Part shown: one piece after another, positions 1 to 64,000 of the stretch | Numbering within the stretch: the first letter of the stretch is position 1 | Layout of the letters: every line of letters begins with the position of its first letter | Source of the DNA: Hoeflea sp. YIM 152468 | GTDB lineage: Bacteria > Pseudomonadota > Alphaproteobacteria > Rhizobiales > Rhizobiaceae | Assembly: GCF_029210485.1 (NCBI RefSeq) | Contig: NZ_JARGET010000005.1 | Location: forward strand, 186,001 to 250,000 | Direction: 5' to 3' | DNA: 64,000 bases | Made by a program: the position numbers and the translations under genes | Notes under the pieces: model-generated | Databases searched by the model: none | What the model saw: only the letters and a program-made list of their open reading frames with translations | What the model was told of the DNA's origin: nothing

Positions 1-347
1 ACGGTGGAATGGAACAGGCTCGGCATTTGCCACGCCAGCACAAACACCAGAAACGTGATGACCCAATAGGCCGGAGCCACCCGTGCCAGGCGCCTGATCC
101 AGAATTCTCGGCCATCGAACACTCCGGGGCGCGCCACAATCATCGCCATGATAAACCCGGAGATGACAAAGAACAGATCGACGCCGGCCGCGCCAACATG
201 ATCGATCCGCTCCGGATCAAGTCCCCAGGCCTTCTGAGACACGACCGAGACATGATAAAAGACCACGGCCAAAGCCGCGGCTGCGCGCAAATATTGCACC
301 GAATACAAAGGTTCTGGCGAGGTGACTGAAGAACCGGCTGCGCTCAT
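1..347 (-). CDS. Acyltransferase family 3 protein (N-terminal part, runs off window)
   Basis: Integral-membrane acyltransferase of the Acyl_transf_3/OafA-ExoZ type, which transfers acetyl or similar groups to surface sugars. The reverse strand encodes MSAAGSSVTSPEPLYSVQYL followed by a hydrophobic helix with the YHV(S) segment, then DLFFVISGF, the usual first-helix signature with its conserved histidine, and later a WIRRLARVAPAY segment (RRxxRxxPxY-like). Only about 115 residues lie in the window against about 350 for the family. The ATG at 345-347 is the likely start. The neighbouring genes to the right are biosynthetic and unrelated. A polysaccharide cluster begins 4.5 kb away, but a functional link to it is only inference. 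Confidence 0.75.
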   Translation of the reverse strand, partial: MSAAGSSVTSPEPLYSVQYLRAAAALAVVFYHVSVVSQKAWGLDPERIDHVGAAGVDLFFVISGFIMAMIVARPGVFDGREFWIRRLARVAPAYWVITFLVFVLAWQMPSLFHST

Positions 348-631
348 GCTCAATTCCGTCTCTTGGCTCTCAAATGATCCTGCAAGGACAAATATAGACC
401 AGGAACTCTTCTCAAACCCTAAAGCAGCCATTTCCCAAGACAGGGCCTGGTTTTTCCGCATCTCGAATGCCTTCCCACGGGAGGTCCTGATTTTCGACAG
501 CGCTCGAAATGCCTGGGGCTGTCACGGCTCGCCCGGCGCTGGGACAGCCAAAGCTATTGCCAACGGCTTTATCACGCCGGGTGAATGGGTTAGACAGGAT
601 TGGCCTTCAACCTCGTCTCCGGAACCAGATC

Positions 632-1582
632 ATGGCCAGCAAATCCATCGACCACGCCTTCACCGCCACCTCGCTGAAATCCGCGGCCAGCGATCCGACC
701 TATGCCGGTGCGTTGTCGTTCATGCGCCGCAAATACACCAAGTCGCTGGAGGGGGCGGATGCGGTGGTCTGGGGCATTCCGTTCGACGCCGCTGTGTCCA
801 ACCGGCCTGGCGCACGGTTTGGTCCGCAGGCAATCCGGCGCGCCTCGGCGATTTTCGACAATGATCCGCAATATCCGTTTGATCGGGATCTGTTCGACAG
901 CATGGCGGTGATCGATTATGGCGACTGTCTGCTTGACTATGGCAACCATCAGGAAACGCCGGCAACAATCGAACGTGAAGCTGCCGCGATCATCGCCTCC
1001 GGCGCATTCCTGATGAGCATGGGTGGCGATCATTTCGTCACCTGGCCGCTGCTCAAGGCGCATGCGGCCAAATACGGACCGCTGGCTCTTGTGCAATTCG
1101 ACGCCCATCAGGACACCTGGGATGATGATGGCAAGCGGATCGATCACGGCTCTTTCGTCGGCCGTGCGGTGCGCGACGGGGTGATCGACCCGACCCGCTC
1201 GATCCAGGTCGGAATCCGCACCCATGCACCGGAGGATTGCGGCATCCGCATCGTCTACGGGCACGAGGTCGAGGACATGACCGCCGCGCAGATCGCCAGC
1301 ACCATTCTCGAGCATGTCGGCAACAGCGCCTGTTACCTTACGTTCGACATTGATTGCCTCGACCCGGCTTTCGCGCCGGGAACCGGGACGCCGGTGGCGG
1401 GCGGCCCGTCGAGCGCCAAAATGCTGTCGGTGCTGCAGAAGCTCGGAGGGCTTGATATGAAGGGCGCCGATATAGTAGAAGTTGCCCCAGCCTATGATCA
1501 CGCGGACATCACCGCGATAGCCGGAGCCTCTGTGGCCATGCATTATTTCGGACTTCTTGCGGAACGCCGCTTGCGACGATAA
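632..1582 (+). CDS. speB: Agmatinase / ureohydrolase family protein
   Basis: Mn2+-dependent ureohydrolase of 316 residues; family members hydrolyse agmatine to putrescine and urea, or related guanidino compounds. The metal-binding motifs are present in order: GGDHF (about residue 128), DAHQD (about 155) and FDIDCLDP (about 240), the last followed by the family PGTGTPVAGG loop. The ATG at 632 starts the domain cleanly; the open frame extends upstream without any domain sequence. The gene lies 88 bases before argC on the same strand, so a link with arginine metabolism is plausible. Family members also include guanidinobutyrase and proclavaminate hydrolase, so the exact substrate is not settled. 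Confidence 0.85.
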   Translation: MASKSIDHAFTATSLKSAASDPTYAGALSFMRRKYTKSLEGADAVVWGIPFDAAVSNRPGARFGPQAIRRASAIFDNDPQYPFDRDLFDSMAVIDYGDCLLDYGNHQETPATIEREAAAIIASGAFLMSMGGDHFVTWPLLKAHAAKYGPLALVQFDAHQDTWDDDGKRIDHGSFVGRAVRDGVIDPTRSIQVGIRTHAPEDCGIRIVYGHEVEDMTAAQIASTILEHVGNSACYLTFDIDCLDPAFAPGTGTPVAGGPSSAKMLSVLQKLGGLDMKGADIVEVAPAYDHADITAIAGASVAMHYFGLLAERRLRR

Positions 1583-1670
1583 AAGCTCGCGAGCCGCATG
1601 AGCCGTTTCGGTGATTGAACCCGAAGCGCTGCGCTAGTCCCTGAAATTTTTGCATGAACGGAGAAGCCCA

Positions 1671-2612
1671 ATGGCTCCCAAGATTTTCATTGATGGTGAA
1701 CACGGTACAACAGGCCTGCAGATCGTGACGCGGCTGCAGGACCGGACAGACATCGATCTGATGTCGATGCCGGCCGAGCATCGGCGCGATGCTGACGTGC
1801 GGACCAGGTTTCTGCGCGAAGCCGACATCGCCATTCTATGCCTGCCTGACGACGCCGCGCGCGAAGCGGTGGCGCTGGCGGCAGATGCCGGAACCCGGTT
1901 CATCGACGCCTCCACAGCCCACCGGTCTCACCCGGACTGGGTTTTCGGCTTTGCCGAACTGAACAGAGAGCAGAGCGCCCGAATCGCGGACGCGCAGTTC
2001 GTCTCCAATCCCGGCTGCTACTCCACCGGAGCCATTGCGCTGATTGCGCCGCTGGTCGCCGCGGGCCTGTTGCCTGCCGATTATCCGCTGAGCATCAATG
2101 GTGTGTCGGGCTATACCGGCGGCGGCAAACAGCTGATTGCCCAGATGGAAAATGCGTCCCAGGAAGACGCGATCACGGCCGCCTATTTCGCCTATGCGCT
2201 GGCGCTGGGCCACAAGCACGTGCCGGAAATCGTTACCCATAGTGGATTGACGCGGAAACCCATCTTCACGCCCGCAGTCGGGCGGTTTGCTCAGGGCATG
2301 CTGGTCAATGCACCGCTGCATCTGGAGCTTCTGAACGGAAATCCGTCGATGGCAGACGTGCATGCAGCACTCGCAACCCATTTCTCCTCAGGCGGCGTGG
2401 TCAATGTTGTTCCGCTCTCTCAAAGCGCCAGCCTTGCGCGGCTTGACCCAGAGGAGATGGCCGGAACCAACAGCATGCGGCTTTACGTGCTCGGCACCGA
2501 AGGCACGGGCCAGCTCAATCTGGTCGCCTCGCTCGACAATCTGGGCAAGGGCGCGTCGGGCGCAGCGGTGCAGAATCTCGATCTGATGATCGGCGTGCAG
2601 GCTCCAGCCTAA
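1671..2612 (+). CDS. argC: N-acetyl-gamma-glutamyl-phosphate reductase (short form)
   Basis: Third enzyme of arginine biosynthesis: NADPH-dependent reduction of N-acetylglutamyl phosphate to the semialdehyde, in the cytoplasm. The protein is 313 residues, the length of the type-2 (short) ArgC common in alphaproteobacteria. The nucleotide-binding start reads DGEHGTTGLQ and the catalytic cysteine lies in SNPGCYSTGA (about residue 110). The ATG at 1671 was chosen because GGAG stands about 8 bases upstream; a TTG at 1650 is in frame but would add seven non-conserved residues. It follows the agmatinase-like gene, a possible arginine-related pair. Confidence 0.95.
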   Translation: MAPKIFIDGEHGTTGLQIVTRLQDRTDIDLMSMPAEHRRDADVRTRFLREADIAILCLPDDAAREAVALAADAGTRFIDASTAHRSHPDWVFGFAELNREQSARIADAQFVSNPGCYSTGAIALIAPLVAAGLLPADYPLSINGVSGYTGGGKQLIAQMENASQEDAITAAYFAYALALGHKHVPEIVTHSGLTRKPIFTPAVGRFAQGMLVNAPLHLELLNGNPSMADVHAALATHFSSGGVVNVVPLSQSASLARLDPEEMAGTNSMRLYVLGTEGTGQLNLVASLDNLGKGASGAAVQNLDLMIGVQAPA

Positions 2613-2724
2613 GGGGCCGCCATCTCGGTTGCTGACGCTGACGCGGGGCTTACCCGGTGCGATCGTGCCCCTTCGACCCGGAGGGGCACGGCCTTGCAAA
2701 GCCCGATCCACCCGCAGGCCCGGC

Positions 2725-3012
2725 TTACGGGTCGTCCTTGAGCCGTTTTGCCAGGTCCTCGTAGTCGTCCTTTTCGAGATAGCGCAGTTCACGGATGATC
2801 CGCAGTACCGGTTTGAGCGCAAAGCAGATGGAGCCGATCAGGAAACACCAGGTGCCGACTTTTTGCCACTCCTCGAAGAAGAACATCACCGAGCCAATGA
2901 CAAAAAGACCGGCGGCGCAAACATCCACGGCAGTGTAGGCGAGCTCAAACCAGGCATAGTATCGCTCGTCGGAGACATATTTGCGGTGCCTTGACAGTTT
3001 GAAGAGTGCCAT
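2725..3012 (-). CDS. YrhK-like small membrane protein
   Basis: A 95-residue protein with two predicted membrane helices (about residues 27-45 and 53-70) joined by a short charged turn, ending in the conserved stretch CFALKPVLRIIREL and a charged tail. This matches the YrhK domain, of unknown function. A paralogue with the same core lies at 59854-60132. The gene is 44 bases upstream of, and on the same strand as, the preceding reading direction of ctaA, whose stop is at 3057; it could be co-transcribed after ctaA. There is no evidence here for a specific role. Confidence 0.8.
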   Translation of the reverse strand: MALFKLSRHRKYVSDERYYAWFELAYTAVDVCAAGLFVIGSVMFFFEEWQKVGTWCFLIGSICFALKPVLRIIRELRYLEKDDYEDLAKRLKDDP

Positions 3013-3056
3013 CCCGTTCTCCCGTTGCTACAGCCTCCATGCGCCGGGTCTGGCTG

Positions 3057-4211
3057 TCAATTGCTGACCCGGATCCGGGTTTCCATGGGATAAGCGCCAT
3101 GAAAACCGCGCCAGTGGGCCACGGCAAAACCGAGAACAACAACCGCCCATCCCTGGTGCACCAGCGCCCACCCGAACGGCACCTGACCGAGAATGACAAT
3201 GATCCCGATCAGCGCCTGAACGGTGACAAGCCCGAACAGCACGATGGAACGGCGGCAATGGGTCGTACCGGGGCCGCGGATGATCGTTGCCAGCATGTGC
3301 CACGCGGCCAGCAGGAACAGCAGATAGCCCCCGAGACGATGGACGAACTGCACTGTCAGTTCGTTCTCGAAGAAATTGCGCCAGGCCGGGACGATTTCAA
3401 GCAGGCCCTCGGGCACCAGGGCGCCATGCATCAATGGCCAGGTATCGGAGGCAAGGCCAGCGTTCAACCCGGCGACCAGGCCGCCCAGATAGATCTGCAC
3501 CAGCACCAGCCCAGTCACCGCCCCTGCCCCCCGCCTCAGGCCGACGCTTGGCGACGGATCGGACGAGTGCAGCGCCAGGCCGCGCATCACCCAGACAATC
3601 GCTGCAAAGATCAGGCAGGCAAGCGTCAAATGCGTGGCCAGCCGGTACTGGCTGACATCAACGCGGTCGACCAGCCCTGACACCACCATCCACCAGCCCA
3701 CAGCACCCTGCAATCCGCCCAGAACCAGCAATCCGAAAAGCGGCCAGCGCAGCCGTTTTTCAACACGGCCTGTGGCGAGGAAAAACAGGAACGGCACGCC
3801 GAACAGGACGCCAACACCGCGCGCAAGGAACCGGTGGGCCCACTCCCACCAGTAGATCGTCTTGAAGTCGGACAGGCTCATGCCCTTGTTGATCAACTGA
3901 TATTCCGGGATTTGCCGGTACAGCTCCAGCTCTTCCTGCCATTCGGCCTCGCTGAGCGGCGGGATGACGCCGTGGATCGGCTTCCATTCCGTGATCGAAA
4001 GGCCAGAGCCGGTCAGTCGCGTGGCGCCACCAACCAGGATCAGGGCGAGAATGGCGACCAGCACCACCGACAGCCAGACGCGCAGCATGGTGCGGTTGCG
4101 CTGAATCCGCTGCTGGTCGGCAATCACCGCGTCGGCGCGCGGTGACCGGTCCAGGGAACCATCCGCGTCGGGGATGGGGTCAAGCGGGATGATGGGATTG
4201 GCTGTGTTCAA
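3057..4211 (-). CDS. ctaA: Heme A synthase (COX15/CtaA family)
   Basis: Integral membrane monooxygenase that converts heme O to heme A for aa3-type cytochrome oxidase. The 384-residue protein carries about eight hydrophobic segments. Family landmarks are GGATRLTGSGLSITEW in the first external loop, an EWAHRFLAR helix, THLTLA, a second GGLVAGLNAG loop, and VHRLGGY and HQGWAVVV helices with the heme-ligand histidines. The open frame extends upstream without homology. The chosen TTG at 4211 has a GAAGGAAG ribosome-binding site about six bases before it and no ATG is available in frame nearby. A dispersed repeat (4351-4451) lies upstream. Confidence 0.93.
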   Translation of the reverse strand: MNTANPIIPLDPIPDADGSLDRSPRADAVIADQQRIQRNRTMLRVWLSVVLVAILALILVGGATRLTGSGLSITEWKPIHGVIPPLSEAEWQEELELYRQIPEYQLINKGMSLSDFKTIYWWEWAHRFLARGVGVLFGVPFLFFLATGRVEKRLRWPLFGLLVLGGLQGAVGWWMVVSGLVDRVDVSQYRLATHLTLACLIFAAIVWVMRGLALHSSDPSPSVGLRRGAGAVTGLVLVQIYLGGLVAGLNAGLASDTWPLMHGALVPEGLLEIVPAWRNFFENELTVQFVHRLGGYLLFLLAAWHMLATIIRGPGTTHCRRSIVLFGLVTVQALIGIIVILGQVPFGWALVHQGWAVVVLGFAVAHWRGFHGAYPMETRIRVSN

Positions 4212-4350
4212 CGGTTCTTCCTTCGAAAGATTGCCGACATGTGCACCACCCTTTTCTGCAAGGCAAGTGGGATGGCTTTGCGGCATGCGGTCGCGGCAAT
4301 GATCATGACGCCGCCTGCTCTTGCGTTGGGCGGCAAAGCCGTTATGTGCT

Positions 4351-4451
4351 ACAGCGCCGCGCATCCAGTCGGACGCGCAAGGGGCGCTGTCTTTCCTTGA
4401 ACCCACGCATGTACGTTATCGTCCAAATGACTCCCTTTGAACGCGGCATGC
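4351..4451 (+). repeat. RIME-like bipartite palindromic repeat, copy A
   Basis: First of five related elements. It has an outer dyad (ACAGCGCC...GGCGCTGT, 4351-4390, imperfect), a linker, and a second dyad built as GCATGTaCGTT ... CAAATG ... CTTTGAACGCGGCATGC (about 4409-4451). It shares a long near-identical block, from GCATGTACGTTATCG onwards, with copy B at 26104-26201. It sits between the divergently read ctaA and DUF2842 genes, so unlike copies B, C and D it is not at a gene end. The two-hairpin layout resembles RIME-type intergenic repeats of rhizobia; that assignment rests on remembered architecture and was not checked by alignment. Confidence 0.8.
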
Positions 4452-4482
4452 CTTAGCCACCACCTGATCATAAGGTTCGTCC

Positions 4483-4701
4483 ATGCCCGTCCGTCTCAAG
4501 AAACTCATCGGAACCGTCATCATCATCGCCTTGGTGGTGCTCTACGCTCTGGTCGCCACAACGGTTGCAACCTATCGGCTGGCCGAGTCCGCCTGGTATG
4601 TGCATCTGCTGTATTTCCTGTTCACAGGCGTACTCTGGGTGGTGCCGGCGATGTTTGTCATCCGCTGGATGGAAGGCCCGCGCAAGGACAAGCAGAGCTG
4701 A
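4483..4701 (+). CDS. DUF2842 family small membrane protein
   Basis: A 72-residue protein with a basic N-terminus (MPVRLKKLIG), two hydrophobic helices (about residues 10-30 and 42-60) and a short charged C-terminus (MEGPRKDK). Length and layout match the alphaproteobacterial DUF2842 family, of unknown function. The ATG at 4483 is preceded by AAGG eight bases upstream. It stands alone, 138 bases before the acetyltransferase gene, and downstream of repeat copy A. Confidence 0.8.
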   Translation: MPVRLKKLIGTVIIIALVVLYALVATTVATYRLAESAWYVHLLYFLFTGVLWVVPAMFVIRWMEGPRKDKQS

Positions 4702-4839
4702 GCCGCTGGGCCTGCATTAACGCCGCATTAGCCTTCACTGAGGCTTTTGCCGGGAAATGCAGCGGCATTTATCCAAATATTGAAACCAACGCGTCATGCT
4801 CTTCGCCAGAAGCCCAAAATTTCCAAGAGCACGGTATCA

Positions 4840-6072
4840 ATGGTCAATGCAAAGGACATATCAGCACCTCTAGCGGCGCCTTCGGCCAGCGCGCGCGCGC
4901 GTCACATCGCAAACGGCTTGTCAGCCCGCGTGGTTTCGGACCCGGGTCGCGTCTCGGAAGTGTGGCAGGCCCTTGAGGCAGATCCGGCGATGACATTTCA
5001 TCAAAGCCGCGCCTGGGTCGAGGCCTGGGCGCAGGGAACCGGCGTAAACCTTTCGATTGTGACGCTGGAGCAAAACGGCACTGCCTTTGCCATCCTGCCG
5101 CTGGAAACGGTTCGAATGCACGGCCTGACAATCGCCCGCTTCGCCGGGACGTCATTTTCCAACGAGAACACCGGCCTGATCGACATCGCCGCACAGAGCC
5201 GACTTGATCCGGTCGCTGCGCGGGATCTCGGCGCCGCGCTGTCTGAAGCCGGACTGGGCGCGGATCTCGTGCTGTTTGACAAGATGCCCCCCGAAGCTGC
5301 AGCCCGCGCGCCATTTTCCGCCCTGCCGCGAACCTTTCATCAAAACCCCAGCTTTCAGTTGCCACTGTTTACCGATTTCAACGCCGTCCTGGCGCAAATC
5401 AACAGCAAGCGCCGGCGGAAAAAATTCCGCGTCTCCGAACGCCGCCTTGAGGCCATGGGCGGCTACCGGCACATCACCGGTGGCACGGATGCCGAGGCGC
5501 TGCGCCTGCTCGATACGTTCCTTGAGCAAAAGCCGGTTCGGCTGGCGGCCCAGGGCTTGCCAAACGTCTTTGCCGATCCCGGCGTACGTGCATTCCTGCG
5601 CAAGCTCGCCACCACCCGCGATGCAACCGGCAAGGCCGGGCTAGAGCTTCATGCAATCGAGCTTGTGGATACCACCTTGCAGCCGCAGATCATTGCCGTC
5701 GCCGGGCTGACCATCAAGGGCAAACACATCACCTGCCAATTCGGATCGATCAACGAGGACATCGCCGCCGATGCCAGCGCTGGTGAGTTGTTGTTCTTCA
5801 GAATGATCGAGCACTACGCGAGAGCGGGCTATGATGTGTTCGACTTCGGCGTCGGAGACCAGCTTTACAAGCGCTCATGGTGCCCCCAGCGTACCGAGCT
5901 CGTCGATTGCTATGTGCCGCTCAACTTCAAGGGGCGCCTGGCTGCCCCGTCGATTACCGGCACGATCCGCCTGAAGCGGGCGATCAAGACATCGCCTGTG
6001 CTGCACCGGATCGTCGCCCGGCTCCGCAGTTTCACGGTGCGAAAGCCTCAGCACGCAACTCACAACGACTGA
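4840..6072 (+). CDS. GNAT family acetyltransferase of the CelD/BcsL (Acetyltransf_6) type
   Basis: A 410-residue protein with the two-lobed FemAB/CelD-like GNAT fold. Recognisable parts are the N-terminal region with FHQSRAWVEAWA, the central basic KRRRKKFRVSERRLE helix, and the C-terminal DVFDFGVGDQLYKRSW block typical of polysaccharide-linked Acetyltransf_6 proteins. Family members act in cellulose or exopolysaccharide biosynthesis, probably acylating carrier-bound sugars. The ATG at 4840 (MVNAKD) was chosen because upstream residues are not conserved. It is convergent with the chain-length determinant gene, ending 37 bases from it, and forms the left edge of the polysaccharide cluster. Confidence 0.82.
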   Translation: MVNAKDISAPLAAPSASARARHIANGLSARVVSDPGRVSEVWQALEADPAMTFHQSRAWVEAWAQGTGVNLSIVTLEQNGTAFAILPLETVRMHGLTIARFAGTSFSNENTGLIDIAAQSRLDPVAARDLGAALSEAGLGADLVLFDKMPPEAAARAPFSALPRTFHQNPSFQLPLFTDFNAVLAQINSKRRRKKFRVSERRLEAMGGYRHITGGTDAEALRLLDTFLEQKPVRLAAQGLPNVFADPGVRAFLRKLATTRDATGKAGLELHAIELVDTTLQPQIIAVAGLTIKGKHITCQFGSINEDIAADASAGELLFFRMIEHYARAGYDVFDFGVGDQLYKRSWCPQRTELVDCYVPLNFKGRLAAPSITGTIRLKRAIKTSPVLHRIVARLRSFTVRKPQHATHND

Positions 6073-6109
6073 ACGCTCGGACGACCGGCAATGGTGCACC
6101 AGATCGCTG

Positions 6110-8233
6110 TCAGGCAGCCGAGCTGTGGCCTGCAAGTGGCGGATTGGTCCCGGCGGGCGTCATCAGCAAGACCTCCTCAAAGCCCTGGGCGTTGAGTTCT
6201 TCGAGATGGCGGGCGACTTCGGCCTCGTTCGAGCGCAGGATCGACAGAACGATCTCCGCTGTTTGATTGCGGGCAATCCTTGCCACCGATGCGGCATCGG
6301 CAGCGCCGCATTCGACGATCACCAGATCATAGACTTCCGTCAGCGCTTCAATCACCATCGGCAAACGGTCGATGGCACGCATTGCGCGGCGCGCGCTGGC
6401 ATTGCCGCGCGGAATTATGTGCGCCGCGGACAGCCGGTCGGGGTGGATTGACTCGGAGATCGCAATCTCGCTGCACATCAGCTCGGTCAGGCCAGGCAAG
6501 CGCATGGATTCGGCCATCAGCTCGGTCGGACAGGCAGAGCCGGTGAGGTCTATCAACAGGGTCTTCAGACCCTCGCTGGCGACTGTGCGGGCAAGCATGA
6601 CAGCGGCAGCAGATCCCTCATCGCCTTCGGGCGAAATGCAGATCGCAAGCGCAGTGATGTCGGTCACAAGCTGCTCAGCCACTGCCTCCACACCGAAATC
6701 AAAAGCGTCATTGGTGATGAAGGCAGGCGGTGGCGCCTCCGGAGACGCGGCGGCCCCGGTTGCGGCAGGACTGTGCGTTGCAGCCCCCTCTTCGGCTTCC
6801 GGCTGCGCAGGAACCGGCTCCCGCACCAGAGCAGTGGATTGGCGCAGCGCGCGGCCCGAGAACAGTTCACCGAGCATGACGCCGATCGACGACAAGAGAA
6901 AGGTCGCAAAGGCGGCAACGATGATAATCGGTCCGGTTTTGGGATAGTAGGATTCCGATGCCGCAACAGCGCTTGAAATCACGCGCGCATCCGCTGGCAA
7001 GGCCTTCGGTTCGGAGCGCGAGGCGGCCTCGCGATAGCGGCTGAGATAGGTTTCCAGAAGGTCACGCTGGGCCGCAGCTTCCCGCTCGAGCGAGCGCAGT
7101 TCGACCGATTCCTCGCCTTCGCGCGCCGATCCGGCCTTGAGCGCGTTGAGCTGGGCCGTCAGTTCCTCTTCGCGGATCCGTCCCACGCGCGAATTGCTCT
7201 CCAGGCTGGACAGCACTTTGCGGATTTCGCCCTGGATCTGTCTCTCGATATCGGCCAATTGCGCGCGCAACCCCTTCATGCGGGGGTGTTCATCAAGCAA
7301 TGTGGTCGACAAATCGGCGAGCTGCGCGCGGACATTGCCTTCGCTTTCGCGCAGGCGCTGAATCACCGGCGACGCCAGCACATCCGACACCGCGTTGACC
7401 GCCTGACCGTTTTCAAGCGCATTGCGTACCGATTGTGCACGGGCTTCAGAATCAGCCCGCTCAGCCCGAACCCGGCTGAGTTCGGTGGAAATATCGGACA
7501 GTTGCTTGGCTGCGATGGTGTCCTGCTGATTGACCAGCAACAGCCCGGTCTTGGACCGATACTCGGCGATCTTTTCTTCTGATTCCCGAACCTTTTCGCG
7601 CAGTTTGGTGATCTCCGGCTCAAGCCAGGCGCTGGCATCGGTGTTGTTTTCCAGTTTGGCGCCGGACTGGAAAGCCAGATAGGCCTTGACCAGGGCATTG
7701 GGCACCTCGGCGGCAAGGGTGGCGTCTTCGGAGGAAAACTCGATGCCGATGACACGCGATCCGGGCACCGCATAGACATCCAGCTTCTTGTAGAAGGCTT
7801 TGAGGATGCGCTCCTCGGCGGGAACATCGAGAGGGTTCTTTTTCAATCCCAGAAGAACCAGCGTTTCGCTGATCGCAGACGGATTGGCAGCCGGATCAAA
7901 CTCCTCGTAGGAAGAAAGATCGAGATCGCGGGCCACTTGTTTGACAATATCGGTGGAGCGGAGAATTTCGACCTGGCTGGTGACCGCACGTTCATCAAGC
8001 GTTGCATCGCCGGTCCTGGCGGGCTGATCGCCGGTATAGACCGGCTCGCGGGTTTCAATCAAAAGCCGCGCTTCAGACTTGTAGAGCGGATTCATCAGGC
8101 CGGTCACGATAAAAGCCAACCCCGCGGCAGCAGCGGTCAAGCCGGCGACCATGGTTTTTCGATCCCAGACCGCCTTGACCAGGCGACCAAGGTCAATATC
8201 GACATCCGTGTGGGTCATTGGTGAGCCAGACAT
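6110..8233 (-). CDS. Wzz/ExoP-like polysaccharide chain-length protein with degenerate tyrosine-kinase domain
   Basis: A 707-residue inner-membrane co-polymerase. An N-terminal Wzz domain (residues about 8-110, first membrane helix about 27-47) is followed by a long coiled-coil periplasmic region (about 200-400), a second membrane helix (about 440-465), a Pro/Ala-rich linker and a C-terminal domain laid out like a bacterial tyrosine kinase. In that domain the Walker A position reads SPEGDEGSAAAV, with no GKS/T, and the A' motif reads LLIDLTGSACP. No tyrosine-rich tail is present: the protein ends in TNPPLAGHSSAA. It is therefore probably a pseudokinase that still controls chain length. It is transcribed divergently from the OPX gene. 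Confidence 0.88.
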   Translation of the reverse strand: MSGSPMTHTDVDIDLGRLVKAVWDRKTMVAGLTAAAAGLAFIVTGLMNPLYKSEARLLIETREPVYTGDQPARTGDATLDERAVTSQVEILRSTDIVKQVARDLDLSSYEEFDPAANPSAISETLVLLGLKKNPLDVPAEERILKAFYKKLDVYAVPGSRVIGIEFSSEDATLAAEVPNALVKAYLAFQSGAKLENNTDASAWLEPEITKLREKVRESEEKIAEYRSKTGLLLVNQQDTIAAKQLSDISTELSRVRAERADSEARAQSVRNALENGQAVNAVSDVLASPVIQRLRESEGNVRAQLADLSTTLLDEHPRMKGLRAQLADIERQIQGEIRKVLSSLESNSRVGRIREEELTAQLNALKAGSAREGEESVELRSLEREAAAQRDLLETYLSRYREAASRSEPKALPADARVISSAVAASESYYPKTGPIIIVAAFATFLLSSIGVMLGELFSGRALRQSTALVREPVPAQPEAEEGAATHSPAATGAAASPEAPPPAFITNDAFDFGVEAVAEQLVTDITALAICISPEGDEGSAAAVMLARTVASEGLKTLLIDLTGSACPTELMAESMRLPGLTELMCSEIAISESIHPDRLSAAHIIPRGNASARRAMRAIDRLPMVIEALTEVYDLVIVECGAADAASVARIARNQTAEIVLSILRSNEAEVARHLEELNAQGFEEVLLMTPAGTNPPLAGHSSAA

Positions 8234-8269
8234 GCGCGCGCTACTCCATACTTATACTCACGCAAAACT

Positions 8270-8321
8270 GTAAAGGAACATGGTAACACAAGCGTTAAAG
8301 CGGCAGTGACAGTTCCTTTAC
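8270..8321. promoter_or_regulatory. Inverted repeat in the divergent polysaccharide promoter region
   Basis: Perfect 10-base inverted repeat, GTAAAGGAAC at 8270-8279 and GTTCCTTTAC at 8312-8321, separated by 32 bases. It lies in the 226-base gap between the divergent chain-length and OPX genes. The position suits a shared operator or paired binding half-sites. No regulator can be assigned from the sequence, and the arms are too far apart for a simple terminator. Confidence 0.4.
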
Positions 8322-8459
8322 CTTTTCAAGTCCCTCCCCGCGCCGGTCGGGCTCTGTCCGGTTCGCGTTAAAAATCTGCGGAGTTTTACCAGCCGTTAAC
8401 CCTAATGGATCGATAACAGGTCTCGTAATTTGCACGGTTCGCGTGGAGCACGTAAAAGC

Positions 8460-9035
8460 ATGAGACCCGCCAAGCCCAAAGTGATGCACCTTCTGGCGGC
8501 TGCCATGACCTCGGTCATGCTGGCGGGATGCTCAGGCTATCAACCGGCGCCCAAGGCTTTCCATGAAGCCGTGATGCAGCCCTACCGGCTTGACGCTGGC
8601 GATCGCCTGCGGGTGACGGTTTTCGAGCAGACCGGATTGACCGGCACCTACACAATTGACCAGGCCGGATATATCGCCTTCCCGCTGATTGGTGCGGTGC
8701 CGGCGCGCGGCCACACGCTGCAGCAACTCGAAGGCAGCATCGCGGCCAGCTTGCGCCAGGGCTATCTGCGCGACCCGGACGTTTCCATCGAGATCGACCG
8801 GTACCGGTCGTTCTTCATCATGGGCGAAGTCGGCCAGGCCGGGCAATATTCCTATGTGGCCGGCATGACCGTGCAGAACGCCATTGCCATCGCCGGCGGA
8901 TACTCTTCCAGAGCCAATCAGCGCAATGTCGACATCACCCGCACGATCAATGGCGACATCATGACCGGCCGGGTTCCGATCACCGATCCGATCCTTGCCG
9001 GTGACACCATCTATGTCCGTGAGCGGCTGTTCTGA
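8460..9035 (+). CDS. Polysaccharide export (OPX/Wza-like) lipoprotein
   Basis: A 191-residue outer-membrane-associated export protein. It begins with a lipoprotein signal (LLAAAMTSVMLAGCSG, cysteine at about residue 24). Next comes the Poly_export domain, recognisable from YRLDAGDRLRVTVFEQ and GYIAFPLIGAV (about 42-80), and then a SLBB-type segment (SFFIMGEVGQAGQYSYVAGMTVQNAI). Short OPX proteins like this are common in rhizobia. The ATG at 8460 places the signal peptide correctly; a TTG at 8430 is in frame but adds nothing conserved. It starts the rightward operon with the glycosyltransferase gene four bases downstream. Confidence 0.9.
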   Translation: MRPAKPKVMHLLAAAMTSVMLAGCSGYQPAPKAFHEAVMQPYRLDAGDRLRVTVFEQTGLTGTYTIDQAGYIAFPLIGAVPARGHTLQQLEGSIAASLRQGYLRDPDVSIEIDRYRSFFIMGEVGQAGQYSYVAGMTVQNAIAIAGGYSSRANQRNVDITRTINGDIMTGRVPITDPILAGDTIYVRERLF

Positions 9036-9039
9036 CCTG

Positions 9040-10221
9040 ATGGCTTCTGATAAACCTTTGCGGATCCTGCATTGTTTCCGGTCGCCAGTGGGCGGCATAT
9101 TCCGGCATGTCCGGGATCTGGCCGAACAGCATGCCAAGGCTGGCCACCAGATCGGGATCCTGTGCGATTCCACCACTGGCGGCGCCTATGAAGACGCGCT
9201 GTTCGACACCATCATGCCGTACCTGTCGCTTGGACTGACACGGATGCCGATCCGCCGCTCACTCGGTCCTTCCGACATCAGGACAGCCTTCCAGACACTC
9301 AACAAGATCAAGAGCTTGCAGCCGGACGTGTTGCACGGGCATGGCGCCAAAGGCGGCGCTTTCGTGCGATTGGTCGGCTCACGGTTACGGGTATCCCAGT
9401 CTCGCGTTGCCCGTTTTTATTCTCCCCACGGCGGAAGCCTGCACTACGACACAGCGACTCTGCGGGGTCAGGCCTATTTTGCAATCGAGCGCCTGCTCGA
9501 ACGCTGGACCGACACCCTGGTGTTCGTGTCCGATTATGAGCGGCGGACCTATGAGCAAAAGATCGGCACGCCGGCGGTTGCGTGGCAGATGATCCACAAC
9601 GGTCTGCAGGCGGACGAATTCGTGCCGGTCGAGACCGCCCCGGATGCAGCCGATTTCCTCTATATCGGCATGATGCGGGATCTGAAGGGACCGGACGTCT
9701 TCATCGAGGCCATGCGCCGGGCAGAGCAACTGGCGGGCAAACCTCTTAGCGCAATCATGGTGGGTGATGGCGATGACAAGCCGCGCTACCAGACGCGTAT
9801 CAATACGCTTGGCATGGGGGAGCGGATCAAGATGCACCCGGCCATGCCGGCGCGCGAGGCCTTTGCGCTGGCGCGGACGGTGGTCATTCCGTCGCGGGCT
9901 GAATCGATGCCCTATATCGTGCTGGAGGCAGTCGCGGCAGGAAAGCCGGTCATCTCCACCAGAGTCGGCGGCATTCCGGAGATTCTTGGCCCCGATTTCG
10001 CCGGATTTGTGCCCCCCGGCGACGCCGAAGCGCTGGCCGTCAACATGACCCATGCCATCGCCGATCCCGGCTGGTTGCCCGGACTGATGCCGGAAACCGG
10101 CAAGTTTCGCGGCCAATTCTCCAGCAAGGCCATGGCCGAGCGCATGGCCGAGCTTTATCACCATTGCCGCGCGCAGCCGGCAGCGGAAAAGCAGACTTCA
10201 CGCACGTCAAGCCTTTCTTAG
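9040..10221 (+). CDS. Glycosyltransferase family 4 protein
   Basis: A 393-residue GT-B glycosyltransferase. The N-terminal acceptor lobe begins LRILHCFRSPVGGIFRHVRDLA, and the C-terminal Glycos_transf_1 lobe contains the nucleotide-sugar site with E-x7-E spacing (PSRAESMPYIVLEAVAAGKPVI, about residues 300-320) followed by GGIPEI. It probably adds a sugar to the lipid-linked repeat unit on the cytoplasmic face of the membrane. The ATG at 9040 is four bases after the OPX stop codon, indicating co-transcription. The donor sugar cannot be inferred. Confidence 0.9.
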   Translation: MASDKPLRILHCFRSPVGGIFRHVRDLAEQHAKAGHQIGILCDSTTGGAYEDALFDTIMPYLSLGLTRMPIRRSLGPSDIRTAFQTLNKIKSLQPDVLHGHGAKGGAFVRLVGSRLRVSQSRVARFYSPHGGSLHYDTATLRGQAYFAIERLLERWTDTLVFVSDYERRTYEQKIGTPAVAWQMIHNGLQADEFVPVETAPDAADFLYIGMMRDLKGPDVFIEAMRRAEQLAGKPLSAIMVGDGDDKPRYQTRINTLGMGERIKMHPAMPAREAFALARTVVIPSRAESMPYIVLEAVAAGKPVISTRVGGIPEILGPDFAGFVPPGDAEALAVNMTHAIADPGWLPGLMPETGKFRGQFSSKAMAERMAELYHHCRAQPAAEKQTSRTSSLS

Positions 10222-10269
10222 GGTGCAGGTGGTATCCCGGTAGCAGAAGTTTCCGGGGAGAATTCGACC

Positions 10270-11835
10270 GTGAACAAGTTCAACCGCGACAGCGCCTATC
10301 ATTCCGAGTCCATCCGCAAGGCCATGGCCGCCATCAAGGCCGAGCCTGGGCAAACGGATGCGGCTGGGGAATCCGTTGTCGAAATGAGCCGTCTGGCGCG
10401 GCAAACCGCCAACCGCCTGTCGCAGGAAAACTACTCCCCGACGATGATCATCGGCTCGTTGCGGTTGGCGGAATTCGCTCTGCTCGCCGTCACCGGTTTC
10501 GTCATTTACGCCCTCTATGTCGGCATCTCGCTTGAATCGGCCATGTATTTCTACGTGCCGGCTGTCGTCATCGGATCGGGACTTGCGGTGTTGCTGATCC
10601 AGGCTGCCGACGGCTATCAGGTGCCTGCGCTCAGAAGTGCGCTGAGAACCCTGCCCAAGGTGCTCAGCGCCTGGTCGATCGCTTTTTCCGTCATCGCGCT
10701 GATGGGCTTCTTCCTGCAATACGGGCTGGTTTTTTCGCGGGTATGGTTTGCGGCCTGGTTCATCACCGGCGCGGTGCTGCTGGTGATCGGACGCAACATC
10801 GTTGCCTATGGCATACGCCGCTGGGCGCGCAACGGCGTCATGGAACGCCGGGCGGTGATTGTTGGCGGCGGTGCAATCGCAAAGGCGCTGATCCGCTCCA
10901 TCGAGCAGGATGCGGACAATGACATCCGGATCTGTGGCATCTTCGATGATCGCGACGAGCGACGCTCGCCGCCGGTTGTGGCGGGTTATCCCAAACTCGG
11001 CAACATCGATTCACTTGTCAAATTCGCCCGCATGGCGCGGATCGACATGCTGATCATTGCATTGCCGCTGAATGCGGAATCGCGGGTTCTGGAGTTGCTG
11101 AAGAAACTCTGGATCCTGCCGCTGGATATTCGCCTTGCCGCCCACGCCAACAAGCTCAGATTTCGTCCGCGTGCCTATTCCTATGTCGGCGAAGTGCCGA
11201 TGCTCGACATTTTTGACCGCCCGATCACCGATTGGGACTCGGTGGCCAAGCGGGCGTTTGACATTTTCTTTTCGCTGCTGGCAATCGCCCTGCTCTGGCC
11301 GGTGATGATCGGCACGGCTGTCGCCATCAAGCTCGATTCAAAGGGGCCGGTTCTGTTCAGGCAGAAACGTCATGGCTTCAACAACGAAGTCATAGACGTG
11401 CTCAAATTCCGCTCGATGTACACCGACCAATGTGATCCCACTGCCCGCGCCGCTGTGACCAAGGGGGATCCGCGGGTGACCAAGGTCGGCCGCTTCATCC
11501 GGAAATCCTCGATCGACGAGTTGCCGCAGTTCTTCAATGTTCTGCGCGGCGAGCTGTCGCTGGTCGGGCCGCGGCCGCATGCGGTCGTCGCCGCAGCCCA
11601 TGACCGGCTGTTTGCCGAAGTCGTTGACGGGTATTTCGCCCGGCACCGGGTCAAGCCGGGCGTCACCGGCTGGGCTCAGATCAACGGCTGGCGCGGAGAG
11701 ATCGACAATGACGAAAAGATCAAGCAGCGCACGGCCTGCGACCTCTACTACATCGAGAACTGGTCGCTGCTGTTTGATCTCAAGATCCTGCTCCTGACAC
11801 CGATCAGGCTGCTCAACACGGACAACGCCTATTGA
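10270..11835 (+). CDS. Undecaprenyl-phosphate sugar-1-phosphate transferase (WbaP/EpsE-type)
   Basis: A 521-residue polyprenol-phosphate hexose-1-phosphate transferase that starts repeat-unit synthesis. It has four or five N-terminal membrane helices (about residues 60-180), a CoA-binding-like Rossmann segment (AVIVGGGAIAKALI, about 200) and a C-terminal bacterial sugar transferase domain. That domain contains KRAFDIFFS, the VLFRQKRHGF motif, FRSMY, SSIDELPQFFNVLRGELSLVGPRPH and VKPGVTGWAQINGWRGE. It starts at a GTG with GGGGAG about 10 bases upstream. The downstream ligase-like gene overlaps its stop codon. Glucose or galactose are both possible sugars. Confidence 0.92.
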   Translation: MNKFNRDSAYHSESIRKAMAAIKAEPGQTDAAGESVVEMSRLARQTANRLSQENYSPTMIIGSLRLAEFALLAVTGFVIYALYVGISLESAMYFYVPAVVIGSGLAVLLIQAADGYQVPALRSALRTLPKVLSAWSIAFSVIALMGFFLQYGLVFSRVWFAAWFITGAVLLVIGRNIVAYGIRRWARNGVMERRAVIVGGGAIAKALIRSIEQDADNDIRICGIFDDRDERRSPPVVAGYPKLGNIDSLVKFARMARIDMLIIALPLNAESRVLELLKKLWILPLDIRLAAHANKLRFRPRAYSYVGEVPMLDIFDRPITDWDSVAKRAFDIFFSLLAIALLWPVMIGTAVAIKLDSKGPVLFRQKRHGFNNEVIDVLKFRSMYTDQCDPTARAAVTKGDPRVTKVGRFIRKSSIDELPQFFNVLRGELSLVGPRPHAVVAAAHDRLFAEVVDGYFARHRVKPGVTGWAQINGWRGEIDNDEKIKQRTACDLYYIENWSLLFDLKILLLTPIRLLNTDNAY

Positions 11836-13097
11836 CCAGCGCCGCCCTCCCAGCACCGGCCGTCCTTCAGCCACAGCGCGCCGCCATCTCGATGCTGGCC
11901 TCGCTGCTGGTGGCCGTCGGGGTGTTTCTGTCGGGCTTCGTCATCAACGAACCCGCACCTTATGAAGTGTTTCTGGCGGTCCTGATCGGCATCTGGGCCG
12001 TGTTCGGGCTCAAACTGTCGCGCTACATCGCCCCGCTGATTGCGCTCTACGTGCTGTTCAACATTGGCGGAATGTTTTCCATCCTGACCATGGATGACGT
12101 CAAGGACACGCCGATGTACATGGCGGTGTCCCTGTTTCTGGCCTTCACGTCGATGTTTTTCGCCGCCATCATCGAAGCCGACCAGCGGCGGTTGCGGTTG
12201 ATTTTCCGCGCCTATGGTGCCGGTGCAATCCTCACCGCGCTCCTGGGCATTCTTGGCTATCTCGGCGCCATTCCCGGGGGAGAAGTCTTCACCCGCTACG
12301 GCCGCGCCATGGGCGCCTTTCAGGACCCCAATGTGTTTGGGCCCTATCTGGTCCTGCCCGCACTTTACCTGATGTATGGACTGCTAACCGGCACCTTGAA
12401 GGCGATGCCCCTGCGTGCAATTGGGCTGGTTATCCTTTTTCTCGGCGTTTTCTTCTCCTTCTCGCGCGCCGCCTGGGGGTTGATGGCCATCAGCATGGTT
12501 TTGCTGGTCCTGACCATGCTGATCAAGGAGCGAACCGGCGCATTCCGGCTCAAGATCCTGATCATGACCCTGATCGGATCGCTGTTGCTGGTCGGCGCGA
12601 TCCTTGTCGCGCTTCAATTCGACCAGATCGCCGACCTGTTCTCGGACCGGGCCAAGCTGGTGCAGGCTTATGACGGCGCCCGGCTTGGCCGGTTCGAGCG
12701 CCATGCGATCGGATTCCTGATGGCGCTGGAGCACCCGCTGGGGGTGGGTCCGCTGGAGTTCGGCCTGATGTGGGGCGAAGACACGCACAATATCTGGCTC
12801 AAGGCCTTGATGGATTATGGCTGGCTGGGATTTGTCAGCTATCTGGCGCTGATGGTCTGGACACTGGCGCTCGGGTTTCGGTTTCTGCTGCGAGACCGGC
12901 CCTGGCAACCCTATCTGATGCTGGCCTACATCGTTCTGGTCGGCCACACGATCATCGGCAGCGTGATCGACACCGACCACTGGCGGCATTTTTATCTGCT
13001 GATGGGCATCGTCTGGGGCTGCATCGCGCTTGAAATGCGCTGGCTGTCGCAAGCGCGGCAGCGCCGCCAAACCTCACCCGTGCCCCTGCCCGCCTGA
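11832..13097 (+). CDS. O-antigen ligase/polymerase-like membrane protein
   Basis: A 421-residue polytopic protein with about ten to twelve membrane helices and a large external loop late in the sequence (about residues 270-320), where GARLGRFERHAIGF and EDTHNIWLKALMDYGWLG match the Wzy_C/WaaL signature. It would polymerise or ligate repeat units in the periplasm. Translation appears to start at TTG 11832, overlapping the preceding stop as TTGA, so the pair is coupled. It is the last gene of the rightward polysaccharide operon. A second ligase-like protein is encoded at 31929-33314. Confidence 0.87.
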   Translation: MTSAALPAPAVLQPQRAAISMLASLLVAVGVFLSGFVINEPAPYEVFLAVLIGIWAVFGLKLSRYIAPLIALYVLFNIGGMFSILTMDDVKDTPMYMAVSLFLAFTSMFFAAIIEADQRRLRLIFRAYGAGAILTALLGILGYLGAIPGGEVFTRYGRAMGAFQDPNVFGPYLVLPALYLMYGLLTGTLKAMPLRAIGLVILFLGVFFSFSRAAWGLMAISMVLLVLTMLIKERTGAFRLKILIMTLIGSLLLVGAILVALQFDQIADLFSDRAKLVQAYDGARLGRFERHAIGFLMALEHPLGVGPLEFGLMWGEDTHNIWLKALMDYGWLGFVSYLALMVWTLALGFRFLLRDRPWQPYLMLAYIVLVGHTIIGSVIDTDHWRHFYLLMGIVWGCIALEMRWLSQARQRRQTSPVPLPA

Positions 13098-13246
13098 CCA
13101 TCCCGGCAAGACAGCGCCGGCGCGGGCGCTTTCAGGGTTGGGAATAATCGATCGCGACAGTGATCAAGCGCGCGCACACAGCCCCCTCGACCGATAGTTT
13201 GGATTGGGGCCTTGAATTATCCAAAGCACACCCCACTTAAGGGTCA

Positions 13247-13317
13247 ACGCTTCCCCTGACGCCGGATGTACGCGCAGGGTGAGGTCACGGGGCCGGTCAT
13301 TGACCGGCCTTTTTTGT
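13247..13317 (+). ncRNA. Candidate trans-acting small RNA 1
   Basis: Intergenic segment with no plausible ORF, ending in a strong terminator. A possible promoter is TTGAAT (13212-13217) with 17 bases before ACTTAA. The core CCCTGAC-GC-CGGATGTAC-GC-GCAG (13254-13277) is shared with a segment at 59668-59691, and both are followed by a GGCC-rich hairpin and a T-run. C-rich single-stranded stretches precede the core. Length (about 70 nt), context and terminator resemble rhizobial alpha-r type small RNAs such as the suhB/alpha-r14 class, but this family assignment is only a suggestion. The 5' end is uncertain. Confidence 0.5.
13291..13316 (+). terminator. Rho-independent terminator of candidate small RNA 1
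   Basis: Stem GGCCGGTCA / TGACCGGCC followed directly by TTTTTT. It lies 194 bases after the O-antigen-ligase-like stop codon, so it could serve the polysaccharide operon as well as the candidate small RNA. Confidence 0.85.
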
Positions 13318-13403
13318 GTCCGCGATCACCATGCCCGACATGCCGCCGCGTTCACCGGCATCTGCAAATGGCACCGGCAGCACGACAATGATTTTTGAAA
13401 AAT

Positions 13404-13480
13404 TGGTCGGAGCGGCGGGATTCGAACCCACGACCCCTTGTCCCCCAGACAAGTGCGCTACCGGGCTGCGCTACGCTCCG
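13404..13480 (-). tRNA. tRNA-Pro (anticodon GGG)
   Basis: A 77-nt cloverleaf read on the minus strand. The acceptor stem is CGGAGCG/CGCTCCG, the D-arm is GCGCAGCCCGGTAGCGC, the anticodon stem is CTTGT/ACAAG with loop CTGGGGG (anticodon GGG), and the T-arm carries GGGTTCGAATCCC. The terminal CCA is encoded (TGG at 13404-13406 on the plus strand). It should decode CCC and CCU proline codons. It stands alone between the candidate small RNA and the histidine kinase gene. Confidence 0.97.
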
Positions 13481-13527
13481 ACTTGCCAGAGGCCTTAGGA
13501 CATCAAGGGTTTGCGGGCAAGAGCAAA

Positions 13528-13653
13528 ATGCCGCTACAGGCGGAAAAAACCAAGGAAGTGAGCCTCGCCAAACAAATCGAGGCCGTCATGGCGCCCAGAA
13601 TCGGTCGCGACATCCTTCTGCGGCACAAGCAGCACAGCGACGTTCCGCGCTGA
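13528..13653 (+). CDS. Possible 41-residue small protein
   Basis: Short open frame from ATG 13528 encoding a charged, helix-prone peptide (MPLQAEKTKEVSLAKQIEAV, then an Arg/Lys/His-rich tail). Third codon positions are mostly G or C, as in the neighbours. The upstream GAG is a weak ribosome-binding site and no family is recognised. The 266-base stretch between the tRNA and the palindrome before the kinase holds nothing else I can see. It could equally be non-coding. Confidence 0.2.
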   Translation: MPLQAEKTKEVSLAKQIEAVMAPRIGRDILLRHKQHSDVPR

Positions 13654-13732
13654 TCTCAAGCTCCGGCTGACACGCCGCAGCCCGGAGCAACAGGCAGCAC
13701 ACGCAGCACCGGTTCGGCAAAACGCTGTTGAT

Positions 13733-13746
13733 TTAACATATGTTAA
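13733..13746. promoter_or_regulatory. Perfect 14-base palindrome upstream of the HWE kinase
   Basis: TTAACATATGTTAA, a perfect palindrome 58 bases before the kinase start. It resembles a CtrA site but has a 6-base rather than 7-base spacer between the TTAA halves, so a different dimeric regulator is more likely if it is functional. Confidence 0.3.
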
Positions 13747-13803
13747 TTGACAAGAGCGGACTTCCAACGCAATGCAGGGCAAGGATTTTTCTGGGTCAAT
13801 TCG

Positions 13804-15468
13804 ATGATGAAACGGCTATCGATTTCGACTTGGGTGGTGACGGCGGTTCTGGCCATACTCATTCCGTTCTGTCTGTTTCTGTGGTTTCTGGCGCAACAGT
13901 TGCAATCGAGCGAAGCAGAAGCGGTCGACCGGCGAACATTGCGGTCCGCCCAAAGCATTGCCCGCGCCATTGAACCGGTCATCCACGGCATGGTGACGAC
14001 GGTCAATCTGCTGTCTTCAACCGAAGAACTGGTGAAAGGCGATCTCGAAACCTTTCATCGACGCACCCGCTATGCCCTTGGCGGAACCGGACAATTCGTC
14101 ATCATCGCCGATGAGGCCGGCAAGCAGCTTCTCAACACCAGGGTTGATTACGGATCTGCGCTGGGAACAACCTCGGACATGGACAGCTTTCGCCGGGCAA
14201 CCAGGGCGGCAAGACCCGTTGTGTCAGATTTCTTCTTCGGTCAAACCAGCGGAAAATGGGTCTTCAACGTTTTGCGACCGCTTGAAACCACGGGGCCGTC
14301 GAGGGCCCGTGTGCTGCTGACGACCATGAACACCGAGAACCTCGCCGCTGCGGTGTCAGAATTGCCCCTCCCGGAAGACTGGACGGCAATGATTGTCGAT
14401 AGCCGCAACTCGGTGTTCGTTGCGGATGGTTCGTTGTCCATGAAAAAGGGCGGTGACGAAATGTTTCCCGCTGGGCTGGGACCCGTCGATCTGCCGCAGA
14501 TGGCTGCCATCACACATTTCAAGAACCCGGAGGAGTATGTCCTGGCCTACGCGCCAATTCGCGGAACTCCCTGGAATGCGGTTGTCTGGGGTCCGATGGC
14601 GTCGGCCCAAGCTTCCATCCTCAACACCTGGAAACTGCTGATTGCCGGAACCCTGGTGCTCTTGGGTGTTTGCACCCTGGTCGTCTATGCGGCATCGAAG
14701 CTGCTCCAGAGAGAGGTCAACGGCATTGCCCGCATGGCCCAGGATCTTGGCGCCGGACGCGTGGTGTCGCCGATCACTACCCGGATCGGCGAACTGGACC
14801 AGATCGCGCGGGCGCTGTCCAACGCCTCGTTCGACCGGAGTATGAAGGAAGAGCAGCTGACAATCGTCATGCGGGAGCTTGCCCACCGGACCAAGAATCT
14901 GATCTCGATCGTGCTTGCCATGGTCCGGCAAAGCTCGAAGACTGTCAAAACCCCGCAGGAACTGGTTGCCGCCACCGCCAGCCGGATAACCGGTCTCGGC
15001 CAGTCGATCGACCTGCTGACCGCAGTCAATTGGACGACCGTCACGCTGAAAAGCCTGATTGAAAACCAGCTTGGCACGTTCGGCACGATTGGCACCACGA
15101 TCAAGGTGGATGGCCCGGATTTCGAGCTTGGCACCGATGCGGTCCAGAATCTCGGCATGGCGTTTCATGAGCTTGCCACCAATGCTTCGAAATACGGGGC
15201 TCTGAGTGCCGAGACCGGCGTGGTGGAGGTCTCCTGGGAGATTCTCGGGTCAGAGACCGGAGACCGGCTCCACCTTGTCTGGCGCGAACATGGCGGCCCT
15301 CCGGTCGAGGCGCCGGAAACCACCAGTTTCGGCACGCAGATCCTTGAGCGGCACATGAGCGCGGCAACGAATGGCCAATCCGACCTCCGCTTCGATCCAA
15401 GAGGGCTGGTCTGGACGCTGGTTGCGCCGGTTTCGATTTTGAATCGGACCATCTCAAGCAGTGCGTGA
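13804..15468 (+). CDS. Membrane-bound HWE-family sensor histidine kinase
   Basis: A 554-residue kinase. It has an N-terminal membrane helix (about residues 8-28), a periplasmic sensor region of about 240 residues resembling a double-Cache/dCACHE fold, a second helix (about 275-295), a short HAMP-like linker, then an HWE kinase core. The phospho-acceptor box reads RELAHRTKNLISIVLAMVRQ, the N-box reads FHELATNASKYGALS, and the distinctive WREHGGPPV block and FGTQILER give the W-x-E signature of the family. Start taken at ATG 13804 (a second ATG follows immediately); an upstream TTG adds 19 unlikely residues. No response regulator is adjacent, so the partner is unknown. Confidence 0.88.
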   Translation: MMKRLSISTWVVTAVLAILIPFCLFLWFLAQQLQSSEAEAVDRRTLRSAQSIARAIEPVIHGMVTTVNLLSSTEELVKGDLETFHRRTRYALGGTGQFVIIADEAGKQLLNTRVDYGSALGTTSDMDSFRRATRAARPVVSDFFFGQTSGKWVFNVLRPLETTGPSRARVLLTTMNTENLAAAVSELPLPEDWTAMIVDSRNSVFVADGSLSMKKGGDEMFPAGLGPVDLPQMAAITHFKNPEEYVLAYAPIRGTPWNAVVWGPMASAQASILNTWKLLIAGTLVLLGVCTLVVYAASKLLQREVNGIARMAQDLGAGRVVSPITTRIGELDQIARALSNASFDRSMKEEQLTIVMRELAHRTKNLISIVLAMVRQSSKTVKTPQELVAATASRITGLGQSIDLLTAVNWTTVTLKSLIENQLGTFGTIGTTIKVDGPDFELGTDAVQNLGMAFHELATNASKYGALSAETGVVEVSWEILGSETGDRLHLVWREHGGPPVEAPETTSFGTQILERHMSAATNGQSDLRFDPRGLVWTLVAPVSILNRTISSSA

Positions 15469-15804
15469 TCCCATAGCATTGACATGGTCGTGACCGGGCG
15501 GCTGGAGAGCACCATCCGCCGCAGGCCGATGTCATCCATGGCGGCCGGTCCCAAGTCAGCGGCTCTCCAGGGCCTGCCTGATCCTGTCGCTTGCCGCGTG
15601 AGATAGGACAGATTGCTGGCAATTGCGGCACCATGGCCATCCGGGAACACAGGCTTTGATCAATTTGCCGCGATGGAAGCAACCAATTATTTATACCTGC
15701 CTTCTATACTTGAAGAAAGGTTTAGAAACGTTGCAGCGCGACGGGGTAAGCTGACAAACGCCCTCCGCCGCACAGAACCGAGACCAGTGGAGTCAGCAAA
15801 GCGC
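15469..15804. other. Intergenic region without a recognised gene
   Basis: About 336 bases between the kinase and the TadG-like gene. The TadG frame is open through most of it but the translated stretch is not conserved-looking and lacks a signal anchor, so I read it as 5' untranslated region. No terminator or repeat is evident. Confidence 0.5.
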
Positions 15805-17430
15805 ATGCGAAATCCATTCCCGGTCTGGAAAGACACATCAGGCAATTTCGGTCTTATCTTCGCTCTGCTGTCCGTTCCGGTGATGTTGGCCGGCGGCCTT
15901 GCTGTCGATTATGTCGGATTGAGCGTGGAAAAGAGCGAGCTGCAAAATGCCGCCGATGCGGCCGCGCTGGCGGTGGCGCGCGAGGGCAAGATCAGCGAGC
16001 TGCAGGCGCGCGAGATTGCACGCCAGATCGTTGCAGCCAATTTCGGCTTCTCCGCAGCAAAGGTGTCCGCCACATTGACTGACGGGGTTGCGACCGTTCA
16101 CGCGGTCGTCGACCGGCCAATGGTGTTTGGCGGATTCATGGGCAAGAAGTCGATGCCGGTGGCCGTCAATTCAGAAGCAACCTATGCCTACACCAAATAC
16201 GAGATTGCCCTGGTGCTCGACACCACCGGGTCGATGGCTGGAGGCAAGCTCACATCGATGAAGGATGCGGTGATCGGTCTGGTTGACGGCATGGCTGACT
16301 TGAAGCTTGGCAAGGAGCAAATCAAATTCTCGCTGATCCCCTATGCGGGCTTCGTCAATGTCGGCCCGGAGTTTGGCCCGGTCGTCAGCGGAAACGGTGT
16401 GTTTGTCAAACCTGGCGCGGGCTGGCTCGATCAGGACGCCAAGGCGCCAATACCACAGTCAGATTTGCCGTCGGAATTCAGCCGTTTCGCAATGTACAAG
16501 CATCTGAACGTAAAGTGGCCCGGCTGCGTGGAAACACGGATTCCCAAAGACGGAGCTCTGCACGATGTCGACGACACTGTGCCGAATGCGAATGAACCGA
16601 ACTCCTTGTTCACACCGTTTTTTGCCGTCGACGAGCCGGACACAGCATGGAAATATCCCAATTCCTATCTGCCGGATGGTGGCACACCGATCAAAGGCAA
16701 GAATGCGACCGAGACGGACAAGGAAACCCAGCTTTCCCGTTATGGAAAGGCTGGCACCTACGTCAAACCGAAAAATGCCGTAGAGGCAATCCTTCAGACC
16801 CTGAAATGGAAAAAACCGAAGATCGATGACTCCCCGTCGAGCTTCTATTCCAACAAGAGAGATCCAAAGGGCCCCGGCTTCGGCTGTGAAGTCGAACCGA
16901 TTGTGCCGCTGACATCCAAAGTCGATGACATCACAAAGACGGTCAAAAAGCTTGAAGCCAACGGCTCTACCAACATGCTTGAAGGGGTGATGTGGGGCTG
17001 GCGGGTGCTGTCGGACCGGGAGCCCTTTACCGACGGCGCCCCGAAAAGTGACAAATCTGTCGAGAAGATCATGATCTTCCTCACTGACGGGCAGAACTCA
17101 TTCGGAAATCTCAACAACGATCTGGGATCGAGTTACACCAGCATGGGCTATCTGGTGGACGGACGGCTGGACGGCATGACGGCGGCGTCCAGCGGACAGA
17201 CCAACAGCGCTCTGGACAAGAAAACGCTGACTGCCTGCACCAATGCGAAAAAGGACGGCGTGACAATTTACACCATCCGTCTGGAAGAGCCCGATGCAGC
17301 CACCGGGACCCTGTTGCAGAAATGCGCAACAAGCAAAAGCCATTACTTCGATGCACCCTCGCGCAATCAGTTGGCACCGATCTTCGATGCGATCAAGAAA
17401 GGTGTTGTCAAGCTCAGGCTCACCTCCTGA
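15805..17430 (+). CDS. TadG-like pilus/assembly protein with vWA domain
   Basis: A 541-residue protein with an N-terminal TadE/G-type membrane anchor (GNFGLIFALLSVPVMLAGGLAVDY with the following AADAAALAVAR helix, about residues 13-60). The rest is a von Willebrand factor A domain whose MIDAS motif is LVLDTTGSM (DxTxS, about residue 137) and whose later strand reads IMIFLTDGQNS. Such proteins form part of Flp/Tad pilus or surface-assembly machinery in the periplasm. The ATG at 15805 puts the anchor at the N-terminus, with GGAG 12 bases upstream. No other tad genes are in the window, so this is an orphan TadG-like protein. A terminator follows. Confidence 0.85.
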   Translation: MRNPFPVWKDTSGNFGLIFALLSVPVMLAGGLAVDYVGLSVEKSELQNAADAAALAVAREGKISELQAREIARQIVAANFGFSAAKVSATLTDGVATVHAVVDRPMVFGGFMGKKSMPVAVNSEATYAYTKYEIALVLDTTGSMAGGKLTSMKDAVIGLVDGMADLKLGKEQIKFSLIPYAGFVNVGPEFGPVVSGNGVFVKPGAGWLDQDAKAPIPQSDLPSEFSRFAMYKHLNVKWPGCVETRIPKDGALHDVDDTVPNANEPNSLFTPFFAVDEPDTAWKYPNSYLPDGGTPIKGKNATETDKETQLSRYGKAGTYVKPKNAVEAILQTLKWKKPKIDDSPSSFYSNKRDPKGPGFGCEVEPIVPLTSKVDDITKTVKKLEANGSTNMLEGVMWGWRVLSDREPFTDGAPKSDKSVEKIMIFLTDGQNSFGNLNNDLGSSYTSMGYLVDGRLDGMTAASSGQTNSALDKKTLTACTNAKKDGVTIYTIRLEEPDAATGTLLQKCATSKSHYFDAPSRNQLAPIFDAIKKGVVKLRLTS

Positions 17431-17459
17431 CCGGACATGCCCGAGGTCGCCATGGCCAG

Positions 17460-17490
17460 AAAAGCGATCGTCGCAAGCGATCGCTTTTTG
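17460..17490 (+). terminator. Rho-independent terminator after the TadG-like gene
   Basis: Stem AAAAGCGATCG / CGATCGCTTTT with a 7-base loop, running into the T-run, 30 bases after the stop codon of the vWA gene. Confidence 0.85.
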
Positions 17491-17625
17491 CTTTTGGGTG
17501 AGCGCAGCTCCCGCTCAATGCATCGTTTGAGGACGCATCGGTGCGGGAGAAAGGCTTGTAGAACCGGGCAGGCGCGCCGCGTACGGTGGCGTCAACCCTG
17601 CGCCCGCCCGGCAAACCGCTGGTCG

Positions 17626-17895
17626 TTAGGCTTCCCCGGCGGTTTTCGAGTTCAGAAGGACGACATTGTCGCTCCGTTCCGAGAATGCGAGTTTCAACTT
17701 AAGCCGCAGCAACGCGTCGAGGCTCGTCTCCGCTGCTTTCGAGGGCTCCTGCCCTTCCCAATCCAGCGCGGTTTGCCATACCGCCATGTTGATAAGATTG
17801 CTGAGATCGCGGAGGTTGAGCCGCTCGGCCTCCTCCCGGCAGGTCACAAGCGTCCGAATGATCAAGGCGTAGGAGGTGGCGTCAGATGAAAGCAT
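17626..17895 (-). CDS. Small hypothetical protein downstream of the tandem-GNAT gene
   Basis: An 89-residue, mostly helical, acidic-basic mixed protein (MLSSDATSYALIIRTLVTCR at the N-terminus) without signal peptide or membrane segment. I do not recognise a family. Its start is 12 bases after the stop of the GNAT gene on the same strand, so the two are probably co-transcribed. It could be a small regulatory or accessory partner of the acetyltransferase; that is inference from position only. Confidence 0.55.
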   Translation of the reverse strand: MLSSDATSYALIIRTLVTCREEAERLNLRDLSNLINMAVWQTALDWEGQEPSKAAETSLDALLRLKLKLAFSERSDNVVLLNSKTAGEA

Positions 17896-17907
17896 GACTG
17901 ATTGTTC

Positions 17908-19128
17908 TTACAATTGTGGGTTATGACTGCGCGGCTGCCGGGCCGCCGACAGCTCAAGCGGGCCGCGAACATGCCACTGGCCTTCGGGACGAATGAGCCG
18001 GTAAGGATCATCATTTACAGATAACGCGCTCGGTGAGGGTTCGATGTCGTCCATCATCTCGACAAAGACATGATCTGAAAACGAAAATGGCGCACCGTTC
18101 TCCTTCAACTGAAAGCCGAAATGTTGCCAGAAATGGAGATAGTCTTCCCGGGCATGGCCGTAGATGCGCCGGAAGCCTTTCTCCTTGCACAGGGCCACAC
18201 TGGCTCGCACGAGATCAAACGCCGTCCGGGAGGTCCGGAACTCCTTGCGCACGGCAAGGCGCTCCAGTTTGGCGAACTCGCCAAAAAACCTCAGCCGCAT
18301 GCACCCTGCCGGCTCATTGTCGACCAGGGCCAGCAAATGAGTGGCGGCAAAATCATTGCCGTCGAACTCCTCGTCATAAGGGCAAGCCTGTTCGCCGATG
18401 TAGACAGCCGACCGCACAGCGGCGACCCGCATCATGTCTTCGAACCCGGTCACCACACGGACACCGGTGGGACGCAGCAGCCTGTCATGCGTGGCGTACA
18501 GCGGCAGACGCGCGGCGAGCGTGCATGGCTGCCGCGGTATCATGTAGAATTGCTCCAGAAACCGGCCATCGTGCCAGACACCGTGTTCGAAACCGCGCCG
18601 CACCATGGCCCGATGGCCCTGGAGGGTAAATGATGTGGAAATGACATCAGCCCCGGCGTAATGGGGCGAATCGAACCGGTCCATGACGCGGTTGATCCCC
18701 GCAGCCAGAATGCCCGGTGTGAAACTAGCCCAGACATAGATCGCGGCGGGCCGCTCGTGCTGACGAACCAGATACTGGTCTTGCGGGTCAAGCAGGTCGA
18801 GCTCTCCCTCGAGAAGGGCAGAACGCCCTGATTTATTGAGCAAAAGTGCGGCCATGAAACCCTCGGGGTGAGACTTGCCGCGCCGCGAAAACAGCCAGAC
18901 CGCGTCCGGGTTTTTCTCGGCCACACGAACAACCGTGTCCGACGCGGCCAGTTGGCCGATAACCCTGCCCGCCGCCTCAAGAAGCCGTACAACCTCAGAC
19001 CGGTCCAGCCGATTGGTCACCGTCACCATCGCCGCTGCCCTGTTCATCCGCTCGGCTTCCAGGGCCGCCTCGACGGTCAATATGCTTGCATTCTCCGGCG
19101 AAAAACTATTTTGTGGTGTAGCTGACAT
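17908..19128 (-). CDS. GNAT acetyltransferase-like protein, apparently two GNAT modules
   Basis: A 406-residue protein. The C-terminal half (about residues 215-360) reads as a GNAT domain: THLLALVDNEPAGCMRLRFF, KLERLAVRKEFRTS, then FDLVRASVALCKEKGFRRIYG and HFWQHFGF. The N-terminal half (about 45-185) has GNAT-like order too (GFMAALLLNK, TSFTLQGHRAMVRRGFEHG) but lacks a clear acetyl-CoA loop, so it may be a degenerate second module. The substrate is unknown. The ATG at 19128 has GGGGA nine bases upstream; an in-frame TTG at 19134 is less likely. It is divergent from the LysR gene (85-base gap), a typical regulator-target arrangement. Confidence 0.7.
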   Translation of the reverse strand: MSATPQNSFSPENASILTVEAALEAERMNRAAAMVTVTNRLDRSEVVRLLEAAGRVIGQLAASDTVVRVAEKNPDAVWLFSRRGKSHPEGFMAALLLNKSGRSALLEGELDLLDPQDQYLVRQHERPAAIYVWASFTPGILAAGINRVMDRFDSPHYAGADVISTSFTLQGHRAMVRRGFEHGVWHDGRFLEQFYMIPRQPCTLAARLPLYATHDRLLRPTGVRVVTGFEDMMRVAAVRSAVYIGEQACPYDEEFDGNDFAATHLLALVDNEPAGCMRLRFFGEFAKLERLAVRKEFRTSRTAFDLVRASVALCKEKGFRRIYGHAREDYLHFWQHFGFQLKENGAPFSFSDHVFVEMMDDIEPSPSALSVNDDPYRLIRPEGQWHVRGPLELSAARQPRSHNPQL

Positions 19129-19137
19129 GGTCAAAGT

Positions 19138-19154
19138 CCCCTAACATCTAGGGG
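19138..19154. promoter_or_regulatory. Hairpin/palindrome covering the GNAT ribosome-binding site
   Basis: CCCCTA-ACATC-TAGGGG lies between the LysR and GNAT genes. Read in the GNAT mRNA, the 3' arm TTAGGGGA is the Shine-Dalgarno region about nine bases before the start codon, so the hairpin could hide it. The same interrupted dyad could instead be a LysR-type operator. A further inverted pair, CAAAGTC (19132-19138) and GACTTTG (19179-19185), flanks it. Confidence 0.4.
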
Positions 19155-19213
19155 AGACTAACCAAGTTGTTCAGTTTTGACTTTGGCTAATCGAGTAACA
19201 GAGAGTTCCTTCC

Positions 19214-20212
19214 ATGGAACACCAATGGCGCAATGCCGATTGGAACTGCATCCGGGTATTTCTCGCTGTCGCGAGGCTATGTAGCTTTCGCAAGGCATCG
19301 GACGAGCTTGGCATGTCGGTCAATACGGCACGGCGCACCATCTCCCGGCTCGAAGATCAACTGGGATACTTGTTGCTTTTCCGCGAATCCGAAGGTGTCC
19401 GACTGACCGATGAAGGCCGGCGGGTGGTGCGTGCCGCACGCGATGTCGAGAGTTCCGTCTCGGACATGTGGCGCGTCGCAGCCATGGCGGAACGCGAAGC
19501 CAGCGGGCCGATCCGTCTGGCCATCACCGAAGGCCTGGGCAGCTTCTGGCTGACACCGCGCATTGTTGATTACATGAATGAAACCGGAGCCCAGAACCGC
19601 ATCGAACTGCAATGCGCCATGCGCTCCGTCGATGTGCTGCGCATGGAGGCCGATATTTCGGTGCAGCTGGAAATGCCGAACCGGCCGGAACTGAAGGTCA
19701 AACGGCTCGGCTACCTGCACCTCGTTCCTTTCGCCAGCACCAGCTACCTCGAGGAGTTCGGCCGCCCCAAGAGTGTCGCCGATATGGTCAACCACCGAGT
19801 TGTCGAACAGCAGACCGATCAGTTGCGCGGCTATGAGCTCGACAAGATATTCGGCCCCAAGATTGCCGATCGCATGGTGCGGATCAAAACCAATTTCTCG
19901 TCTGCTCACTACTGGGCTGTCGCCAAGGGCGCCGGCATCGGCTTGATGCCGAACTATGCCAGGGCCATCGGCGGCGATGTCGAGCATATCGATCTCGGGT
20001 TTGATTTCCGGGTCGAGATCTGGCTTGCCACTCACCCTGAAGTTGCCAAGAGCAACCGCCACCGAGGTTTCATCGATTTCCTGACGGAAAGCTTCGACGA
20101 CCGGTTATTTCCCTGGTTTGGAGCTGATACGATGACGCCCGAGGACATCGAGAAGCGGTTCTCGCGCGACGATCTGAGGTCTTATTTCGAGGGGTTCACG
20201 GCCCGTTCATGA
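19214..20212 (+). CDS. LysR-family transcriptional regulator
   Basis: A 332-residue regulator. The N-terminal winged helix-turn-helix (about residues 8-68) contains FLAVARLCSFRKASDELGMS and TARRTISRLEDQLGYLLLFR. The effector-binding domain follows (from about 95), with GYLHLVPFAS and GAGIGLMPNYA. It is somewhat longer than the usual 300 residues because of a C-terminal tail rich in acidic and aromatic residues. The divergent GNAT gene is the obvious candidate target. The stop codon overlaps the start of the next small gene (ATGA), indicating translational coupling. Confidence 0.9.
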   Translation: MEHQWRNADWNCIRVFLAVARLCSFRKASDELGMSVNTARRTISRLEDQLGYLLLFRESEGVRLTDEGRRVVRAARDVESSVSDMWRVAAMAEREASGPIRLAITEGLGSFWLTPRIVDYMNETGAQNRIELQCAMRSVDVLRMEADISVQLEMPNRPELKVKRLGYLHLVPFASTSYLEEFGRPKSVADMVNHRVVEQQTDQLRGYELDKIFGPKIADRMVRIKTNFSSAHYWAVAKGAGIGLMPNYARAIGGDVEHIDLGFDFRVEIWLATHPEVAKSNRHRGFIDFLTESFDDRLFPWFGADTMTPEDIEKRFSRDDLRSYFEGFTARS

Positions 20213-20412
20213 CATCGCGTCTCTCATCACCCGGCGTTCAACAGGTCGTCACATTGGCGACGCAGGATGAACGTGAGCGTCTCGCCATGGTCATCATGCA
20301 ACTCGAAATGGCTCTTTGCCTGGCCTGTTCGAATGGCCTTGAGGACGTCGAAACCCATCTTGAAGCCGCGCTGGATGAAGCGCGGCACCTGTATGACAAT
20401 CTGCTAAATTGA
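20209..20412 (+). CDS. Small hypothetical protein coupled to the LysR gene
   Basis: A 67-residue, cytoplasmic-looking, helix-rich protein (core ERLAMVIMQLEMALCLACSN, then an acidic DVETHLEAALDEARH helix). No family recognised. The start codon overlaps the LysR stop as ATGA, the strongest evidence that it is translated. It is convergent with merR, whose stop is four bases away. Confidence 0.55.
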   Translation: MTSRLSSPGVQQVVTLATQDERERLAMVIMQLEMALCLACSNGLEDVETHLEAALDEARHLYDNLLN

Positions 20413-20415
20413 ACT

Positions 20416-20973
20416 TTATCGCACCTGGTCAAGCAGGCGCTTGCATTCCAGCAGATCATACAGCGCTTCCTGCAGCAAGGCGCGGTCGTCACGCCCCAAT
20501 CCGGCGGCTCCGGCCGTCGAGCCAGCCTCCTGTGTCTCCGGCTCGTTCTTGCCGGACTCGCCGCCGAGGTTGAAAAACCGGCGGGTGGCCGGCAATCGCG
20601 GCTTGCCGACCAACTGGTCGTCGTCTGTGGCAGGCGCTGGCACGGCGGGCGGTCGCTTCTCATCGGCCATGGCTGCGGAAAGGGCTTCGACGGCTGCCAG
20701 ATCACCGGATCCGATGGCGATGACGAATTTGTTGCCGTTCTGCTTGAGAAGTTTCTGCACCCCCTTGATCGTATAGCCTTGATCATAGAGCAGGTTGCGA
20801 ATTCCCTTGAGCAGATCGACATCGTCGGGCCGGTAATAGCGCCGGCCACCGCCGCGCTTCATCGGCTTGATCTGGCTGAACCTGGTTTCCCAAAACCGCA
20901 GCACATGCTGGGGAAGGTCGAGGTCTTCGGCGACTTCGGATATTGTCCGAAACGCGTCGGGGCTCTTGTCCAT
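20416..20973 (-). CDS. MerR-family transcriptional regulator
   Basis: A 185-residue regulator. The MerR helix-turn-helix covers about residues 8-75 ([52 protein letters not shown]). The C-terminal half is a low-complexity linker plus a helical end without metal-binding cysteines, so a metal-sensing role is unlikely. It lies downstream of ihfA on the same strand, an order I know from many rhizobial genomes. The start was set at ATG 20973 (MDKSPDAF); the open frame extends further upstream without conserved sequence. Confidence 0.88.
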
Positions 20974-21235
20974 TGTGCCACTCCGTTGTCTGGAGCGCCA
21001 GGGCATGACCGGAATGCCCGAGTGGCGCCGCCGCACCCGATGGTGCAGCCCCCCTGCAATCCGCAGGCAGGAGCATTTTGCCTACATCTGAAACGAATCG
21101 ATGTCCACGCCCGGCTTGTTGCACCATTTCAACGATTTACAGCCCAGATATCAAGCACCAGTGCAGTCCGCTGTCGTGATCGGTCTGTATCGCCGGCTTT
21201 TGCCGCCGCCTCCAGACCCCGATCACCGGCAGAAC

Positions 21236-21338
21236 CCCGCATCCAGGTTTTGCACTCGGATGCGCGAAGGCGCTGGATCTGTTTGAATGAATGCGTGCAG
21301 GTTAGCGTTCAAATGGATTGGTTTGAACGCGACATGAA
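21236..21338 (+). repeat. RIME-like bipartite palindromic repeat, copy D
   Basis: Diverged copy. The first dyad is imperfect (CGCATCC...GGATGCGCGAAGGCGCTGG) and is followed by the linker TCTGTTTGAATGAATGC. The second dyad is TTCAAAT...GTTTGAA, ending in CGCGACATGAA. Its right end abuts the ihfA stop codon (21339-21341), the same placement as copies B and C. Confidence 0.7.
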
Positions 21339-21662
21339 CTAAGGCTTGGTTTTGGTCTTGCGGGCCAAATGACCTTTGAGAACCCGATTCTTGAGAACGT
21401 TGGAGGCCTTGAAGGTCATCACCCGACGCGGGCTGATCGGAACTTCTTCCCCGGTTTTGGGGTTGCGGCCAATCCGTTCCTTCTTGTCGCGCACCTGAAA
21501 CGTGGCGAATGAGGAAAGCTTGACACTGTCACCGCGAACAATGGCACAGCACACCTCATCAATGACCATTTCGACAAGTTCTGCAGATTCAGTTCGAGAA
21601 AGACCTACTTTGCGGAAAACCGCCTCAGCAAGATCAGCTCTTGTGATTGTTTTACCACTCAT
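21339..21662 (-). CDS. ihfA: Integration host factor subunit alpha
   Basis: A 107-residue HU/IHF DNA-bending protein. Landmarks are [18 protein letters not shown] at the N-terminus, the beta-arm block [26 protein letters not shown], and the arm end [12 protein letters not shown], with the IHF-alpha type PISPRRV turn. It bends DNA at specific sites in promoters and in recombination. The ATG at 21662 is preceded by GGA; the frame opens earlier at a TTG. It lies downstream of fabH on the same strand, with merR following. Confidence 0.95.
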
Positions 21663-21840
21663 TAATTCCAACCAAACTGGTCAGCTTCCCCGCCGCCCGT
21701 GGATGCAGTTTGACAACTTTATGGATCATGCGGCTTAAGGTCAAGTAACTCCGGCACATGTACTGACATTCCCTTGAGCCGCCGCTTGATCCGCATGAAT
21801 TCACTCTCAAAGCCCGACCAAACGTCGTGGATTTGTGCAG

Positions 21841-22812
21841 CTACCAGCGAAGCATGACCGAACCCCAGGTAAAGCCGCCGCCCATGGCCTCGAGCAGGAC
21901 AAGATCACCCTGTTTGATCCTGCCATCGGTCGCCGCCTCCGCCAGCGCCAGCGGAATGGAAGCTGCGGATGTGTTGCCGTGATGGTCAACCGTGATCACC
22001 ACCTTGGCTTCGTCAATGCCGAGCTTGCGCGCCGAAGCATCAATGATCCGGCGGTTGGCCTGGTGGGGAACGAACCAGTCGATGTCCTTTGAGCCCAGGC
22101 CGGTTGCCGCATAGGCGGCCTCGATCACATCGGTGATCATTCCCACAGCATGTTTGAAGACTTCCCGGCCCTGCATGCGCAGATGGCCGACGGTTCCGGT
22201 GGTCGATGGGCCGCCGTCGACATAAAGCTTTTCCCGATGGGCGCCGTCCGAGCGCAAATGCGCGGTCAAAATGCCACGATCCGCATTGGTCCCCTCACCT
22301 TCGGCAGCTTCCAGCACGATCGCTCCGGCGCCGTCGCCAAACAGAACGCAGGTGGTCCGGTCGTTCCAGTCGAGAATACGCGAAAATGTTTCCGCGCCGA
22401 TGACCAGAACCCGCCGCGCGAGGCCCGACTTGATGTAGCTGTCGGCAGTTGTGACGGCGAAGACGAAGCCGGAACATACCGCTTGCAGATCAAACGCCGC
22501 GCCATGATGCATGCCAAGCCGGTTCTGAATGTTGACCGCAGTTGCGGGAAACGTGTTGTCGGGCGTTGAGGTCGCGCAAATGATCAGGTCGATATCGGCC
22601 GGCGTCATGTTGGCGCGGTCGAGGGCCGCCCGGGCCGCCTTCTCGCCGAGCGAAGCGGTGGTTTCGCCCTCGCCGGCAATATGACGCTGACGAATTCCGG
22701 TGCGCTGCACGATCCACTCGTCGCTGGTCTCAACGACACCCTCCAGATCACGGTTTTTCATGATGCGTTCAGGGAGGTGAGCCCCGAAACCACGTACGAC
22801 GGAACGGATCAT
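21841..22812 (-). CDS. fabH: 3-oxoacyl-ACP synthase III
   Basis: Initiating condensing enzyme of type II fatty-acid synthesis, joining acetyl-CoA with malonyl-ACP. The 323-residue protein has the catalytic triad in context: Cys in [10 protein letters not shown] (about residue 112), His in [11 protein letters not shown] (about 250) and Asn in [11 protein letters not shown] (about 280). The N-terminal [19 protein letters not shown] and C-terminal [13 protein letters not shown] blocks are typical. The gene is nine bases after plsX on the same strand, the classic plsX-fabH pair. Confidence 0.97.
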
Positions 22813-22821
22813 TCTGGCATC

Positions 22822-23880
22822 CTAATTGGAAGTCCCGCCGTCATCCGGCGCAGCAAGCGCGGACCGGCGGGTGTGATAGAGTACGAGATCATGCTCGATT
22901 TTGGATTTCAGGCCATTGCGGACCATATCATAGCCGACATCTACCGCGGCGGCAAAGCCATCCACATCGGCGCCGCCGTGGCTTTTGATGACAATTCCAT
23001 TCAGACCCAGAAACACGCCGCCATTGACCTTGCCCGGATCCATTTTCTCGCGCAGCAGATCAAAGGCGCTTCTGGCGAAAAAATATCCGATGCGGGCCAT
23101 CAGGGTCCGGGACATCGCCGCACGCAAATATCCGGCGATCTGGCGTGCGGTGCCTTCGGCGGTCTTGAGCGCTATGTTGCCGGCAAAGCCTTCGGTCACC
23201 ACAACATCGACGGTTCCCTTGCCAATGTCGTCGCCTTCGACAAAGCCGTAATAGTCAAAGCTCGGCATCGCCGCTTCGCGGATCAGGCGGCCAGCAACCT
23301 TGATTTCTTCCTGCCCCTTGACCTCCTCAACACCGATATTGAGCAGCCCCACGGTCGGCTTGTCTGTCTCAAACAGCGCCCGCGCCATCGCCGCACCCAT
23401 CACCGTGAAATCAATCAGCTGCTGGGCATCCGCCCCGATGGTTGCGCCGACATCAAGAACAATGCTCTCGCCCCGCAGCGTCGGCCAGATCGCGGCAATG
23501 GCCGGCCGGTCGATGTTGGCCATGGTGCGCAGGCAGAATTTCGACATCGCCATCAGCGCACCGGTATTCCCCGCCGAGACGCAGACATCGGCATCATCGG
23601 TCTTGACCGCATCGATGGCGCGCCACATCGATGACCGGTTACGGCCGCGACGCAGCGCCTGGCTCGGCTTGTCATCCATGCTGACGGCAACTTCGCAGGG
23701 CACGAACGTCGAGGCCTGGCGGAGCGCCGGGAATTTCTCGAGGATGGGACGGCACTCGGCTTCGAGGCCAAAAAGAGTGAAGCGGATGTCCGGGTGTCGT
23801 TCCAGCGCCCTGGCCACGCCCGGCACGATCACGTTCGGCCCGTGATCGCCCCCCATCAAATCGATCGATATTCTGATCAC
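22822..23880 (-). CDS. plsX: Phosphate acyltransferase PlsX
   Basis: Converts acyl-ACP to acyl-phosphate for phospholipid synthesis. The 352-residue protein begins [12 protein letters not shown], the family signature, and continues with [11 protein letters not shown], a middle VVTEGFAGN block and the [10 protein letters not shown] segment. A GTG start at 23880 has GAAGGAAC about seven bases upstream. It is followed by fabH after nine bases, and DUF177 lies 99 bases upstream on the same strand, a conserved alphaproteobacterial run. Confidence 0.96.
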
Positions 23881-23979
23881 GCCCGTTCCTTCTTTTTATC
23901 CGGCTCTACAGGCCCGATTTGTGGGCAGAAAATACCCGTTTTCACCCTGCGCACAACCGCTTTATCTGTGGCTGTGCCG

Positions 23980-24543
23980 CTAGGTGTCGGAATCATCACG
24001 CTTCAAGCCCTGCAACACCGCAAAAGGCGATGGCTTCTTGTCTGTGGTCGGGTCGCTTTCAATTCGATCGTGGAATTCCAGACCTGGCTTTCGCGGATAG
24101 GAATCAATGGCAAGCGCGGCAAATTCGGCCGCGACGGCACCGACGTCTATCGAATCTCCTTCAAACATCTCCGGAGCATCCGGCCCTTCGGGATCAAGGA
24201 AAATCTCGCCCTTGCCATCCATCACCCGGGCCGCCAGCCGGGAATTCTCCGGAAGGAAAACTGTTTCAAAGTCCTCCTCAATCTGCTGACTGACCGGATC
24301 AAGCGTAACAACACAATCCTGGACAATCGACGCGCTGACATGTCCCTTGATCCGGACACCCTCACGCTTCCAGCGACCGAGCGTTGCCTCGACCGCAAAA
24401 GTCTGCACTTCAGGTACGCCCCACTGGGCCGCCAGTTGCGCCAGCTCTGCGGCGCTGGCGGAAATGCGCACGATGAAGGGGTTGGCCGAAACATGGCTGA
24501 CCTTGACCGGAAAGCCATAAGCCTTGTCGCCTGGAATTGTCAT
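23980..24543 (-). CDS. DUF177 (YceD-like) protein
   Basis: A 187-residue protein of the DUF177/YceD family, which in many bacteria is linked to 23S rRNA metabolism and the rpmF-plsX-fabH region. The family core is visible as CVVTLDPVSQQIEEDFETVFLP (about residues 90-115) and GDSIDVGAVAAEFAALAIDSYPRKPG (about 135-160). It overlaps the upstream chaperone gene by four bases (ATGA), so the two are co-translated. No rpmF is present at this spot. Confidence 0.85.
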   Translation of the reverse strand: MTIPGDKAYGFPVKVSHVSANPFIVRISASAAELAQLAAQWGVPEVQTFAVEATLGRWKREGVRIKGHVSASIVQDCVVTLDPVSQQIEEDFETVFLPENSRLAARVMDGKGEIFLDPEGPDAPEMFEGDSIDVGAVAAEFAALAIDSYPRKPGLEFHDRIESDPTTDKKPSPFAVLQGLKRDDSDT

Positions 24544-25094
24544 CTGATCACCGCCGTTGGGTCCGTTTTCGCAAAAGTCATATGTCCCGCAGCCAGCGTC
24601 TCTTCGGGAACATCCTCAAGCATCCCGGCAGTCTCGATCATCCAGTCCGCCAGCTTCTGCACCGACGGCGCGGAATCCGGCTGGCCGGGGTAAAGATTGC
24701 GCTTCAAAGCCTCGATCAATCCGGCATTGTCACCAGACTCAAGCGCCTGACCATAGGATGTCGCCCGGCCGTAAAACATCCGGGCAAGTTTTTTCATCCG
24801 CTTGGGCACGCCCATGTCGCCGATGCCAAGTTCGCGGATGGAATGATCGATATCCTCAAAAAACGCATCGACAACCTCCTGGGCGATCCCTTTGGAGGCT
24901 GCACCGCCCGACGCTGTCCGGCGCAAATACAGCACCATATGAATTGAAATCAACTCGAAACGGCCCATAACCGTGTCTGGAACACCCATGCTTTCATAAA
25001 ACACCGGTGTCCGCGCTCCGCGCGTGATCTCGGAATATTGTCTCTCGACCAGAGCCTGATTGGCTTTTTTTCGCTTGAACAGGTTCCAGATCAT
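24540..25094 (-). CDS. Ubiquinol-cytochrome c chaperone (CBP3-like)
   Basis: A 184-residue protein of the Ubiq_cyt_C_chap family, related to mitochondrial CBP3, which helps assemble the cytochrome bc1 complex. Visible landmarks are the PDTVMGRFELISIHMVLYLRR block (about residues 38-60), VVDAFFEDIDHSIRELGIGDMGVPKRMKKL and FYGRATSYGQAL. The ATG at 25094 has GAAGGC upstream. It is divergent from bamE with 145 bases between starts. Confidence 0.88.
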   Translation of the reverse strand: MIWNLFKRKKANQALVERQYSEITRGARTPVFYESMGVPDTVMGRFELISIHMVLYLRRTASGGAASKGIAQEVVDAFFEDIDHSIRELGIGDMGVPKRMKKLARMFYGRATSYGQALESGDNAGLIEALKRNLYPGQPDSAPSVQKLADWMIETAGMLEDVPEETLAAGHMTFAKTDPTAVIR

Positions 25095-25239
25095 GAAAAT
25101 GCCTTCAATGTCGATGGATATCAACGCAACTGCGATCGACTGGCGTGTTGCATCCTTGCCGAAGCTGGTTTACCGAATGAAACGCAAAAGGCAATGGCTG
25201 CAGCAATTTGCCTGTGTGCCAAAGGAGATGTCGTTGACG

Positions 25240-25740
25240 ATGAGAGTTTTCAAGGCAACCGGACGGAATCTTCGTCTCGGTGCCGCAGTTGCGGTTGTCT
25301 CTGCGATCGTGTTGACCGGCTGCACCACCAGCGAAGTGTTCAATCAGGGCTATGTTGTCGATCAGACCGCGCTCGACCTGACGCCTGTGGGATCAAGCCG
25401 CGAGCAGGTGCTGCTTTCACTGGGCACGCCGTCGACAACTGCGACATTCGACAACGAAGTTTTCTATTACGTTTCCCAAAAGCGCGTGCGCGGGGCGATG
25501 TTCATGAAACCGAAGCTGGTCGATCAGTCGGTGTTGGCGGTGTATTTTTCCGAGGACGGGACTGTCTCGCAGATCGCCAACTACACGCTCAAGGACGGCA
25601 GGGTGTTCGACATGATCTCCCGCACGACGCCGACCGGTGGTGTCGACAAATCCTTCCTGGCTCAGGTTCTCTCGGGCGCAGGCAGCGAGGAAAGCACGCG
25701 AAATGCGGTCTCCCGCGCGATCATGGGCGGCGGCAGCTGA
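25240..25740 (+). CDS. bamE: Outer membrane assembly lipoprotein BamE (SmpA/OmlA family)
   Basis: A 166-residue lipoprotein subunit of the BAM complex that inserts beta-barrel proteins. The signal peptide ends in the lipobox VLTGCTTS (cysteine at about residue 28). The SmpA/OmlA fold follows: VGSSREQVLLSLGTPSTTATF, VFYYVSQK and VLAVYFSEDGTVSQIANY. A perfect AAGGAG at 25222-25227 precedes ATG 25228, TTG 25234 and ATG 25240; I chose the last, which gives the most normal signal peptide. A C-terminal extension of about 50 residues beyond the core is usual in rhizobia. Confidence 0.92.
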   Translation: MRVFKATGRNLRLGAAVAVVSAIVLTGCTTSEVFNQGYVVDQTALDLTPVGSSREQVLLSLGTPSTTATFDNEVFYYVSQKRVRGAMFMKPKLVDQSVLAVYFSEDGTVSQIANYTLKDGRVFDMISRTTPTGGVDKSFLAQVLSGAGSEESTRNAVSRAIMGGGS

Positions 25741-25841
25741 CCCGCACCATCTGATCCTTGCCGGGTCTTACGTGACATCGAAGCACGCGGGGGAGAGCCC
25801 GCTTGCTGGCCTGCCCGGCGTTTGGTTTGTATGGATCTGAT

Positions 25842-25865
25842 CCCGGCAGATGCCGGGCCGCTTTT
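25842..25865 (+). terminator. Possible terminator after bamE
   Basis: Hairpin CCCGGC-AGAT-GCCGGG followed by CCGCTTTT, 100 bases after the bamE stop. The T-run is short. The rest of the 461-base bamE-hppA gap holds the hppA terminator and repeat copy B, and no gene. Confidence 0.4.
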
Positions 25866-26034
25866 GCGGCTCCACGGTGTCAGCTAGCCGCAGAGGCGCC
25901 CTGTCAATCCGAAGCGATTGGCGCCCGTGTGTCAGGCGTCCCCCAAGACACGAATTGTCAGGCCCGGATGCGCCCGCCGGCGTTCCACGTCCCTCCCCGC
26001 CGCCAGTGGTTTTCCATCACCTGAAACACCGCAT

Positions 26035-26073
26035 CAAAAAACCCTGCGAAAACTGCTTTTCGCGGGGTTTGCA
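26035..26073 (-). terminator. Rho-independent terminator of hppA
   Basis: Read on the minus strand: AACCCCGCGAAAA, loop, TTTTCGCAGGGTT, then a run of T (26036-26040 on the plus strand is AAAAA). It lies about 130 bases past the hppA stop, beyond repeat copy B. Confidence 0.8.
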
Positions 26074-26103
26074 TTCTCAGGCGAGCAACCTGCGTGCCTG
26101 CAT

Positions 26104-26201
26104 ACAGCGCCGCGCATCCAAACGGATGCGCGGCGCTGTATCTGTTTGCATCCCTGCATGTACGTTATCGTCCAAATGAACCCATTTGAACGCGACGTGC
26201 A
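26104..26201 (+). repeat. RIME-like bipartite palindromic repeat, copy B (best preserved)
   Basis: The outer dyad is perfect: ACAGCGCCGCGCATCC and GGATGCGCGGCGCTGT, 16-base arms around an AAAC loop (26104-26139). The linker TCTGTTTGCATCC follows. The second dyad contains CAAAT-GAACCC-ATTTG nested in GCATGTACGTT...AACGCGACGTGC. The element ends on the hppA stop codon (26202-26204), so in hppA mRNA the hairpins follow the stop directly. Confidence 0.85.
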
Positions 26202-28355
26202 TCAGTGCGCGAGCACCGCAAGCAGCAGAAGCGCCACGATGTTGGTGATCTTGATGGCCGGGTTGATCGCCGGGCCGGCTGTATCCTTGTAGGGATCGCC
26301 GACAGTGTCACCGGTCACGGATGCCTTGTGGGCGTCCGAGCCCTTCTCGTGCTTGACGCCGTCCTTGTCGACGAACCCGTCTTCAAAGGACTTCTTGGCG
26401 TTGTCCCAGGCACCACCGCCGGAGGTCATCGAAATCGCCACGAACAGGCCATTGACGATCACGCCCAGAAGCGAGGCGCCAAGAGCGGCAAAGGCCGACG
26501 CCTTGGAACCGGAAATCAGAAGCACGCCGAAATAGACAAACAGCGGCGCCAGAACCGGCAGCAGGGAAGGCACGATCATTTCGCGGATCGCAGCCTTGGT
26601 CAGAATGTCGACGGCACGGCCGTAATCCGGCTTCTCGGTGCCTGCCATGATGCCCGGCTTGTTGCGGAACTGCATGCGCACTTCTTCGACAATCGACCCC
26701 GCTGCGCGACCGACCGCCGTCATGGCAATGCCGCCGAACAGGTAGGGGATCAATCCGCCGAAGATCAGGCCTGCGACCACGTAGGGATTGGACAGATCGA
26801 ACGAGATCTCGCCCATATCCTTGAAGTAGAGATACTCCGTCGAGCCTTCGGCATCTGCCTTGGCGGCAAAGAACTTCAGGTCGTTGGAGTACGCCGCAAA
26901 CAGCACCAGCGCTCCAAGGCCGGCCGAACCGATGGCATAGCCCTTGGTGACCGCCTTGGTGGTGTTGCCGACCGCATCCAGTGCATCGGTTGCCTGACGG
27001 ACTTCCGGTGGAAGCCCCGCCATTTCAGCGATCCCGCCGGCGTTGTCTGTGACAGGACCGAACGCGTCGAGTGCGACGATCATGCCGGCAATTCCGAGCA
27101 TGGCGGTCACCGCGATGCCGGTCCCGAACAGACCAGCGAGCTGGTAAGTCGAGATGATGCCGCCAACGATCACGATCGCAGGCAGTGCGGTGGATTCCAG
27201 CGAAATCGCCAGGCCCTGGATCACGTTGGTGCCATGGCCGGTGACCGAGGCTTGCGCAATCGAGTTGACCGGACGCTTGTTGGTTCCGGTATAGTATTCG
27301 GTGATCACCACGATCAGCGCAGTCACGATCAGGCCGATCACACCACAGGCGAACAGGCCTGCACCGGTGATCGACATGCCATCAATCACGGCGACTTCCC
27401 CCCAGCCAATGGTCAGCTGGGTGGCGCCGGCAAGTCCGACAATCGACAGCAGCCCGGTGACGACCAGACCTTTGTAGAGCGCGCCCATGATCGAGCCGTT
27501 CTGGCCCAGCTTGACGAAGAAGGTACCGAGAATCGAGGTGATGACCGACACGCCGCAAATGGCCAGCGGATAGAGCATCGCCGATTCGAGCACAGCCGAG
27601 CCGCCGAAGAAGATAGCTGCGAGAACCATGGTGGCGACCACAGTCACCGCGTAGGTTTCGAACAGGTCGGCCGCCATACCGGCGCAGTCGCCGACATTGT
27701 CGCCAACGTTATCGGCAATGGTAGCCGGGTTGCGCGGGTCATCTTCGGGGATACCGGCTTCGACCTTGCCTACCAGGTCGCCGCCAACATCCGCACCCTT
27801 GGTGAAGATGCCGCCGCCGAGACGCGCAAAGATCGAAATCAGCGATGCGCCAAAGCCGAGCGCGACCAGCGCGTCGATCACCTGACGGCTGTCAGAGGCG
27901 AGCGCCATCGGTCCGGTGAGGAGCCAGTAGTAAACCGCAACGCCGAGCAGCGCCAGACCGGCCACCAGCATTCCGGTGATGGCGCCCGCCTTGAAGGCGA
28001 TGTCGAGGCCGCTGGCAAGATTGACTGCGGACGCCTGTGCCGTGCGCACATTGGCCCGCACAGACACGTGCATGCCGATATAACCCGCGGCTCCCGAAAG
28101 AACCGATCCAATCAGAAATCCGATCGCTGCGGTCGCGCCAAGCAGCAGATATGTTACCACCACAACGACGACACCGACGATGGCGATGGTCGTGTATTGA
28201 CGGTTCAGGTAAGCCTGAGCACCTTCACGAATGTACCCTGCGATCTCCTGCATGCGTGCATTGCCCTGATCGGCAGCCATCACCGATTTGGTCGCCCAGA
28301 CGGCGTAAACAATGGACAGCAATCCGCAGGCGATCACAGCAAATAGAATTGTCAT
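26202..28355 (-). CDS. hppA: Membrane-bound proton-translocating pyrophosphatase (K+-independent type)
   Basis: A 717-residue integral membrane pump coupling pyrophosphate hydrolysis to proton export. Sixteen or so helices are evident. The catalytic blocks [43 protein letters not shown] (around residues 190-235) and the C-terminal [23 protein letters not shown] blocks are intact. The residue deciding potassium dependence reads Lys in [10 protein letters not shown], as in K+-independent enzymes (K+-dependent ones have Ala). It is a single gene with its own terminator; repeat copy B lies just after the stop. Confidence 0.97.
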
Positions 28356-28616
28356 GCTGATATCCCTCCAATTTGGCCGGAATCAGATGATCTCCCCCCC
28401 GGCCATAAGATGCGCGACGAAGCAATCCGGACCACCCGCCCGGACCTTGCCGCATCGCGGCGGATGATTGCGACAAGGGTGGGTCGACGTCAAGGGCGCA
28501 GATAGTGTTATTGCCCGCGCCGGGAAATTAAGCTTTGGGAAACGGTATGTGACCAGCCGGGTTTCACCTCCCGGCCAAGCCCATCCGGTCCTCAGTCTGG
28601 TGCAGGCCCCGCTCGA

Positions 28617-29855
28617 TCACAGGGAGCGGCGGCGCTCCCAGAGATTCTGCATACCCAGCGCCAGCAAGCAGAACAGTGCGACAGGCCAGAACAGGCTGTT
28701 GAGTGCATCCCATCCCCAGGCATTGAGAACCTTGCCCGACATCAGCGAGGAAAAGGCCACGATGCCGAACAGGGTCACATCATGGAAACCCTGCACCTTG
28801 TTCTTCTCTGACGAACGATAGGTCATGGTCACCATGGTGGTGGCGCCGATGAAGCCAAAATTCCAGCCAACCCCAAGCAGCACCAAAGCCAGCCAGAAAT
28901 TCCACAACTCGATGCCCAAATGGGCGACAATGGCGCACACAAGCAGGATGACGAGGCCTGCGGCGGTGATGGTGTCGCGGCCAAACCGGGCAATCAGCTT
29001 GCCGGTGAAGAAACTGGGCGCGAACATCGCCATCACATGCCACTGGATGCCCAGCGTGGCGAGTTCGGGGGAAAAGCCGCAGCCCACCATTGCCAGCGGC
29101 GCGCCCGTCATCATGAAGGTCATCAAAGCGTAGGAGCCGACACCGCAAATCATCGCCGTGACAAAGCGCGACTGGCTGATGATCTCCCACAGGGGACGCG
29201 CCGGGGTTTCGTCGTGCCCGGCCTCCCCGGGACGGGTGTCATTGGGGATGCGCAGGAACCAAAGAATCGCCATGGTGATCAGCGCAAGCGGCACCAGGGC
29301 TACGAAGGAGCCGGCAAACATCACCGGATCGAACAGCTCGCGGGTGAAGATGACCGTCTGCGGGCCGATGATGGCGGCAAACACGCCTCCGGCGAGCACC
29401 CAGGAAATCGCTTGCGCCTTGAAGTTGGTCGGCGAGCCATCGGCCGCTGCAAAGCGGTATTGCTGAACGAACGAGCCGCCAAGACCGATAAAGGCCATTC
29501 CAAAGGCAAACAGCCAGAACTCATGCCGAAACAAGGCGATCGCTGCAATGATTCCGCCAAGCGCGGTCATCAGCATCCCCGACAGAAAGCCATGGCGGCG
29601 TCCGATCTGGCGCATCAGCCAGGCGGCCGGCAATGCGCCGACCGCGACACCGAGATTGAATCCGGTCACCGGTGCGGTGGCCAGGGACTTGTCTGCACCA
29701 AGCAGATAAAATCCGGCAAGGCCACCCATGGAAATGGCGATCGGTGCGGCAGCGCCGCCAAAGGCCTGGGCGCCCGACAGCAGCAGCGCATTGCGGCGCG
29801 CCAGGTTCTCGGCATCCGTCGTTCCCGCCAATCCGACCCGGTCAAGAAACGCCAT
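28617..29855 (-). CDS. Major facilitator superfamily transporter
   Basis: A 412-residue protein with about twelve membrane helices in two halves. The MFS loop 2-3 motif reads MRQIGRRHGFLSGM (about residues 82-95), close to the G-x3-D/R-R-x-G-R-R consensus. The central cytoplasmic loop is about residues 210-235 (RIPNDTRPGEAGHDET). The substrate is not predictable from the sequence. It starts five bases after the nusB stop, so it is probably transcribed with ribH and nusB, which is unusual company for an efflux-type transporter. Confidence 0.88.
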   Translation of the reverse strand: MAFLDRVGLAGTTDAENLARRNALLLSGAQAFGGAAAPIAISMGGLAGFYLLGADKSLATAPVTGFNLGVAVGALPAAWLMRQIGRRHGFLSGMLMTALGGIIAAIALFRHEFWLFAFGMAFIGLGGSFVQQYRFAAADGSPTNFKAQAISWVLAGGVFAAIIGPQTVIFTRELFDPVMFAGSFVALVPLALITMAILWFLRIPNDTRPGEAGHDETPARPLWEIISQSRFVTAMICGVGSYALMTFMMTGAPLAMVGCGFSPELATLGIQWHVMAMFAPSFFTGKLIARFGRDTITAAGLVILLVCAIVAHLGIELWNFWLALVLLGVGWNFGFIGATTMVTMTYRSSEKNKVQGFHDVTLFGIVAFSSLMSGKVLNAWGWDALNSLFWPVALFCLLALGMQNLWERRRSL

Positions 29856-29860
29856 TGATC

Positions 29861-30370
29861 TCAGTCCTTGCCGGGCTTGGGCTCGCCGCGGTATTTGCGC
29901 GCCAGACGGTCAAGCACGGCATTGACGATCTTTGTCTCATCGCCGTCGAAGAACGCCCGCGCCACATCAACATATTCATTGACGATAACTGCAACGGGGA
30001 CGTCCTTTTTCGCACTGAGTTCCCACGCCCCTGATCTGAGGATGGCGCGCAAGGTCGCGTCAAGCCGCGACAGCGGCCAGTCTTCGTTCAGCCCGGCGCG
30101 AATGACCGGATCAAGCTCGCGCTGGTTCTCGACAACACCCGAGACGACGGCACGAAACCAGGCCGCGTCGGCGGGGCGGTACTGCTCGCCATCAATTTCG
30201 TTGCCCAGCCGGTGCGCCTCATACTCGGCCACCACCTCGAGAACACCGGCGCCGCCAATATCCATCTGGTAGAGCGCCTGAACGGCGGCCAGCCTTGCGG
30301 CGCCACGCTGATTGGCGGCCTTGATCTCAAGCTTCGGAGCGGAGGATGGGGGAGATTGTTCTGTGCTCAC
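29861..30370 (-). CDS. nusB: Transcription antitermination factor NusB
   Basis: RNA-binding factor that, with S10, NusA and NusG, supports antitermination in rRNA operons. About 169 residues; the family core starts [23 protein letters not shown] and ends with [35 protein letters not shown] at 30370 is taken as the start; a TTG at 30376, overlapping the ribH stop as TTGA, is the alternative and would add two residues. It follows ribH, a conserved rhizobial pair. Confidence 0.95.
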
Positions 30371-30372
30371 GT

Positions 30373-30828
30373 TCAAGCCGCCAGACTGTCTTTCAGCGCG
30401 ATCATCGTCAACGCTGCCCGGGCCGCAAACCCGCCCTTGTCAAGCCGGTCCTTCTTGACCCGCTCCCAGGCCTGCTCGGCATTTTCGGTGGTCATGATAC
30501 CATTGCCCAGCGCCAGCGATTCAGACACTGACAGGGTCATCAGGCCGCGGGCCGATTCATTGGCGACAATATCGAAATGGTGGGTCTCGCCGCGAATGAC
30601 CACGCCGAGTGCGACGAAACCATCATACTCGGCGCCGCCCTCATCCATGGCATCCAGCGCAAAGGCAATGGCGGGCGGAATTTCAAGCGCGCCGGGCACG
30701 GTGACGACGTCGTAGGTCGCACCGCCTGCATCCAGCGCGGATTTGGCTCCGTCCAGCAAGGCGTCGGACATATCGTCATAAAAACGCGCTTCGACGATCA
30801 GCAAATGCGGGATCTTTGGCTTTGCCAT
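30373..30828 (-). CDS. ribH: 6,7-dimethyl-8-ribityllumazine synthase
   Basis: Penultimate enzyme of riboflavin synthesis, condensing the pyrimidinedione with dihydroxybutanone phosphate; it forms icosahedral or decameric shells. The 151-residue protein shows [13 protein letters not shown], the phosphate/active-site block [22 protein letters not shown] and [14 protein letters not shown]. It is separated from ribE/ribD by two genes on the other strand (31095-33314), whereas glyA-nrdR-ribD-ribE-ribH-nusB is the usual contiguous order in relatives. Confidence 0.96.
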
Positions 30829-31094
30829 GACGGTTTTCCTTTTTGCGGGCGTTTTGCCACGCGTCGCAGGGTTCCAAAACAGAACTGCACAAAATGGGTC
30901 GGATCAGAGCGCGGTCAAACCACTTTGTCCGCGGCTTGGCAAGAGAAAAGGGCCCGGCGGCGCATCGCAGCGGCCTTTTGTCCATGTTGGTGCCGATCTT
31001 CAGTGTCCTTTTTCCATGCAGCGGGCAAGCCACGCAGCGGCCGGGTCAGGTCTTGCCTTTGCGCCAATGTCGCGACTCCGCTAAGCAAACACCC

Positions 31095-31862
31095 ATGTGC
31101 GCGACCAGACCCCGGGAAACAGATCTCTATCTACCTGTCAAAGCTCTGCTTGAAGGCCAGGGCTACGTGGTCAAGGGCGAGATCGGCGCGGCCGACATTG
31201 TGGCTGTCCGCGATGGCGAAGAGCCGGTGGTGGTGGAACTGAAAACCGGCTTCTCGCTGTCGCTGTTTCATCAGGGCATCGAACGCCAATCCATCACCGA
31301 TGCGGTCTACATCGCCGTGCCACGGGGAACGGGACGGCATTTCCACAAGGCGATTGCGGCCAACACATCGCTGTGCAGGCGACTCGGTCTCGGCTTGATG
31401 ACAGTGCGGCTGAAAGACGGGCTGGTCGAGGTGCACGCCGACCCCCTGCCCTACAAGCCGCGCAAGTCGATCAAGAAAAGGGGCCGTCTTCTGCGGGAGT
31501 TTGCCAGGCGCACCGGCGACCCCAATTCCGGTGGCGCCACAAGGCAGGGGCTGATGACAGCCTATCGTCAGGACGCGCTGCGCTGCGCCCGGGTTCTCTC
31601 TGAACTCGGGCCGACCAAGGCAGCCCTGGTGGCCAAGACGAGCGGCGTCGACCGGGCCAGAACGCTGATGGCAGACAATCACTATGGCTGGTTCGAACGG
31701 GTCGCGACCGGCATCTATGGGCTTTGCCCCAAAGGCGCCGAAGCGCTGCAGCACCTCGGTGATCCCGACGCTGGTCCCGACATGCCTGCTCCGGCCAAGA
31801 TCGGCGACAACGGGACCGAGAGCTGTTCGGCAAGTGGCAACGTCAGCAGCGCCAAAGCGTGA
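31095..31862 (+). CDS. DUF2161 family PD-(D/E)XK nuclease-like protein
   Basis: A 255-residue protein of the DUF2161 family. The N-terminal half has a PD-(D/E)XK-type core: GAADIVAVRDGEEPVVVELKTG, with Asp in ADIV and the E-x-K in VELKTG (about residues 30-52), then FHQGIERQS. The C-terminal half is a winged-helix-like basic region (VLSELGPTKAALVAKTSGVDRARTLMADNHYGWFERV). It is probably a DNA- or phosphodiester-acting enzyme of unknown target. The ATG at 31095 was chosen because the upstream frame is not conserved. It lies, with the next gene, inside the otherwise minus-strand riboflavin operon. Confidence 0.78.
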   Translation: MCATRPRETDLYLPVKALLEGQGYVVKGEIGAADIVAVRDGEEPVVVELKTGFSLSLFHQGIERQSITDAVYIAVPRGTGRHFHKAIAANTSLCRRLGLGLMTVRLKDGLVEVHADPLPYKPRKSIKKRGRLLREFARRTGDPNSGGATRQGLMTAYRQDALRCARVLSELGPTKAALVAKTSGVDRARTLMADNHYGWFERVATGIYGLCPKGAEALQHLGDPDAGPDMPAPAKIGDNGTESCSASGNVSSAKA

Positions 31863-31928
31863 AGTTTACGCTCGGTTAACTATAAGTGCGGATGGTTGAA
31901 GCCTCAGACTTCTCGTGCAGGCAAGCGA

Positions 31929-33314
31929 ATGCGTCATCCATCACACCACGTGTCAGGCCAGCTCTGGCGCCGGACGTGGTCACCTTTGCAGGAACCGCTG
32001 CAATTTGCCCGACCAGGTGTCCTGTCGCCGGGTCTCTTGCGGCTGTCTGCAATTGTCCTGTCGGCGTTCGGAATGGCGCTGATGCTGATTTCACTGCGCC
32101 CGTTTGCCGGTGCAAGCCTGGTCAGCGAAACGGGCGATGATGGCGGGAATCTGATCAATCAGGTCGGTTTTCTGGCTGCCGGGCTGGTGTTCGCCGTGGC
32201 GATGATGTGCCTGGCCCGCCGCCGGGTGCTGGCCAGCCTGTTATCGCCGGGTTTCCTGCTCCTGGGCGCAGTTCTGGCTTATGCCGTGGCCACGGCGCCG
32301 GACCCCGATTCCACGCTGCGTGCCGTCGTCCTCACGCTCATCGGCATGTTTGTCGCCTTTGCGACCCTGGTGCTGCCTCGCAGCGAGAAGGATTTTCAAA
32401 TCGCGCTGATGATCGCGGCGGCGGCCGCACTTGCCCTCTCCTATGGCGGCCTGGTGCTGCTGCCGGATCTGGCGAAACATGGCTACGATGCCTATGAGCC
32501 GCAGCATAGCGGGCTGTGGCGCGGACATTTCAGTCACAAGAACATTGCCGGGCCGGTCATGTGCGTGATTGCCATTTTCGGCCTCTATCTGATGCGCACA
32601 GGCCACCGGTTCGGCGGCTTGATCATTTTTGCCGCCGGCGCGCTTTTCGTCTTCGAGACCGGATCCAAAACCACCAGCGGGTTCTTTCCGCTGTCGATCC
32701 TGATTGTGTTCATGGCCGGCCTGTTCGGGCGCAGCGGCGCGGCTATCCTGGCTTATGTCCTTGCGATGGCTCTGGTGGCCGGGGTCACCATCGGCTCACT
32801 CTACAGCCCGGACATCTCCCTGTTGATTGGCGATTTTCTGGGCGATGAGACCTATACCGGCCGGACCGCCTTGTGGGAATTCAGCCTGTCGAAGATCCCG
32901 GACAAACCCTGGCTTGGCTACGGGCTTTACAATTTCTGGGGCACCACCAATGTGACCGGGCTGGACAAGCCGTTTGAAGCCGCATGGGACTATCGGTTCA
33001 TCGTCCATGGCCACAACAATTTCCTCGATTTGCTGCTCAATCTCGGCTTCGTCGGCGGATCGGTGGTGTTCTGGATGTTGTATGTCGGGCCAGTGTTCGA
33101 TTACGCGCGCGCCCGACGAATCTCGGGCAACAGCAAGCTTGCCGACATGTTCTTCATGATCATTGTCTTTGTCGGCCTGCTCTCGTTTCTTGAGACATTT
33201 TTTCTGGCCCGCAACGATCCGCTGTGGCTGATGCACGCCTTCGGTCTTATCGGGCTTCACGTGCTGGCGCGGTTCAGCGTGTCAGGCATCCCGGCATCGA
33301 CCTATCGGCGTTAG
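31929..33314 (+). CDS. O-antigen ligase family (ExoQ-like) membrane protein
   Basis: A 461-residue polytopic protein with about twelve hydrophobic helices and a late periplasmic loop. The Wzy_C/ExoQ signature is visible in LWRGHFSHKNIAGPVM (about residue 195), ETGSKTTSG, and WEFSLSKIPDKPWLGYGLYNFW followed by VHGHNNFLDLLLNLGFVGG (about 315-375). It probably polymerises or ligates surface polysaccharide. No other glycan gene is adjacent; its likely partners are 20 kb away at 4.8-13.1 kb. It is convergent with ribE. Confidence 0.85.
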   Translation: MRHPSHHVSGQLWRRTWSPLQEPLQFARPGVLSPGLLRLSAIVLSAFGMALMLISLRPFAGASLVSETGDDGGNLINQVGFLAAGLVFAVAMMCLARRRVLASLLSPGFLLLGAVLAYAVATAPDPDSTLRAVVLTLIGMFVAFATLVLPRSEKDFQIALMIAAAAALALSYGGLVLLPDLAKHGYDAYEPQHSGLWRGHFSHKNIAGPVMCVIAIFGLYLMRTGHRFGGLIIFAAGALFVFETGSKTTSGFFPLSILIVFMAGLFGRSGAAILAYVLAMALVAGVTIGSLYSPDISLLIGDFLGDETYTGRTALWEFSLSKIPDKPWLGYGLYNFWGTTNVTGLDKPFEAAWDYRFIVHGHNNFLDLLLNLGFVGGSVVFWMLYVGPVFDYARARRISGNSKLADMFFMIIVFVGLLSFLETFFLARNDPLWLMHAFGLIGLHVLARFSVSGIPASTYRR

Positions 33315-33342
33315 GCGACGGAACAGATGGGTCAGCCTCAGG

Positions 33343-33963
33343 TCAGCCTCCAGAAGACGTCGCGGTCTCGGCCAGGCGGGCAGCGTAGCGCGCCATCTGG
33401 TCCACTTCAAGGTTGACCCTGTCGCCAACAGCCCGAGCGGCCCAGGTGGTGACCTCGAGCGAGTGCCGGATCAGCAGGACATCGAAATCTGCACCGTTGA
33501 CGGCATTGACGGTCAGCGAGGTTCCGTCCAGCGCCACGGAGCCCTTCGGCGCGATGAACCGCGACAGCGGCTCAGGCGCGCGCAATGTAAACCGGCGGGC
33601 TTCGCCCTCATCCCTGATCGAGATGATCCGGGCCAGACCGTCGACATGACCGGAGACCATATGTCCGCCAAGTTCGTCGCCGATCTTCAGGGACCGCTCG
33701 AGATTGATCGGCGTGCTCACGTTCCACGTGCCAATGGTGGTCAACCGTAACGCTTCCTCCCAGGCCTCGACTTCGAACCAGCGGCAATGGTCGTCCGGCC
33801 CGGCAAGCGCGGTCACGGTCAAACACACACCGGAGCAGGCTATCGACGCGCCGATGTCAATCGTCGCCGGATCCCAGGCGGTCTCGATGCGCAAGCCTAT
33901 ACCTTGGTCTCGCTGGCGCAGCGTGGCCACCCGGCCGATATCGGTGATGATGCCGGTAAACAT
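33343..33963 (-). CDS. ribE: Riboflavin synthase, alpha-type
   Basis: Dismutates two lumazine molecules to riboflavin. The 206-residue protein consists of two lumazine-binding repeats: the first starts MFTGIITDIGRV, with SIACSGVCLTV at about residue 40, and the second has GHMVSGHVDGLA and GSVALDGTSLTVN. The ATG at 33963 begins the conserved MFTGI start; the upstream open frame overlaps ribD and is not part of the gene. It follows ribD after four bases. Confidence 0.96.
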   Translation of the reverse strand: MFTGIITDIGRVATLRQRDQGIGLRIETAWDPATIDIGASIACSGVCLTVTALAGPDDHCRWFEVEAWEEALRLTTIGTWNVSTPINLERSLKIGDELGGHMVSGHVDGLARIISIRDEGEARRFTLRAPEPLSRFIAPKGSVALDGTSLTVNAVNGADFDVLLIRHSLEVTTWAARAVGDRVNLEVDQMARYAARLAETATSSGG

Positions 33964-33967
33964 GGTC

Positions 33968-35071
33968 TCAGACCCTTTCGTATTCGTCGCATTGGTCCGC
34001 ACCATATTTCACGGATACCACGTGCCGGAAAGACGGCGGCACGGAATCGCAGGTCACAGGCGCGTCCACCGCTTCTCCCGCAATGGCGCCCTCGCCGGTC
34101 AGCAGAACAATCCGGTCAACCAGATCCTCGGCGAGGAATGATCGGGCAATCCCGGCCCCGCCTTCGACAAGAACGGTCGACAGACCGCGTGCGGCCAGGT
34201 CTTCCAGCAATTCGGGCAGCGCAAGACGGCCATCGAGCGCATCAGATGCGACGAACTCGGCACCACAGTCCGCCAGCGCCGCGCGACGCGGATCCTCCTG
34301 CGAGGCAGCCGTGGCAATCCACAACGGCACAGTGCGGGCTGTGGCTGCAAGCCTGGAGCCAACAGACAGTCTGAGATTGGTGTCAAGCACCAGCCGGACC
34401 GGCGAGCGGTCTTCCAGCCCTGGAAGGCGGCAGGTGAGTTCCGGATCGTCATTGATCGCGGTGCCGACACCGATCAGGATGACATCGGACAGCGCGCGCA
34501 AGGCGTGGACCTGCCGCCGGGTGATCTCCCCGGTGATGGCCACCTGTCCGGCGTCGCGCTTTCCGATCTTGCCATTGGACGATACTGCGAGCTTGAGAGT
34601 CACATGCACACGGTTGTTGATGCGGCGGGTGAGGTAGCCGGCAAGATCACGTTCCGCCTCGCGGGCCAGAACGCCTGTCTCCACTTCGATCCCGGCAGTG
34701 CGCAGGATGGCGTAGCCGCGACCTGAAACACGCTCATCCGGGTCGGTCGCAGCGGCGACGACACGGGCGATGCCGGCGGTGACCAACGCTTCGGCGCAAG
34801 GCGGCGTGCGTCCGTGATGGGCACAGGGTTCAAGGGTGACATAGGCTGTCGCGCCACGCGCCAGCGCGCCCGCCTCAGCCAGCGCCTGTGCCTCGGCGTG
34901 GGGCCGACCACCGATGGCGGTGATGCCGCGACCGACGATGACAGGCACCCCGTCGATCCGGTTGACGATCAGGGTCGCCACGGACGGGTTGGACCCGGTG
35001 CGACCTTGATGCCAGCGCGCCAGACGGATTGCCGCCGCGATGAACCTGCGGTCAAGCGCGCTGACGGCCAT
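33968..35071 (-). CDS. ribD: Bifunctional riboflavin deaminase/reductase
   Basis: A 367-residue enzyme with an N-terminal cytidine-deaminase-like zinc domain (GGRPHAEAQAL and PCAHHGRTPPC, supplying the His and Cys ligands, about residues 50-90) and a C-terminal reductase domain (LKLAVSSNGKIG, GVGTAINDDPELTCR, VLVEGGAGIARSF). It catalyses the second and third steps of riboflavin synthesis. The ATG at 35071 (MAVSALDRRF) was chosen over one at 35107, which would reach into nrdR. It lies four bases after nrdR. Confidence 0.96.
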   Translation of the reverse strand: MAVSALDRRFIAAAIRLARWHQGRTGSNPSVATLIVNRIDGVPVIVGRGITAIGGRPHAEAQALAEAGALARGATAYVTLEPCAHHGRTPPCAEALVTAGIARVVAAATDPDERVSGRGYAILRTAGIEVETGVLAREAERDLAGYLTRRINNRVHVTLKLAVSSNGKIGKRDAGQVAITGEITRRQVHALRALSDVILIGVGTAINDDPELTCRLPGLEDRSPVRLVLDTNLRLSVGSRLAATARTVPLWIATAASQEDPRRAALADCGAEFVASDALDGRLALPELLEDLAARGLSTVLVEGGAGIARSFLAEDLVDRIVLLTGEGAIAGEAVDAPVTCDSVPPSFRHVVSVKYGADQCDEYERV

Positions 35072-35075
35072 CGTC

Positions 35076-35558
35076 TCAGAGATCTCCGACCGAACTGTCG
35101 CCCGCAATCCGTGCGGTCAGTTCGGCAATGGTGCGTTCGAAATCCTCTGGACCGGAGAAATCCCGGTAGACAGAGGCATAGCGGACGAACCCGACATCAT
35201 CGAGCGCCTTGAGCGCCTCAAGCACCAGCAGGCCGATCCCGTCGGTGGCAATCTCGGTCTCTCCCGAACTTTCAAGCCGACGGACGATGCCCGAGACCGC
35301 GCGGTCGATCCGCTCCGGATCGACCGGACGCTTGCGCAACGCGATCTGGAACGATTTTGCCAGCTTGTCGCGATCGAACGGAACCCGCCTGCCGGTTTTC
35401 TTGAGCACCTGCAGATCACGCAACTGAACCCGTTCGAAGGTGGTGAAGCGGCCACCGCAATCGGGACATACGCGCCGCCGGCGAATGGCGGCGCCGTCTT
35501 CAGCCGGCCGCGAATCCTTCACCTGGCTGTCTTCAGAGCTGCAATAGGGACACCGCAT
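35076..35558 (-). CDS. nrdR: Transcriptional repressor NrdR
   Basis: ATP/dATP-responsive repressor of ribonucleotide reductase genes. The 160-residue protein has an N-terminal zinc ribbon ([18 protein letters not shown] and [13 protein letters not shown], residues 1-48) and an ATP-cone domain ([19 protein letters not shown] onwards). It sits six bases after glyA and four before ribD, a layout conserved in rhizobia. Confidence 0.97.
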
Positions 35559-35564
35559 GCCGGG

Positions 35565-36863
35565 CTACCCGAGATGCGGATAGAGAGGGAAACGGTCTGT
35601 CAGAGCCATGACCTTGGCTTTCACCGCGGCCTCGACCTCGGCGTTGCCGTCGTCCGAACCGGCAGCCTTGAGGCCGTCGAGCACCTCGAGAATCAAGGCG
35701 CCGATTTCGCGGAATTCGGCCTGACCGAAACCACGGGTGGTTCCCGCCGGAGTGCCGAGGCGAACGCCGGAGGTGATCGTGGGTTTTTCCGGATCGTTGG
35801 GGACGCCGTTCTTGTTGCAGGTGATGAAGGCGCGTCCGAGCGCATCTTCCGACGCCTTGCCGGTCAGGTTCTTGGGTCTGAGATCAACCAGCATCAGATG
35901 GGTATCGGTGCCGCCGGACACGATCTCAAGACCACCTGCGACGAGGGTTTCCGCAAGCGCTTCGGCGTTGCGCACAACATTTGCGCTGTAAGTCTTGAAT
36001 TCCGGCGTCAGCGCCTCGCCGAAGGCGACGGCCTTGGCGGCGATCACGTGCATCAGCGGACCACCTTGCAGACCGGGGAACACCGCCGAATTGATCTTCT
36101 TGGCGATGTCCTCGTCATTGGTCAGAACCAGGCCGCCACGTGGGCCGCGCAAGGTCTTGTGGGTCGTCGAGGTTGCGACATGGGCATGCGGGAACGGGCT
36201 CGGGTGCGCGCCGCCGGCCACAAGACCGGCGAAATGGGCCATGTCGACCCAGAGAATGGCATCGACGGCATCGGCAATGGCGCGGAACCGGGCAAAGTCG
36301 ATGCGGCGTGAATAGGCGGATCCGCCGGCAATAATGATGCGCGGCTTGTGCTCGCGGGCGAGTGCTTCCACCTGATCGTAATCGATCGTACCGGTGGCCA
36401 GATCGAGACCGTAGTGAACCGCATTGAACCATTTGCCGGAGAGATTGGGCCGGGCGCCGTGCGTGAGATGGCCGCCAGCGTCGAGACTCATCCCAAGAAG
36501 CGTGTCGCCGGGCTTTGCCAAGGCAAGAAGCACCGCCTGATTGGCCTGCGAACCGGAATTGGGCTGCACATTGGCAAACCCGCAGTCGAACAGTTGCTTG
36601 ACCCGGTCAATCGCCAGGTTCTCGGCGACATCGACGAAGTGACAGCCGCCATAATAGCGTCGGCCCGGATAGCCTTCGGCATATTTGTTGGTCATGACCG
36701 AGCCTTGCGCTTCAAGCACGGCGCGGGAGACGATGTTTTCCGAAGCGATCAACTCGATTTCGTGACGCTGGCGACCCAGTTCGCTATGAATCGAACCATA
36801 GAGGTCCGGGTCGGATTCAACCAAAGGCCGATTGAAGAGGGCGGCAGAAGTCGCGTTGGACAT
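35565..36863 (-). CDS. glyA: Serine hydroxymethyltransferase
   Basis: PLP enzyme that interconverts serine and glycine while charging tetrahydrofolate. The 432-residue protein has the substrate region [29 protein letters not shown], the PLP-lysine motif [14 protein letters not shown] (about residue 235) and [11 protein letters not shown] near the C-terminus. The ATG at 36863 ([10 protein letters not shown]) was chosen over an upstream in-frame start at 36908. It is the first gene of the glyA-nrdR-ribD-ribE operon. The 259-base gap before the next gene contains the ldtP terminator. Confidence 0.97.
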
Positions 36864-37043
36864 ATTCCAGGTTCCTTGTCTGGCTAGGGTCTGGCAGAGC
36901 GCCGGCATGGACTTGGCAGCGCTCCGGAAAGCTGTTCGAATCCGGTCCGCAATTCATGTCAGCCCGGTGGTGGCTGTTTAACCCTGTCGCACGACAAGGG
37001 CAACATCCGCCAGCCTGATTGCGTCATTGCGGCGCGCCCATGA

Positions 37044-37095
37044 AAAAGCCGCTCCTTCAGCCGCCCGGAATGGGCAGTTGAAGGAGCGGCTCTCA
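37044..37095 (-). terminator. Rho-independent terminator of the L,D-transpeptidase gene
   Basis: Long inverted repeat: on the minus strand AGCCGCTCCTTCA, an 18-base loop, TGAAGGAGCGGCT, then TTTTTC. It lies about 30 bases after the stop codon. Confidence 0.85.
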
Positions 37096-37122
37096 AATCA
37101 GGGCGTGCTCGAGCAGGCGGGC

Positions 37123-38394
37123 TCAGCGCAACGCCAGTTCCTCGACACCATCACGCTGATAGACGTCGTCGCGGAACTGGACAACGCCGTCCTCCGACGC
37201 CCAGGCGGAGAAATAGGTGAAATAGACCGGCACCGGGGTGGACAGTTCAATGACCTTGTTTTCGCGCGACGCAATCGTCGCTTCAATTGCCTGACGATTC
37301 CAGCCCGGGGTGTCCCTGAGCAGCCAGGTGTTGAGGTCGCGGACATTCTGAACCCGCACACAGCCTGAGGATTCAAACCGCATCAGCTTGTTGAACACAC
37401 CCTGCTGCGGCGTGTCATGCATGTAGACCGCGTGGGGATTGTGAAAATTGATCTTGGTCGAGGACATGGCGTTGCCCTTGCCCGGGTCCTGACGGAACAT
37501 CAGAGCAGGCGCCTTCTCGGCATTCCAGTCAATCGTTTCCGGAGCCACTTCCTCGCCCTTGTTGTCGAACAGGCGGATGTTGTTGCGCGTCAGATAGGTC
37601 GGATCCTTGCGCATCAGCGGCACGATATCCTTCTCGATGATCGAACGCGGCGAGGTCCAGTAGGGATTGAGGATGATTTCGTGAATCTTCGAATTGAGAA
37701 TCGGTGTCTGGCGATCGATCTTGCCGACGATCGCGGTATGGCGCAGCACCACGCTGCCATTCTCCACAGCCTCAATCTGGGCCGCGGGGATGTTGACCAT
37801 GACATACCGGTCACCAAGGAAACCCGACATCGACCGCAACCGGACCAGATTGGTCTCGAGCTGGCCAAGACGCACATCCGCCGACACATTGAGGGCCTGA
37901 TAGGAATAGCTGCCCAGCACACCATCCGGCGGAAGGCCGTGACGAGCCTGGAATTTCTTCACGGCACCGTCGACATAGGAATCAAACGCATTGGACAGCC
38001 CGGCGCTCTGATCGAGGTCGCCAGACGCCATCAACCGCTGGCGCAGGATACGAACCTCAGGCTCGGAAACCCCCATCTTCAGCTTCTTGGTTGCCGGCAC
38101 GAACGGCCAGCCGCCGCGCGCAACGAGGTTCTGGTAGTCGAAAATCGCGCGTTCGACAAAAGCGATCGTATCGGTGCTGACAATGGGATGCCGGGTGGCG
38201 GTTTCGGCGACAGAGCGCGAACTCTTGGCATCAAACTGGTCATCCCAGGCTCCACGCCGCGGCGAGTTGATGATGTCCTGGATCATGGTCTGGGCTAATG
38301 CCGGACCGCTGGTCACCGCTGCGGCGGCCATGGCAACAGCGCCGCTCATCAGCCGGCGGCGCGAAAGTTTGTCTAATCCGGTTGCCTTGGTCAT
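37123..38394 (-). CDS. ldtP: L,D-transpeptidase (YkuD domain, LdtD/YcbB-like)
   Basis: A 423-residue exported murein cross-linking enzyme. The N-terminus carries a twin-arginine-like signal (SRRRLMSGA, hydrophobic stretch, cleavage near GPALA, about residue 34). A peptidoglycan-binding domain follows (EVRILRQRLMASGDL ... VKKFQARHGLPPDGVLG, about 110-165), then the YkuD catalytic domain with HDTPQQG and the nucleophile in SSGCVRV (about residue 370), the YcbB variant of SHGC. The name LdtP is inferred from the nearby LdtR-type regulator. The ATG at 38394 follows a 552-base upstream region containing a palindrome and repeat copy E. Confidence 0.85.
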   Translation of the reverse strand: MTKATGLDKLSRRRLMSGAVAMAAAAVTSGPALAQTMIQDIINSPRRGAWDDQFDAKSSRSVAETATRHPIVSTDTIAFVERAIFDYQNLVARGGWPFVPATKKLKMGVSEPEVRILRQRLMASGDLDQSAGLSNAFDSYVDGAVKKFQARHGLPPDGVLGSYSYQALNVSADVRLGQLETNLVRLRSMSGFLGDRYVMVNIPAAQIEAVENGSVVLRHTAIVGKIDRQTPILNSKIHEIILNPYWTSPRSIIEKDIVPLMRKDPTYLTRNNIRLFDNKGEEVAPETIDWNAEKAPALMFRQDPGKGNAMSSTKINFHNPHAVYMHDTPQQGVFNKLMRFESSGCVRVQNVRDLNTWLLRDTPGWNRQAIEATIASRENKVIELSTPVPVYFTYFSAWASEDGVVQFRDDVYQRDGVEELALR

Positions 38395-38452
38395 GCGAAA
38401 TCCACCATGCATCTAGTCTGGCGTTAAAAACGGTAGGCTTGAGTACCATTGT

Positions 38453-38462
38453 TAACGTTAAA
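38453..38462. promoter_or_regulatory. Palindrome TTAACGTTAA upstream of ldtP
   Basis: Perfect 10-base palindrome 58 bases before the ldtP start, in an A/T-rich stretch (TTGTTAACGTTAAAAAATGG). It is a candidate operator for the LdtR-type MarR regulator encoded next door, but I cannot match it to a known LdtR site from memory. Confidence 0.3.
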
Positions 38463-38648
38463 AAATGGGAACCAAAAGCGATCCCCCAAGCCCCATGCGA
38501 CACATTTGCGTGACCGCAAGACATTGAGCGGATCTCATGGACCCATCCTCAGCCGTCAGCTTTGTTGCTGTTTATACCGTGTTCACGGCAATATGGCCAA
38601 TTCATGGTTGGCTGGAATTCAGTGACAGGGGAATACCGCTGGCGCTTA

Positions 38649-38747
38649 AGCGCGTCGCATCAAACCGGTTCCGGTGACGCGCTGTAGGCTCTTTGTTGAG
38701 GCATGTCGTTGTCGCAAAACCGCTGCACACTTTTGCGCGACATGCAC
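38649..38747 (+). repeat. RIME-like bipartite palindromic repeat, copy E
   Basis: The first dyad, AGCGCGTC...GACGCGCT (about 38649-38683), is followed by the linker GTAGGCTCTTTGTTGAG. The second dyad is GCATGTCGTTGTCGCAAAA ... TTTTGCGCGACATGC (38701-38745). This second half matches a form I remember as widespread in rhizobial intergenic regions. Unlike B, C and D it is 200 bases from the nearest gene end (ldtR). Confidence 0.8.
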
Positions 38748-38892
38748 TAGCAGTCGGCAGAATCGGGCGATTGGCGGCTCACCACATCGGCGCAAGCATT
38801 GCCACACAGGCCTCGACGCAATGGAAACCGGTGTCCGCTCGAATCACGGATGCACAAGTGAGACCGAAATCCTCGCGGATGTGGCGGACAGC

Positions 38893-38922
38893 AAAACGGC
38901 GGGTCTGACGCCCGCCGTTTCA
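38893..38922 (-). terminator. Rho-independent terminator of ldtR
   Basis: AAACGGCGGG ... CCCGCCGTTT, ten-base arms, followed on the minus strand by TTTTG. It lies about 25 bases after the MarR-family stop codon. Confidence 0.75.
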
Positions 38923-38946
38923 AAGCCTGGATCAGGATCGCCTCGA

Positions 38947-39471
38947 TCAAAGACGATACTGGATCTGATCGTTCCAGAACCGGTCCAGACGCTGCATCAG
39001 CTTGTTGAGTTCCTCGAACTCGCTGGTGCCGATGCCGCCGACCTTGGCAATCGAGTTGATGTGCCGGTCGTAAAGCGCTGTCACGGTTTCGGCAATTTCG
39101 ATGCCGTGCTCGGTCAGGCTGATGCGAACCGCCCGTCGATCGACGCGTGAGCGCTGGTGATTGATGTAGCCCAGGTCCACCAGTTTCTTCAGATTGTAGG
39201 AAACATTGGAGCCAAGATAATAGCCGCGGCTTCTCAATTCGCCCGCCGTCAACTCCGAATTGCCGATGTTGAACAGAAGCAGCGCCTGGATGGCATTGAT
39301 ATCGGTGCGGTTGGCGCGGTCGAATTCATCCTTGACCACATCCAGCAGGCGGCGGTGAAGCCGTTCGACCAGTTGCAATGATTCCAGATAGAGATCGCGA
39401 AGGACTTCGGACTCGGCGTTGACGGACGCTGGCTTTTGCCCCGGGGCAACTGCGGTATTGTTATATGACAT
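38947..39471 (-). CDS. ldtR: MarR-family regulator, LdtR-like
   Basis: A 174-residue winged-helix regulator. The DNA-binding part spans about residues 55-120 (LLLFNIGNSELTAGELRSRGYYLGSNVSYNLKKLVDLGYI, then the wing RSRVDRRAVRISLTEHG). This sequence and its position upstream of an L,D-transpeptidase gene match LdtR, described in Liberibacter and Sinorhizobium as controlling cell-wall L,D-transpeptidation and stress tolerance; the assignment rests on recall and context. It may regulate ldtP and itself. Confidence 0.85.
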   Translation of the reverse strand: MSYNNTAVAPGQKPASVNAESEVLRDLYLESLQLVERLHRRLLDVVKDEFDRANRTDINAIQALLLFNIGNSELTAGELRSRGYYLGSNVSYNLKKLVDLGYINHQRSRVDRRAVRISLTEHGIEIAETVTALYDRHINSIAKVGGIGTSEFEELNKLMQRLDRFWNDQIQYRL

Positions 39472-39595
39472 GATGACTGCCTCACTGTTGTGGTGGCGGC
39501 TTTTGTTCCCGCCTTGAGACAGACCCTATCGAATACGCCTAAAATTCTACTTAAACTGCAAGCTTAACAGCGGGTTACCTGAGGCCTACCGGCAA

Positions 39596-40042
39596 TCAAA
39601 GTGAATCAGGTCTTACCAGCCTGACGGCCTGACGCCGCTTGATCAGCAAGGCCACCCGGAATCCGAGATAGACCGAGATCACCAGCGCGTGGGCGATCAC
39701 CAACATCGGGCGCTCGCCAAACCAGATCGGGAATCCTTCATGCATGATGATTTCGGACCCTGCCGCCACCACCCAGATGACCGGGCCCCAGGAGACCTGC
39801 ATCCACAGTCCGACCGCGGCCACCGGCAGCAGCACCGCCAGCGAAGCGGACGCCAGTTGCCAGTAAGATGGTATCAGGTCGAAACGGTACATGCCGCCAT
39901 CGGAATAGCCGATCAGGCGACCCCAGTACTGCAGGCCGGCGAAGAGACAGCTCAGCGCCACCAGCCGCCCAAACAGCCGGAAACTGGCTTCAAGCGCGCC
40001 GGTGTCCGTATCCGGCGCGGTGCCAATCTGCAGTATCGCCAT
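39596..40042 (-). CDS. DUF6163-like four-helix membrane protein
   Basis: A 148-residue protein with four predicted membrane helices (about residues 24-42, 62-82, 86-100 and 110-130) and a basic C-terminus (LIKRRQAVRLVRPDSL). It resembles the DUF6163 family found next to ldtR and hemB in rhizobia; function unknown. It lies upstream of ldtR on the same strand with a 124-base gap, and is divergent from hemB. Confidence 0.7.
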   Translation of the reverse strand: MAILQIGTAPDTDTGALEASFRLFGRLVALSCLFAGLQYWGRLIGYSDGGMYRFDLIPSYWQLASASLAVLLPVAAVGLWMQVSWGPVIWVVAAGSEIIMHEGFPIWFGERPMLVIAHALVISVYLGFRVALLIKRRQAVRLVRPDSL

Positions 40043-40262
40043 GGATGACGTCTCCTTATTCCCGCCTGCGGAAACCTATCCGCACGCCTGCCAGGCCGCA
40101 GTCATACCCAATCCGGCAATTGGGGCAACCCCGCGCCCAAGGTGAGATGATATGTCCGGCTTGACCACCCTGCCCCGGCTACGGTCTAAAGCATCAGACC
40201 AGAGACTGCGCGAGGGGCTGGGTTTACGCCGGCTGCGCCACTGAAGCCCAAGGATATTACTG

Positions 40263-41318
40263 ATGAGCAAACACTCCAAGCATACGGAAGCAGGGTTGAC
40301 GGCGGCGGCAGCCATCGATGTCGATGAGATCACCGGCCGCCGACGCATGCGGCGTACCCGCGTCGCCGACTGGTCGCGGCGGCTTGTGCGCGAAACCCGG
40401 CTGAGTGTCGACGACCTGATCTGGCCGATCTTCATCATTCCTGGCACGAACATCACCGAACCGATTGACGCCATGCCCGGCGTCAGCCGGATGAGCGTGG
40501 ACAAGGCGGTGGAAGCGGCCAAGATGGCGGCCGATCTCGGCATTCCGGCGCTCGCCACCTTTCCCAATGAAGAGATGGACAGACGCGACGCGACCGGTTC
40601 GCACGTGCTCGATCCGGACAATCTGATCAATCAGGCCACAAGAGCCATCAAGAAGGCCGTGCCCAATCTCGGCATCATCACCGATGTGGCGCTCGATCCA
40701 TTCACAGATCACGGCCATGACGGCATCCTGCGCGATGGCGAGATCGTCAATGACGAGACCGTGCGCCAGATCGCCGCCGCTGCCGTGCATCAGGCCGACG
40801 CGGGCGCTGACATCATCTCGCCCTCGGACATGATGGACGGACGCATCGGCGCAATCCGCCGGGCTCTGGATGCCAGTGGCCACCAGAACGTTGCGATCAT
40901 GTCCTACGCGACCAAATTCGCGTCAGCCTGCTACGGCCCCTACCGCGAGGCGATCGGCACCTCGGGGCTGTTGAAGGGCGACAAGCGGACCTATTACCTC
41001 GATCCATCCAACGCCATCGAAGCCGTCCGCGATGCAGGTCTCGACGTCGACGAAGGCGCGGACATGCTGATCGTCAAGCCCGGCCTGCCCTATCTCGACA
41101 TCTGCCGGGCGCTCAAGGACAGCTACGGCCTGCCAACCTTCGCCTATCAGGTGTCGGGTGAATATTCGATGATCAAGGCAGGGGCTGCGGCGGGCTACAT
41201 CGACGGCGAGCGGATCATGATGGAGAAGCTGCTGGCGTTCAAACGGGCCGGCTGCGATGGCATCCTGACCTATTTCGCGCCCGAAGCCGCACGGCTGATC
41301 GGCAAAGGCCTCGGCTGA
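40263..41318 (+). CDS. hemB: Delta-aminolevulinic acid dehydratase (porphobilinogen synthase)
   Basis: Condenses two 5-aminolevulinate molecules into porphobilinogen in heme synthesis. The 351-residue protein contains the two active-site lysines in SYATKFASACYGP (about residue 218) and LIVKPGLPYLD (about 273). At the metal site the sequence is DPFTDHGHDGIL, with aspartates where zinc enzymes have cysteines, indicating the Mg2+-dependent type known from rhizobia. The start at 40263 has AAGGA nine bases upstream. Confidence 0.97.
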   Translation: MSKHSKHTEAGLTAAAAIDVDEITGRRRMRRTRVADWSRRLVRETRLSVDDLIWPIFIIPGTNITEPIDAMPGVSRMSVDKAVEAAKMAADLGIPALATFPNEEMDRRDATGSHVLDPDNLINQATRAIKKAVPNLGIITDVALDPFTDHGHDGILRDGEIVNDETVRQIAAAAVHQADAGADIISPSDMMDGRIGAIRRALDASGHQNVAIMSYATKFASACYGPYREAIGTSGLLKGDKRTYYLDPSNAIEAVRDAGLDVDEGADMLIVKPGLPYLDICRALKDSYGLPTFAYQVSGEYSMIKAGAAAGYIDGERIMMEKLLAFKRAGCDGILTYFAPEAARLIGKGLG

Positions 41319-41431
41319 ATGCATCAGCGTTGGCAGAGCAAAGCTGGCAGCCTACCCTTTAATTGCCGGTCTCGAGTTCCTACATCTGCCGGGTTGCGGA
41401 CGCTCTGTCCGCCCCACAGCAGGAGTGCCTC

Positions 41432-41902
41432 GTGAGCCAACCGTTCCCAGATCGCGCAGATCAGCCAACCCTTGGCGCCTATGACGACATCGCGCTGTAT
41501 GACGGTGTGCGCACCAAGCGCGTGCTGGCGTTTTTCATCGATTACGCCATCGTGCTGGCGCTGTGCGTGCCGATGGCGGTGCTGGTGTTCTTCATCGGCA
41601 TCTTCACGCTGGGTCTGGGGTTCCTTCTCTATCCGGTGCTGTTCCTGCTGGTCGCCATTCCCTATGTCGGCCTCACAATGGGCGGGCCGACCCAGGCCAC
41701 GCCCGGCATGCGGATGATGGGCATCCGCGTCGTCCGGCTCGATGGCCGCCCGGTCGACTTCATGCTCGCCATCGTCCATGGCGTGCTGTTCTGGGCGCTC
41801 AACGCCGTATTGACCCCGTTCATCCTGCTCGCCACCCTGGTGCTCGACCGCAAGCGGACCGTGCACGACTGGATGCTCGGCACCGTCGTGGTGCGGGGGT
41901 AG
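41432..41902 (+). CDS. RDD family membrane protein
   Basis: A 156-residue protein of the RDD family. It has a cytoplasmic N-terminus, then the RDD-type segment RVLAFFIDYAIVLAL, a second helix (LGLGFLLYPVLFLLVAIPYVGL), the conserved TPGMRMMGIRVVRLDG loop and two further hydrophobic stretches, ending DRKRTVHDWMLGTVVV. Function is unknown, possibly transport or membrane scaffolding. A GTG at 41432 has GGAG eight bases upstream and is preferred to the earlier ATG at 41363. It follows hemB on the same strand. Confidence 0.88.
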   Translation: MSQPFPDRADQPTLGAYDDIALYDGVRTKRVLAFFIDYAIVLALCVPMAVLVFFIGIFTLGLGFLLYPVLFLLVAIPYVGLTMGGPTQATPGMRMMGIRVVRLDGRPVDFMLAIVHGVLFWALNAVLTPFILLATLVLDRKRTVHDWMLGTVVVRG

Positions 41903-42212
41903 CTCCACCACAAGCCCTGGCGTTGCAGCCCGCCCCTCTCCCCTCGCAATCGCGGAAGTGATCGGCGGCCCGATGCAGGGTGTCTGTGTTGCAACAGGTG
42001 CAGACGGAAGCGGCTTTGGGACCCTGATCCTTGGCAACCGGTCGCTGGCTGGCGGCGAACCGTCAGGCGGATTGCCCGTTGCGCGGTTCGCTGAGCAATC
42101 GCACCGGCGATTGCGCCCAATCGACCGCATCTGAAATTTTCGTTCTAGGCGCAGGCCTGCGCGACACGGTAGAGTGGCGTTTAACACGCAACACCGGGGC
42201 CACCCTGTATCC
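41903..42212. other. Intergenic region without a recognised gene
   Basis: 310 bases between the RDD and SLC13 genes. Minus-strand open frames here are continuations of frames antisense to the neighbours. No terminator, repeat or RNA structure stands out. Confidence 0.5.
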
Positions 42213-44033
42213 ATGCAAGAGTTTCATCTCATCGCCACTTTTGTCATCATCGTGGCAACCATCATCACCTACGCCTCCGAGCGCTGGCCGATGGAGACAG
42301 TCTCGCTGGTGTCGCTCGCTGCCATTCTCAGCCTGTTCGGCTTCTTCCCCTTTTCCGACCCGGACGGTGTGGCGCTGCAACCCGAACAGCTGTTGTCCGG
42401 GTTTTCCAATCCAGCGCTGGCCACGGTCATCGCCCTGCTGATTGTCGGACAGGGGCTTTTTGCCACCGACGCGATTGAGGCCCCGGCGCGCAAGCTGGCC
42501 CAGATGGGCGGCGCCGCCACATTCCGGCCGCTGCTGTTCATCCTGGTTGGCGCCGGGGTGTGTTCGGCGTTTCTGAACAACACGCCGGTGGTGGTGATCT
42601 TCATCCCGATCCTGGTGGTCATCTCGGCGCAACGCTCGATCTCGGCGAGCCGCGTGTTCATGCCGCTGTCCTTCATCACCATTTTGGGCGGCATGACGAC
42701 GCTGATCGGGTCCTCGACCAATCTCCTGGTTGCCGGCGTGGTGCGCGATTATGGCATTGAGATCGGGTTTTTCGACATTACCGGCATGGGCATTCTGCTG
42801 GCGCTGGTGGGCGGTGTCTACGTGCTGGGTGTCCTGCCCCGGCTGCTGCCCGAGCGTCAGGCCGGGCTGGTGGTGGGCGCCAAATCCGGCGCGCAATTCA
42901 TCGGCGAAGTCACGCTGACGCGGGATCATCCCTTTGTCGGCATCACCGCCAGAGCGGGCATGTTCCCCGGTCTCGGCGAATTGACGCTGCGGCTTCTGCA
43001 ACGGCGCGACGTGCCGGTGCTGCCGCCGTTTGAGGATATGACACTGTCGGTTGGCGACACGCTGGTGGTGAGCGGCACCCGGCGCGCGTTTTCCAAGACC
43101 CTGGCGCGCGGCCGCGCCGGGCTGGAAGCCGAAGACGGTGCGGTTGCGACGTCCCAGCACGACCATCCGCCCGGGCCGGACTATCATCTGGCCGAAGCGG
43201 TAATCGCCCCGGGGTCGCGCTATGCCGGCCGAACCATCCAGCTTTCGGGCTTGCGGCCGCAATTCGGCATTTCCGTGCTCGGCGTTCAGCGCAAGAGCCG
43301 GATGGCGCGCTCCGCCATGTCCGATATCCGGCTCGAACCCGGCGACACCCTGCTGATCGGCGGGCCGATGGAAGCGATCAAGCTGCTGAGGGGCAATCAT
43401 GATCTGTTGCTGCTCGAGCACTCGGCCGAAGCGGTGCCGCAATCGCGCAAGGCTCGTATTGCGGTGGCGATCTTTAGCGCAATCATCGTGTTGTCGGCAT
43501 TCTCCATCGTGCCGATTGTGGTGGCAGCGATCTCCGGCGCGGTCCTGATGCTGCTGACCGGGTGCCTGACCATTTTGCAGGCCGGGCGCGCCTTCGACCG
43601 CCAGATCTTCCTGCTGGTCGGCTCATCGGTGGCTCTGGCCACAGCCCTGGAAGCCACCGGCGGCGCAGCGCTGATTGCCTCCAGCTCCTTGAGCCTGCTG
43701 CAAGGCGCCCCGGCAGGCGTCATTCTCTCAGGTCTGTTTCTGGTGATGGCGCTGCTGACCAATGTGCTGTCCAACAACGCCACGGCGGTGCTGTTCACGC
43801 CCATTGCCCTGGGCATCGCCAACGGCATGGACGTGTCTCCGGAACCCTTTGTCGCCGCCGTGATCTTTGCCTCGAACGCCTCGTTCGCCACCCCGATCGG
43901 GTACCAGACCAATCTGCTGGTGATGGGGCCCGGCCACTACCGGTTCAGCGATTTTTTGCGCGCAGGCACTCCGCTTGTGATCATCATCTGGTTGACCTTT
44001 TCGTTACTTGCGCCATGGTATTACGGACTATGA
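42213..44033 (+). CDS. SLC13/DASS-type permease with central TrkA-C (RCK_C) domains
   Basis: A 606-residue transporter. N-terminal and C-terminal membrane halves (about residues 5-190 and 410-600) carry the paired SNT-type motifs: [16 protein letters not shown] with [11 protein letters not shown], and [19 protein letters not shown] with [14 protein letters not shown]. Between them are two RCK_C regulatory domains (about 215-300, LTRDHPFVG to LVVSGTR; and 310-390, [14 protein letters not shown] to DTLLIGGP). The family moves dicarboxylates, sulfate or similar anions with sodium. The ATG at 42213 (MQEFHL) is used; an upstream start would add 13 polar residues. Confidence 0.9.
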
Positions 44034-44052
44034 TCAGCTTCGAAGCCCCGGC

Positions 44053-44802
44053 ATGATGAACAAACCTATCAATTCGCCGCAGTTTTTTCTGACCGCGCCT
44101 TCGGCATGTCCCTATCTTGAAGGGCACAGCGAGCGGAAGGTGTTCACCCATCTGGTGGGGGAGAAAGCTGCGGACCTGAACGATTTGCTGACCCAGGGCG
44201 GGTTCCGTCGATCACAGAACATTGCCTATCGACCGGCTTGCGAGAGCTGCCGTGCCTGCGTCTCGGTACGCATCCTCGCTGGGGAGTTCGAACCAACAAA
44301 ATCGATGCGGCGCAACCGGGCCATCAATGCCGACCTGGTGGCCAACGAATACCATGCCGAACCCTCGAGCGAGCAGTACAAACTGTTCCGCCGTTACCTC
44401 GACAGCCGTCATCAGCGTGGCGGCATGGCCGATATGAGCATCGGCGATTACGCGATGATGGTGGAGGATTCGCATGTCGAGACCCGGATCATCGAGTACC
44501 GCCTGCAGACCGAGGGCGACGGGCTGCGCGAGCGTCCGGCGGGTGAGCTGCTGGCTGTTGCGCTGACCGACCGGATGGGTGACGGGCTCTCCATGGTGTA
44601 CTCGTTTTACGAACCAGACGAGTCAGCCCGATCGCTGGGAACCTACATGATTCTTGACCATATCGCCCGGGCCCGGGCATCCGGCCTGCCGCATGTCTAT
44701 CTTGGCTATTGGGTCAAAGGCTCCCGCAAGATGGAATACAAGACCCGATTTCAGCCGCAGCAACACCTGATGGCGCAGGGCTGGCAGCGTTACGCGCCCT
44801 AG
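44053..44802 (+). CDS. bpt: Aspartate/glutamate leucyltransferase (arginyltransferase family)
   Basis: N-end-rule enzyme that adds leucine from tRNA to N-terminal Asp or Glu, marking proteins for ClpS/ClpAP. The 249-residue protein has [19 protein letters not shown] at the N-terminus, the cysteine pair in [21 protein letters not shown]-like FRRYLDSRH, and the C-terminal [15 protein letters not shown]. The gene starts at a double ATG (44053/44056), 19 bases after the SLC13 gene. Bacterial Bpt rather than eukaryotic-type Ate is inferred from the length. Confidence 0.92.
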
Positions 44803-44901
44803 GCCTCTGGCGGGCCTTTCCCTGACGGCTCCGGCGCGGCATCACCTCATCCTCAACATCCCATCGGCCGATTCCCGGTTTCATCAGTAAAGTTGCTCTT
44901 C

Positions 44902-45813
44902 ATGTCCGACCATTTTCAGCAAGCGGCCGACCACCGCAAGGGTCTTCTCATCACTGCCATCGGCGGGCTGGCACTGACCATCGACATTCCTCTGATCAAG
45001 CTGTCACAGGGCGAAGCCTGGTCTGTGGTCGCCTCTCGCGGCGGCTTGACCTTCTTTGCCGCCCTGATCATGTGGGCCGGCCTGCGGCTTTTCACCTCAA
45101 ATCGGGATCCGGTCATTCCGGGTCGAACCGGGTTGCTGGTGACCGGCCTGTACGGCATCGCCGCGGTCAGCTTCATGATGGCCGTGTTTCACACGACGAC
45201 GGCCAATCTGGTGTTCATCCTGGCCTTCAACCCGATGTTTGCAGCGCTGATTGGCTGGCTGCTGATTGGGGAGCGGCCGAAACCCCAAACCTTCGTGGCG
45301 ATGGCCGCAATGATCTTCGGCGTCGGCCTCATCGTGTCGGACGGGCTGCAGGCAGGCAACATGATCGGCAACCTGCTGGCCCTGTTTACATCGGTGATGC
45401 TGTCGCTGATCATCACCATCAGCCGGAAAGCGCGCACCGGCATGGGCTTTGCCCCGCTGTTTGCAGCCCTGGTCCCGTGCCTGGTCGGGCTGATCATGGT
45501 CGGCGGACCATCCGGGATCGTGTTGCCGCAACCGGGCTGGCTGGCACTCAACGGTCTCGTGATCATTCCCGTCGCGTTCTGGTGCCTTGCGACGGGACCG
45601 AAATACATTTCAGGACCGGAGGTCGCCATGTTCTATCTGCTTGAAACCATCCTGGCGCCGGTCTGGATGTGGATGATCTTCGCCGAAGCCCCGACGCGGC
45701 TTGGCCTGATCGGCGGCGCCATCATCGTCACCGCGCTGATCGCCCATTCGCTGTGGCAATTGTCCGCCCACCGGCGGGCCGCGCGGAGCTTCGCCCCACG
45801 CCATCCGATGTAA
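44902..45813 (+). CDS. EamA/DMT superfamily transporter
   Basis: A 303-residue permease with ten predicted membrane helices in two EamA repeats (about residues 12-142 and 152-290). The repeat ends are visible as GWLLIGERPKPQTFVAMAAM and ILAPVWMWMIFAEAPTRLG. Members export amino acids or other metabolites; the substrate is not predictable here. Start taken at ATG 44902 (MSDHFQQ). It is 99 bases after bpt on the same strand. Confidence 0.9.
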   Translation: MSDHFQQAADHRKGLLITAIGGLALTIDIPLIKLSQGEAWSVVASRGGLTFFAALIMWAGLRLFTSNRDPVIPGRTGLLVTGLYGIAAVSFMMAVFHTTTANLVFILAFNPMFAALIGWLLIGERPKPQTFVAMAAMIFGVGLIVSDGLQAGNMIGNLLALFTSVMLSLIITISRKARTGMGFAPLFAALVPCLVGLIMVGGPSGIVLPQPGWLALNGLVIIPVAFWCLATGPKYISGPEVAMFYLLETILAPVWMWMIFAEAPTRLGLIGGAIIVTALIAHSLWQLSAHRRAARSFAPRHPM

Positions 45814-45835
45814 CCCCCTGCCCTAATATCGTCGA

Positions 45836-46633
45836 ATGGCCATGGTCCAATCCGACAGTCGCAACGCCCTGGATCCGCACTTGGCCCGATTGAAGACATT
45901 CATGCTCTTGCTGCTCCTGTGCTTCATCGCGCCGGCTCTGGCTTCGCTGGGTGTGCGCGCCGCCAGTTCGCAGCCCGGTTCGTGGCGCGCCGCTGACTGG
46001 TCATCAGCCGGTATCCTGCCTGCGGCCACCGCTGGCGGACCTGCCGCACTCTATGTGATGAGCGCGCGAACCGGCGGCCTGAAAGGCGGGCTTGCCGTGC
46101 ATAGCTGGATCGTCACCCGACAGCGAGGCGACAGTCATTACACCCGCTACGACAAGGTCGGCTGGGGCGCCCCGATCCGGACCAATGCCTATCCGGCTGA
46201 CGGACGCTGGTACTCCAATGCGCCCGAGATCCTGCTCGCGCTTTCAGGAGAGGATGCGGCGCGGCTGATCCCGCAAGTTCAGGCCGCTGTTCTCGCCTAT
46301 CCCTATGCGCAGCGCGGTGACTACAGGATCTGGCCGGGTCCGAACTCCAACAGCTTTGTCGCCCATGTGCTGCGAAGCGTGCCCGATCTGGGCGTGGCGC
46401 TGCCGCCGGAGGCGGTCGGCCGCGACTACCGCTCGTTCGGCGATTTCGTCACGCTGTCGCCGGACTGGCACAATCTCGAACTCTCGCTCGGCGGTTATGC
46501 GGGGATTGCAATAGGCGCGCTCTACGGGATCGAATTTCGCCTTGGCGGGCTGGTGTTCGGGATCGACATCGCCGATCCGGCACTGAAACTGCCCGGATTC
46601 GGACGGATCGAGATCGGACACTCGTCTGCCTGA
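45836..46633 (+). CDS. DUF3750 family membrane-anchored protein
   Basis: A 265-residue protein of the DUF3750 family. One N-terminal membrane anchor (LKTFMLLLLLCFIAPALASL, about residues 19-40) is followed by an extracytoplasmic domain with HSWIVTRQRGDSHYTRYDKVGWG, PNSNSFVAHVLR and LGGYAGIAIGALYGIEFRLGG. The PNSNSFV block resembles permuted NlpC/P60-like folds, but no catalytic assignment is safe. It is 22 bases after the EamA gene and convergent with parC (six bases between stops). Confidence 0.85.
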   Translation: MAMVQSDSRNALDPHLARLKTFMLLLLLCFIAPALASLGVRAASSQPGSWRAADWSSAGILPAATAGGPAALYVMSARTGGLKGGLAVHSWIVTRQRGDSHYTRYDKVGWGAPIRTNAYPADGRWYSNAPEILLALSGEDAARLIPQVQAAVLAYPYAQRGDYRIWPGPNSNSFVAHVLRSVPDLGVALPPEAVGRDYRSFGDFVTLSPDWHNLELSLGGYAGIAIGALYGIEFRLGGLVFGIDIADPALKLPGFGRIEIGHSSA

Positions 46634-46639
46634 CTGATA

Positions 46640-48886
46640 TCAGCTGAACCTGCCCGAACGCGGGAAGCCCTTTGGCACCAGGCGGCCGGCCTGGGCGCGG
46701 TCGGCGATCCACTCGACCAGTTCTTCCTTCCTGCGGTTGTGCATACGCCCGGCGCTGTCTTCCCAGGTGAGCCCCTCCTCCATCGCAAAGCAGCGGGCAT
46801 CGGCTATGCCGCCATCCTTGTAGCGCTGCAGACGCACGCCCTTGCCGCGGCTCATTTCCGGCAGCTGCTCGAGCGGGAAAACCAGCATCTTGCGGTTCTC
46901 GCCGATGACAGCAACATGGTCACCGCTCACAGGTACGCAGAGCTTCATCTCGTCAGGCAGGCTGACATTCATGATCTGCTTGCCCTTGCGGGTGTTGGCG
47001 ACCATGTCGCTCTCGGACACGATGAAACCATTGCCGCGCGTGGAGGCAACCAGCAGCTTGCGCGCCGGATCATGAACAAACGCGGAAAGCACCGCCTGAT
47101 CATTGTCCATGTCGACAATGATGCGCAACGGCTCGCCATGCCCGCGTCCGCCCGGCAACCGATCGGCGCCAAGCGTGTAGGCCTTGCCGCCGGTGGTGAC
47201 AATGACGATCTTGTCGGTGGTGTTGGCGTGGAAGGCGAGCTTCAGTGAATCGCCATCCTTGAACTGCAGGCTGGCAAAATCGGCCATGTGGCCCTTCATG
47301 CCGCGAACCCAGCCCTTTTCCGAGATCACCACCGTGATCGGCTCTTTCTCGATCATGGCCTGCTCGATAGCGGCGAGATCGGCGACCGGGGCTTCGGCAA
47401 ATCTGGTACGGCGGGCGCCGAGCTCGGTTTCCTTGGAGAAGGTCTTGCGCACCTTGCCGACTTCCCAGGCGACGGTTTGCCATTGTTTGGAATCGGAGGC
47501 GAGCAATGCCTCGATTTCAGCCTTCTCATCGGTCAGGCCATCGAACTCCTTGCGGATTTCGAGTTCCTCAAGCTTGCGCAACGAGCGCAGCCGCATATTC
47601 AGAATTGCTTCGGCCTGGATCTCGTTCAGCTCGAAGGCCTTCATCAATTCGAGTTTTGGCTCATCCTCCTCGCGAATGATGCGGATCACTTCGTCGAGAT
47701 TGAGATAGGCGATCAGATAGCCCGCCAGCAGCTCCAGACGCCGTTCAATCGCCGCCAGCCGGTGCCGTGAGCGGCGTTGCAGCACCTCGCGGCGGTGCCC
47801 CAGCCATTCCGACAGAACCTCGACCAGGTTCATCACCTTGGGCACCTTGCCCATGGACAGCACATTGAGGTTGAGCGGAATGCGGTTTTCGAGATCGGTG
47901 AGACGGAACAGCGATTCCATCAGCAGGGTCGGATCCACGGTGCGGCTCTTGGGCACCAGCACCAGGCGGACGTCTTCTGCGGATTCGTCGCGGACATCAT
48001 CAAGCAACGGCAAGCGGCGGGCAATCAGCAGTTCGGCGATTTTCTCGATCAATCGCGATTTCTGCACCTGATAGGGCATCTCGGTGATGACGATCTGATA
48101 GCCGCCGCGGCCGGTCTCCTCGGTCTCCCATTTGGCACGAACCCGGAAGCCGCCCCGCCCGGTCTGGTACGCCTCGAGAATGGACGCGCGGCTGTCGATG
48201 ACCACCCCGCCCGTGGGAAAATCCGGACCTTCGACATAGTGCAGCAGATCTTCGACCGTGGCGTCGGGCTTGCGGATCAATGCCAGCGCCGCATCGCACA
48301 GTTCGGCAGCGTTGTGCGGCGGGATCGAGGTGGCCATGCCCACAGCGATGCCGGTGGCGCCATTGGCAAGCAGGTTTGGAAACGCGCCCGGCAGCACCAC
48401 CGGTTCGCTGTTTTCCTCGTCATAGGTGTCGCGGAAATCGACCGCATCCTCGTTGATGCCCTCGATCAGAAGTTCGGCAACCGCGGTCATCTTGGATTCG
48501 GTGTAGCGCATTGCCGCGGCGCTATCGCCGTCGATATTGCCGAAATTGCCCTGTCCGTTGGCCAGGGGATAGCGCACAGAAAAATCCTGCGCCAACCGCA
48601 CCAGGGCGTCATAGATCGACTGGTCGCCGTGGGGGTGGAAGTTACCCATCACCTCACCGACAATCTTGGCGGACTTCTTGAATGACCCGGCTGATTTCAG
48701 CCCCATTTCGCTCATCGCGTAGACGATGCGGCGATGCACCGGCTTCATACCATCGCGAACATCGGGCAATGCCCGGTGCATGATGGTCGAGAGCGCATAG
48801 GCCAGATAGCGCTCCTCGAGCGCTTTTTTCAGGTCAACGGCTTGAATGTGGTCGCCCCCACCGGGCGGAAGCAGGCTTTTTCCCAT
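46640..48886 (-). CDS. parC: DNA topoisomerase IV subunit A
   Basis: Type IIA topoisomerase subunit that breaks and rejoins DNA, needed for chromosome decatenation. The 748-residue protein shows [17 protein letters not shown], the QRP-type start of the breakage domain ([20 protein letters not shown]), the catalytic tyrosine in AAMRYTES (about residue 127), the GyrA-like coiled coil, and a C-terminal pinwheel (from about 490) without a canonical GyrA box. This favours ParC over GyrA. It is a single minus-strand gene. Confidence 0.94.
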
Positions 48887-49332
48887 GACGAGGGGTTAAC
48901 GGAAGCACTGATTCGGAGCAAGAGGCCGGCCGCAACTGCCGCATAGCCAGCGTTCTTCACCCCGGTATCGACTTGCCTGGACCAGATTCGCCCTGGTCAC
49001 AGTGCGATCGGGCGGCAGCACACCGCACGATTCCGGGTCTGCGCGAAATTGCCGGTGAGCAATCTGACGGGATGCCCCGCCGATCTCAGCGCCCCTGGGG
49101 ATGAGATCGGATGCAACCGCGCTGCCGGCGCGGTTTTGATCAGTGCAAACGAGAGCGTAAGGCCGCTTCTGGCGGGGCTGCACCTGTGGATCGGGAAAGT
49201 TGCACGGCACCCTGATTGCGGCCATAGATACACCATAAAGCTGTGGACGATTGAACGATACGTCTGGCCCCCACACCTATATGAGCAGCTTCGTGATTAG
49301 GATACTGGTCAAGCCAGCAGAAGGAATTTTCA
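48887..49332. other. Intergenic region without a recognised gene
   Basis: 446 bases between the divergent parC and the periplasmic-protein gene. The short open frames on both strands lack family features and good ribosome-binding sites. I see no repeat, hairpin with T-run or tRNA. Confidence 0.5.
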
Positions 49333-50556
49333 ATGACATTTCAACTCAATACAAGACGTTTGCTCTCCTCGGTCGTGCTCGTGGCTGCGTTGTCGAGCTT
49401 TGCATTGCCGGCCCTGGCGCTTGACCCCGATGATTTCGCCACAAAATTCGCAGCCGTGGCCAGCCAGGGCGGCGCCCAGATGAGCTTCGCATCGATAGAG
49501 CCGGCCGGCGGCGCCATTGTGTTGAAGTCGATGCGGTTCGAAGCTCCCGGCCAGCCAGCCGTCGAGCTGGGTGACGTCACATTCAATGGCGTCGAGGAAA
49601 TAGAGGACGGCAGCTACTTCGTCGACCAGACCGGGTTTGACGACATCGAATTCCGCAGTGGCCCTGCCAAGGTTTCGATTTCGGATCTGGAAATCTCCGG
49701 CCTCGTCATTCCGGCTGAAGCGGTTTTTGACACGCTCGACAACATCCTGTTCTACGAGAGTTTCTCGACAGGCAAAATCAACGTCGAACAGGATGGCGCT
49801 GACGTGTTTTCGATGGCCAGCCTGGATCTCGACGTCGATCGCGCGGACGACGATTCAAGGGTCGCCATCGAGATGACCGGCTCCGGCATCGGGATTGATC
49901 TCGGCCAGATTGACGATGCGAAGGCAAAACAGGCGCTCGCAGACCTTGGCTATACCTCCTTGACCGGCGACCTCAAGCTCGACGCCGCGTGGGAAGTCGA
50001 ACCGGGGACCATCAATCTGCGCGAATACTCGCTCACCCTCGATGAGGTTGGCCGTATCGCCATGTCGCTGCACATCTCCGGTTACACGCTCGACTTCATC
50101 CAAGCCATGCAAGAGGCCCAGACCGGAGCTGCCTCAAGTCCGGATTCACAGGCAACCCAGCAAGCCATGGGATTTGCGATGATGGGCATGCTGCAGCAAC
50201 TCAGCTTCAATTCGGCCTCGATCCGCTTTGACGATGCCTCGGTTACCGAAAAGGCCCTTTCCTACGCAGGCAAGCAACAGGGTATTTCGGGCGAGCAGAT
50301 GCGCCAGTCGGTGAAATTCATGTTGCCATTGATGCTGGGGCAACTGGGCATTCCGGCGCTGCAGCAGCAGATTTCAGAGGCTGCAAGCGTCTATCTCGAC
50401 AATCCCCAGAACCTGACCATTTCAGCAAGGCCGGCCAGTCCGGTTGCGGTGCCGATGATCATGGGTGCCGGCATGGGCAACCCCAAATCCCTGGTCGACC
50501 TGCTCAATGTGCAGGTGACCGCCAATGATCCGGTCGAGTTCTGCTGCAAGGAATGA
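49333..50556 (+). CDS. Hypothetical exported protein with repeated beta-type segments
   Basis: A 407-residue protein with a clear signal peptide (RRLLSSVVLVAALSSFALPALA, cleavage near residue 30) and no later membrane helix, so periplasmic or secreted. The first 230 residues are rich in alternating hydrophobic/acidic beta strands (VELGDVTFNGVEEIEDGSYF, FRSGPAKVSISDLEISGLV), reminiscent of AsmA/DUF945-like repeats. The C-terminal part is helical (QQAMGFAMMGMLQQL, QMRQSVKFMLPLMLGQLG). It ends with FCCKE. No family is recognised with confidence. GAAGG stands eight bases before the ATG. Confidence 0.75.
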   Translation: MTFQLNTRRLLSSVVLVAALSSFALPALALDPDDFATKFAAVASQGGAQMSFASIEPAGGAIVLKSMRFEAPGQPAVELGDVTFNGVEEIEDGSYFVDQTGFDDIEFRSGPAKVSISDLEISGLVIPAEAVFDTLDNILFYESFSTGKINVEQDGADVFSMASLDLDVDRADDDSRVAIEMTGSGIGIDLGQIDDAKAKQALADLGYTSLTGDLKLDAAWEVEPGTINLREYSLTLDEVGRIAMSLHISGYTLDFIQAMQEAQTGAASSPDSQATQQAMGFAMMGMLQQLSFNSASIRFDDASVTEKALSYAGKQQGISGEQMRQSVKFMLPLMLGQLGIPALQQQISEAASVYLDNPQNLTISARPASPVAVPMIMGAGMGNPKSLVDLLNVQVTANDPVEFCCKE

Positions 50557-50757
50557 CCGAGGCCGATCGCAACAGCCGGGTGCATGGAACCGGGCTGTTG
50601 CCCATCCCGTGCCGCGGCATGACGGCACAAGGGCCGGGATAGAGGCCCGCTGGTCTTGTTTGTTGGCAGCAGCAAGCGCAGGGTGGCCAAATCAAACCAG
50701 AGCTTGATGCCTGCGGCAACACGCTCGGTTCCCCTCCTTACATGCACTGGACACACC

Positions 50758-50910
50758 ATGATCCGCTTCAAGGCAATACCGGAACAAAAGCCGGTGGCGA
50801 CGCCGGCACCCAAGACCGCAAAGGCGCCGCGCAAGACCAAGGGCAAAGCGCCCGAGCCCGGGGACGACCTGCTCGATCTCGCAACAGACGCGCCGGATGA
50901 CAAGGACTGA
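50758..50910 (+). CDS. Small basic/acidic hypothetical protein (50 aa)
   Basis: Encodes MIRFKAIPEQKPVATPAPKT, a Lys/Ala/Pro-rich middle and an acidic tail (DDLLDLATDAPDDKD). Low-complexity and probably disordered. Similar short proteins occur in rhizobia by my recollection. A strong terminator follows 40 bases downstream, consistent with a real transcription unit. The open frame upstream of 50758 looks untranslated. Confidence is moderate because the composition alone could mislead. Confidence 0.5.
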   Translation: MIRFKAIPEQKPVATPAPKTAKAPRKTKGKAPEPGDDLLDLATDAPDDKD

Positions 50911-50949
50911 CCAGCGCTGCAAGCATCCGTCGACGCGTCGCCTACAGAT

Positions 50950-50988
50950 AAAAAAGCCCGGGAAACATAAGCTTGCCCGGGCTTTTTG
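50950..50988. terminator. Bidirectional Rho-independent terminator
   Basis: AAAAAAGCCCGGG ... CCCGGGCTTTTT with a 12-base loop. It has A-runs on the left and T-runs on the right, so it can end transcripts from the small gene on the plus strand and from aspS on the minus strand. Confidence 0.9.
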
Positions 50989-51012
50989 TTGGATTGATTC
51001 CAGGAACGCCGA

Positions 51013-51109
51013 CTCCGCCGCGCCTCCAGTTGGATGCGCGGCGGTGTCTCAGTTTCAATCAATGCCTGGGCTCTATCGTTCAAATGACTCCATTTGAACA
51101 CGCCATTCA
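51013..51109 (+). repeat. RIME-like bipartite palindromic repeat, copy C
   Basis: First dyad CCGCCGCGC-C-TCCA-GT-TGGA-T-GCGCGGCGG (51016-51044), then the linker TCTCAGTTTCAATCAATGCCTG. The second dyad has CAAATG-ACTC-CATTTG (51081-51096). The right end contains the aspS stop codon (51107-51109), the same position relative to the element as in copies B and D. Confidence 0.75.
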
Positions 51110-52897
51110 TTGGTCAGGCTTGGGCGGGATCGGTCGGATCGAAAGATCGCGCAGCTGCGCCGGCGAGGCCGGGCTCGGGGCGCCCATCAGCAGATCCTGG
51201 GCCTGCTGGTTCATCGGGAACAGCGCCACTTCGCGCAGATTCTTGGCGCCGACAATCAGCATGATCACCCGGTCGACGCCGGCTGCCATGCCGCCATGCG
51301 GCGGCGCGCCGTACTGGAAGGCGCGGTAGAGGCCGCCGAAGCGCTCTTCGACATCGGCCTGGCTGAGACCCACCTTCTCGAACGCCTTGACCATCAGCTC
51401 GGGCGACTGGTTCCGGATCGAGCCGGAGGCGATCTCGAAACCGTTGCAGACCAGATCATACTGATAGGCCTTGAGCGTCAGCGGGTCCTGGTTCTCGAGC
51501 GCGTCCATGCCGCCCTGGGGCATGGAGAACGGGTTGTGGGCGAACTCGATCTTCTTGGTCTCCTCGTCCCATTCATAGAACGGAAAGTCGACGATCCAGC
51601 ACAATTCGAACCGGTCATGGTCAACCAGCTTGAGCTCTTCCCCGGCGCGGGTGCGGGCGTCGCCGGCAAAGCGGGCGAACTTGTCCGGGTCCCCTGCTGC
51701 AAAGAAACAGGCATCGCCATCCTCAAGTCCAAGCTGGATGCGGATCGCCTCGGTGCGTTCGGGTCCGATGTTCTTGGCGATCGGGCCGGCGCCCTCGAGA
51801 TTGTCGCCTTCCTTGCGCCAGAAGATATAGCCCAGCCCCGGCTGGCCCTGGCCTTGCGCCCAGGAGTTCATCCGGTCACAAAACGCGCGGGAGCCACCGG
51901 TCTTGGCCGGAATCGCCCAGACCTCGACCTTGGGGTTGTTGGCGATCATGCCGGCAAACACCTTGAAGCCGGAACCGGCAAAGTGCTCGGTGACCGACTG
52001 CATCTCGATCGGGTTACGCAGATCCGGCTTGTCGGAACCATATTTGCGCATCGCCTCGGCATGGGGAATGCGGCGGAATTCCTGCGTCACAGGCTTGCCT
52101 TCGGCAAACGCCTCAAACACGCCGCGCATCACCGGCTCCATCGTGTCCCAGACATCTTCCTGGGTGACGAAACTCATTTCCACATCGAGTTGGTAGAACT
52201 CGCCGGGAAGACGGTCGGCGCGCGGGTCTTCATCGCGGAAACAGGGCGCGATCTGGAAATAGCGGTCGAAACCGGCAACCATCAGCAGTTGCTTGTAGAG
52301 CTGCGGCGCCTGCGGCAAGGCGTAGAACTGGCCGGGATGGATCCGGCTTGGCACCAGAAAGTCACGTGCGCCTTCGGGCGAGGACGCGGTCAGGATCGGC
52401 GTGGCGTATTCGGCAAAGCCAATCTCGGTCATGCGGGTGCGCATGTCGGCGATGACCTTGGTGCGCGTGACAATGTTGCGGTGCAGCGTTTCGCGGCGCA
52501 AATCGAGAAAGCGGTATTTGAGGCGCACATCCTCGGGATAGTCGGGCTCGCCAAACACCGGCAAGGGCAATTCCTTGGCCGCCGACAGGATTTCGATTTC
52601 CTGGGCAAAGACTTCAATCTCGCCGGTGCCGAGATTGGCGTTGATGGTATCGGAGGTGCGCTCCTTGACCACGCCATCGACACGGATCACCCATTCGCCA
52701 CGCACGGTTTCCGCCGCCTTGAAGGCTGGCGAATCGGGGTCGGCAACAATCTGCGTCAGACCGTAATGATCGCGCAAATCGATGAACAGCAGGCCGCCAT
52801 GGTCGCGCACGCGGTGCACCCAGCCCGACAGGCGGACCGTGGCGCCAGTGTCGCTCTTGCGGAGCGCGGCGCAGGTATGGGAACGGTAGGGATGCAT
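51107..52897 (-). CDS. aspS: Aspartyl-tRNA synthetase
   Basis: Class II synthetase of 596 residues, the bacterial length with a GAD insertion domain. It begins [18 protein letters not shown], then an OB-fold anticodon domain ([23 protein letters not shown]). The motif 2 region [19 protein letters not shown] and the motif 3 region [22 protein letters not shown] are present. The open frame continues far upstream, but the conserved N-terminus fixes the ATG at 52897. Whether the enzyme also charges tRNA-Asn cannot be decided here. The 384 bases upstream, before rnd, show no other gene. Confidence 0.97.
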
Positions 52898-53281
52898 GAC
52901 AAGTCCTCGATGGCTGGAACCAGTGGGTAAAACCGGCGGATTGACGGGGTGCGACACAGCCTCGTATCGCCACCTCGGCGCACGGTAAAAATCGCGCGGA
53001 AAAGCGCATGACCCACCCGGTTTGTCAAGGTGGAAGGGCGCTTTGTCGCTGTACGGAGACCGGTCTGATGTACTTTGCCGGGATTTCGGCGCGACCGCCA
53101 GGCAAATGCGATCTGGCACCTGGCTTCCAGTTTGACGCCTGCGGCAGGTTCTGAAACCGCTGCCTGCCCTGCTCAAGCCTCTGATCACCGCCGATGGTTT
53201 GCAGTCCGTCAACTGCCAATCAGCCTCACATTCAACTCCGTGGGACAAGACAAACCGAAAAAATCCCGCTAAAGGCCAAAC
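52898..53281. other. Intergenic region between divergent aspS and rnd
   Basis: 384 bases. The long aspS frame stays open through it by chance, and plus-strand frames are short and arginine-rich. Nothing recognisable apart from room for two promoters. Confidence 0.5.
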
Positions 53282-54433
53282 ATGGACATGATTACAACAA
53301 CCGAGGCGCTTGCCGCCTTTTGTGCCCGCCTTGCCAGCCACGACTATGTCACCGTTGACACCGAGTTCCTGCGTGAGACGACGTATTGGCCCGAGCTCTG
53401 CCTTATCCAGATGGCCGGACCGGAGGACGAAGGTATTGTCGATCCTCAGGCCGATGGCATTGATCTTAAACCATTTTTTGACCTGATGGCAGACGCCTCG
53501 GTGACCAAGGTGTTTCATGCCGCGCGTCAGGATATCGAAATCGTCGTCAAGCTCGGCGATCTGGTGCCGCACCCGATTTTCGACACGCAGGTCGCGGCAA
53601 TGGTCTGCGGATTCGGCGAATCAATTTCCTATGACCAGCTGGTTTCCCGGATCACCGGCGCATCCATCGACAAGTCGTCGCGGTTTACCGACTGGAGCCG
53701 CCGACCGTTGAGCGACAAGCAACTTGATTATGCGCTCGCCGATGTCACCCATCTGCGCGACGTCTATCTCGAACTTGTCACCCGCCTCGAGACGGAAAAC
53801 CGCCGTCACTGGGTGAACGACGAGATGGCAGTGCTGGAATCGCGCGCCACCTATGAAATCAAGCCCGAAGACGCCTGGAAGCGGTTGAAAATGCGGGTAA
53901 AGAAGCCGATCGAGCTCTGTGTGCTTCAACACGTGGCGGCGTGGCGCGAACGCGAGGCGAAGAGCCGCAATGTTCCGCGCGGCCGGGTGATCAAGGACGA
54001 TGCGATCTATGAAATCGCACAGCAGCAGCCCAAGGACAGTGAAGCGCTGTCCCGACTTCGCACAATTCCGCGCGGCTTCGAGCGCTCGGCTCAGGGCGCC
54101 AAGCTTATCGAGCTCGTGAACACGGCGCTGCAAACGCCGAAGGACGACCTGCCGCGTCTGCCACGTCAACGGCAGACGCCCGAAGGCGCACAGGCAGCCG
54201 TGGAGCTGTTGCGGGTGCTGCTCAAGCTGACGGTCGAGAAGGAAAATGTCGCGGCCAAGATCATTGCGACCTCGGATGATCTTGAGTCCATCGCCATCGA
54301 TGGCGATGCCGCTGATGTCGCGGCGCTGAAGGGCTGGCGCAAGGAACTGTTCGGCGATCAGGCGCTCAAGCTCATTCGTGGCGAGGTGGCGCTCAGGTTT
54401 GCTGACAAGAAGGTCGAAGCGCTCGAACTTTAG
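53282..54433 (+). CDS. rnd: Ribonuclease D
   Basis: 3'-5' exoribonuclease maturing tRNA and other small RNAs. The 383-residue protein carries the DEDDy exonuclease motifs: [10 protein letters not shown] (DTE), [10 protein letters not shown] and [15 protein letters not shown] (Y-x3-D), all within the first 170 residues, followed by an HRDC-type helical domain ([29 protein letters not shown]). In many rhizobia rnd is near ppx and ppk; here about 8.9 kb of accessory sequence separates rnd from ppx. Confidence 0.95.
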
Positions 54434-54447
54434 GGGGCTTGTCTTCG

Positions 54448-55743
54448 TCAGCTGTACAGGTCGGCCCGGGTCGGCGGCAGGCCCGCCGGCCCCCGCCTCA
54501 CCCGAGTTGTCACCGTCTGGTAAAGCCGCACCGTGTTGCGCTCGAAGGCGATCGAACAGCCGCCGAGATAGACCAGCCAGAGCCGTGTCTTGACCTCGCC
54601 GACCTCGGCCACGGCAGCGTCGTAATTGGCGAGCAGCCGGTCGTGCCAGAGCTTGCAGGTGCGCTGATAATGTTCGCGCCAGTTTTCCACATCGTGAACC
54701 TCGAAGCCGTGCTGTTCCAAGTTCATCACGGTGTTGCCGATGTGATCGAGCTCGCCGCCGGGAAAGATGTATTTGGTCAGCAGCGCGAATTCCCTGTTCT
54801 TCTTGCGGAAGGTCTTGGCATCCTTTTTGGCAGGTCTGGTGATGGCGTGATGCAGATAGATACCCTCGGGCTTTAGCACCCGGGCAATGGTTGCGTAATA
54901 GGTCGGGTAATTGTCGATGCCGATGGCTTCATGCATGCCGATCGAGGAAATCTTGTCGAACCGGCCTTCCACCTTGGCATAATCGAGCAGGATGAAATTG
55001 ACGCGATCCGACAATCCAAGCTGATCGGCCCTGGCTCTGGCAAATTCCAGCTGGCGCACGGACAGCGTGACGCCGGTGACATGGACGCCATAATTGGCCG
55101 CCGCATAGAGCGCCAGAGAGCCCCATCCGAAGCCGATATCGAGCATGGTTTGGCCAGGTTTCAGCCGCAGTTTCCGGCAGATCATCTCCAGCTTGTCGCG
55201 TTGCAACTGGTGGATATCATTGTCCCAATCGGTGCAATAGCCGCAGGTGTAGACCATCTGATCGTCAAGAAACAGCTCATAGAATGCGTTGGAAACATCA
55301 TAGTGATAGGCGATGTTCTTCCGGTTTTCCTCGGCATTGCCGTCGGAAGGTCTCTCCTCGGGCTGGTCGCTCAACGGCCACGGGCCGCCCTTGTCCACGA
55401 ATAGAAATTTGCGCAGCGTGTTGAACACCTGAAATTTGCTGAGCTGTTTTCTAATTTCGCGCGTGCGCACCTTGGGCCGCCGCGCCACCAGATCGAACAT
55501 GTCGCCGTTTTCGAAATCGATCCGTTTTGATACCCATAAATTCAGCAGGGTTTCGGGATTTGGAGAGCGCAACAGCGCGGCAACCAGCCCTTCGTCGGCC
55601 AAACGGATCGTAAACGCCTTGGGGTCCAGATCCTCGGGCACTGTCGAGCCGTCCCAGAGCCGGAAGCCAATATCCAGTTCAAGGATGCTCCGCGCATGGG
55701 TCACGAGTTTGCGGAAGCTCTTCAACCGGCTTTGTGCTGTCAA
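54448..55743 (-). CDS. Cyclopropane-fatty-acyl-phospholipid synthase family methyltransferase
   Basis: A 431-residue SAM-dependent enzyme of the CFA synthase family that modifies double bonds of membrane phospholipids. It has an N-terminal lipid-binding region (about residues 20-130), then the Rossmann methyltransferase with YHYDVSNAFYELFLDD, YTCGYC, LDIGFGWGSLA (SAM site) and the SIGMHEAIG and FPGGELDHIG blocks. A TTG at 55743 is taken as the start because AAAGGA lies nine bases upstream and the duplicate of this 5' end at 60362 has the same TTG. It is convergent with rnd. Its first 45 or so codons are duplicated in the chimera at 60141-60362. Confidence 0.9.
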   Translation of the reverse strand: MTAQSRLKSFRKLVTHARSILELDIGFRLWDGSTVPEDLDPKAFTIRLADEGLVAALLRSPNPETLLNLWVSKRIDFENGDMFDLVARRPKVRTREIRKQLSKFQVFNTLRKFLFVDKGGPWPLSDQPEERPSDGNAEENRKNIAYHYDVSNAFYELFLDDQMVYTCGYCTDWDNDIHQLQRDKLEMICRKLRLKPGQTMLDIGFGWGSLALYAAANYGVHVTGVTLSVRQLEFARARADQLGLSDRVNFILLDYAKVEGRFDKISSIGMHEAIGIDNYPTYYATIARVLKPEGIYLHHAITRPAKKDAKTFRKKNREFALLTKYIFPGGELDHIGNTVMNLEQHGFEVHDVENWREHYQRTCKLWHDRLLANYDAAVAEVGEVKTRLWLVYLGGCSIAFERNTVRLYQTVTTRVRRGPAGLPPTRADLYS

Positions 55744-55994
55744 AACATCAATTCCTTTGATGGTGCATAGGCTGATCACGACAGATCTCGTTAGAGGCAA
55801 GACTATTCGCTTGCGGTAGAAAACACCATCGCCGACAGCATTTCACTGAATGACAATATCGCGATTCCACGCCTGCTGTGAGCTTCGTTGCCAAGTTTGC
55901 AACGCTGTCCACAGTGCCCTGAGGATCGGAAATGGCGCCAAAGGGCTGACCCGGTGGGACTTGGGCCCGGAACCCGGACCAGACTTCATTCGAT

Positions 55995-56023
55995 TTGACA
56001 ACATACCAACCAGTTGGTATGTG
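55995..56023 (+). promoter_or_regulatory. Promoter with embedded TetR-type operator
   Basis: A TTGACA -35 box (55995-56000) and a TATGTG -10 box (56018-56023) are 17 bases apart. The spacer and the -10 box hold ACATACCAAC-CA-GTTGGTATGT (56001-56022), a perfect 10-base-arm palindrome. It lies 22 bases before the TetR start, so the repressor probably blocks its own operon. Confidence 0.75.
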
Positions 56024-56043
56024 ATTCACCAAAAGGAATTGTC

Positions 56044-56664
56044 ATGCAAGCACGATCACCCCAGGCGAAAGAAAAACTGCTCACTTCCGCCTTGTCGGTC
56101 ATCCGGACAAAAGGCTATTCGGGCACCACGGTTGATGAGCTCTGCGCCGCCGCCGGTGTAACCAAGGGGGCATTTTTCCATCACTTCAAGAGCAAGGAAG
56201 CGCTGGGCATTGCCGCCGCAGACTACTGGTCGGAATTCACCGGCGCGCTGTTTGCCTCGGCCCCCTATCACGACCATGCAGATCCGCTCGACCGGGTGCT
56301 TGCCTATATCGATTTCCGCCGCCTGCTGCTGTCGGGCGAGCTTCCCGATTACACCTGTCTGGTCGGAACCATGGTGCAGGAGACCTATCTGACCGCGCCT
56401 GCGATCCGAGATGCATGCCACGCCTCAATTGAAGGACATGCGCACACGCTTGCGCCCGACATTCAGGCAGCCATGGACGCGCGCGGCATGGATGACGCCG
56501 GCTGGACCGCAGAGAGCCTGGCGCTGCACACCCAGGTGGTGCTGCAGGGCGCCTTCATTCTCGCCAAGGCAGAAGACTCCGTTTCCGTCGCCATCGACAG
56601 CGTCGACCACCTCAAACGCTACGTGACACTGTTGTTCAACCAGCCAGTGGAGAAAGCCGCATGA
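56044..56664 (+). CDS. TetR/AcrR-family repressor
   Basis: A 206-residue regulator. The N-terminal helix-turn-helix is KEKLLTSALSVIRTKGYSGTTVDELCAAAGVTKGAFFHHFKSKE (about residues 9-55); the rest is a helical ligand-binding domain with a TetR_C-like end. The ATG at 56044 has AAGGAA six bases upstream. It overlaps the next gene by four bases (ATGA) and heads an operon of small detoxification-type genes. The operator at 56001-56022 indicates self-regulation. Confidence 0.92.
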   Translation: MQARSPQAKEKLLTSALSVIRTKGYSGTTVDELCAAAGVTKGAFFHHFKSKEALGIAAADYWSEFTGALFASAPYHDHADPLDRVLAYIDFRRLLLSGELPDYTCLVGTMVQETYLTAPAIRDACHASIEGHAHTLAPDIQAAMDARGMDDAGWTAESLALHTQVVLQGAFILAKAEDSVSVAIDSVDHLKRYVTLLFNQPVEKAA

Positions 56665-57086
56665 GCAGTTCTTCCGATTACAAACGCCTGATGCGAGGCG
56701 TGATCCCCTATGTCACCGTCGAGGGTGCCGAAAAGGCCATCGAGTTCTACACCCGTGCCTTCGGCGCCGTGCTGCATGGCGAGGTGGCCCGCAGTGAGGA
56801 CGGCCGGGTGCTCAACGCCAGTATCGAGATCAATGACGGAATGGTGATGCTGATGGACCCGTTTCCCGATCACGGAAGCGCCCCCTCATCGGGCAGCAAT
56901 TTTCTGCTGCAACTGGTGATCGCCGATGGAGATCTCTGGTGGGACCGCGCGGTCGGGGCCGGCTGCGAGGTGGTCTCGCCGCTCAAGCTTGAATTCTGGG
57001 GCGACCGTTTCGGACGGGTCCGTGACCCCTTCGGACTGGAATGGGCTTTCAACGAACCAGCAATCGAAAAGCAACGGGCCGGTTGA
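56661..57086 (+). CDS. VOC-family (PhnB/glyoxalase-like) protein
   Basis: A 141-residue protein with paired beta-alpha-beta-beta-beta modules of the VOC superfamily, closest to the PhnB type: VIPYVTVEGAEKAIEFYTRAFGAVLHG, then INDGMVMLMDP and a closing DRFGRVRDPFGLEWAF. VOC proteins include dioxygenases, isomerases and drug-binding proteins; the substrate is unknown. It is translationally coupled to tetR. Confidence 0.87.
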   Translation: MSSSSDYKRLMRGVIPYVTVEGAEKAIEFYTRAFGAVLHGEVARSEDGRVLNASIEINDGMVMLMDPFPDHGSAPSSGSNFLLQLVIADGDLWWDRAVGAGCEVVSPLKLEFWGDRFGRVRDPFGLEWAFNEPAIEKQRAG

Positions 57087-57113
57087 GCACCGGTCATTTC
57101 AAGGGAGGATGAC

Positions 57114-57809
57114 ATGAACAGGATTGTCGACGAGGCCGAATGGATGGAGGCCCATGCGCGCCAACTGGCACAGGAAAAGGCCGCCACCGAGGCATTGGAC
57201 CGCATTGCCGCCGATCGCCGGAGGCTGCCATGGCTCAGGGTCAAAAAGGACTACCGTTTCACCGGCCCGGCCGGAGGCACCGATCTTGAAGGCCTGTTCG
57301 AGGGCCGCAGCCAGCTGATCGTCTATCATCACATGCTCAAGCCGGCCGACCCTGCGCCGTGCGCCGGCTGCAGCATGTTCGGCGATCACATTCCGCATTT
57401 GGCCCATCTCAACGCCCGCGACGTGACACTCGCCTTCGTTGCACGGGCCCCGTCGCCGGAAATCGAACGCTACAAGCGACGCATGGGCTGGACCATGCCG
57501 TTCTACCAGAGCATTGACGGCTTCGGCGATGATTTCGGGATCGATGACGGTTTCGGCCTCAATGTCTTCCTGCGCACGGACCACGGCATCATGCGGACCT
57601 ACTACACCAGCTACCGTGGCGTGGAGATGCTGGGCACACCGATGGCGCTGCTCGACATCACTCCCTATGGCCGCCAGGAAACCTGGCAGGATGCGCCGGA
57701 AGGCGTGGCTCAGGATGCACCTTATCAATGGTGGCGGCGCCACGACGAATATGATGCGCAGCCATCCGCGCCGAGTGCCGCGCGCCGGCTTACCTCAGCG
57801 CAGGCCTGA
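57114..57809 (+). CDS. DUF899 thioredoxin-like protein
   Basis: A 231-residue protein of the DUF899 family, which has a thioredoxin-like fold. The signature PAPCAGCSMFGDHI (about residues 82-95) holds the cysteine pair, preceded by LFEGRSQLIVYHHML and followed by the VTLAFVARAP strand. The reaction catalysed is unknown. It is 27 bases after the VOC gene with GGGAGGA before the ATG, so part of the TetR operon. Confidence 0.87.
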   Translation: MNRIVDEAEWMEAHARQLAQEKAATEALDRIAADRRRLPWLRVKKDYRFTGPAGGTDLEGLFEGRSQLIVYHHMLKPADPAPCAGCSMFGDHIPHLAHLNARDVTLAFVARAPSPEIERYKRRMGWTMPFYQSIDGFGDDFGIDDGFGLNVFLRTDHGIMRTYYTSYRGVEMLGTPMALLDITPYGRQETWQDAPEGVAQDAPYQWWRRHDEYDAQPSAPSAARRLTSAQA

Positions 57810-57930
57810 CAGAAGGGTTGGACGGAGAATCAGGCCAAGGCCGATGCGGCGCCGAACTTCGACACCATCACCCCGTCACGCCGCCGCTGGTCCTGCGTGA
57901 CGCGGAGCACCAACCTCGAGGAGCACAAGC

Positions 57931-58161
57931 ATGAGTTTTCAGGCCTATCCTGATACCATCAAGGCAAAAACGGGAAAGACCCCGGACCAGCTCCGCCAGC
58001 TCGCGGAAACCCGCGGACTGCTCGAAGACCGCAAAGTCGCAAAGGGGGTGAAGGCCGGTGACGTGGTCGCATGACTGAAACAGGACTTTGATCTCGGCCG
58101 GGGCCACGCCATGGCGATCTGGGCGCTGTTTACAAACATCAAGCAGATGCCGGCCAAGTAG
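57931..58161 (+). pseudogene. DUF4287 gene with an internal TGA stop
   Basis: The frame from ATG 57931 encodes a typical DUF4287 protein (MSFQAYPDTIKAKTGKTPDQ, then EDRKVAKGVKAGDVVA). At codon 48 there is TGA (58072-58074) where the family has Trp. After it the same frame continues with LKQDFDLGRGHAMAIWAL and ends at TAG 58159-58161. One G-to-A change (TGG to TGA) explains it. The upstream GAGGAG-like site is intact. The rest of the sequence is well preserved, so the loss is recent or is a base-call error. The truncated product would be 47 residues. Confidence 0.85.
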
Positions 58162-58184
58162 CCAGGCTGAACGGGAGGACTATC

Positions 58185-59111
58185 ATGGGAAAACCCAATG
58201 GACATTCCAGGCAGATCATCACCCCCTTCCTCTGGTTTGACAGCCAGGCCGAGGAGGCGGCAAGGTTTTACACCGGCCTGTTTGCAAACAGCCGCATCAC
58301 TCACCTGAGCCACTACGGCGAGGAAGGCCGCGAGGTGCACGGCCAGCCGGCAGGCAAGGTGATGGTGGCGGGGTTCGAACTCGCCGGCCAGCGCTTTTCC
58401 GGTCTCAATGGCGGACCGGCTTTCAAACCGACTCCGGCGATCTCGTTGTTTGTCCAGTTCGACACCGAGGAAGAAGTCAATGCCTTGTGGGCCGGACTCA
58501 GCGACGGTGGCGCTGTGCTGATGCCGCTCGACAGCTATGGGTGGAGCACGCGCTATGGCTGGCTCAATGACCGCTACGGCGTGTCCTGGCAGATCATGCT
58601 GCGCCAGGAGCAAGATGGAGGTCAGACAATTACACCGGCGCTGATGTTCTCCGAGGTCAAGTACGGCCGCGCCGCGGAGGCAATTGCGCATTACACCGGC
58701 ATCTTTCCAGGATCCGCAACCGGACCGGTGCGGTATCGCGACGCGGCTGAGGGGGAAGACGCCGCTACGGTGCTGTTTGGCCACCTTACACTGTTCGGCC
58801 AGGAGTTCATCATCATGGACGCACCGGGGTCGCACGGTTTCAGATTCACCGAAGGCGTATCACTGATGGTGTCGTGCGAGACCCAGGCCGAGATCGACCG
58901 CTACTGGGACCAGCTCACCGCCGATGGCGGCCAGGCGAGCAAGTGCGGTTGGCTCAAAGACAAGTTTGGCGTTTCCTGGCAGATCACCCCGACCATCATG
59001 GAGCGGCTGATGGCGTCCAATGACCAGGCCACAGCCGACCGCCTGATGAAAGCAATGCTGACCATGGGCAAATTCGATATCACCGCACTGGTAGCGGCAG
59101 CCAGAGGTTAA
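58185..59111 (+). CDS. Two-domain VOC/PhnB-like protein (3-dmu-9_3-mt type)
   Basis: A 308-residue protein with two tandem VOC domains of the type often labelled 3-demethylubiquinone-9 3-methyltransferase, a label not supported by methyltransferase motifs. Domain 1 starts ITPFLWFDSQAEEAARFYTGLF (about residues 10-145), ending YGWLNDRYGVSWQIM. Domain 2 starts ITPALMFSEVKYGRAAEAIAHY (about 150-285), ending CGWLKDKFGVSWQI. The substrate is unknown. It is 23 bases after the DUF4287 frame in the TetR operon. Confidence 0.87.
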   Translation: MGKPNGHSRQIITPFLWFDSQAEEAARFYTGLFANSRITHLSHYGEEGREVHGQPAGKVMVAGFELAGQRFSGLNGGPAFKPTPAISLFVQFDTEEEVNALWAGLSDGGAVLMPLDSYGWSTRYGWLNDRYGVSWQIMLRQEQDGGQTITPALMFSEVKYGRAAEAIAHYTGIFPGSATGPVRYRDAAEGEDAATVLFGHLTLFGQEFIIMDAPGSHGFRFTEGVSLMVSCETQAEIDRYWDQLTADGGQASKCGWLKDKFGVSWQITPTIMERLMASNDQATADRLMKAMLTMGKFDITALVAAARG

Positions 59112-59129
59112 ACCAGAGAGGAGAGTAGC

Positions 59130-59483
59130 ATGGCATATGTGAGCGGGTTCATGGCGGCGGTGCCGAATGACAAAAAGCAGGATTATCTCGACATGGCCAA
59201 TATCGCAGCTGCGATATTCAAGGATCACGGCGCCACCCAGGTGGTCGAGGCATGGGGCGATGACGTCCCTGAGGGTAAACTGACCTCGATGCCGCTGGCG
59301 GTCCAGGCCAAAGACAACGAAACCGTGGTCTTCTCCTGGGTCTGGTGGCCCGACAAGGCAACCCAGACGGCAGGCATGGAAAAGGTGATGAAGGATTCGC
59401 GGATGAACTACGATCCGGAAACCATGCCGTTTGACGGCAAGCGCATGATCTACGGCGGTTTCGAGGTCATTCTCGACACTTAG
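59130..59483 (+). CDS. DUF1428 family protein
   Basis: A 117-residue protein of the DUF1428 family, a dimeric alpha-beta barrel fold of unknown function. Landmarks are YVSGFMAAVPNDKKQDYLDMA, the strongly conserved VVEAWGDDVPEGKLT, VVFSWVWWPDKATQ and MPFDGKRMIYGGFE at the C-terminus. GAGAGGAG lies eight bases before the ATG. It closes the TetR operon. Confidence 0.9.
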   Translation: MAYVSGFMAAVPNDKKQDYLDMANIAAAIFKDHGATQVVEAWGDDVPEGKLTSMPLAVQAKDNETVVFSWVWWPDKATQTAGMEKVMKDSRMNYDPETMPFDGKRMIYGGFEVILDT

Positions 59484-59613
59484 GATCAAGTGCAAAGCCC
59501 TTAGGGTCTTGCCATCCCGGGATGCGGTTACCCCTCCAGGCCCTATCCCGGGATGATGTCTTACGGAAATATCATTTCGTCTGCAGCCCCAAACAAACTT
59601 TGAGCGCTGGCCC

Positions 59614-59641
59614 TTGCATTGGGGAACGGATACCTTATATT
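59614..59641 (+). promoter_or_regulatory. Predicted promoter of candidate small RNA 2
   Basis: TTGCAT (59614-59619), 16-base spacer, TATATT (59636-59641). The block TTGNATTGGGG here also appears upstream of candidate small RNA 1 (13199-13209). Confidence 0.5.
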
Positions 59642-59647
59642 GGGATC

Positions 59648-59746
59648 AACAAAGAAATTTGTCTCCACCCTGACCACGGATGTACTGGCAGTGTGTGTAG
59701 AGGCAAGTCAGGAAGGTCGGTGCGAATTTCGCCCGGCCTTTTTCTT
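59648..59746 (+). ncRNA. Candidate trans-acting small RNA 2
   Basis: Orphan non-coding segment with a good promoter just upstream and a hairpin-plus-T-run end (AGGTCGGTGCGA...TCGCCCGGCC then TTTTT, 59714-59743). The core CCCTGAC-CA-CGGATGTAC-TG-GCAG (59668-59691) matches candidate 1 at 13254-13277 except at four internal positions. No open frame with a ribosome-binding site fits. It is probably a regulatory RNA of the rhizobial alpha-r type; family membership was not checked. Confidence 0.55.
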
Positions 59747-59853
59747 TGTTTAATCCTAATGTTTGTCGCATAGAAACGCCGTGACCGGTCAGACCCTTGC
59801 AGTCACTGACCATCGCCGCAACTCTGTCAACGACCCCAGGACACCAGGATCTC

Positions 59854-60132
59854 ATGGCCCTATTCCAGCAAGACAGCGCGACCCGGACGCCGCAACAACG
59901 CAAGCTCTACGCACTTTACGAACTCACCTACACCATCGTTGACGCGGCGGCGGCGCTGTTCTTTCTGGTCGGCTCGATCCTGTTTTTCTATCAGTCCCAG
60001 CAGGACCCGGCGATCTGGCTTTTCGTTATCGGCTCGGCCTGTTTTGCATTGAAGCCGGTGTTGCGTGTGGTCCGCGAATTTCATCTGCTCGCGCTCGGCG
60101 ACATCGATGACCTTGCCGCCCGCTACGAATAG
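59854..60132 (+). CDS. YrhK-like small membrane protein, second copy
   Basis: A 92-residue protein with two membrane helices (about residues 28-46 and 54-70) and the family stretch CFALKPVLRVVREF, nearly the same as CFALKPVLRIIREL in the gene at 2725-3012. The helices and spacing correspond closely; the termini differ. ATG 59854 gives the same start (MALF) as the paralogue. It is immediately left of the cfa-ppx chimera (eight bases between stops). Function unknown. Confidence 0.8.
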   Translation: MALFQQDSATRTPQQRKLYALYELTYTIVDAAAALFFLVGSILFFYQSQQDPAIWLFVIGSACFALKPVLRVVREFHLLALGDIDDLAARYE

Positions 60133-60140
60133 CTGACAGC

Positions 60141-60362
60141 TCAGCCGATCCTGAAGCCGAGGCGTTTGCCGGTCAGCTTTGCAAGCTGCTGCAGACGGCC
60201 CTCAAGCCGTTCGCCGACAAGCCGGATCGCAAAGCCGCCGGGATCGAGATCCTCGGGCACTGTCGAGCCGTCCCACAGCCGGAAGCCGATATCGAGATCA
60301 AGTATGCTGCGCGCATGGGTGAGAAGTTTACGGAAGCTCTTCAACCGGCTTTGTGCTGTCAA
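60141..60362 (-). pseudogene. Chimeric remnant: 5' end of the CFA-synthase gene fused in frame to the 3' end of ppx
   Basis: Read on the minus strand, codons 1-48 or so copy the N-terminus of the CFA-synthase-like protein (TAQSRLKSFRKLLTHARSIL, GSTVPEDLDP). The sequence then switches to the C-terminus of Ppx (GERLEGRLQQLAKLTGKRL) and the same stop. Bases 60160-60220 are identical to 63355-63415 in ppx. Bases 60221-60360 align without gaps to 55602-55741 at roughly 85% by eye, and the similarity continues about 90 bases upstream of the TTG. The frame is kept across the junction, so a 73-residue product is possible, but no functional domain is complete. Confidence 0.88.
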
Positions 60363-60380
60363 AACATGAATCCCTTTGAT

Positions 60381-61037
60381 GGGGCTGAGACTTGACCAAG
60401 ATGGATCAAGGTTGAGACAGACTAATTGCTCGCCGCAAAAAACACCATCGGGCATAAAAATCCAACTGAGCTTGGGTCAGCGGGTCCGGGACTTTCGCAC
60501 AGGGCAGTCAAGCATCGGGACCAGGTCGTGCAATGCACTCGGATCTGGTGGCGGGAGACGTGAAGGACTGCGAAACAATGCTGTTTGGCACGGTCAGCTC
60601 GACCGGTCGGCAGACACAAGAAAACAGCATGGTAAAGTCGGCGTCAGACTGCGCGGATGCAGCAGGATCGCGCAACCATACCGTTTGACCGCAAAACCGA
60701 TGGGTTTGGGGGCGGATCCCAAGTTCCTGTCGACGCGCCAGGGCCGGCAAACCTGATCCTCACCGCGCGTTCGATCTCAGATCAGTGCGCCAGCGTCAGG
60801 CTTCTCCTGATACCGCTGACAGCGGACGACCAAACCACAGGCCGGGATATGTGCACAATGCTGCCATCCAGCAATGCCAGACTGCCGAACTTCAGATCAC
60901 AGAACCTTGGACAGAGGACATCTATTGCGCCAAAGCCGGCAACCTCATCGGATGTGTTTCCGGCTTCAGCGACGTTACAATGGTCGCAACACATAGCACC
61001 AGCCCCTCGCTTGAAAATGCGAGTAGGTACAATTTAG
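60381..61037. other. Gene-free stretch after the chimera
   Basis: About 660 bases. The first 75 or so still resemble the region upstream of the CFA-synthase gene. Beyond that no frame on either strand shows family features or a good ribosome-binding site. It looks like decayed sequence. Confidence 0.5.
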
Positions 61038-61066
61038 TTCAAATTTTCAATACTTTAAGTTATAAT
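61038..61066 (+). promoter_or_regulatory. Predicted sigma-70-type promoter
   Basis: TTCAAA (61038-61043), 17-base spacer, TATAAT (61061-61066), in an unusually A/T-rich stretch. It points at the small secreted protein gene starting at 61150. Confidence 0.5.
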
Positions 61067-61092
61067 GTCGCGCCGTTTTCCTTGAGTAATGG

Positions 61093-61108
61093 TTAACAAT
61101 GTGTTAAC
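61093..61108. promoter_or_regulatory. Candidate CtrA-binding site 1
   Basis: TTAA-CAATGTG-TTAAC matches the full CtrA consensus TTAA-N7-TTAA(C) exactly. It lies 42 bases before the start codon of the secreted protein gene and about 20 bases after the predicted transcription start, a position more suited to repression unless a second promoter is used. Confidence 0.55.
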
Positions 61109-61149
61109 AACACTAGCCCCATGTTTGGGGGGAGTACAAGGAGCAAACA

Positions 61150-61488
61150 ATGATAGTCAAACTTACCTCAGCGTCATTGCTTTCTGTAATGGCCTTTTCT
61201 TTGGCAGTGACAGTGCCGATCCTTTCATCTGTGGATTCCGCGAGTGCGAAGACCTACACCACTCGGGAAAACATAAATCGCGACAAATGTTACCGTGTGA
61301 AGAAGGTACCGGCATTGGTCGAGTACAATACCCGCGGTATTAAGGTTCGCGATTCCTCGCGAAGCTGGACTGGAAACTTCGGCAAAAACGGCGGTATTGT
61401 TCGCGACAAATATCACCCAGATGTCTACATTCAGACCCGTCGCGTGCTTGAGGACGAACACACGACGTTGGTTCCGACATCTTGCTGA
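61150..61488 (+). CDS. Small secreted hypothetical protein (112 aa)
   Basis: Begins with a clear signal peptide (MIVKLTSASLLSVMAFSLAV, cleavage after SVDSASA near residue 33). The mature part is about 79 residues, strongly basic, with two cysteines (DKCYRV and the C-terminal TSC) that could form a disulphide. No known family. AAGGAG stands six bases before the ATG. A stem-loop follows the stop and another exported protein comes next on the same strand. Confidence 0.75.
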   Translation: MIVKLTSASLLSVMAFSLAVTVPILSSVDSASAKTYTTRENINRDKCYRVKKVPALVEYNTRGIKVRDSSRSWTGNFGKNGGIVRDKYHPDVYIQTRRVLEDEHTTLVPTSC

Positions 61489-61497
61489 TAAAACTTT

Positions 61498-61522
61498 AGG
61501 CGGTCGCTCCGCGACCGCCTTC
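61498..61522 (+). terminator. Stem-loop between the two small exported-protein genes
   Basis: AGGCGGTCGC-TCC-GCGACCGCCT, perfect ten-base arms, but followed by TTCACC rather than a T-run. It could be a weak terminator or an mRNA-stabilising end that lowers expression of the next gene. Confidence 0.5.
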
Positions 61523-61544
61523 ACCAGTTGAAAAGGGGAAAACG

Positions 61545-62048
61545 ATGGTACGCCTCAATGCAATTGCCAGTGGTATTTTCGGCCTGCTTGTCACAAGCGC
61601 GCCGGTGTCGGCGACCGACTTCACCGAGTTGAGCCTGTTTTTTGCGTCCTCTGCCACAATCCAGGCCGACGGCATGCAAGTGAGCACCAACGCGCCAACG
61701 TTGCAGGACAATGCCGTGCTCTCACCGGAAGATGTGTTCAAAGTCGCGTCAATTTCCAGTTCAACCTCTCAGCCGGGCGGACTGTTCAGGAATACGGAAC
61801 TGGTTGTGAATATTCACAGCGCCTCTGATGACATCGCCCACACAGAGGTTCTGCATCACTGCACATCCCTGGATTTGGTCAATGACTCGAGCATGTTCGG
61901 ACTGAGCGCTGAATGTGACCGGCAGAGATTTTCCTACTCGGTCAACGGCCACACCATTGTCATCTTGAAAAACGACAAGATTTTCAGGGAGTATGAGCTG
62001 GAAACCGGAAATTACATGATCAATGGGTATCCAGTGATCTTCAATTGA
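61545..62048 (+). CDS. Exported hypothetical protein (167 aa)
   Basis: A signal peptide (LNAIASGIFGLLVTSAPVSA, cleavage about residue 23) precedes a 144-residue mature domain that looks beta-rich (TELVVNIHSASDDIAHTEVL, RFSYSVNGHTIVILKNDKIF), with two cysteines (HHCTSL and AECDRQ). No family recognised. AAAAGGGG precedes the ATG by about eight bases. The 3' end overlaps the convergent lipoprotein gene by eight bases. Confidence 0.72.
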   Translation: MVRLNAIASGIFGLLVTSAPVSATDFTELSLFFASSATIQADGMQVSTNAPTLQDNAVLSPEDVFKVASISSSTSQPGGLFRNTELVVNIHSASDDIAHTEVLHHCTSLDLVNDSSMFGLSAECDRQRFSYSVNGHTIVILKNDKIFREYELETGNYMINGYPVIFN

Positions 62049-62349
62049 GGTTTCTGTTCCTGGCCATGTACTCAAACAGACCGAGTACATGGCTCGAAAT
62101 CTCGTCCGGCCGGTTTCGGCGCGATTGCCCGACGTTGGTGCTGTATCTGAGATCCTGGCCGCTTTCACAGATCTCATCAAAAGGGAGTCCCTCTTCATAG
62201 CGAATGAAGCACCAGCCTCGCTGGTAGGGATAGGCGACCAGGATTTCCTGCTTGCCTGAATAGCCGAATGATGTCAGCCCGCCACCAGAAGTGCTGGCAC
62301 ATCCCGACGTTATCAGAATGACGAAAAGTACGGCCCAGCGAGTCACCAT
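62041..62349 (-). CDS. Small lipoprotein (102 aa)
   Basis: The signal peptide ends with the lipobox ITSGCAST (cysteine at about residue 17), followed by a Gly/Ser linker and a compact domain with two further cysteines (RGWCFIRYEEG and DEICESG). No family recognised. A perfect AAGGAGA lies six bases before the ATG. A candidate CtrA site is 40 bases upstream. It is convergent with the exported-protein gene. Confidence 0.72.
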   Translation of the reverse strand: MVTRWAVLFVILITSGCASTSGGGLTSFGYSGKQEILVAYPYQRGWCFIRYEEGLPFDEICESGQDLRYSTNVGQSRRNRPDEISSHVLGLFEYMARNRNLN

Positions 62350-62388
62350 GGCTTGATCTCCTTGGTGAGCATTTATTAAGATTTATGG

Positions 62389-62404
62389 TTAATATATATT
62401 TAAC
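62389..62404. promoter_or_regulatory. Candidate CtrA-binding site 2
   Basis: TTAA-TATATAT-TTAAC, an exact TTAA-N7-TTAAC, 40 bases upstream of the small lipoprotein start codon, about where a -35 region would be. The all A/T spacer raises the chance of a random match. Confidence 0.5.
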
Positions 62405-62886
62405 GCTCCCCTGCCCGGCTCGCGGCGCTGCAACAGCTTGAATCGGTGCATGGGGCGGTCATTCGGCCGAGCCCCTTTGCTTGCGACGCCGTAACCGGAC
62501 ATCGTGGGACGTCGTGACGTGTGGCAATACGCCGTGACAGGCGAGGTCTGCGCCAGCACCCGGCAAAGCAACCCCATCACCGCTCCCTGCCCACCAGTTG
62601 CAGAGCCACACCCAATCAGCACGATCAATGCAGCTTGGCGATCCCGGCAACGCCTGGACCCGGTGCGGATTTGAACCAAGACGGACAGCGCGACGGCCTC
62701 GGGGAGACACCGGGAAGTCCTGAAGGACACAGTACAACCTAAGCAATAGATAGTACTTTAAACTCTTTTAAGTTGCATTTTTTCCGTTCTGCTGTCATGA
62801 ATTGCACTCGTTAGGCAAATGTCCGGTTCCCGTCGGGAGTTCAGCGGAGGCCGGACCTTCACTCACAGCAAACAGGGAGAAGAACC
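62405..62886. other. Intergenic region without a recognised gene
   Basis: About 480 bases before the cysteine-rich protein gene. Open frames are arginine/proline-rich shadows. The segment 62740-62780 is A/T-rich and may hold the promoter of the next gene. Confidence 0.45.
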
Positions 62887-63246
62887 ATGGCCACGTACCA
62901 CGAATTCGACGACAAGGCTGTCGCAGCCGCGATCCAGGCCGCAAGCGACTTTTATGCCGAGAAAGGCATGACAAAAGAAGGCGCGAGAACCGATCTGGCT
63001 GATGACGGCCACATGAACATTGCGGCGCAGTGCATCTCTGTAACGGTCGACAATGGAAAGATCTGCCTCAACCTGCCGCTTGGAATTGGCAAGATCTGCC
63101 TTCCGATACCCTCGATCTTTCCCAACGGCACTGCCGCGGAAGCTTGTCTGAGCATTTGCACCACCTGGCACATTCCAACCGGTGTGAAGGTTACCGTCAG
63201 CATCGCGGGCAAGGTCATTGTTACCAAGTCATTCGGCAAATGCTGA
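62887..63246 (+). CDS. Cysteine-rich hypothetical protein (119 aa)
   Basis: No signal peptide (starts MATYHEFDDKAVAAAIQAAS). An N-terminal helical acidic part (residues 1-45) precedes a beta-type C-terminal part with six cysteines (QCISV, KICLNL, KICLPI, ACLSICTT, GKC-end) and an internal near-repeat, GKICL. The spacing does not match a zinc finger or ferredoxin I know. GGGAGAAG lies six bases before the ATG. It could be a leaderless secreted or redox-active protein; function unknown. Confidence 0.65.
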   Translation: MATYHEFDDKAVAAAIQAASDFYAEKGMTKEGARTDLADDGHMNIAAQCISVTVDNGKICLNLPLGIGKICLPIPSIFPNGTAAEACLSICTTWHIPTGVKVTVSIAGKVIVTKSFGKC

Positions 63247-63279
63247 GCCGTTAGCGCTAGCCGGGCCTTGCCTGGCAGG

Positions 63280-63301
63280 CCGGCCCGTCATTGCGGGCCG
63301 G
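63280..63301. terminator. Stem-loop between convergent genes
   Basis: CCGGCCCG-TCATTG-CGGGCCGG between the stop codons of the cysteine-rich protein gene and ppx. There is no T-run, so at best a weak bidirectional terminator. Confidence 0.35.
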
Positions 63302-63335
63302 TCACCCGTGAAAGCGCAAACATCCAATACCGGTG

Positions 63336-64000
63336 TCAGCCAACCCTGAAGGCCAGGCGTTTGCCGGTCAGCTTTGCAAGCTGCTGCAGACGGCCCTCAA
63401 GCCGTTCGCCGACAAACGCCTCACACGACCGCGGCACCTTGAGGACGATATCGACATCGCCGTCCGCTGCGACGGCAGGCGCAAATTCGAGTTGCGGCAC
63501 CATGCCCGGCATCGAAGCCGAAAACAGATAGACCACCCGCAACATTCCACCGAGCAGTTTGGCATAGTCGAGGTATTTGGTCCCGGCTATCGCAGCAAGA
63601 TCCGATGAGGTGCCATCGTCATTGAGGCCTTCAAAGCGGAAGTAATTGGCCAGCGCAATATAGGCGCGGCCACCATGACTGATACCGGTAAACGTGCCGT
63701 TGGCGATGATGTTGAGCGCCTGCGAGCCGCGATAATCGGGATGGGCGCGCCAGGAGATATCGGCCAGCAGACAGGCCGCCTGCCGGTAGCGGGCGTCCTC
63801 GGCGCTTTCATTCACACCGAAAACGGGGAACATGCGCCCTGTCCAGGCAGCCAGTTCGCGCGCGTGCTCGGGTGAGCGGGCACGCAGGATCGCCAACTCT
63901 GCGGCAGCGGACAGCAGTGGATCGCTTGCCGCCTCCGCAGCCCCGAGCAGCGAGTACAGATATCCCTCGCGAACACCAAGCGCAGAGAAACTGACCCGCT
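63336..64000 (-). CDS. ppx: Exopolyphosphatase (Ppx/GppA), C-terminal part, runs off window
   Basis: The reverse strand encodes the C-terminal half of a Ppx/GppA phosphatase: RVSFSALGVREGYLYSLL, the family motif at the end of the catalytic core, then an HD-type helical domain (WTGRMFPVFG, ACLLADISWRAHPDYRG, GISHGGRAYIALANYFRFEG). It ends in RLQQLAKLTGKRLAFRVG. About 221 residues are visible of roughly 500. Ppx removes terminal phosphate from polyphosphate; ppk would be expected upstream, outside the window. Its last 61 identical bases recur at 60160-60220. Confidence 0.92.
   Translation of the reverse strand, partial: RVSFSALGVREGYLYSLLGAAEAASDPLLSAAAELAILRARSPEHARELAAWTGRMFPVFGVNESAEDARYRQAACLLADISWRAHPDYRGSQALNIIANGTFTGISHGGRAYIALANYFRFEGLNDDGTSSDLAAIAGTKYLDYAKLLGGMLRVVYLFSASMPGMVPQLEFAPAVAADGDVDIVLKVPRSCEAFVGERLEGRLQQLAKLTGKRLAFRVG

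Follow-up and report, generated by a model that had tools for sequence, protein, structure and literature searches.

Between two tandem cfa-to-ppx intervals in Hoeflea sp. YIM 152468 stands a short chimera that joins the 3' end of ppx (exopolyphosphatase) to the 5' end and leader of cfa (cyclopropane synthase). The order of the parts at the joint, with ppx interior on the left and cfa interior on the right, intact cfa farther left and intact ppx farther right, is that of a tandem-duplication joint. In our estimate there is about an even chance that the chimera is the scar of a young joint, made by off-register recombination between two versions of the cfa-ppx interval that had already diverged from each other. 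The stretch of DNA analysed (64,000 nucleotides, hereafter the window) lies within a 384,964-base contig of a 4.27-Mb genome in 40 contigs (completeness 99.9, contamination 0). The features of the locus are collected in Table 1. A first-pass annotation of the same DNA had recognized the joint order, the two copied parts and the surviving reading frame, and all of these stand.

Table 1. Features of the rnd-cfa-ppx locus, in window coordinates
Feature	Position	Strand	Remark
rnd (ribonuclease D-like: DNA_pol_A_exo1 + HRDC), left anchor of the locus	53282..54433	+	
Intact cfa (CMAS-family cyclopropane synthase)	54448..55743	-	start TTG 55741-55743, aligned with relatives' starts
cfa leader	55744..55833	-	alike to chimera leader
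Left interval genes (type A): tetR, glyoxalase, DUF899, DUF4287-like, PhnB-like double domain, DUF1428	56014..59483	+	
Alphaproteobacterial sRNA ar35 (Rfam RF02346)	59639..59747	+	52.5 bits, gathering 45
YrhK-like ORF	59854..60132	+	ends 8 bases before the chimera stop codon
Chimera, ppx 3' part (25 residues + stop)	60141..60220	-	95% to 63336-63415
Junction patch, cfa alike to ppx in the same frame	60198..60221	-	16/24 bases
Chimera, cfa 5' part (47 codons, 60222-60362)	60221..60362	-	86.5% to own cfa; dS 0.48, dN 0.066
Chimera, cfa leader part	60363..60452	-	alignment with own cfa leader
Decayed, frameshifted DUF1428 remnant, right interval	about 60490..60745	+	firm core 60538-60694; outer limits by eye
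Right interval genes (type B), ORF 1	61150..61488	+	
Right interval genes (type B), ORF 2	61545..62048	+	
Right interval genes (type B), ORF 3	62041..62349	-	
ORF C, right interval	62887..63246	+	
Intact ppx, 3' part in the window	63336..64000	-	gene complete past the window edge, 1527 nt, open frame

The two parts of the chimera are copies of the two genes that bound the intervals. The ppx part agrees with the 3' end of intact ppx at 76 of 80 bases; all four mismatches fall within the 19 bases adjoining the stop codon, and the next 61 bases are exact. The right part follows the 5' end and upstream region of cfa to about 60450: 60205-60392 matches 55586-55773 (84% over 188 nt), a second match joins 60419-60450 to 55800-55831 (81%), and as a single gapped match the similarity extends over 249 columns at 81.5%. 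With E-values of 1.5e-60 for the cfa part and 1.3e-29 for the ppx part, chance similarity is excluded. The leaders of the chimera and of the genome's own cfa (90 bases) have 66 identities, 23 mismatches and 2 gap positions, and none of 12 other aligned cfa leaders resembles the leader common to these two. Taken together, the cfa half and leader of the chimera are nearest to the own cfa (86.5%), the best other relative being G014 at 75.2%, with G002 at 72.3%. The own genome holds only three matches to cfa 5' or ppx 3' DNA.

The frame of the chimera is open and the ppx and cfa parts are joined in frame. It reads 104 aa from ATG 60455, and 73 aa, free of stops and frameshifts, from an alternative start, TTG 60360-60362, at the aligned position of relatives' cfa starts. 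Because indels separate the two leaders, the extra 31 upstream codons are not a conserved frame, and the 73-residue reading is the sensible one. It consists of 47 cyclopropane synthase residues, one junction residue and the last 25 residues of exopolyphosphatase. The likeness of cfa and ppx to each other at the junction patch (Table 1) keeps the joint from being placed to the base. This likeness is imperfect and is not a long exact run; with 40 neighbouring windows allowed for, its P value is 0.001 for any diagonal under random placements and 0.003 for in-frame diagonals. It would account for both the site and the frame of the joint.

The left interval spans 55.8-60.1 kb and the right interval 60.45-63.3 kb. 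The names DUF4287 and PhnB are presumptive ones for two of the type A genes; the Pfam domains in the PhnB-like gene are 3-dmu-9_3-mt and Glyoxalase. The DUF4287-like gene (57931-58164) has an in-frame TGA after codon 47; the codons ahead of this stop are 80-96% alike in G003, G011, G012 and G009. The placement of ar35 at the locus varies among relatives, G002 and G010 each having two copies or part-copies that flank cfa on both sides. YrhK-like matches occur in 23 of the 151 family genomes searched, own included, and a second copy lies elsewhere in the own genome (C36:188743-189012, window 2743-3012); at 14 family loci with YrhK homologues no rnd, cfa or ppx was present within the fetched flanks of up to ~1.5 kb.

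That the two intervals are tandem copies, as the first-pass annotation had held, is backed by a third collinear duplicate that it did not contain, namely the DUF1428 remnant of the right interval. A default repeat search between the intervals was empty, and we had considered the right interval unrelated to the left; this was overturned by a sensitive interval-to-interval comparison, in which the left-interval DUF1428 gene matches the firm core of the remnant over 159 columns (64%, 52.5 bits). Controls stayed lower: 60 shuffles reached at most 34.0 bits, and 12 other stretches of the window at most 29.7. Against the DUF1428 genes of the own genome and of G011 the core is 64-65% identical, and the remnant shifts frame midway. 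It can be called decayed because HMMER finds no Pfam domain in either of its pieces and tblastn with the DUF1428 protein yields only a 21-residue match (E 7e-4). The nearest copies are those of G011, the own genome and G003 (55.4, 52.5 and 48.3 bits), and at E 1e-3 the remnant was not found in the intervals of G002, G014, G010, G017 and G001. For the other type A features tested (tetR, glyoxalase, DUF899, PhnB-like, ar35) the best score against the right interval was 28.3 bits, no better than chance. The two intervals thus repeat cfa 5', DUF1428 and ppx 3' in one order, which gives the tandem layout good support.

Among the relatives searched, the joint is confined to this genome. We searched 61 genomes with chimera DNA, and 18 genomes of the genus (own and 17 congeners) with a 360-base chimera query; a protein search of GTDB r220 found 140 relatives, from which 79 named loci were kept. 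The full-length chimera occurs in the own genome only among the 18 genus genomes, 15 of the 17 congeners matching one or both parts at separate places and two giving no match. No other joint was found by DNA in the 61 genomes or in any of the 79 named loci, and a scan of 150 loci, among them these 79, returned the joint in just six, all of them overlapping loci from the own genome. The first-pass annotation had named a second copy of the interval in relatives as a check on its proposal; the comparison was made, and with the joint in none of the 17 congeners it speaks against an old duplication common to relatives. The usual order in relatives with cfa at the locus is mostly rnd forward, cfa reverse, a variable interval and ppx reverse. 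Congeners with cfa beside ppx have one such interval, of variable content, whereas the own genome has two in tandem.

The contents of the two intervals correspond to versions found in different relatives. The type A set, YrhK excepted, occupies the cfa-ppx interval of G003 and G011; G012 carries A without B or C, G007 has A with C, and two outgroup loci (L051 and L052) contain a partial A (tetR, a PhnB- or glyoxalase-like gene, DUF1428). The B block is found between cfa and ppx in G002. Its first and third ORFs, which were the ones searched, occur only in the own genome and G002 among the 18 genus genomes, and the second ORF is in the same G002 block; distant relatives of the first (35-42% identity) are present in three of 150 other family genomes. 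ORF C is found in the cfa-ppx interval of G014, in the rnd-cfa interval of G010 and next to ppx in G007. The cfa-ppx interval contains DUF1428 alone in G016 and none of the A, B or C genes in G017 and G001. Three consecutive DUF1428 genes stand beside ppx in G009 (L042 3410-4615). At the start of the right interval, 60440-61160 was matched among the 61 genomes, besides the own, only by G002 and only over its last 133 bases, so that the flank adjoining the chimera is private.

There are also signs of exchange between species at the locus. Identity to G011 is 94-98% in three type A genes, as against 82-87% in tetR, the PhnB-like gene, rnd, cfa and ppx, and it can be concluded that versions of the locus do move between species. 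Per 100 bases, identity to G011 is mostly 92-100% over 56600-58400 and 59000-59500, and about 72-90% over 56100-56600 and 58400-59000. Judged from these identities, the G011-like tracts would be the product of recent recombination between species, which makes the own DUF1428 gene unusable for dating the remnant. Gene trees (quick IQ-TREE for rnd, ppk, ppx and cfa, FastTree for aspS) place the own genome variously: with G003 and G011 for rnd and ppk (support 97 each), in a set with G002, G010, G012 and G014 for ppx (98), only in a poorly supported position for cfa (56), and with G016 for aspS (0.958). Constraining it to G003/G011 makes the ppx tree 12.5 log units worse and is not rejected (p-AU 0.107). 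A constraint to G002/G010 is rejected for rnd (p-AU 0.0002), though not for ppk (0.279) or cfa (0.347), and grouping with G016 is rejected for rnd, ppk and ppx, with a p-AU of 0.037 for cfa. These disagreements are hints only. A change point within ppx is weakly indicated (permutation p 0.062); such a mosaic, if real, would argue against a crossover only ~20 bases into ppx.

To what extent the joint can be called old depends on how its two halves have diverged. A comparison of 47 codons between the chimera and the own cfa gives 12.3 synonymous and 6.7 nonsynonymous changes (dN/dS 0.14). Had the chimera copy been free of selection since the split, about 28.7 nonsynonymous changes would be expected, on the assumption of an omega of 0.13 in the working copy; with the divergence shared equally by the two branches, P is 1.4e-6. 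It rises to 0.0003 if one third of the divergence is put on the chimera branch and to 0.0036 if one quarter is. A FastTree of 13 rows gives the chimera a branch of 0.114 and the own cfa one of 0.083 (pair support 0.968). Divergence of the leaders (23/89 aligned bases) is above the level of nonsynonymous sites. The ppx half has 2 synonymous and 2 nonsynonymous differences over 25 codons (dS 0.10). At the age of the cfa split it should show 13.4 differences with both sides constrained (P 0.003) or 24.7 with one side free (P 3.5e-7), against the 4 seen. These clock tests rest on 141 and 75 sites and suppose equal rates and an omega of 0.13; as a check on rates, the sister pair G002/G010 differs at 18/141 sites at the cfa end and 10/80 at the ppx end. 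With the chimera side taken as free, the age of the ppx half is 0.16 (0.04-0.42) of that of the cfa split, and under the stated assumptions this half looks several times younger. The contrast in identity had been noticed, as an oddity, in the first-pass annotation; on raw counts it is marginal (Fisher P 0.056 for synonymous sites and 0.069 for all sites), and it is strong only under the clock assumptions. The proposal that the joint itself is ancient is not supported by these data, the cfa half being constrained and the ppx half too similar under the same clock.

A recent joint between diverged versions would bring these observations together. One version would be cfa-[tetR...DUF1428-ar35]-ppx, and the other, from a sister lineage of the species, cfa-[decayed DUF1428]-[B genes]-[C]-ppx. 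Off-register recombination would have set both end to end, with the joint forming inside the short patch of chance in-frame likeness between cfa and ppx, and the fusion would be in frame because the joint arose there. The cfa half would be old yet look constrained because, before the joint, it was part of a working cfa allele, and the ppx half would be nearly unchanged because the joint is young. As the left intact cfa and the right intact ppx were kept, the cell would have retained both working genes while gaining a second set of interval genes. We infer another lineage as the source of the second version, and as its route of entry DNA uptake, or a transfer of that sort, combined with recombination of sister chromosomes. 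The genome has a ComEC-family gene; it says little on competence, because 10 of 14 control genomes, E. coli among them, have one as well. The costs of this explanation are an unsampled donor lineage and clocks that run on few sites. The donor from an unsampled sister lineage must be assumed because the cfa half and leader of the chimera are nearest to the own cfa and no sampled genome is the donor. Moreover, the closeness of the DUF1428 remnant to the G011, own and G003 copies, and its absence from the G002 interval, fit a purely local duplication equally well. Integration of a circle of the Campbell type was also considered; it would produce this layout too, but the 61 identical bases do not follow from it alone.

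Among explanations that keep the event local, the least improbable, although still unlikely in our view, is tandem duplication, in this lineage, of a segment that reached from inside cfa to inside ppx and held A, B and C, with reciprocal loss, the left copy keeping A and the right copy B and C, followed by selection on the fusion ORF and conversion of the ppx end. The collinear cfa 5', DUF1428 and ppx 3' sequences in both intervals, the nearness of the cfa half and leader to the own cfa, the constraint on the cfa half and the frame that stays open through 73 codons all agree with it. The price is three extra assumptions: an A+B+C ancestor, selection on a 47-residue piece of cfa and a 61-base conversion. 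A and B occur together in the interval of no mapped relative (G007 has A with C), and the only Pfam signal in the supposedly selected ORF comes from the ppx end and is below the cut-off (Ppx_C 24.5 vs 27 bits). Conversion by ppx, which the first-pass annotation had brought forward, could indeed make the ppx half look young. It is, however, not the only way to obtain such a half, since a young joint of diverged versions also fits and has no need of it. The original proposal of that annotation, a local tandem duplication whose whole right junction has been decaying freely with the frame surviving by luck, accounts for the layout and for the decay of DUF1428 in the same copy. We disfavour it and give it only a small chance: free decay predicts some four times the nonsynonymous changes observed in the cfa half, 73 codons next to a frameshifted DUF1428 remnant have passed without frameshift or stop, and the ppx half has diverged too little.

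Hardly more probable is a larger duplication or import that produced two complete cfa and ppx genes in tandem, with a long period in which both cfa copies worked, followed by a recent deletion from ppx copy 1 to cfa copy 2 at the patch. Deletion at short similarity is common, and such a course would account both for a young joint and for a constrained cfa half. On the other hand, the 20 kb around the locus (L045) contain no second complete cfa, rnd or ppx, there is no DNA match to cfa 5' or ppx 3' in the own genome beyond the three already mentioned, and the ppx 3' ends should have diverged as much as the cfa ends unless they were converted. That the assembler joined two co-occurring strains seems very improbable. 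The genome is in 40 contigs, and the identical 61-base stretch is long enough to confuse an assembler; nevertheless, the ppx/cfa joint itself is not a stretch common to two normal versions, and it lies well inside a long contig of a genome with the high completeness and zero contamination given above.

It is tempting to see in the fusion a working, selected 73-residue protein, born from a recombination scar and driven by the duplicated cfa leader, but we think this unlikely. As predicted from the sequence, the ORF may be expressed from the copied leader. The coding constraint lies on the cfa half and may predate the fusion, while the ppx half shows only the four differences described above, evenly split between synonymous and nonsynonymous. 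Most likely the fusion itself is without function.

If a joint between two diverged versions is the true explanation, two alternative forms of a variable interval can coexist side by side in one bacterium, without one having to replace the other. The locus would also be a datable example, with two halves of one scar carrying different clocks, and should more Hoeflea genomes show the parent versions, the event would be traceable step by step.

The scar neatly illustrates a type of rearrangement already known in genomes, and it is unlikely to be a new gene. The join point of an ordinary tandem duplication between sister chromosomes has the same order of parts as the Hoeflea chimera. Here, in contrast to such a duplication, the copies mostly differ in gene content and the cfa half had already diverged. 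Our literature search found nothing on Hoeflea with cyclopropane or exopolyphosphatase, and no close precedent among the matches listed, as judged by title and abstract opening. One likeness is to the merodiploids of natural transformation, which, as described by Johnston et al. (2013; PMC3784515), carry tandem copies with a hybrid joint; they arise when donor DNA bridges two arms of a replicating chromosome, and donor and recipient versions can both be kept. At the Hoeflea locus the content of the intervals matches versions of different species, and the ppx tree differs from those of rnd and ppk, yet without rejection of the G003/G011 placement (p-AU 0.107, as above). The merodiploid joints analysed there lie in repeats such as insertion sequences, with one small duplication without flanking repeats mentioned, whereas at the Hoeflea joint the likeness is short and imperfect, and a single genome is the source of the inference. 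A second likeness is to homology-facilitated illegitimate recombination, in which, according to Amarir-Bouhram et al. (2011; PMC3240628), foreign DNA is inserted with one homologous end and one joint at 3-10 bp of similarity, to be compared with the 16/24 bases at the Hoeflea joint. In the products described there, insertions and the accompanying deletions average 1 kb each, whereas the Hoeflea locus has gained several kb and kept both cfa and ppx.
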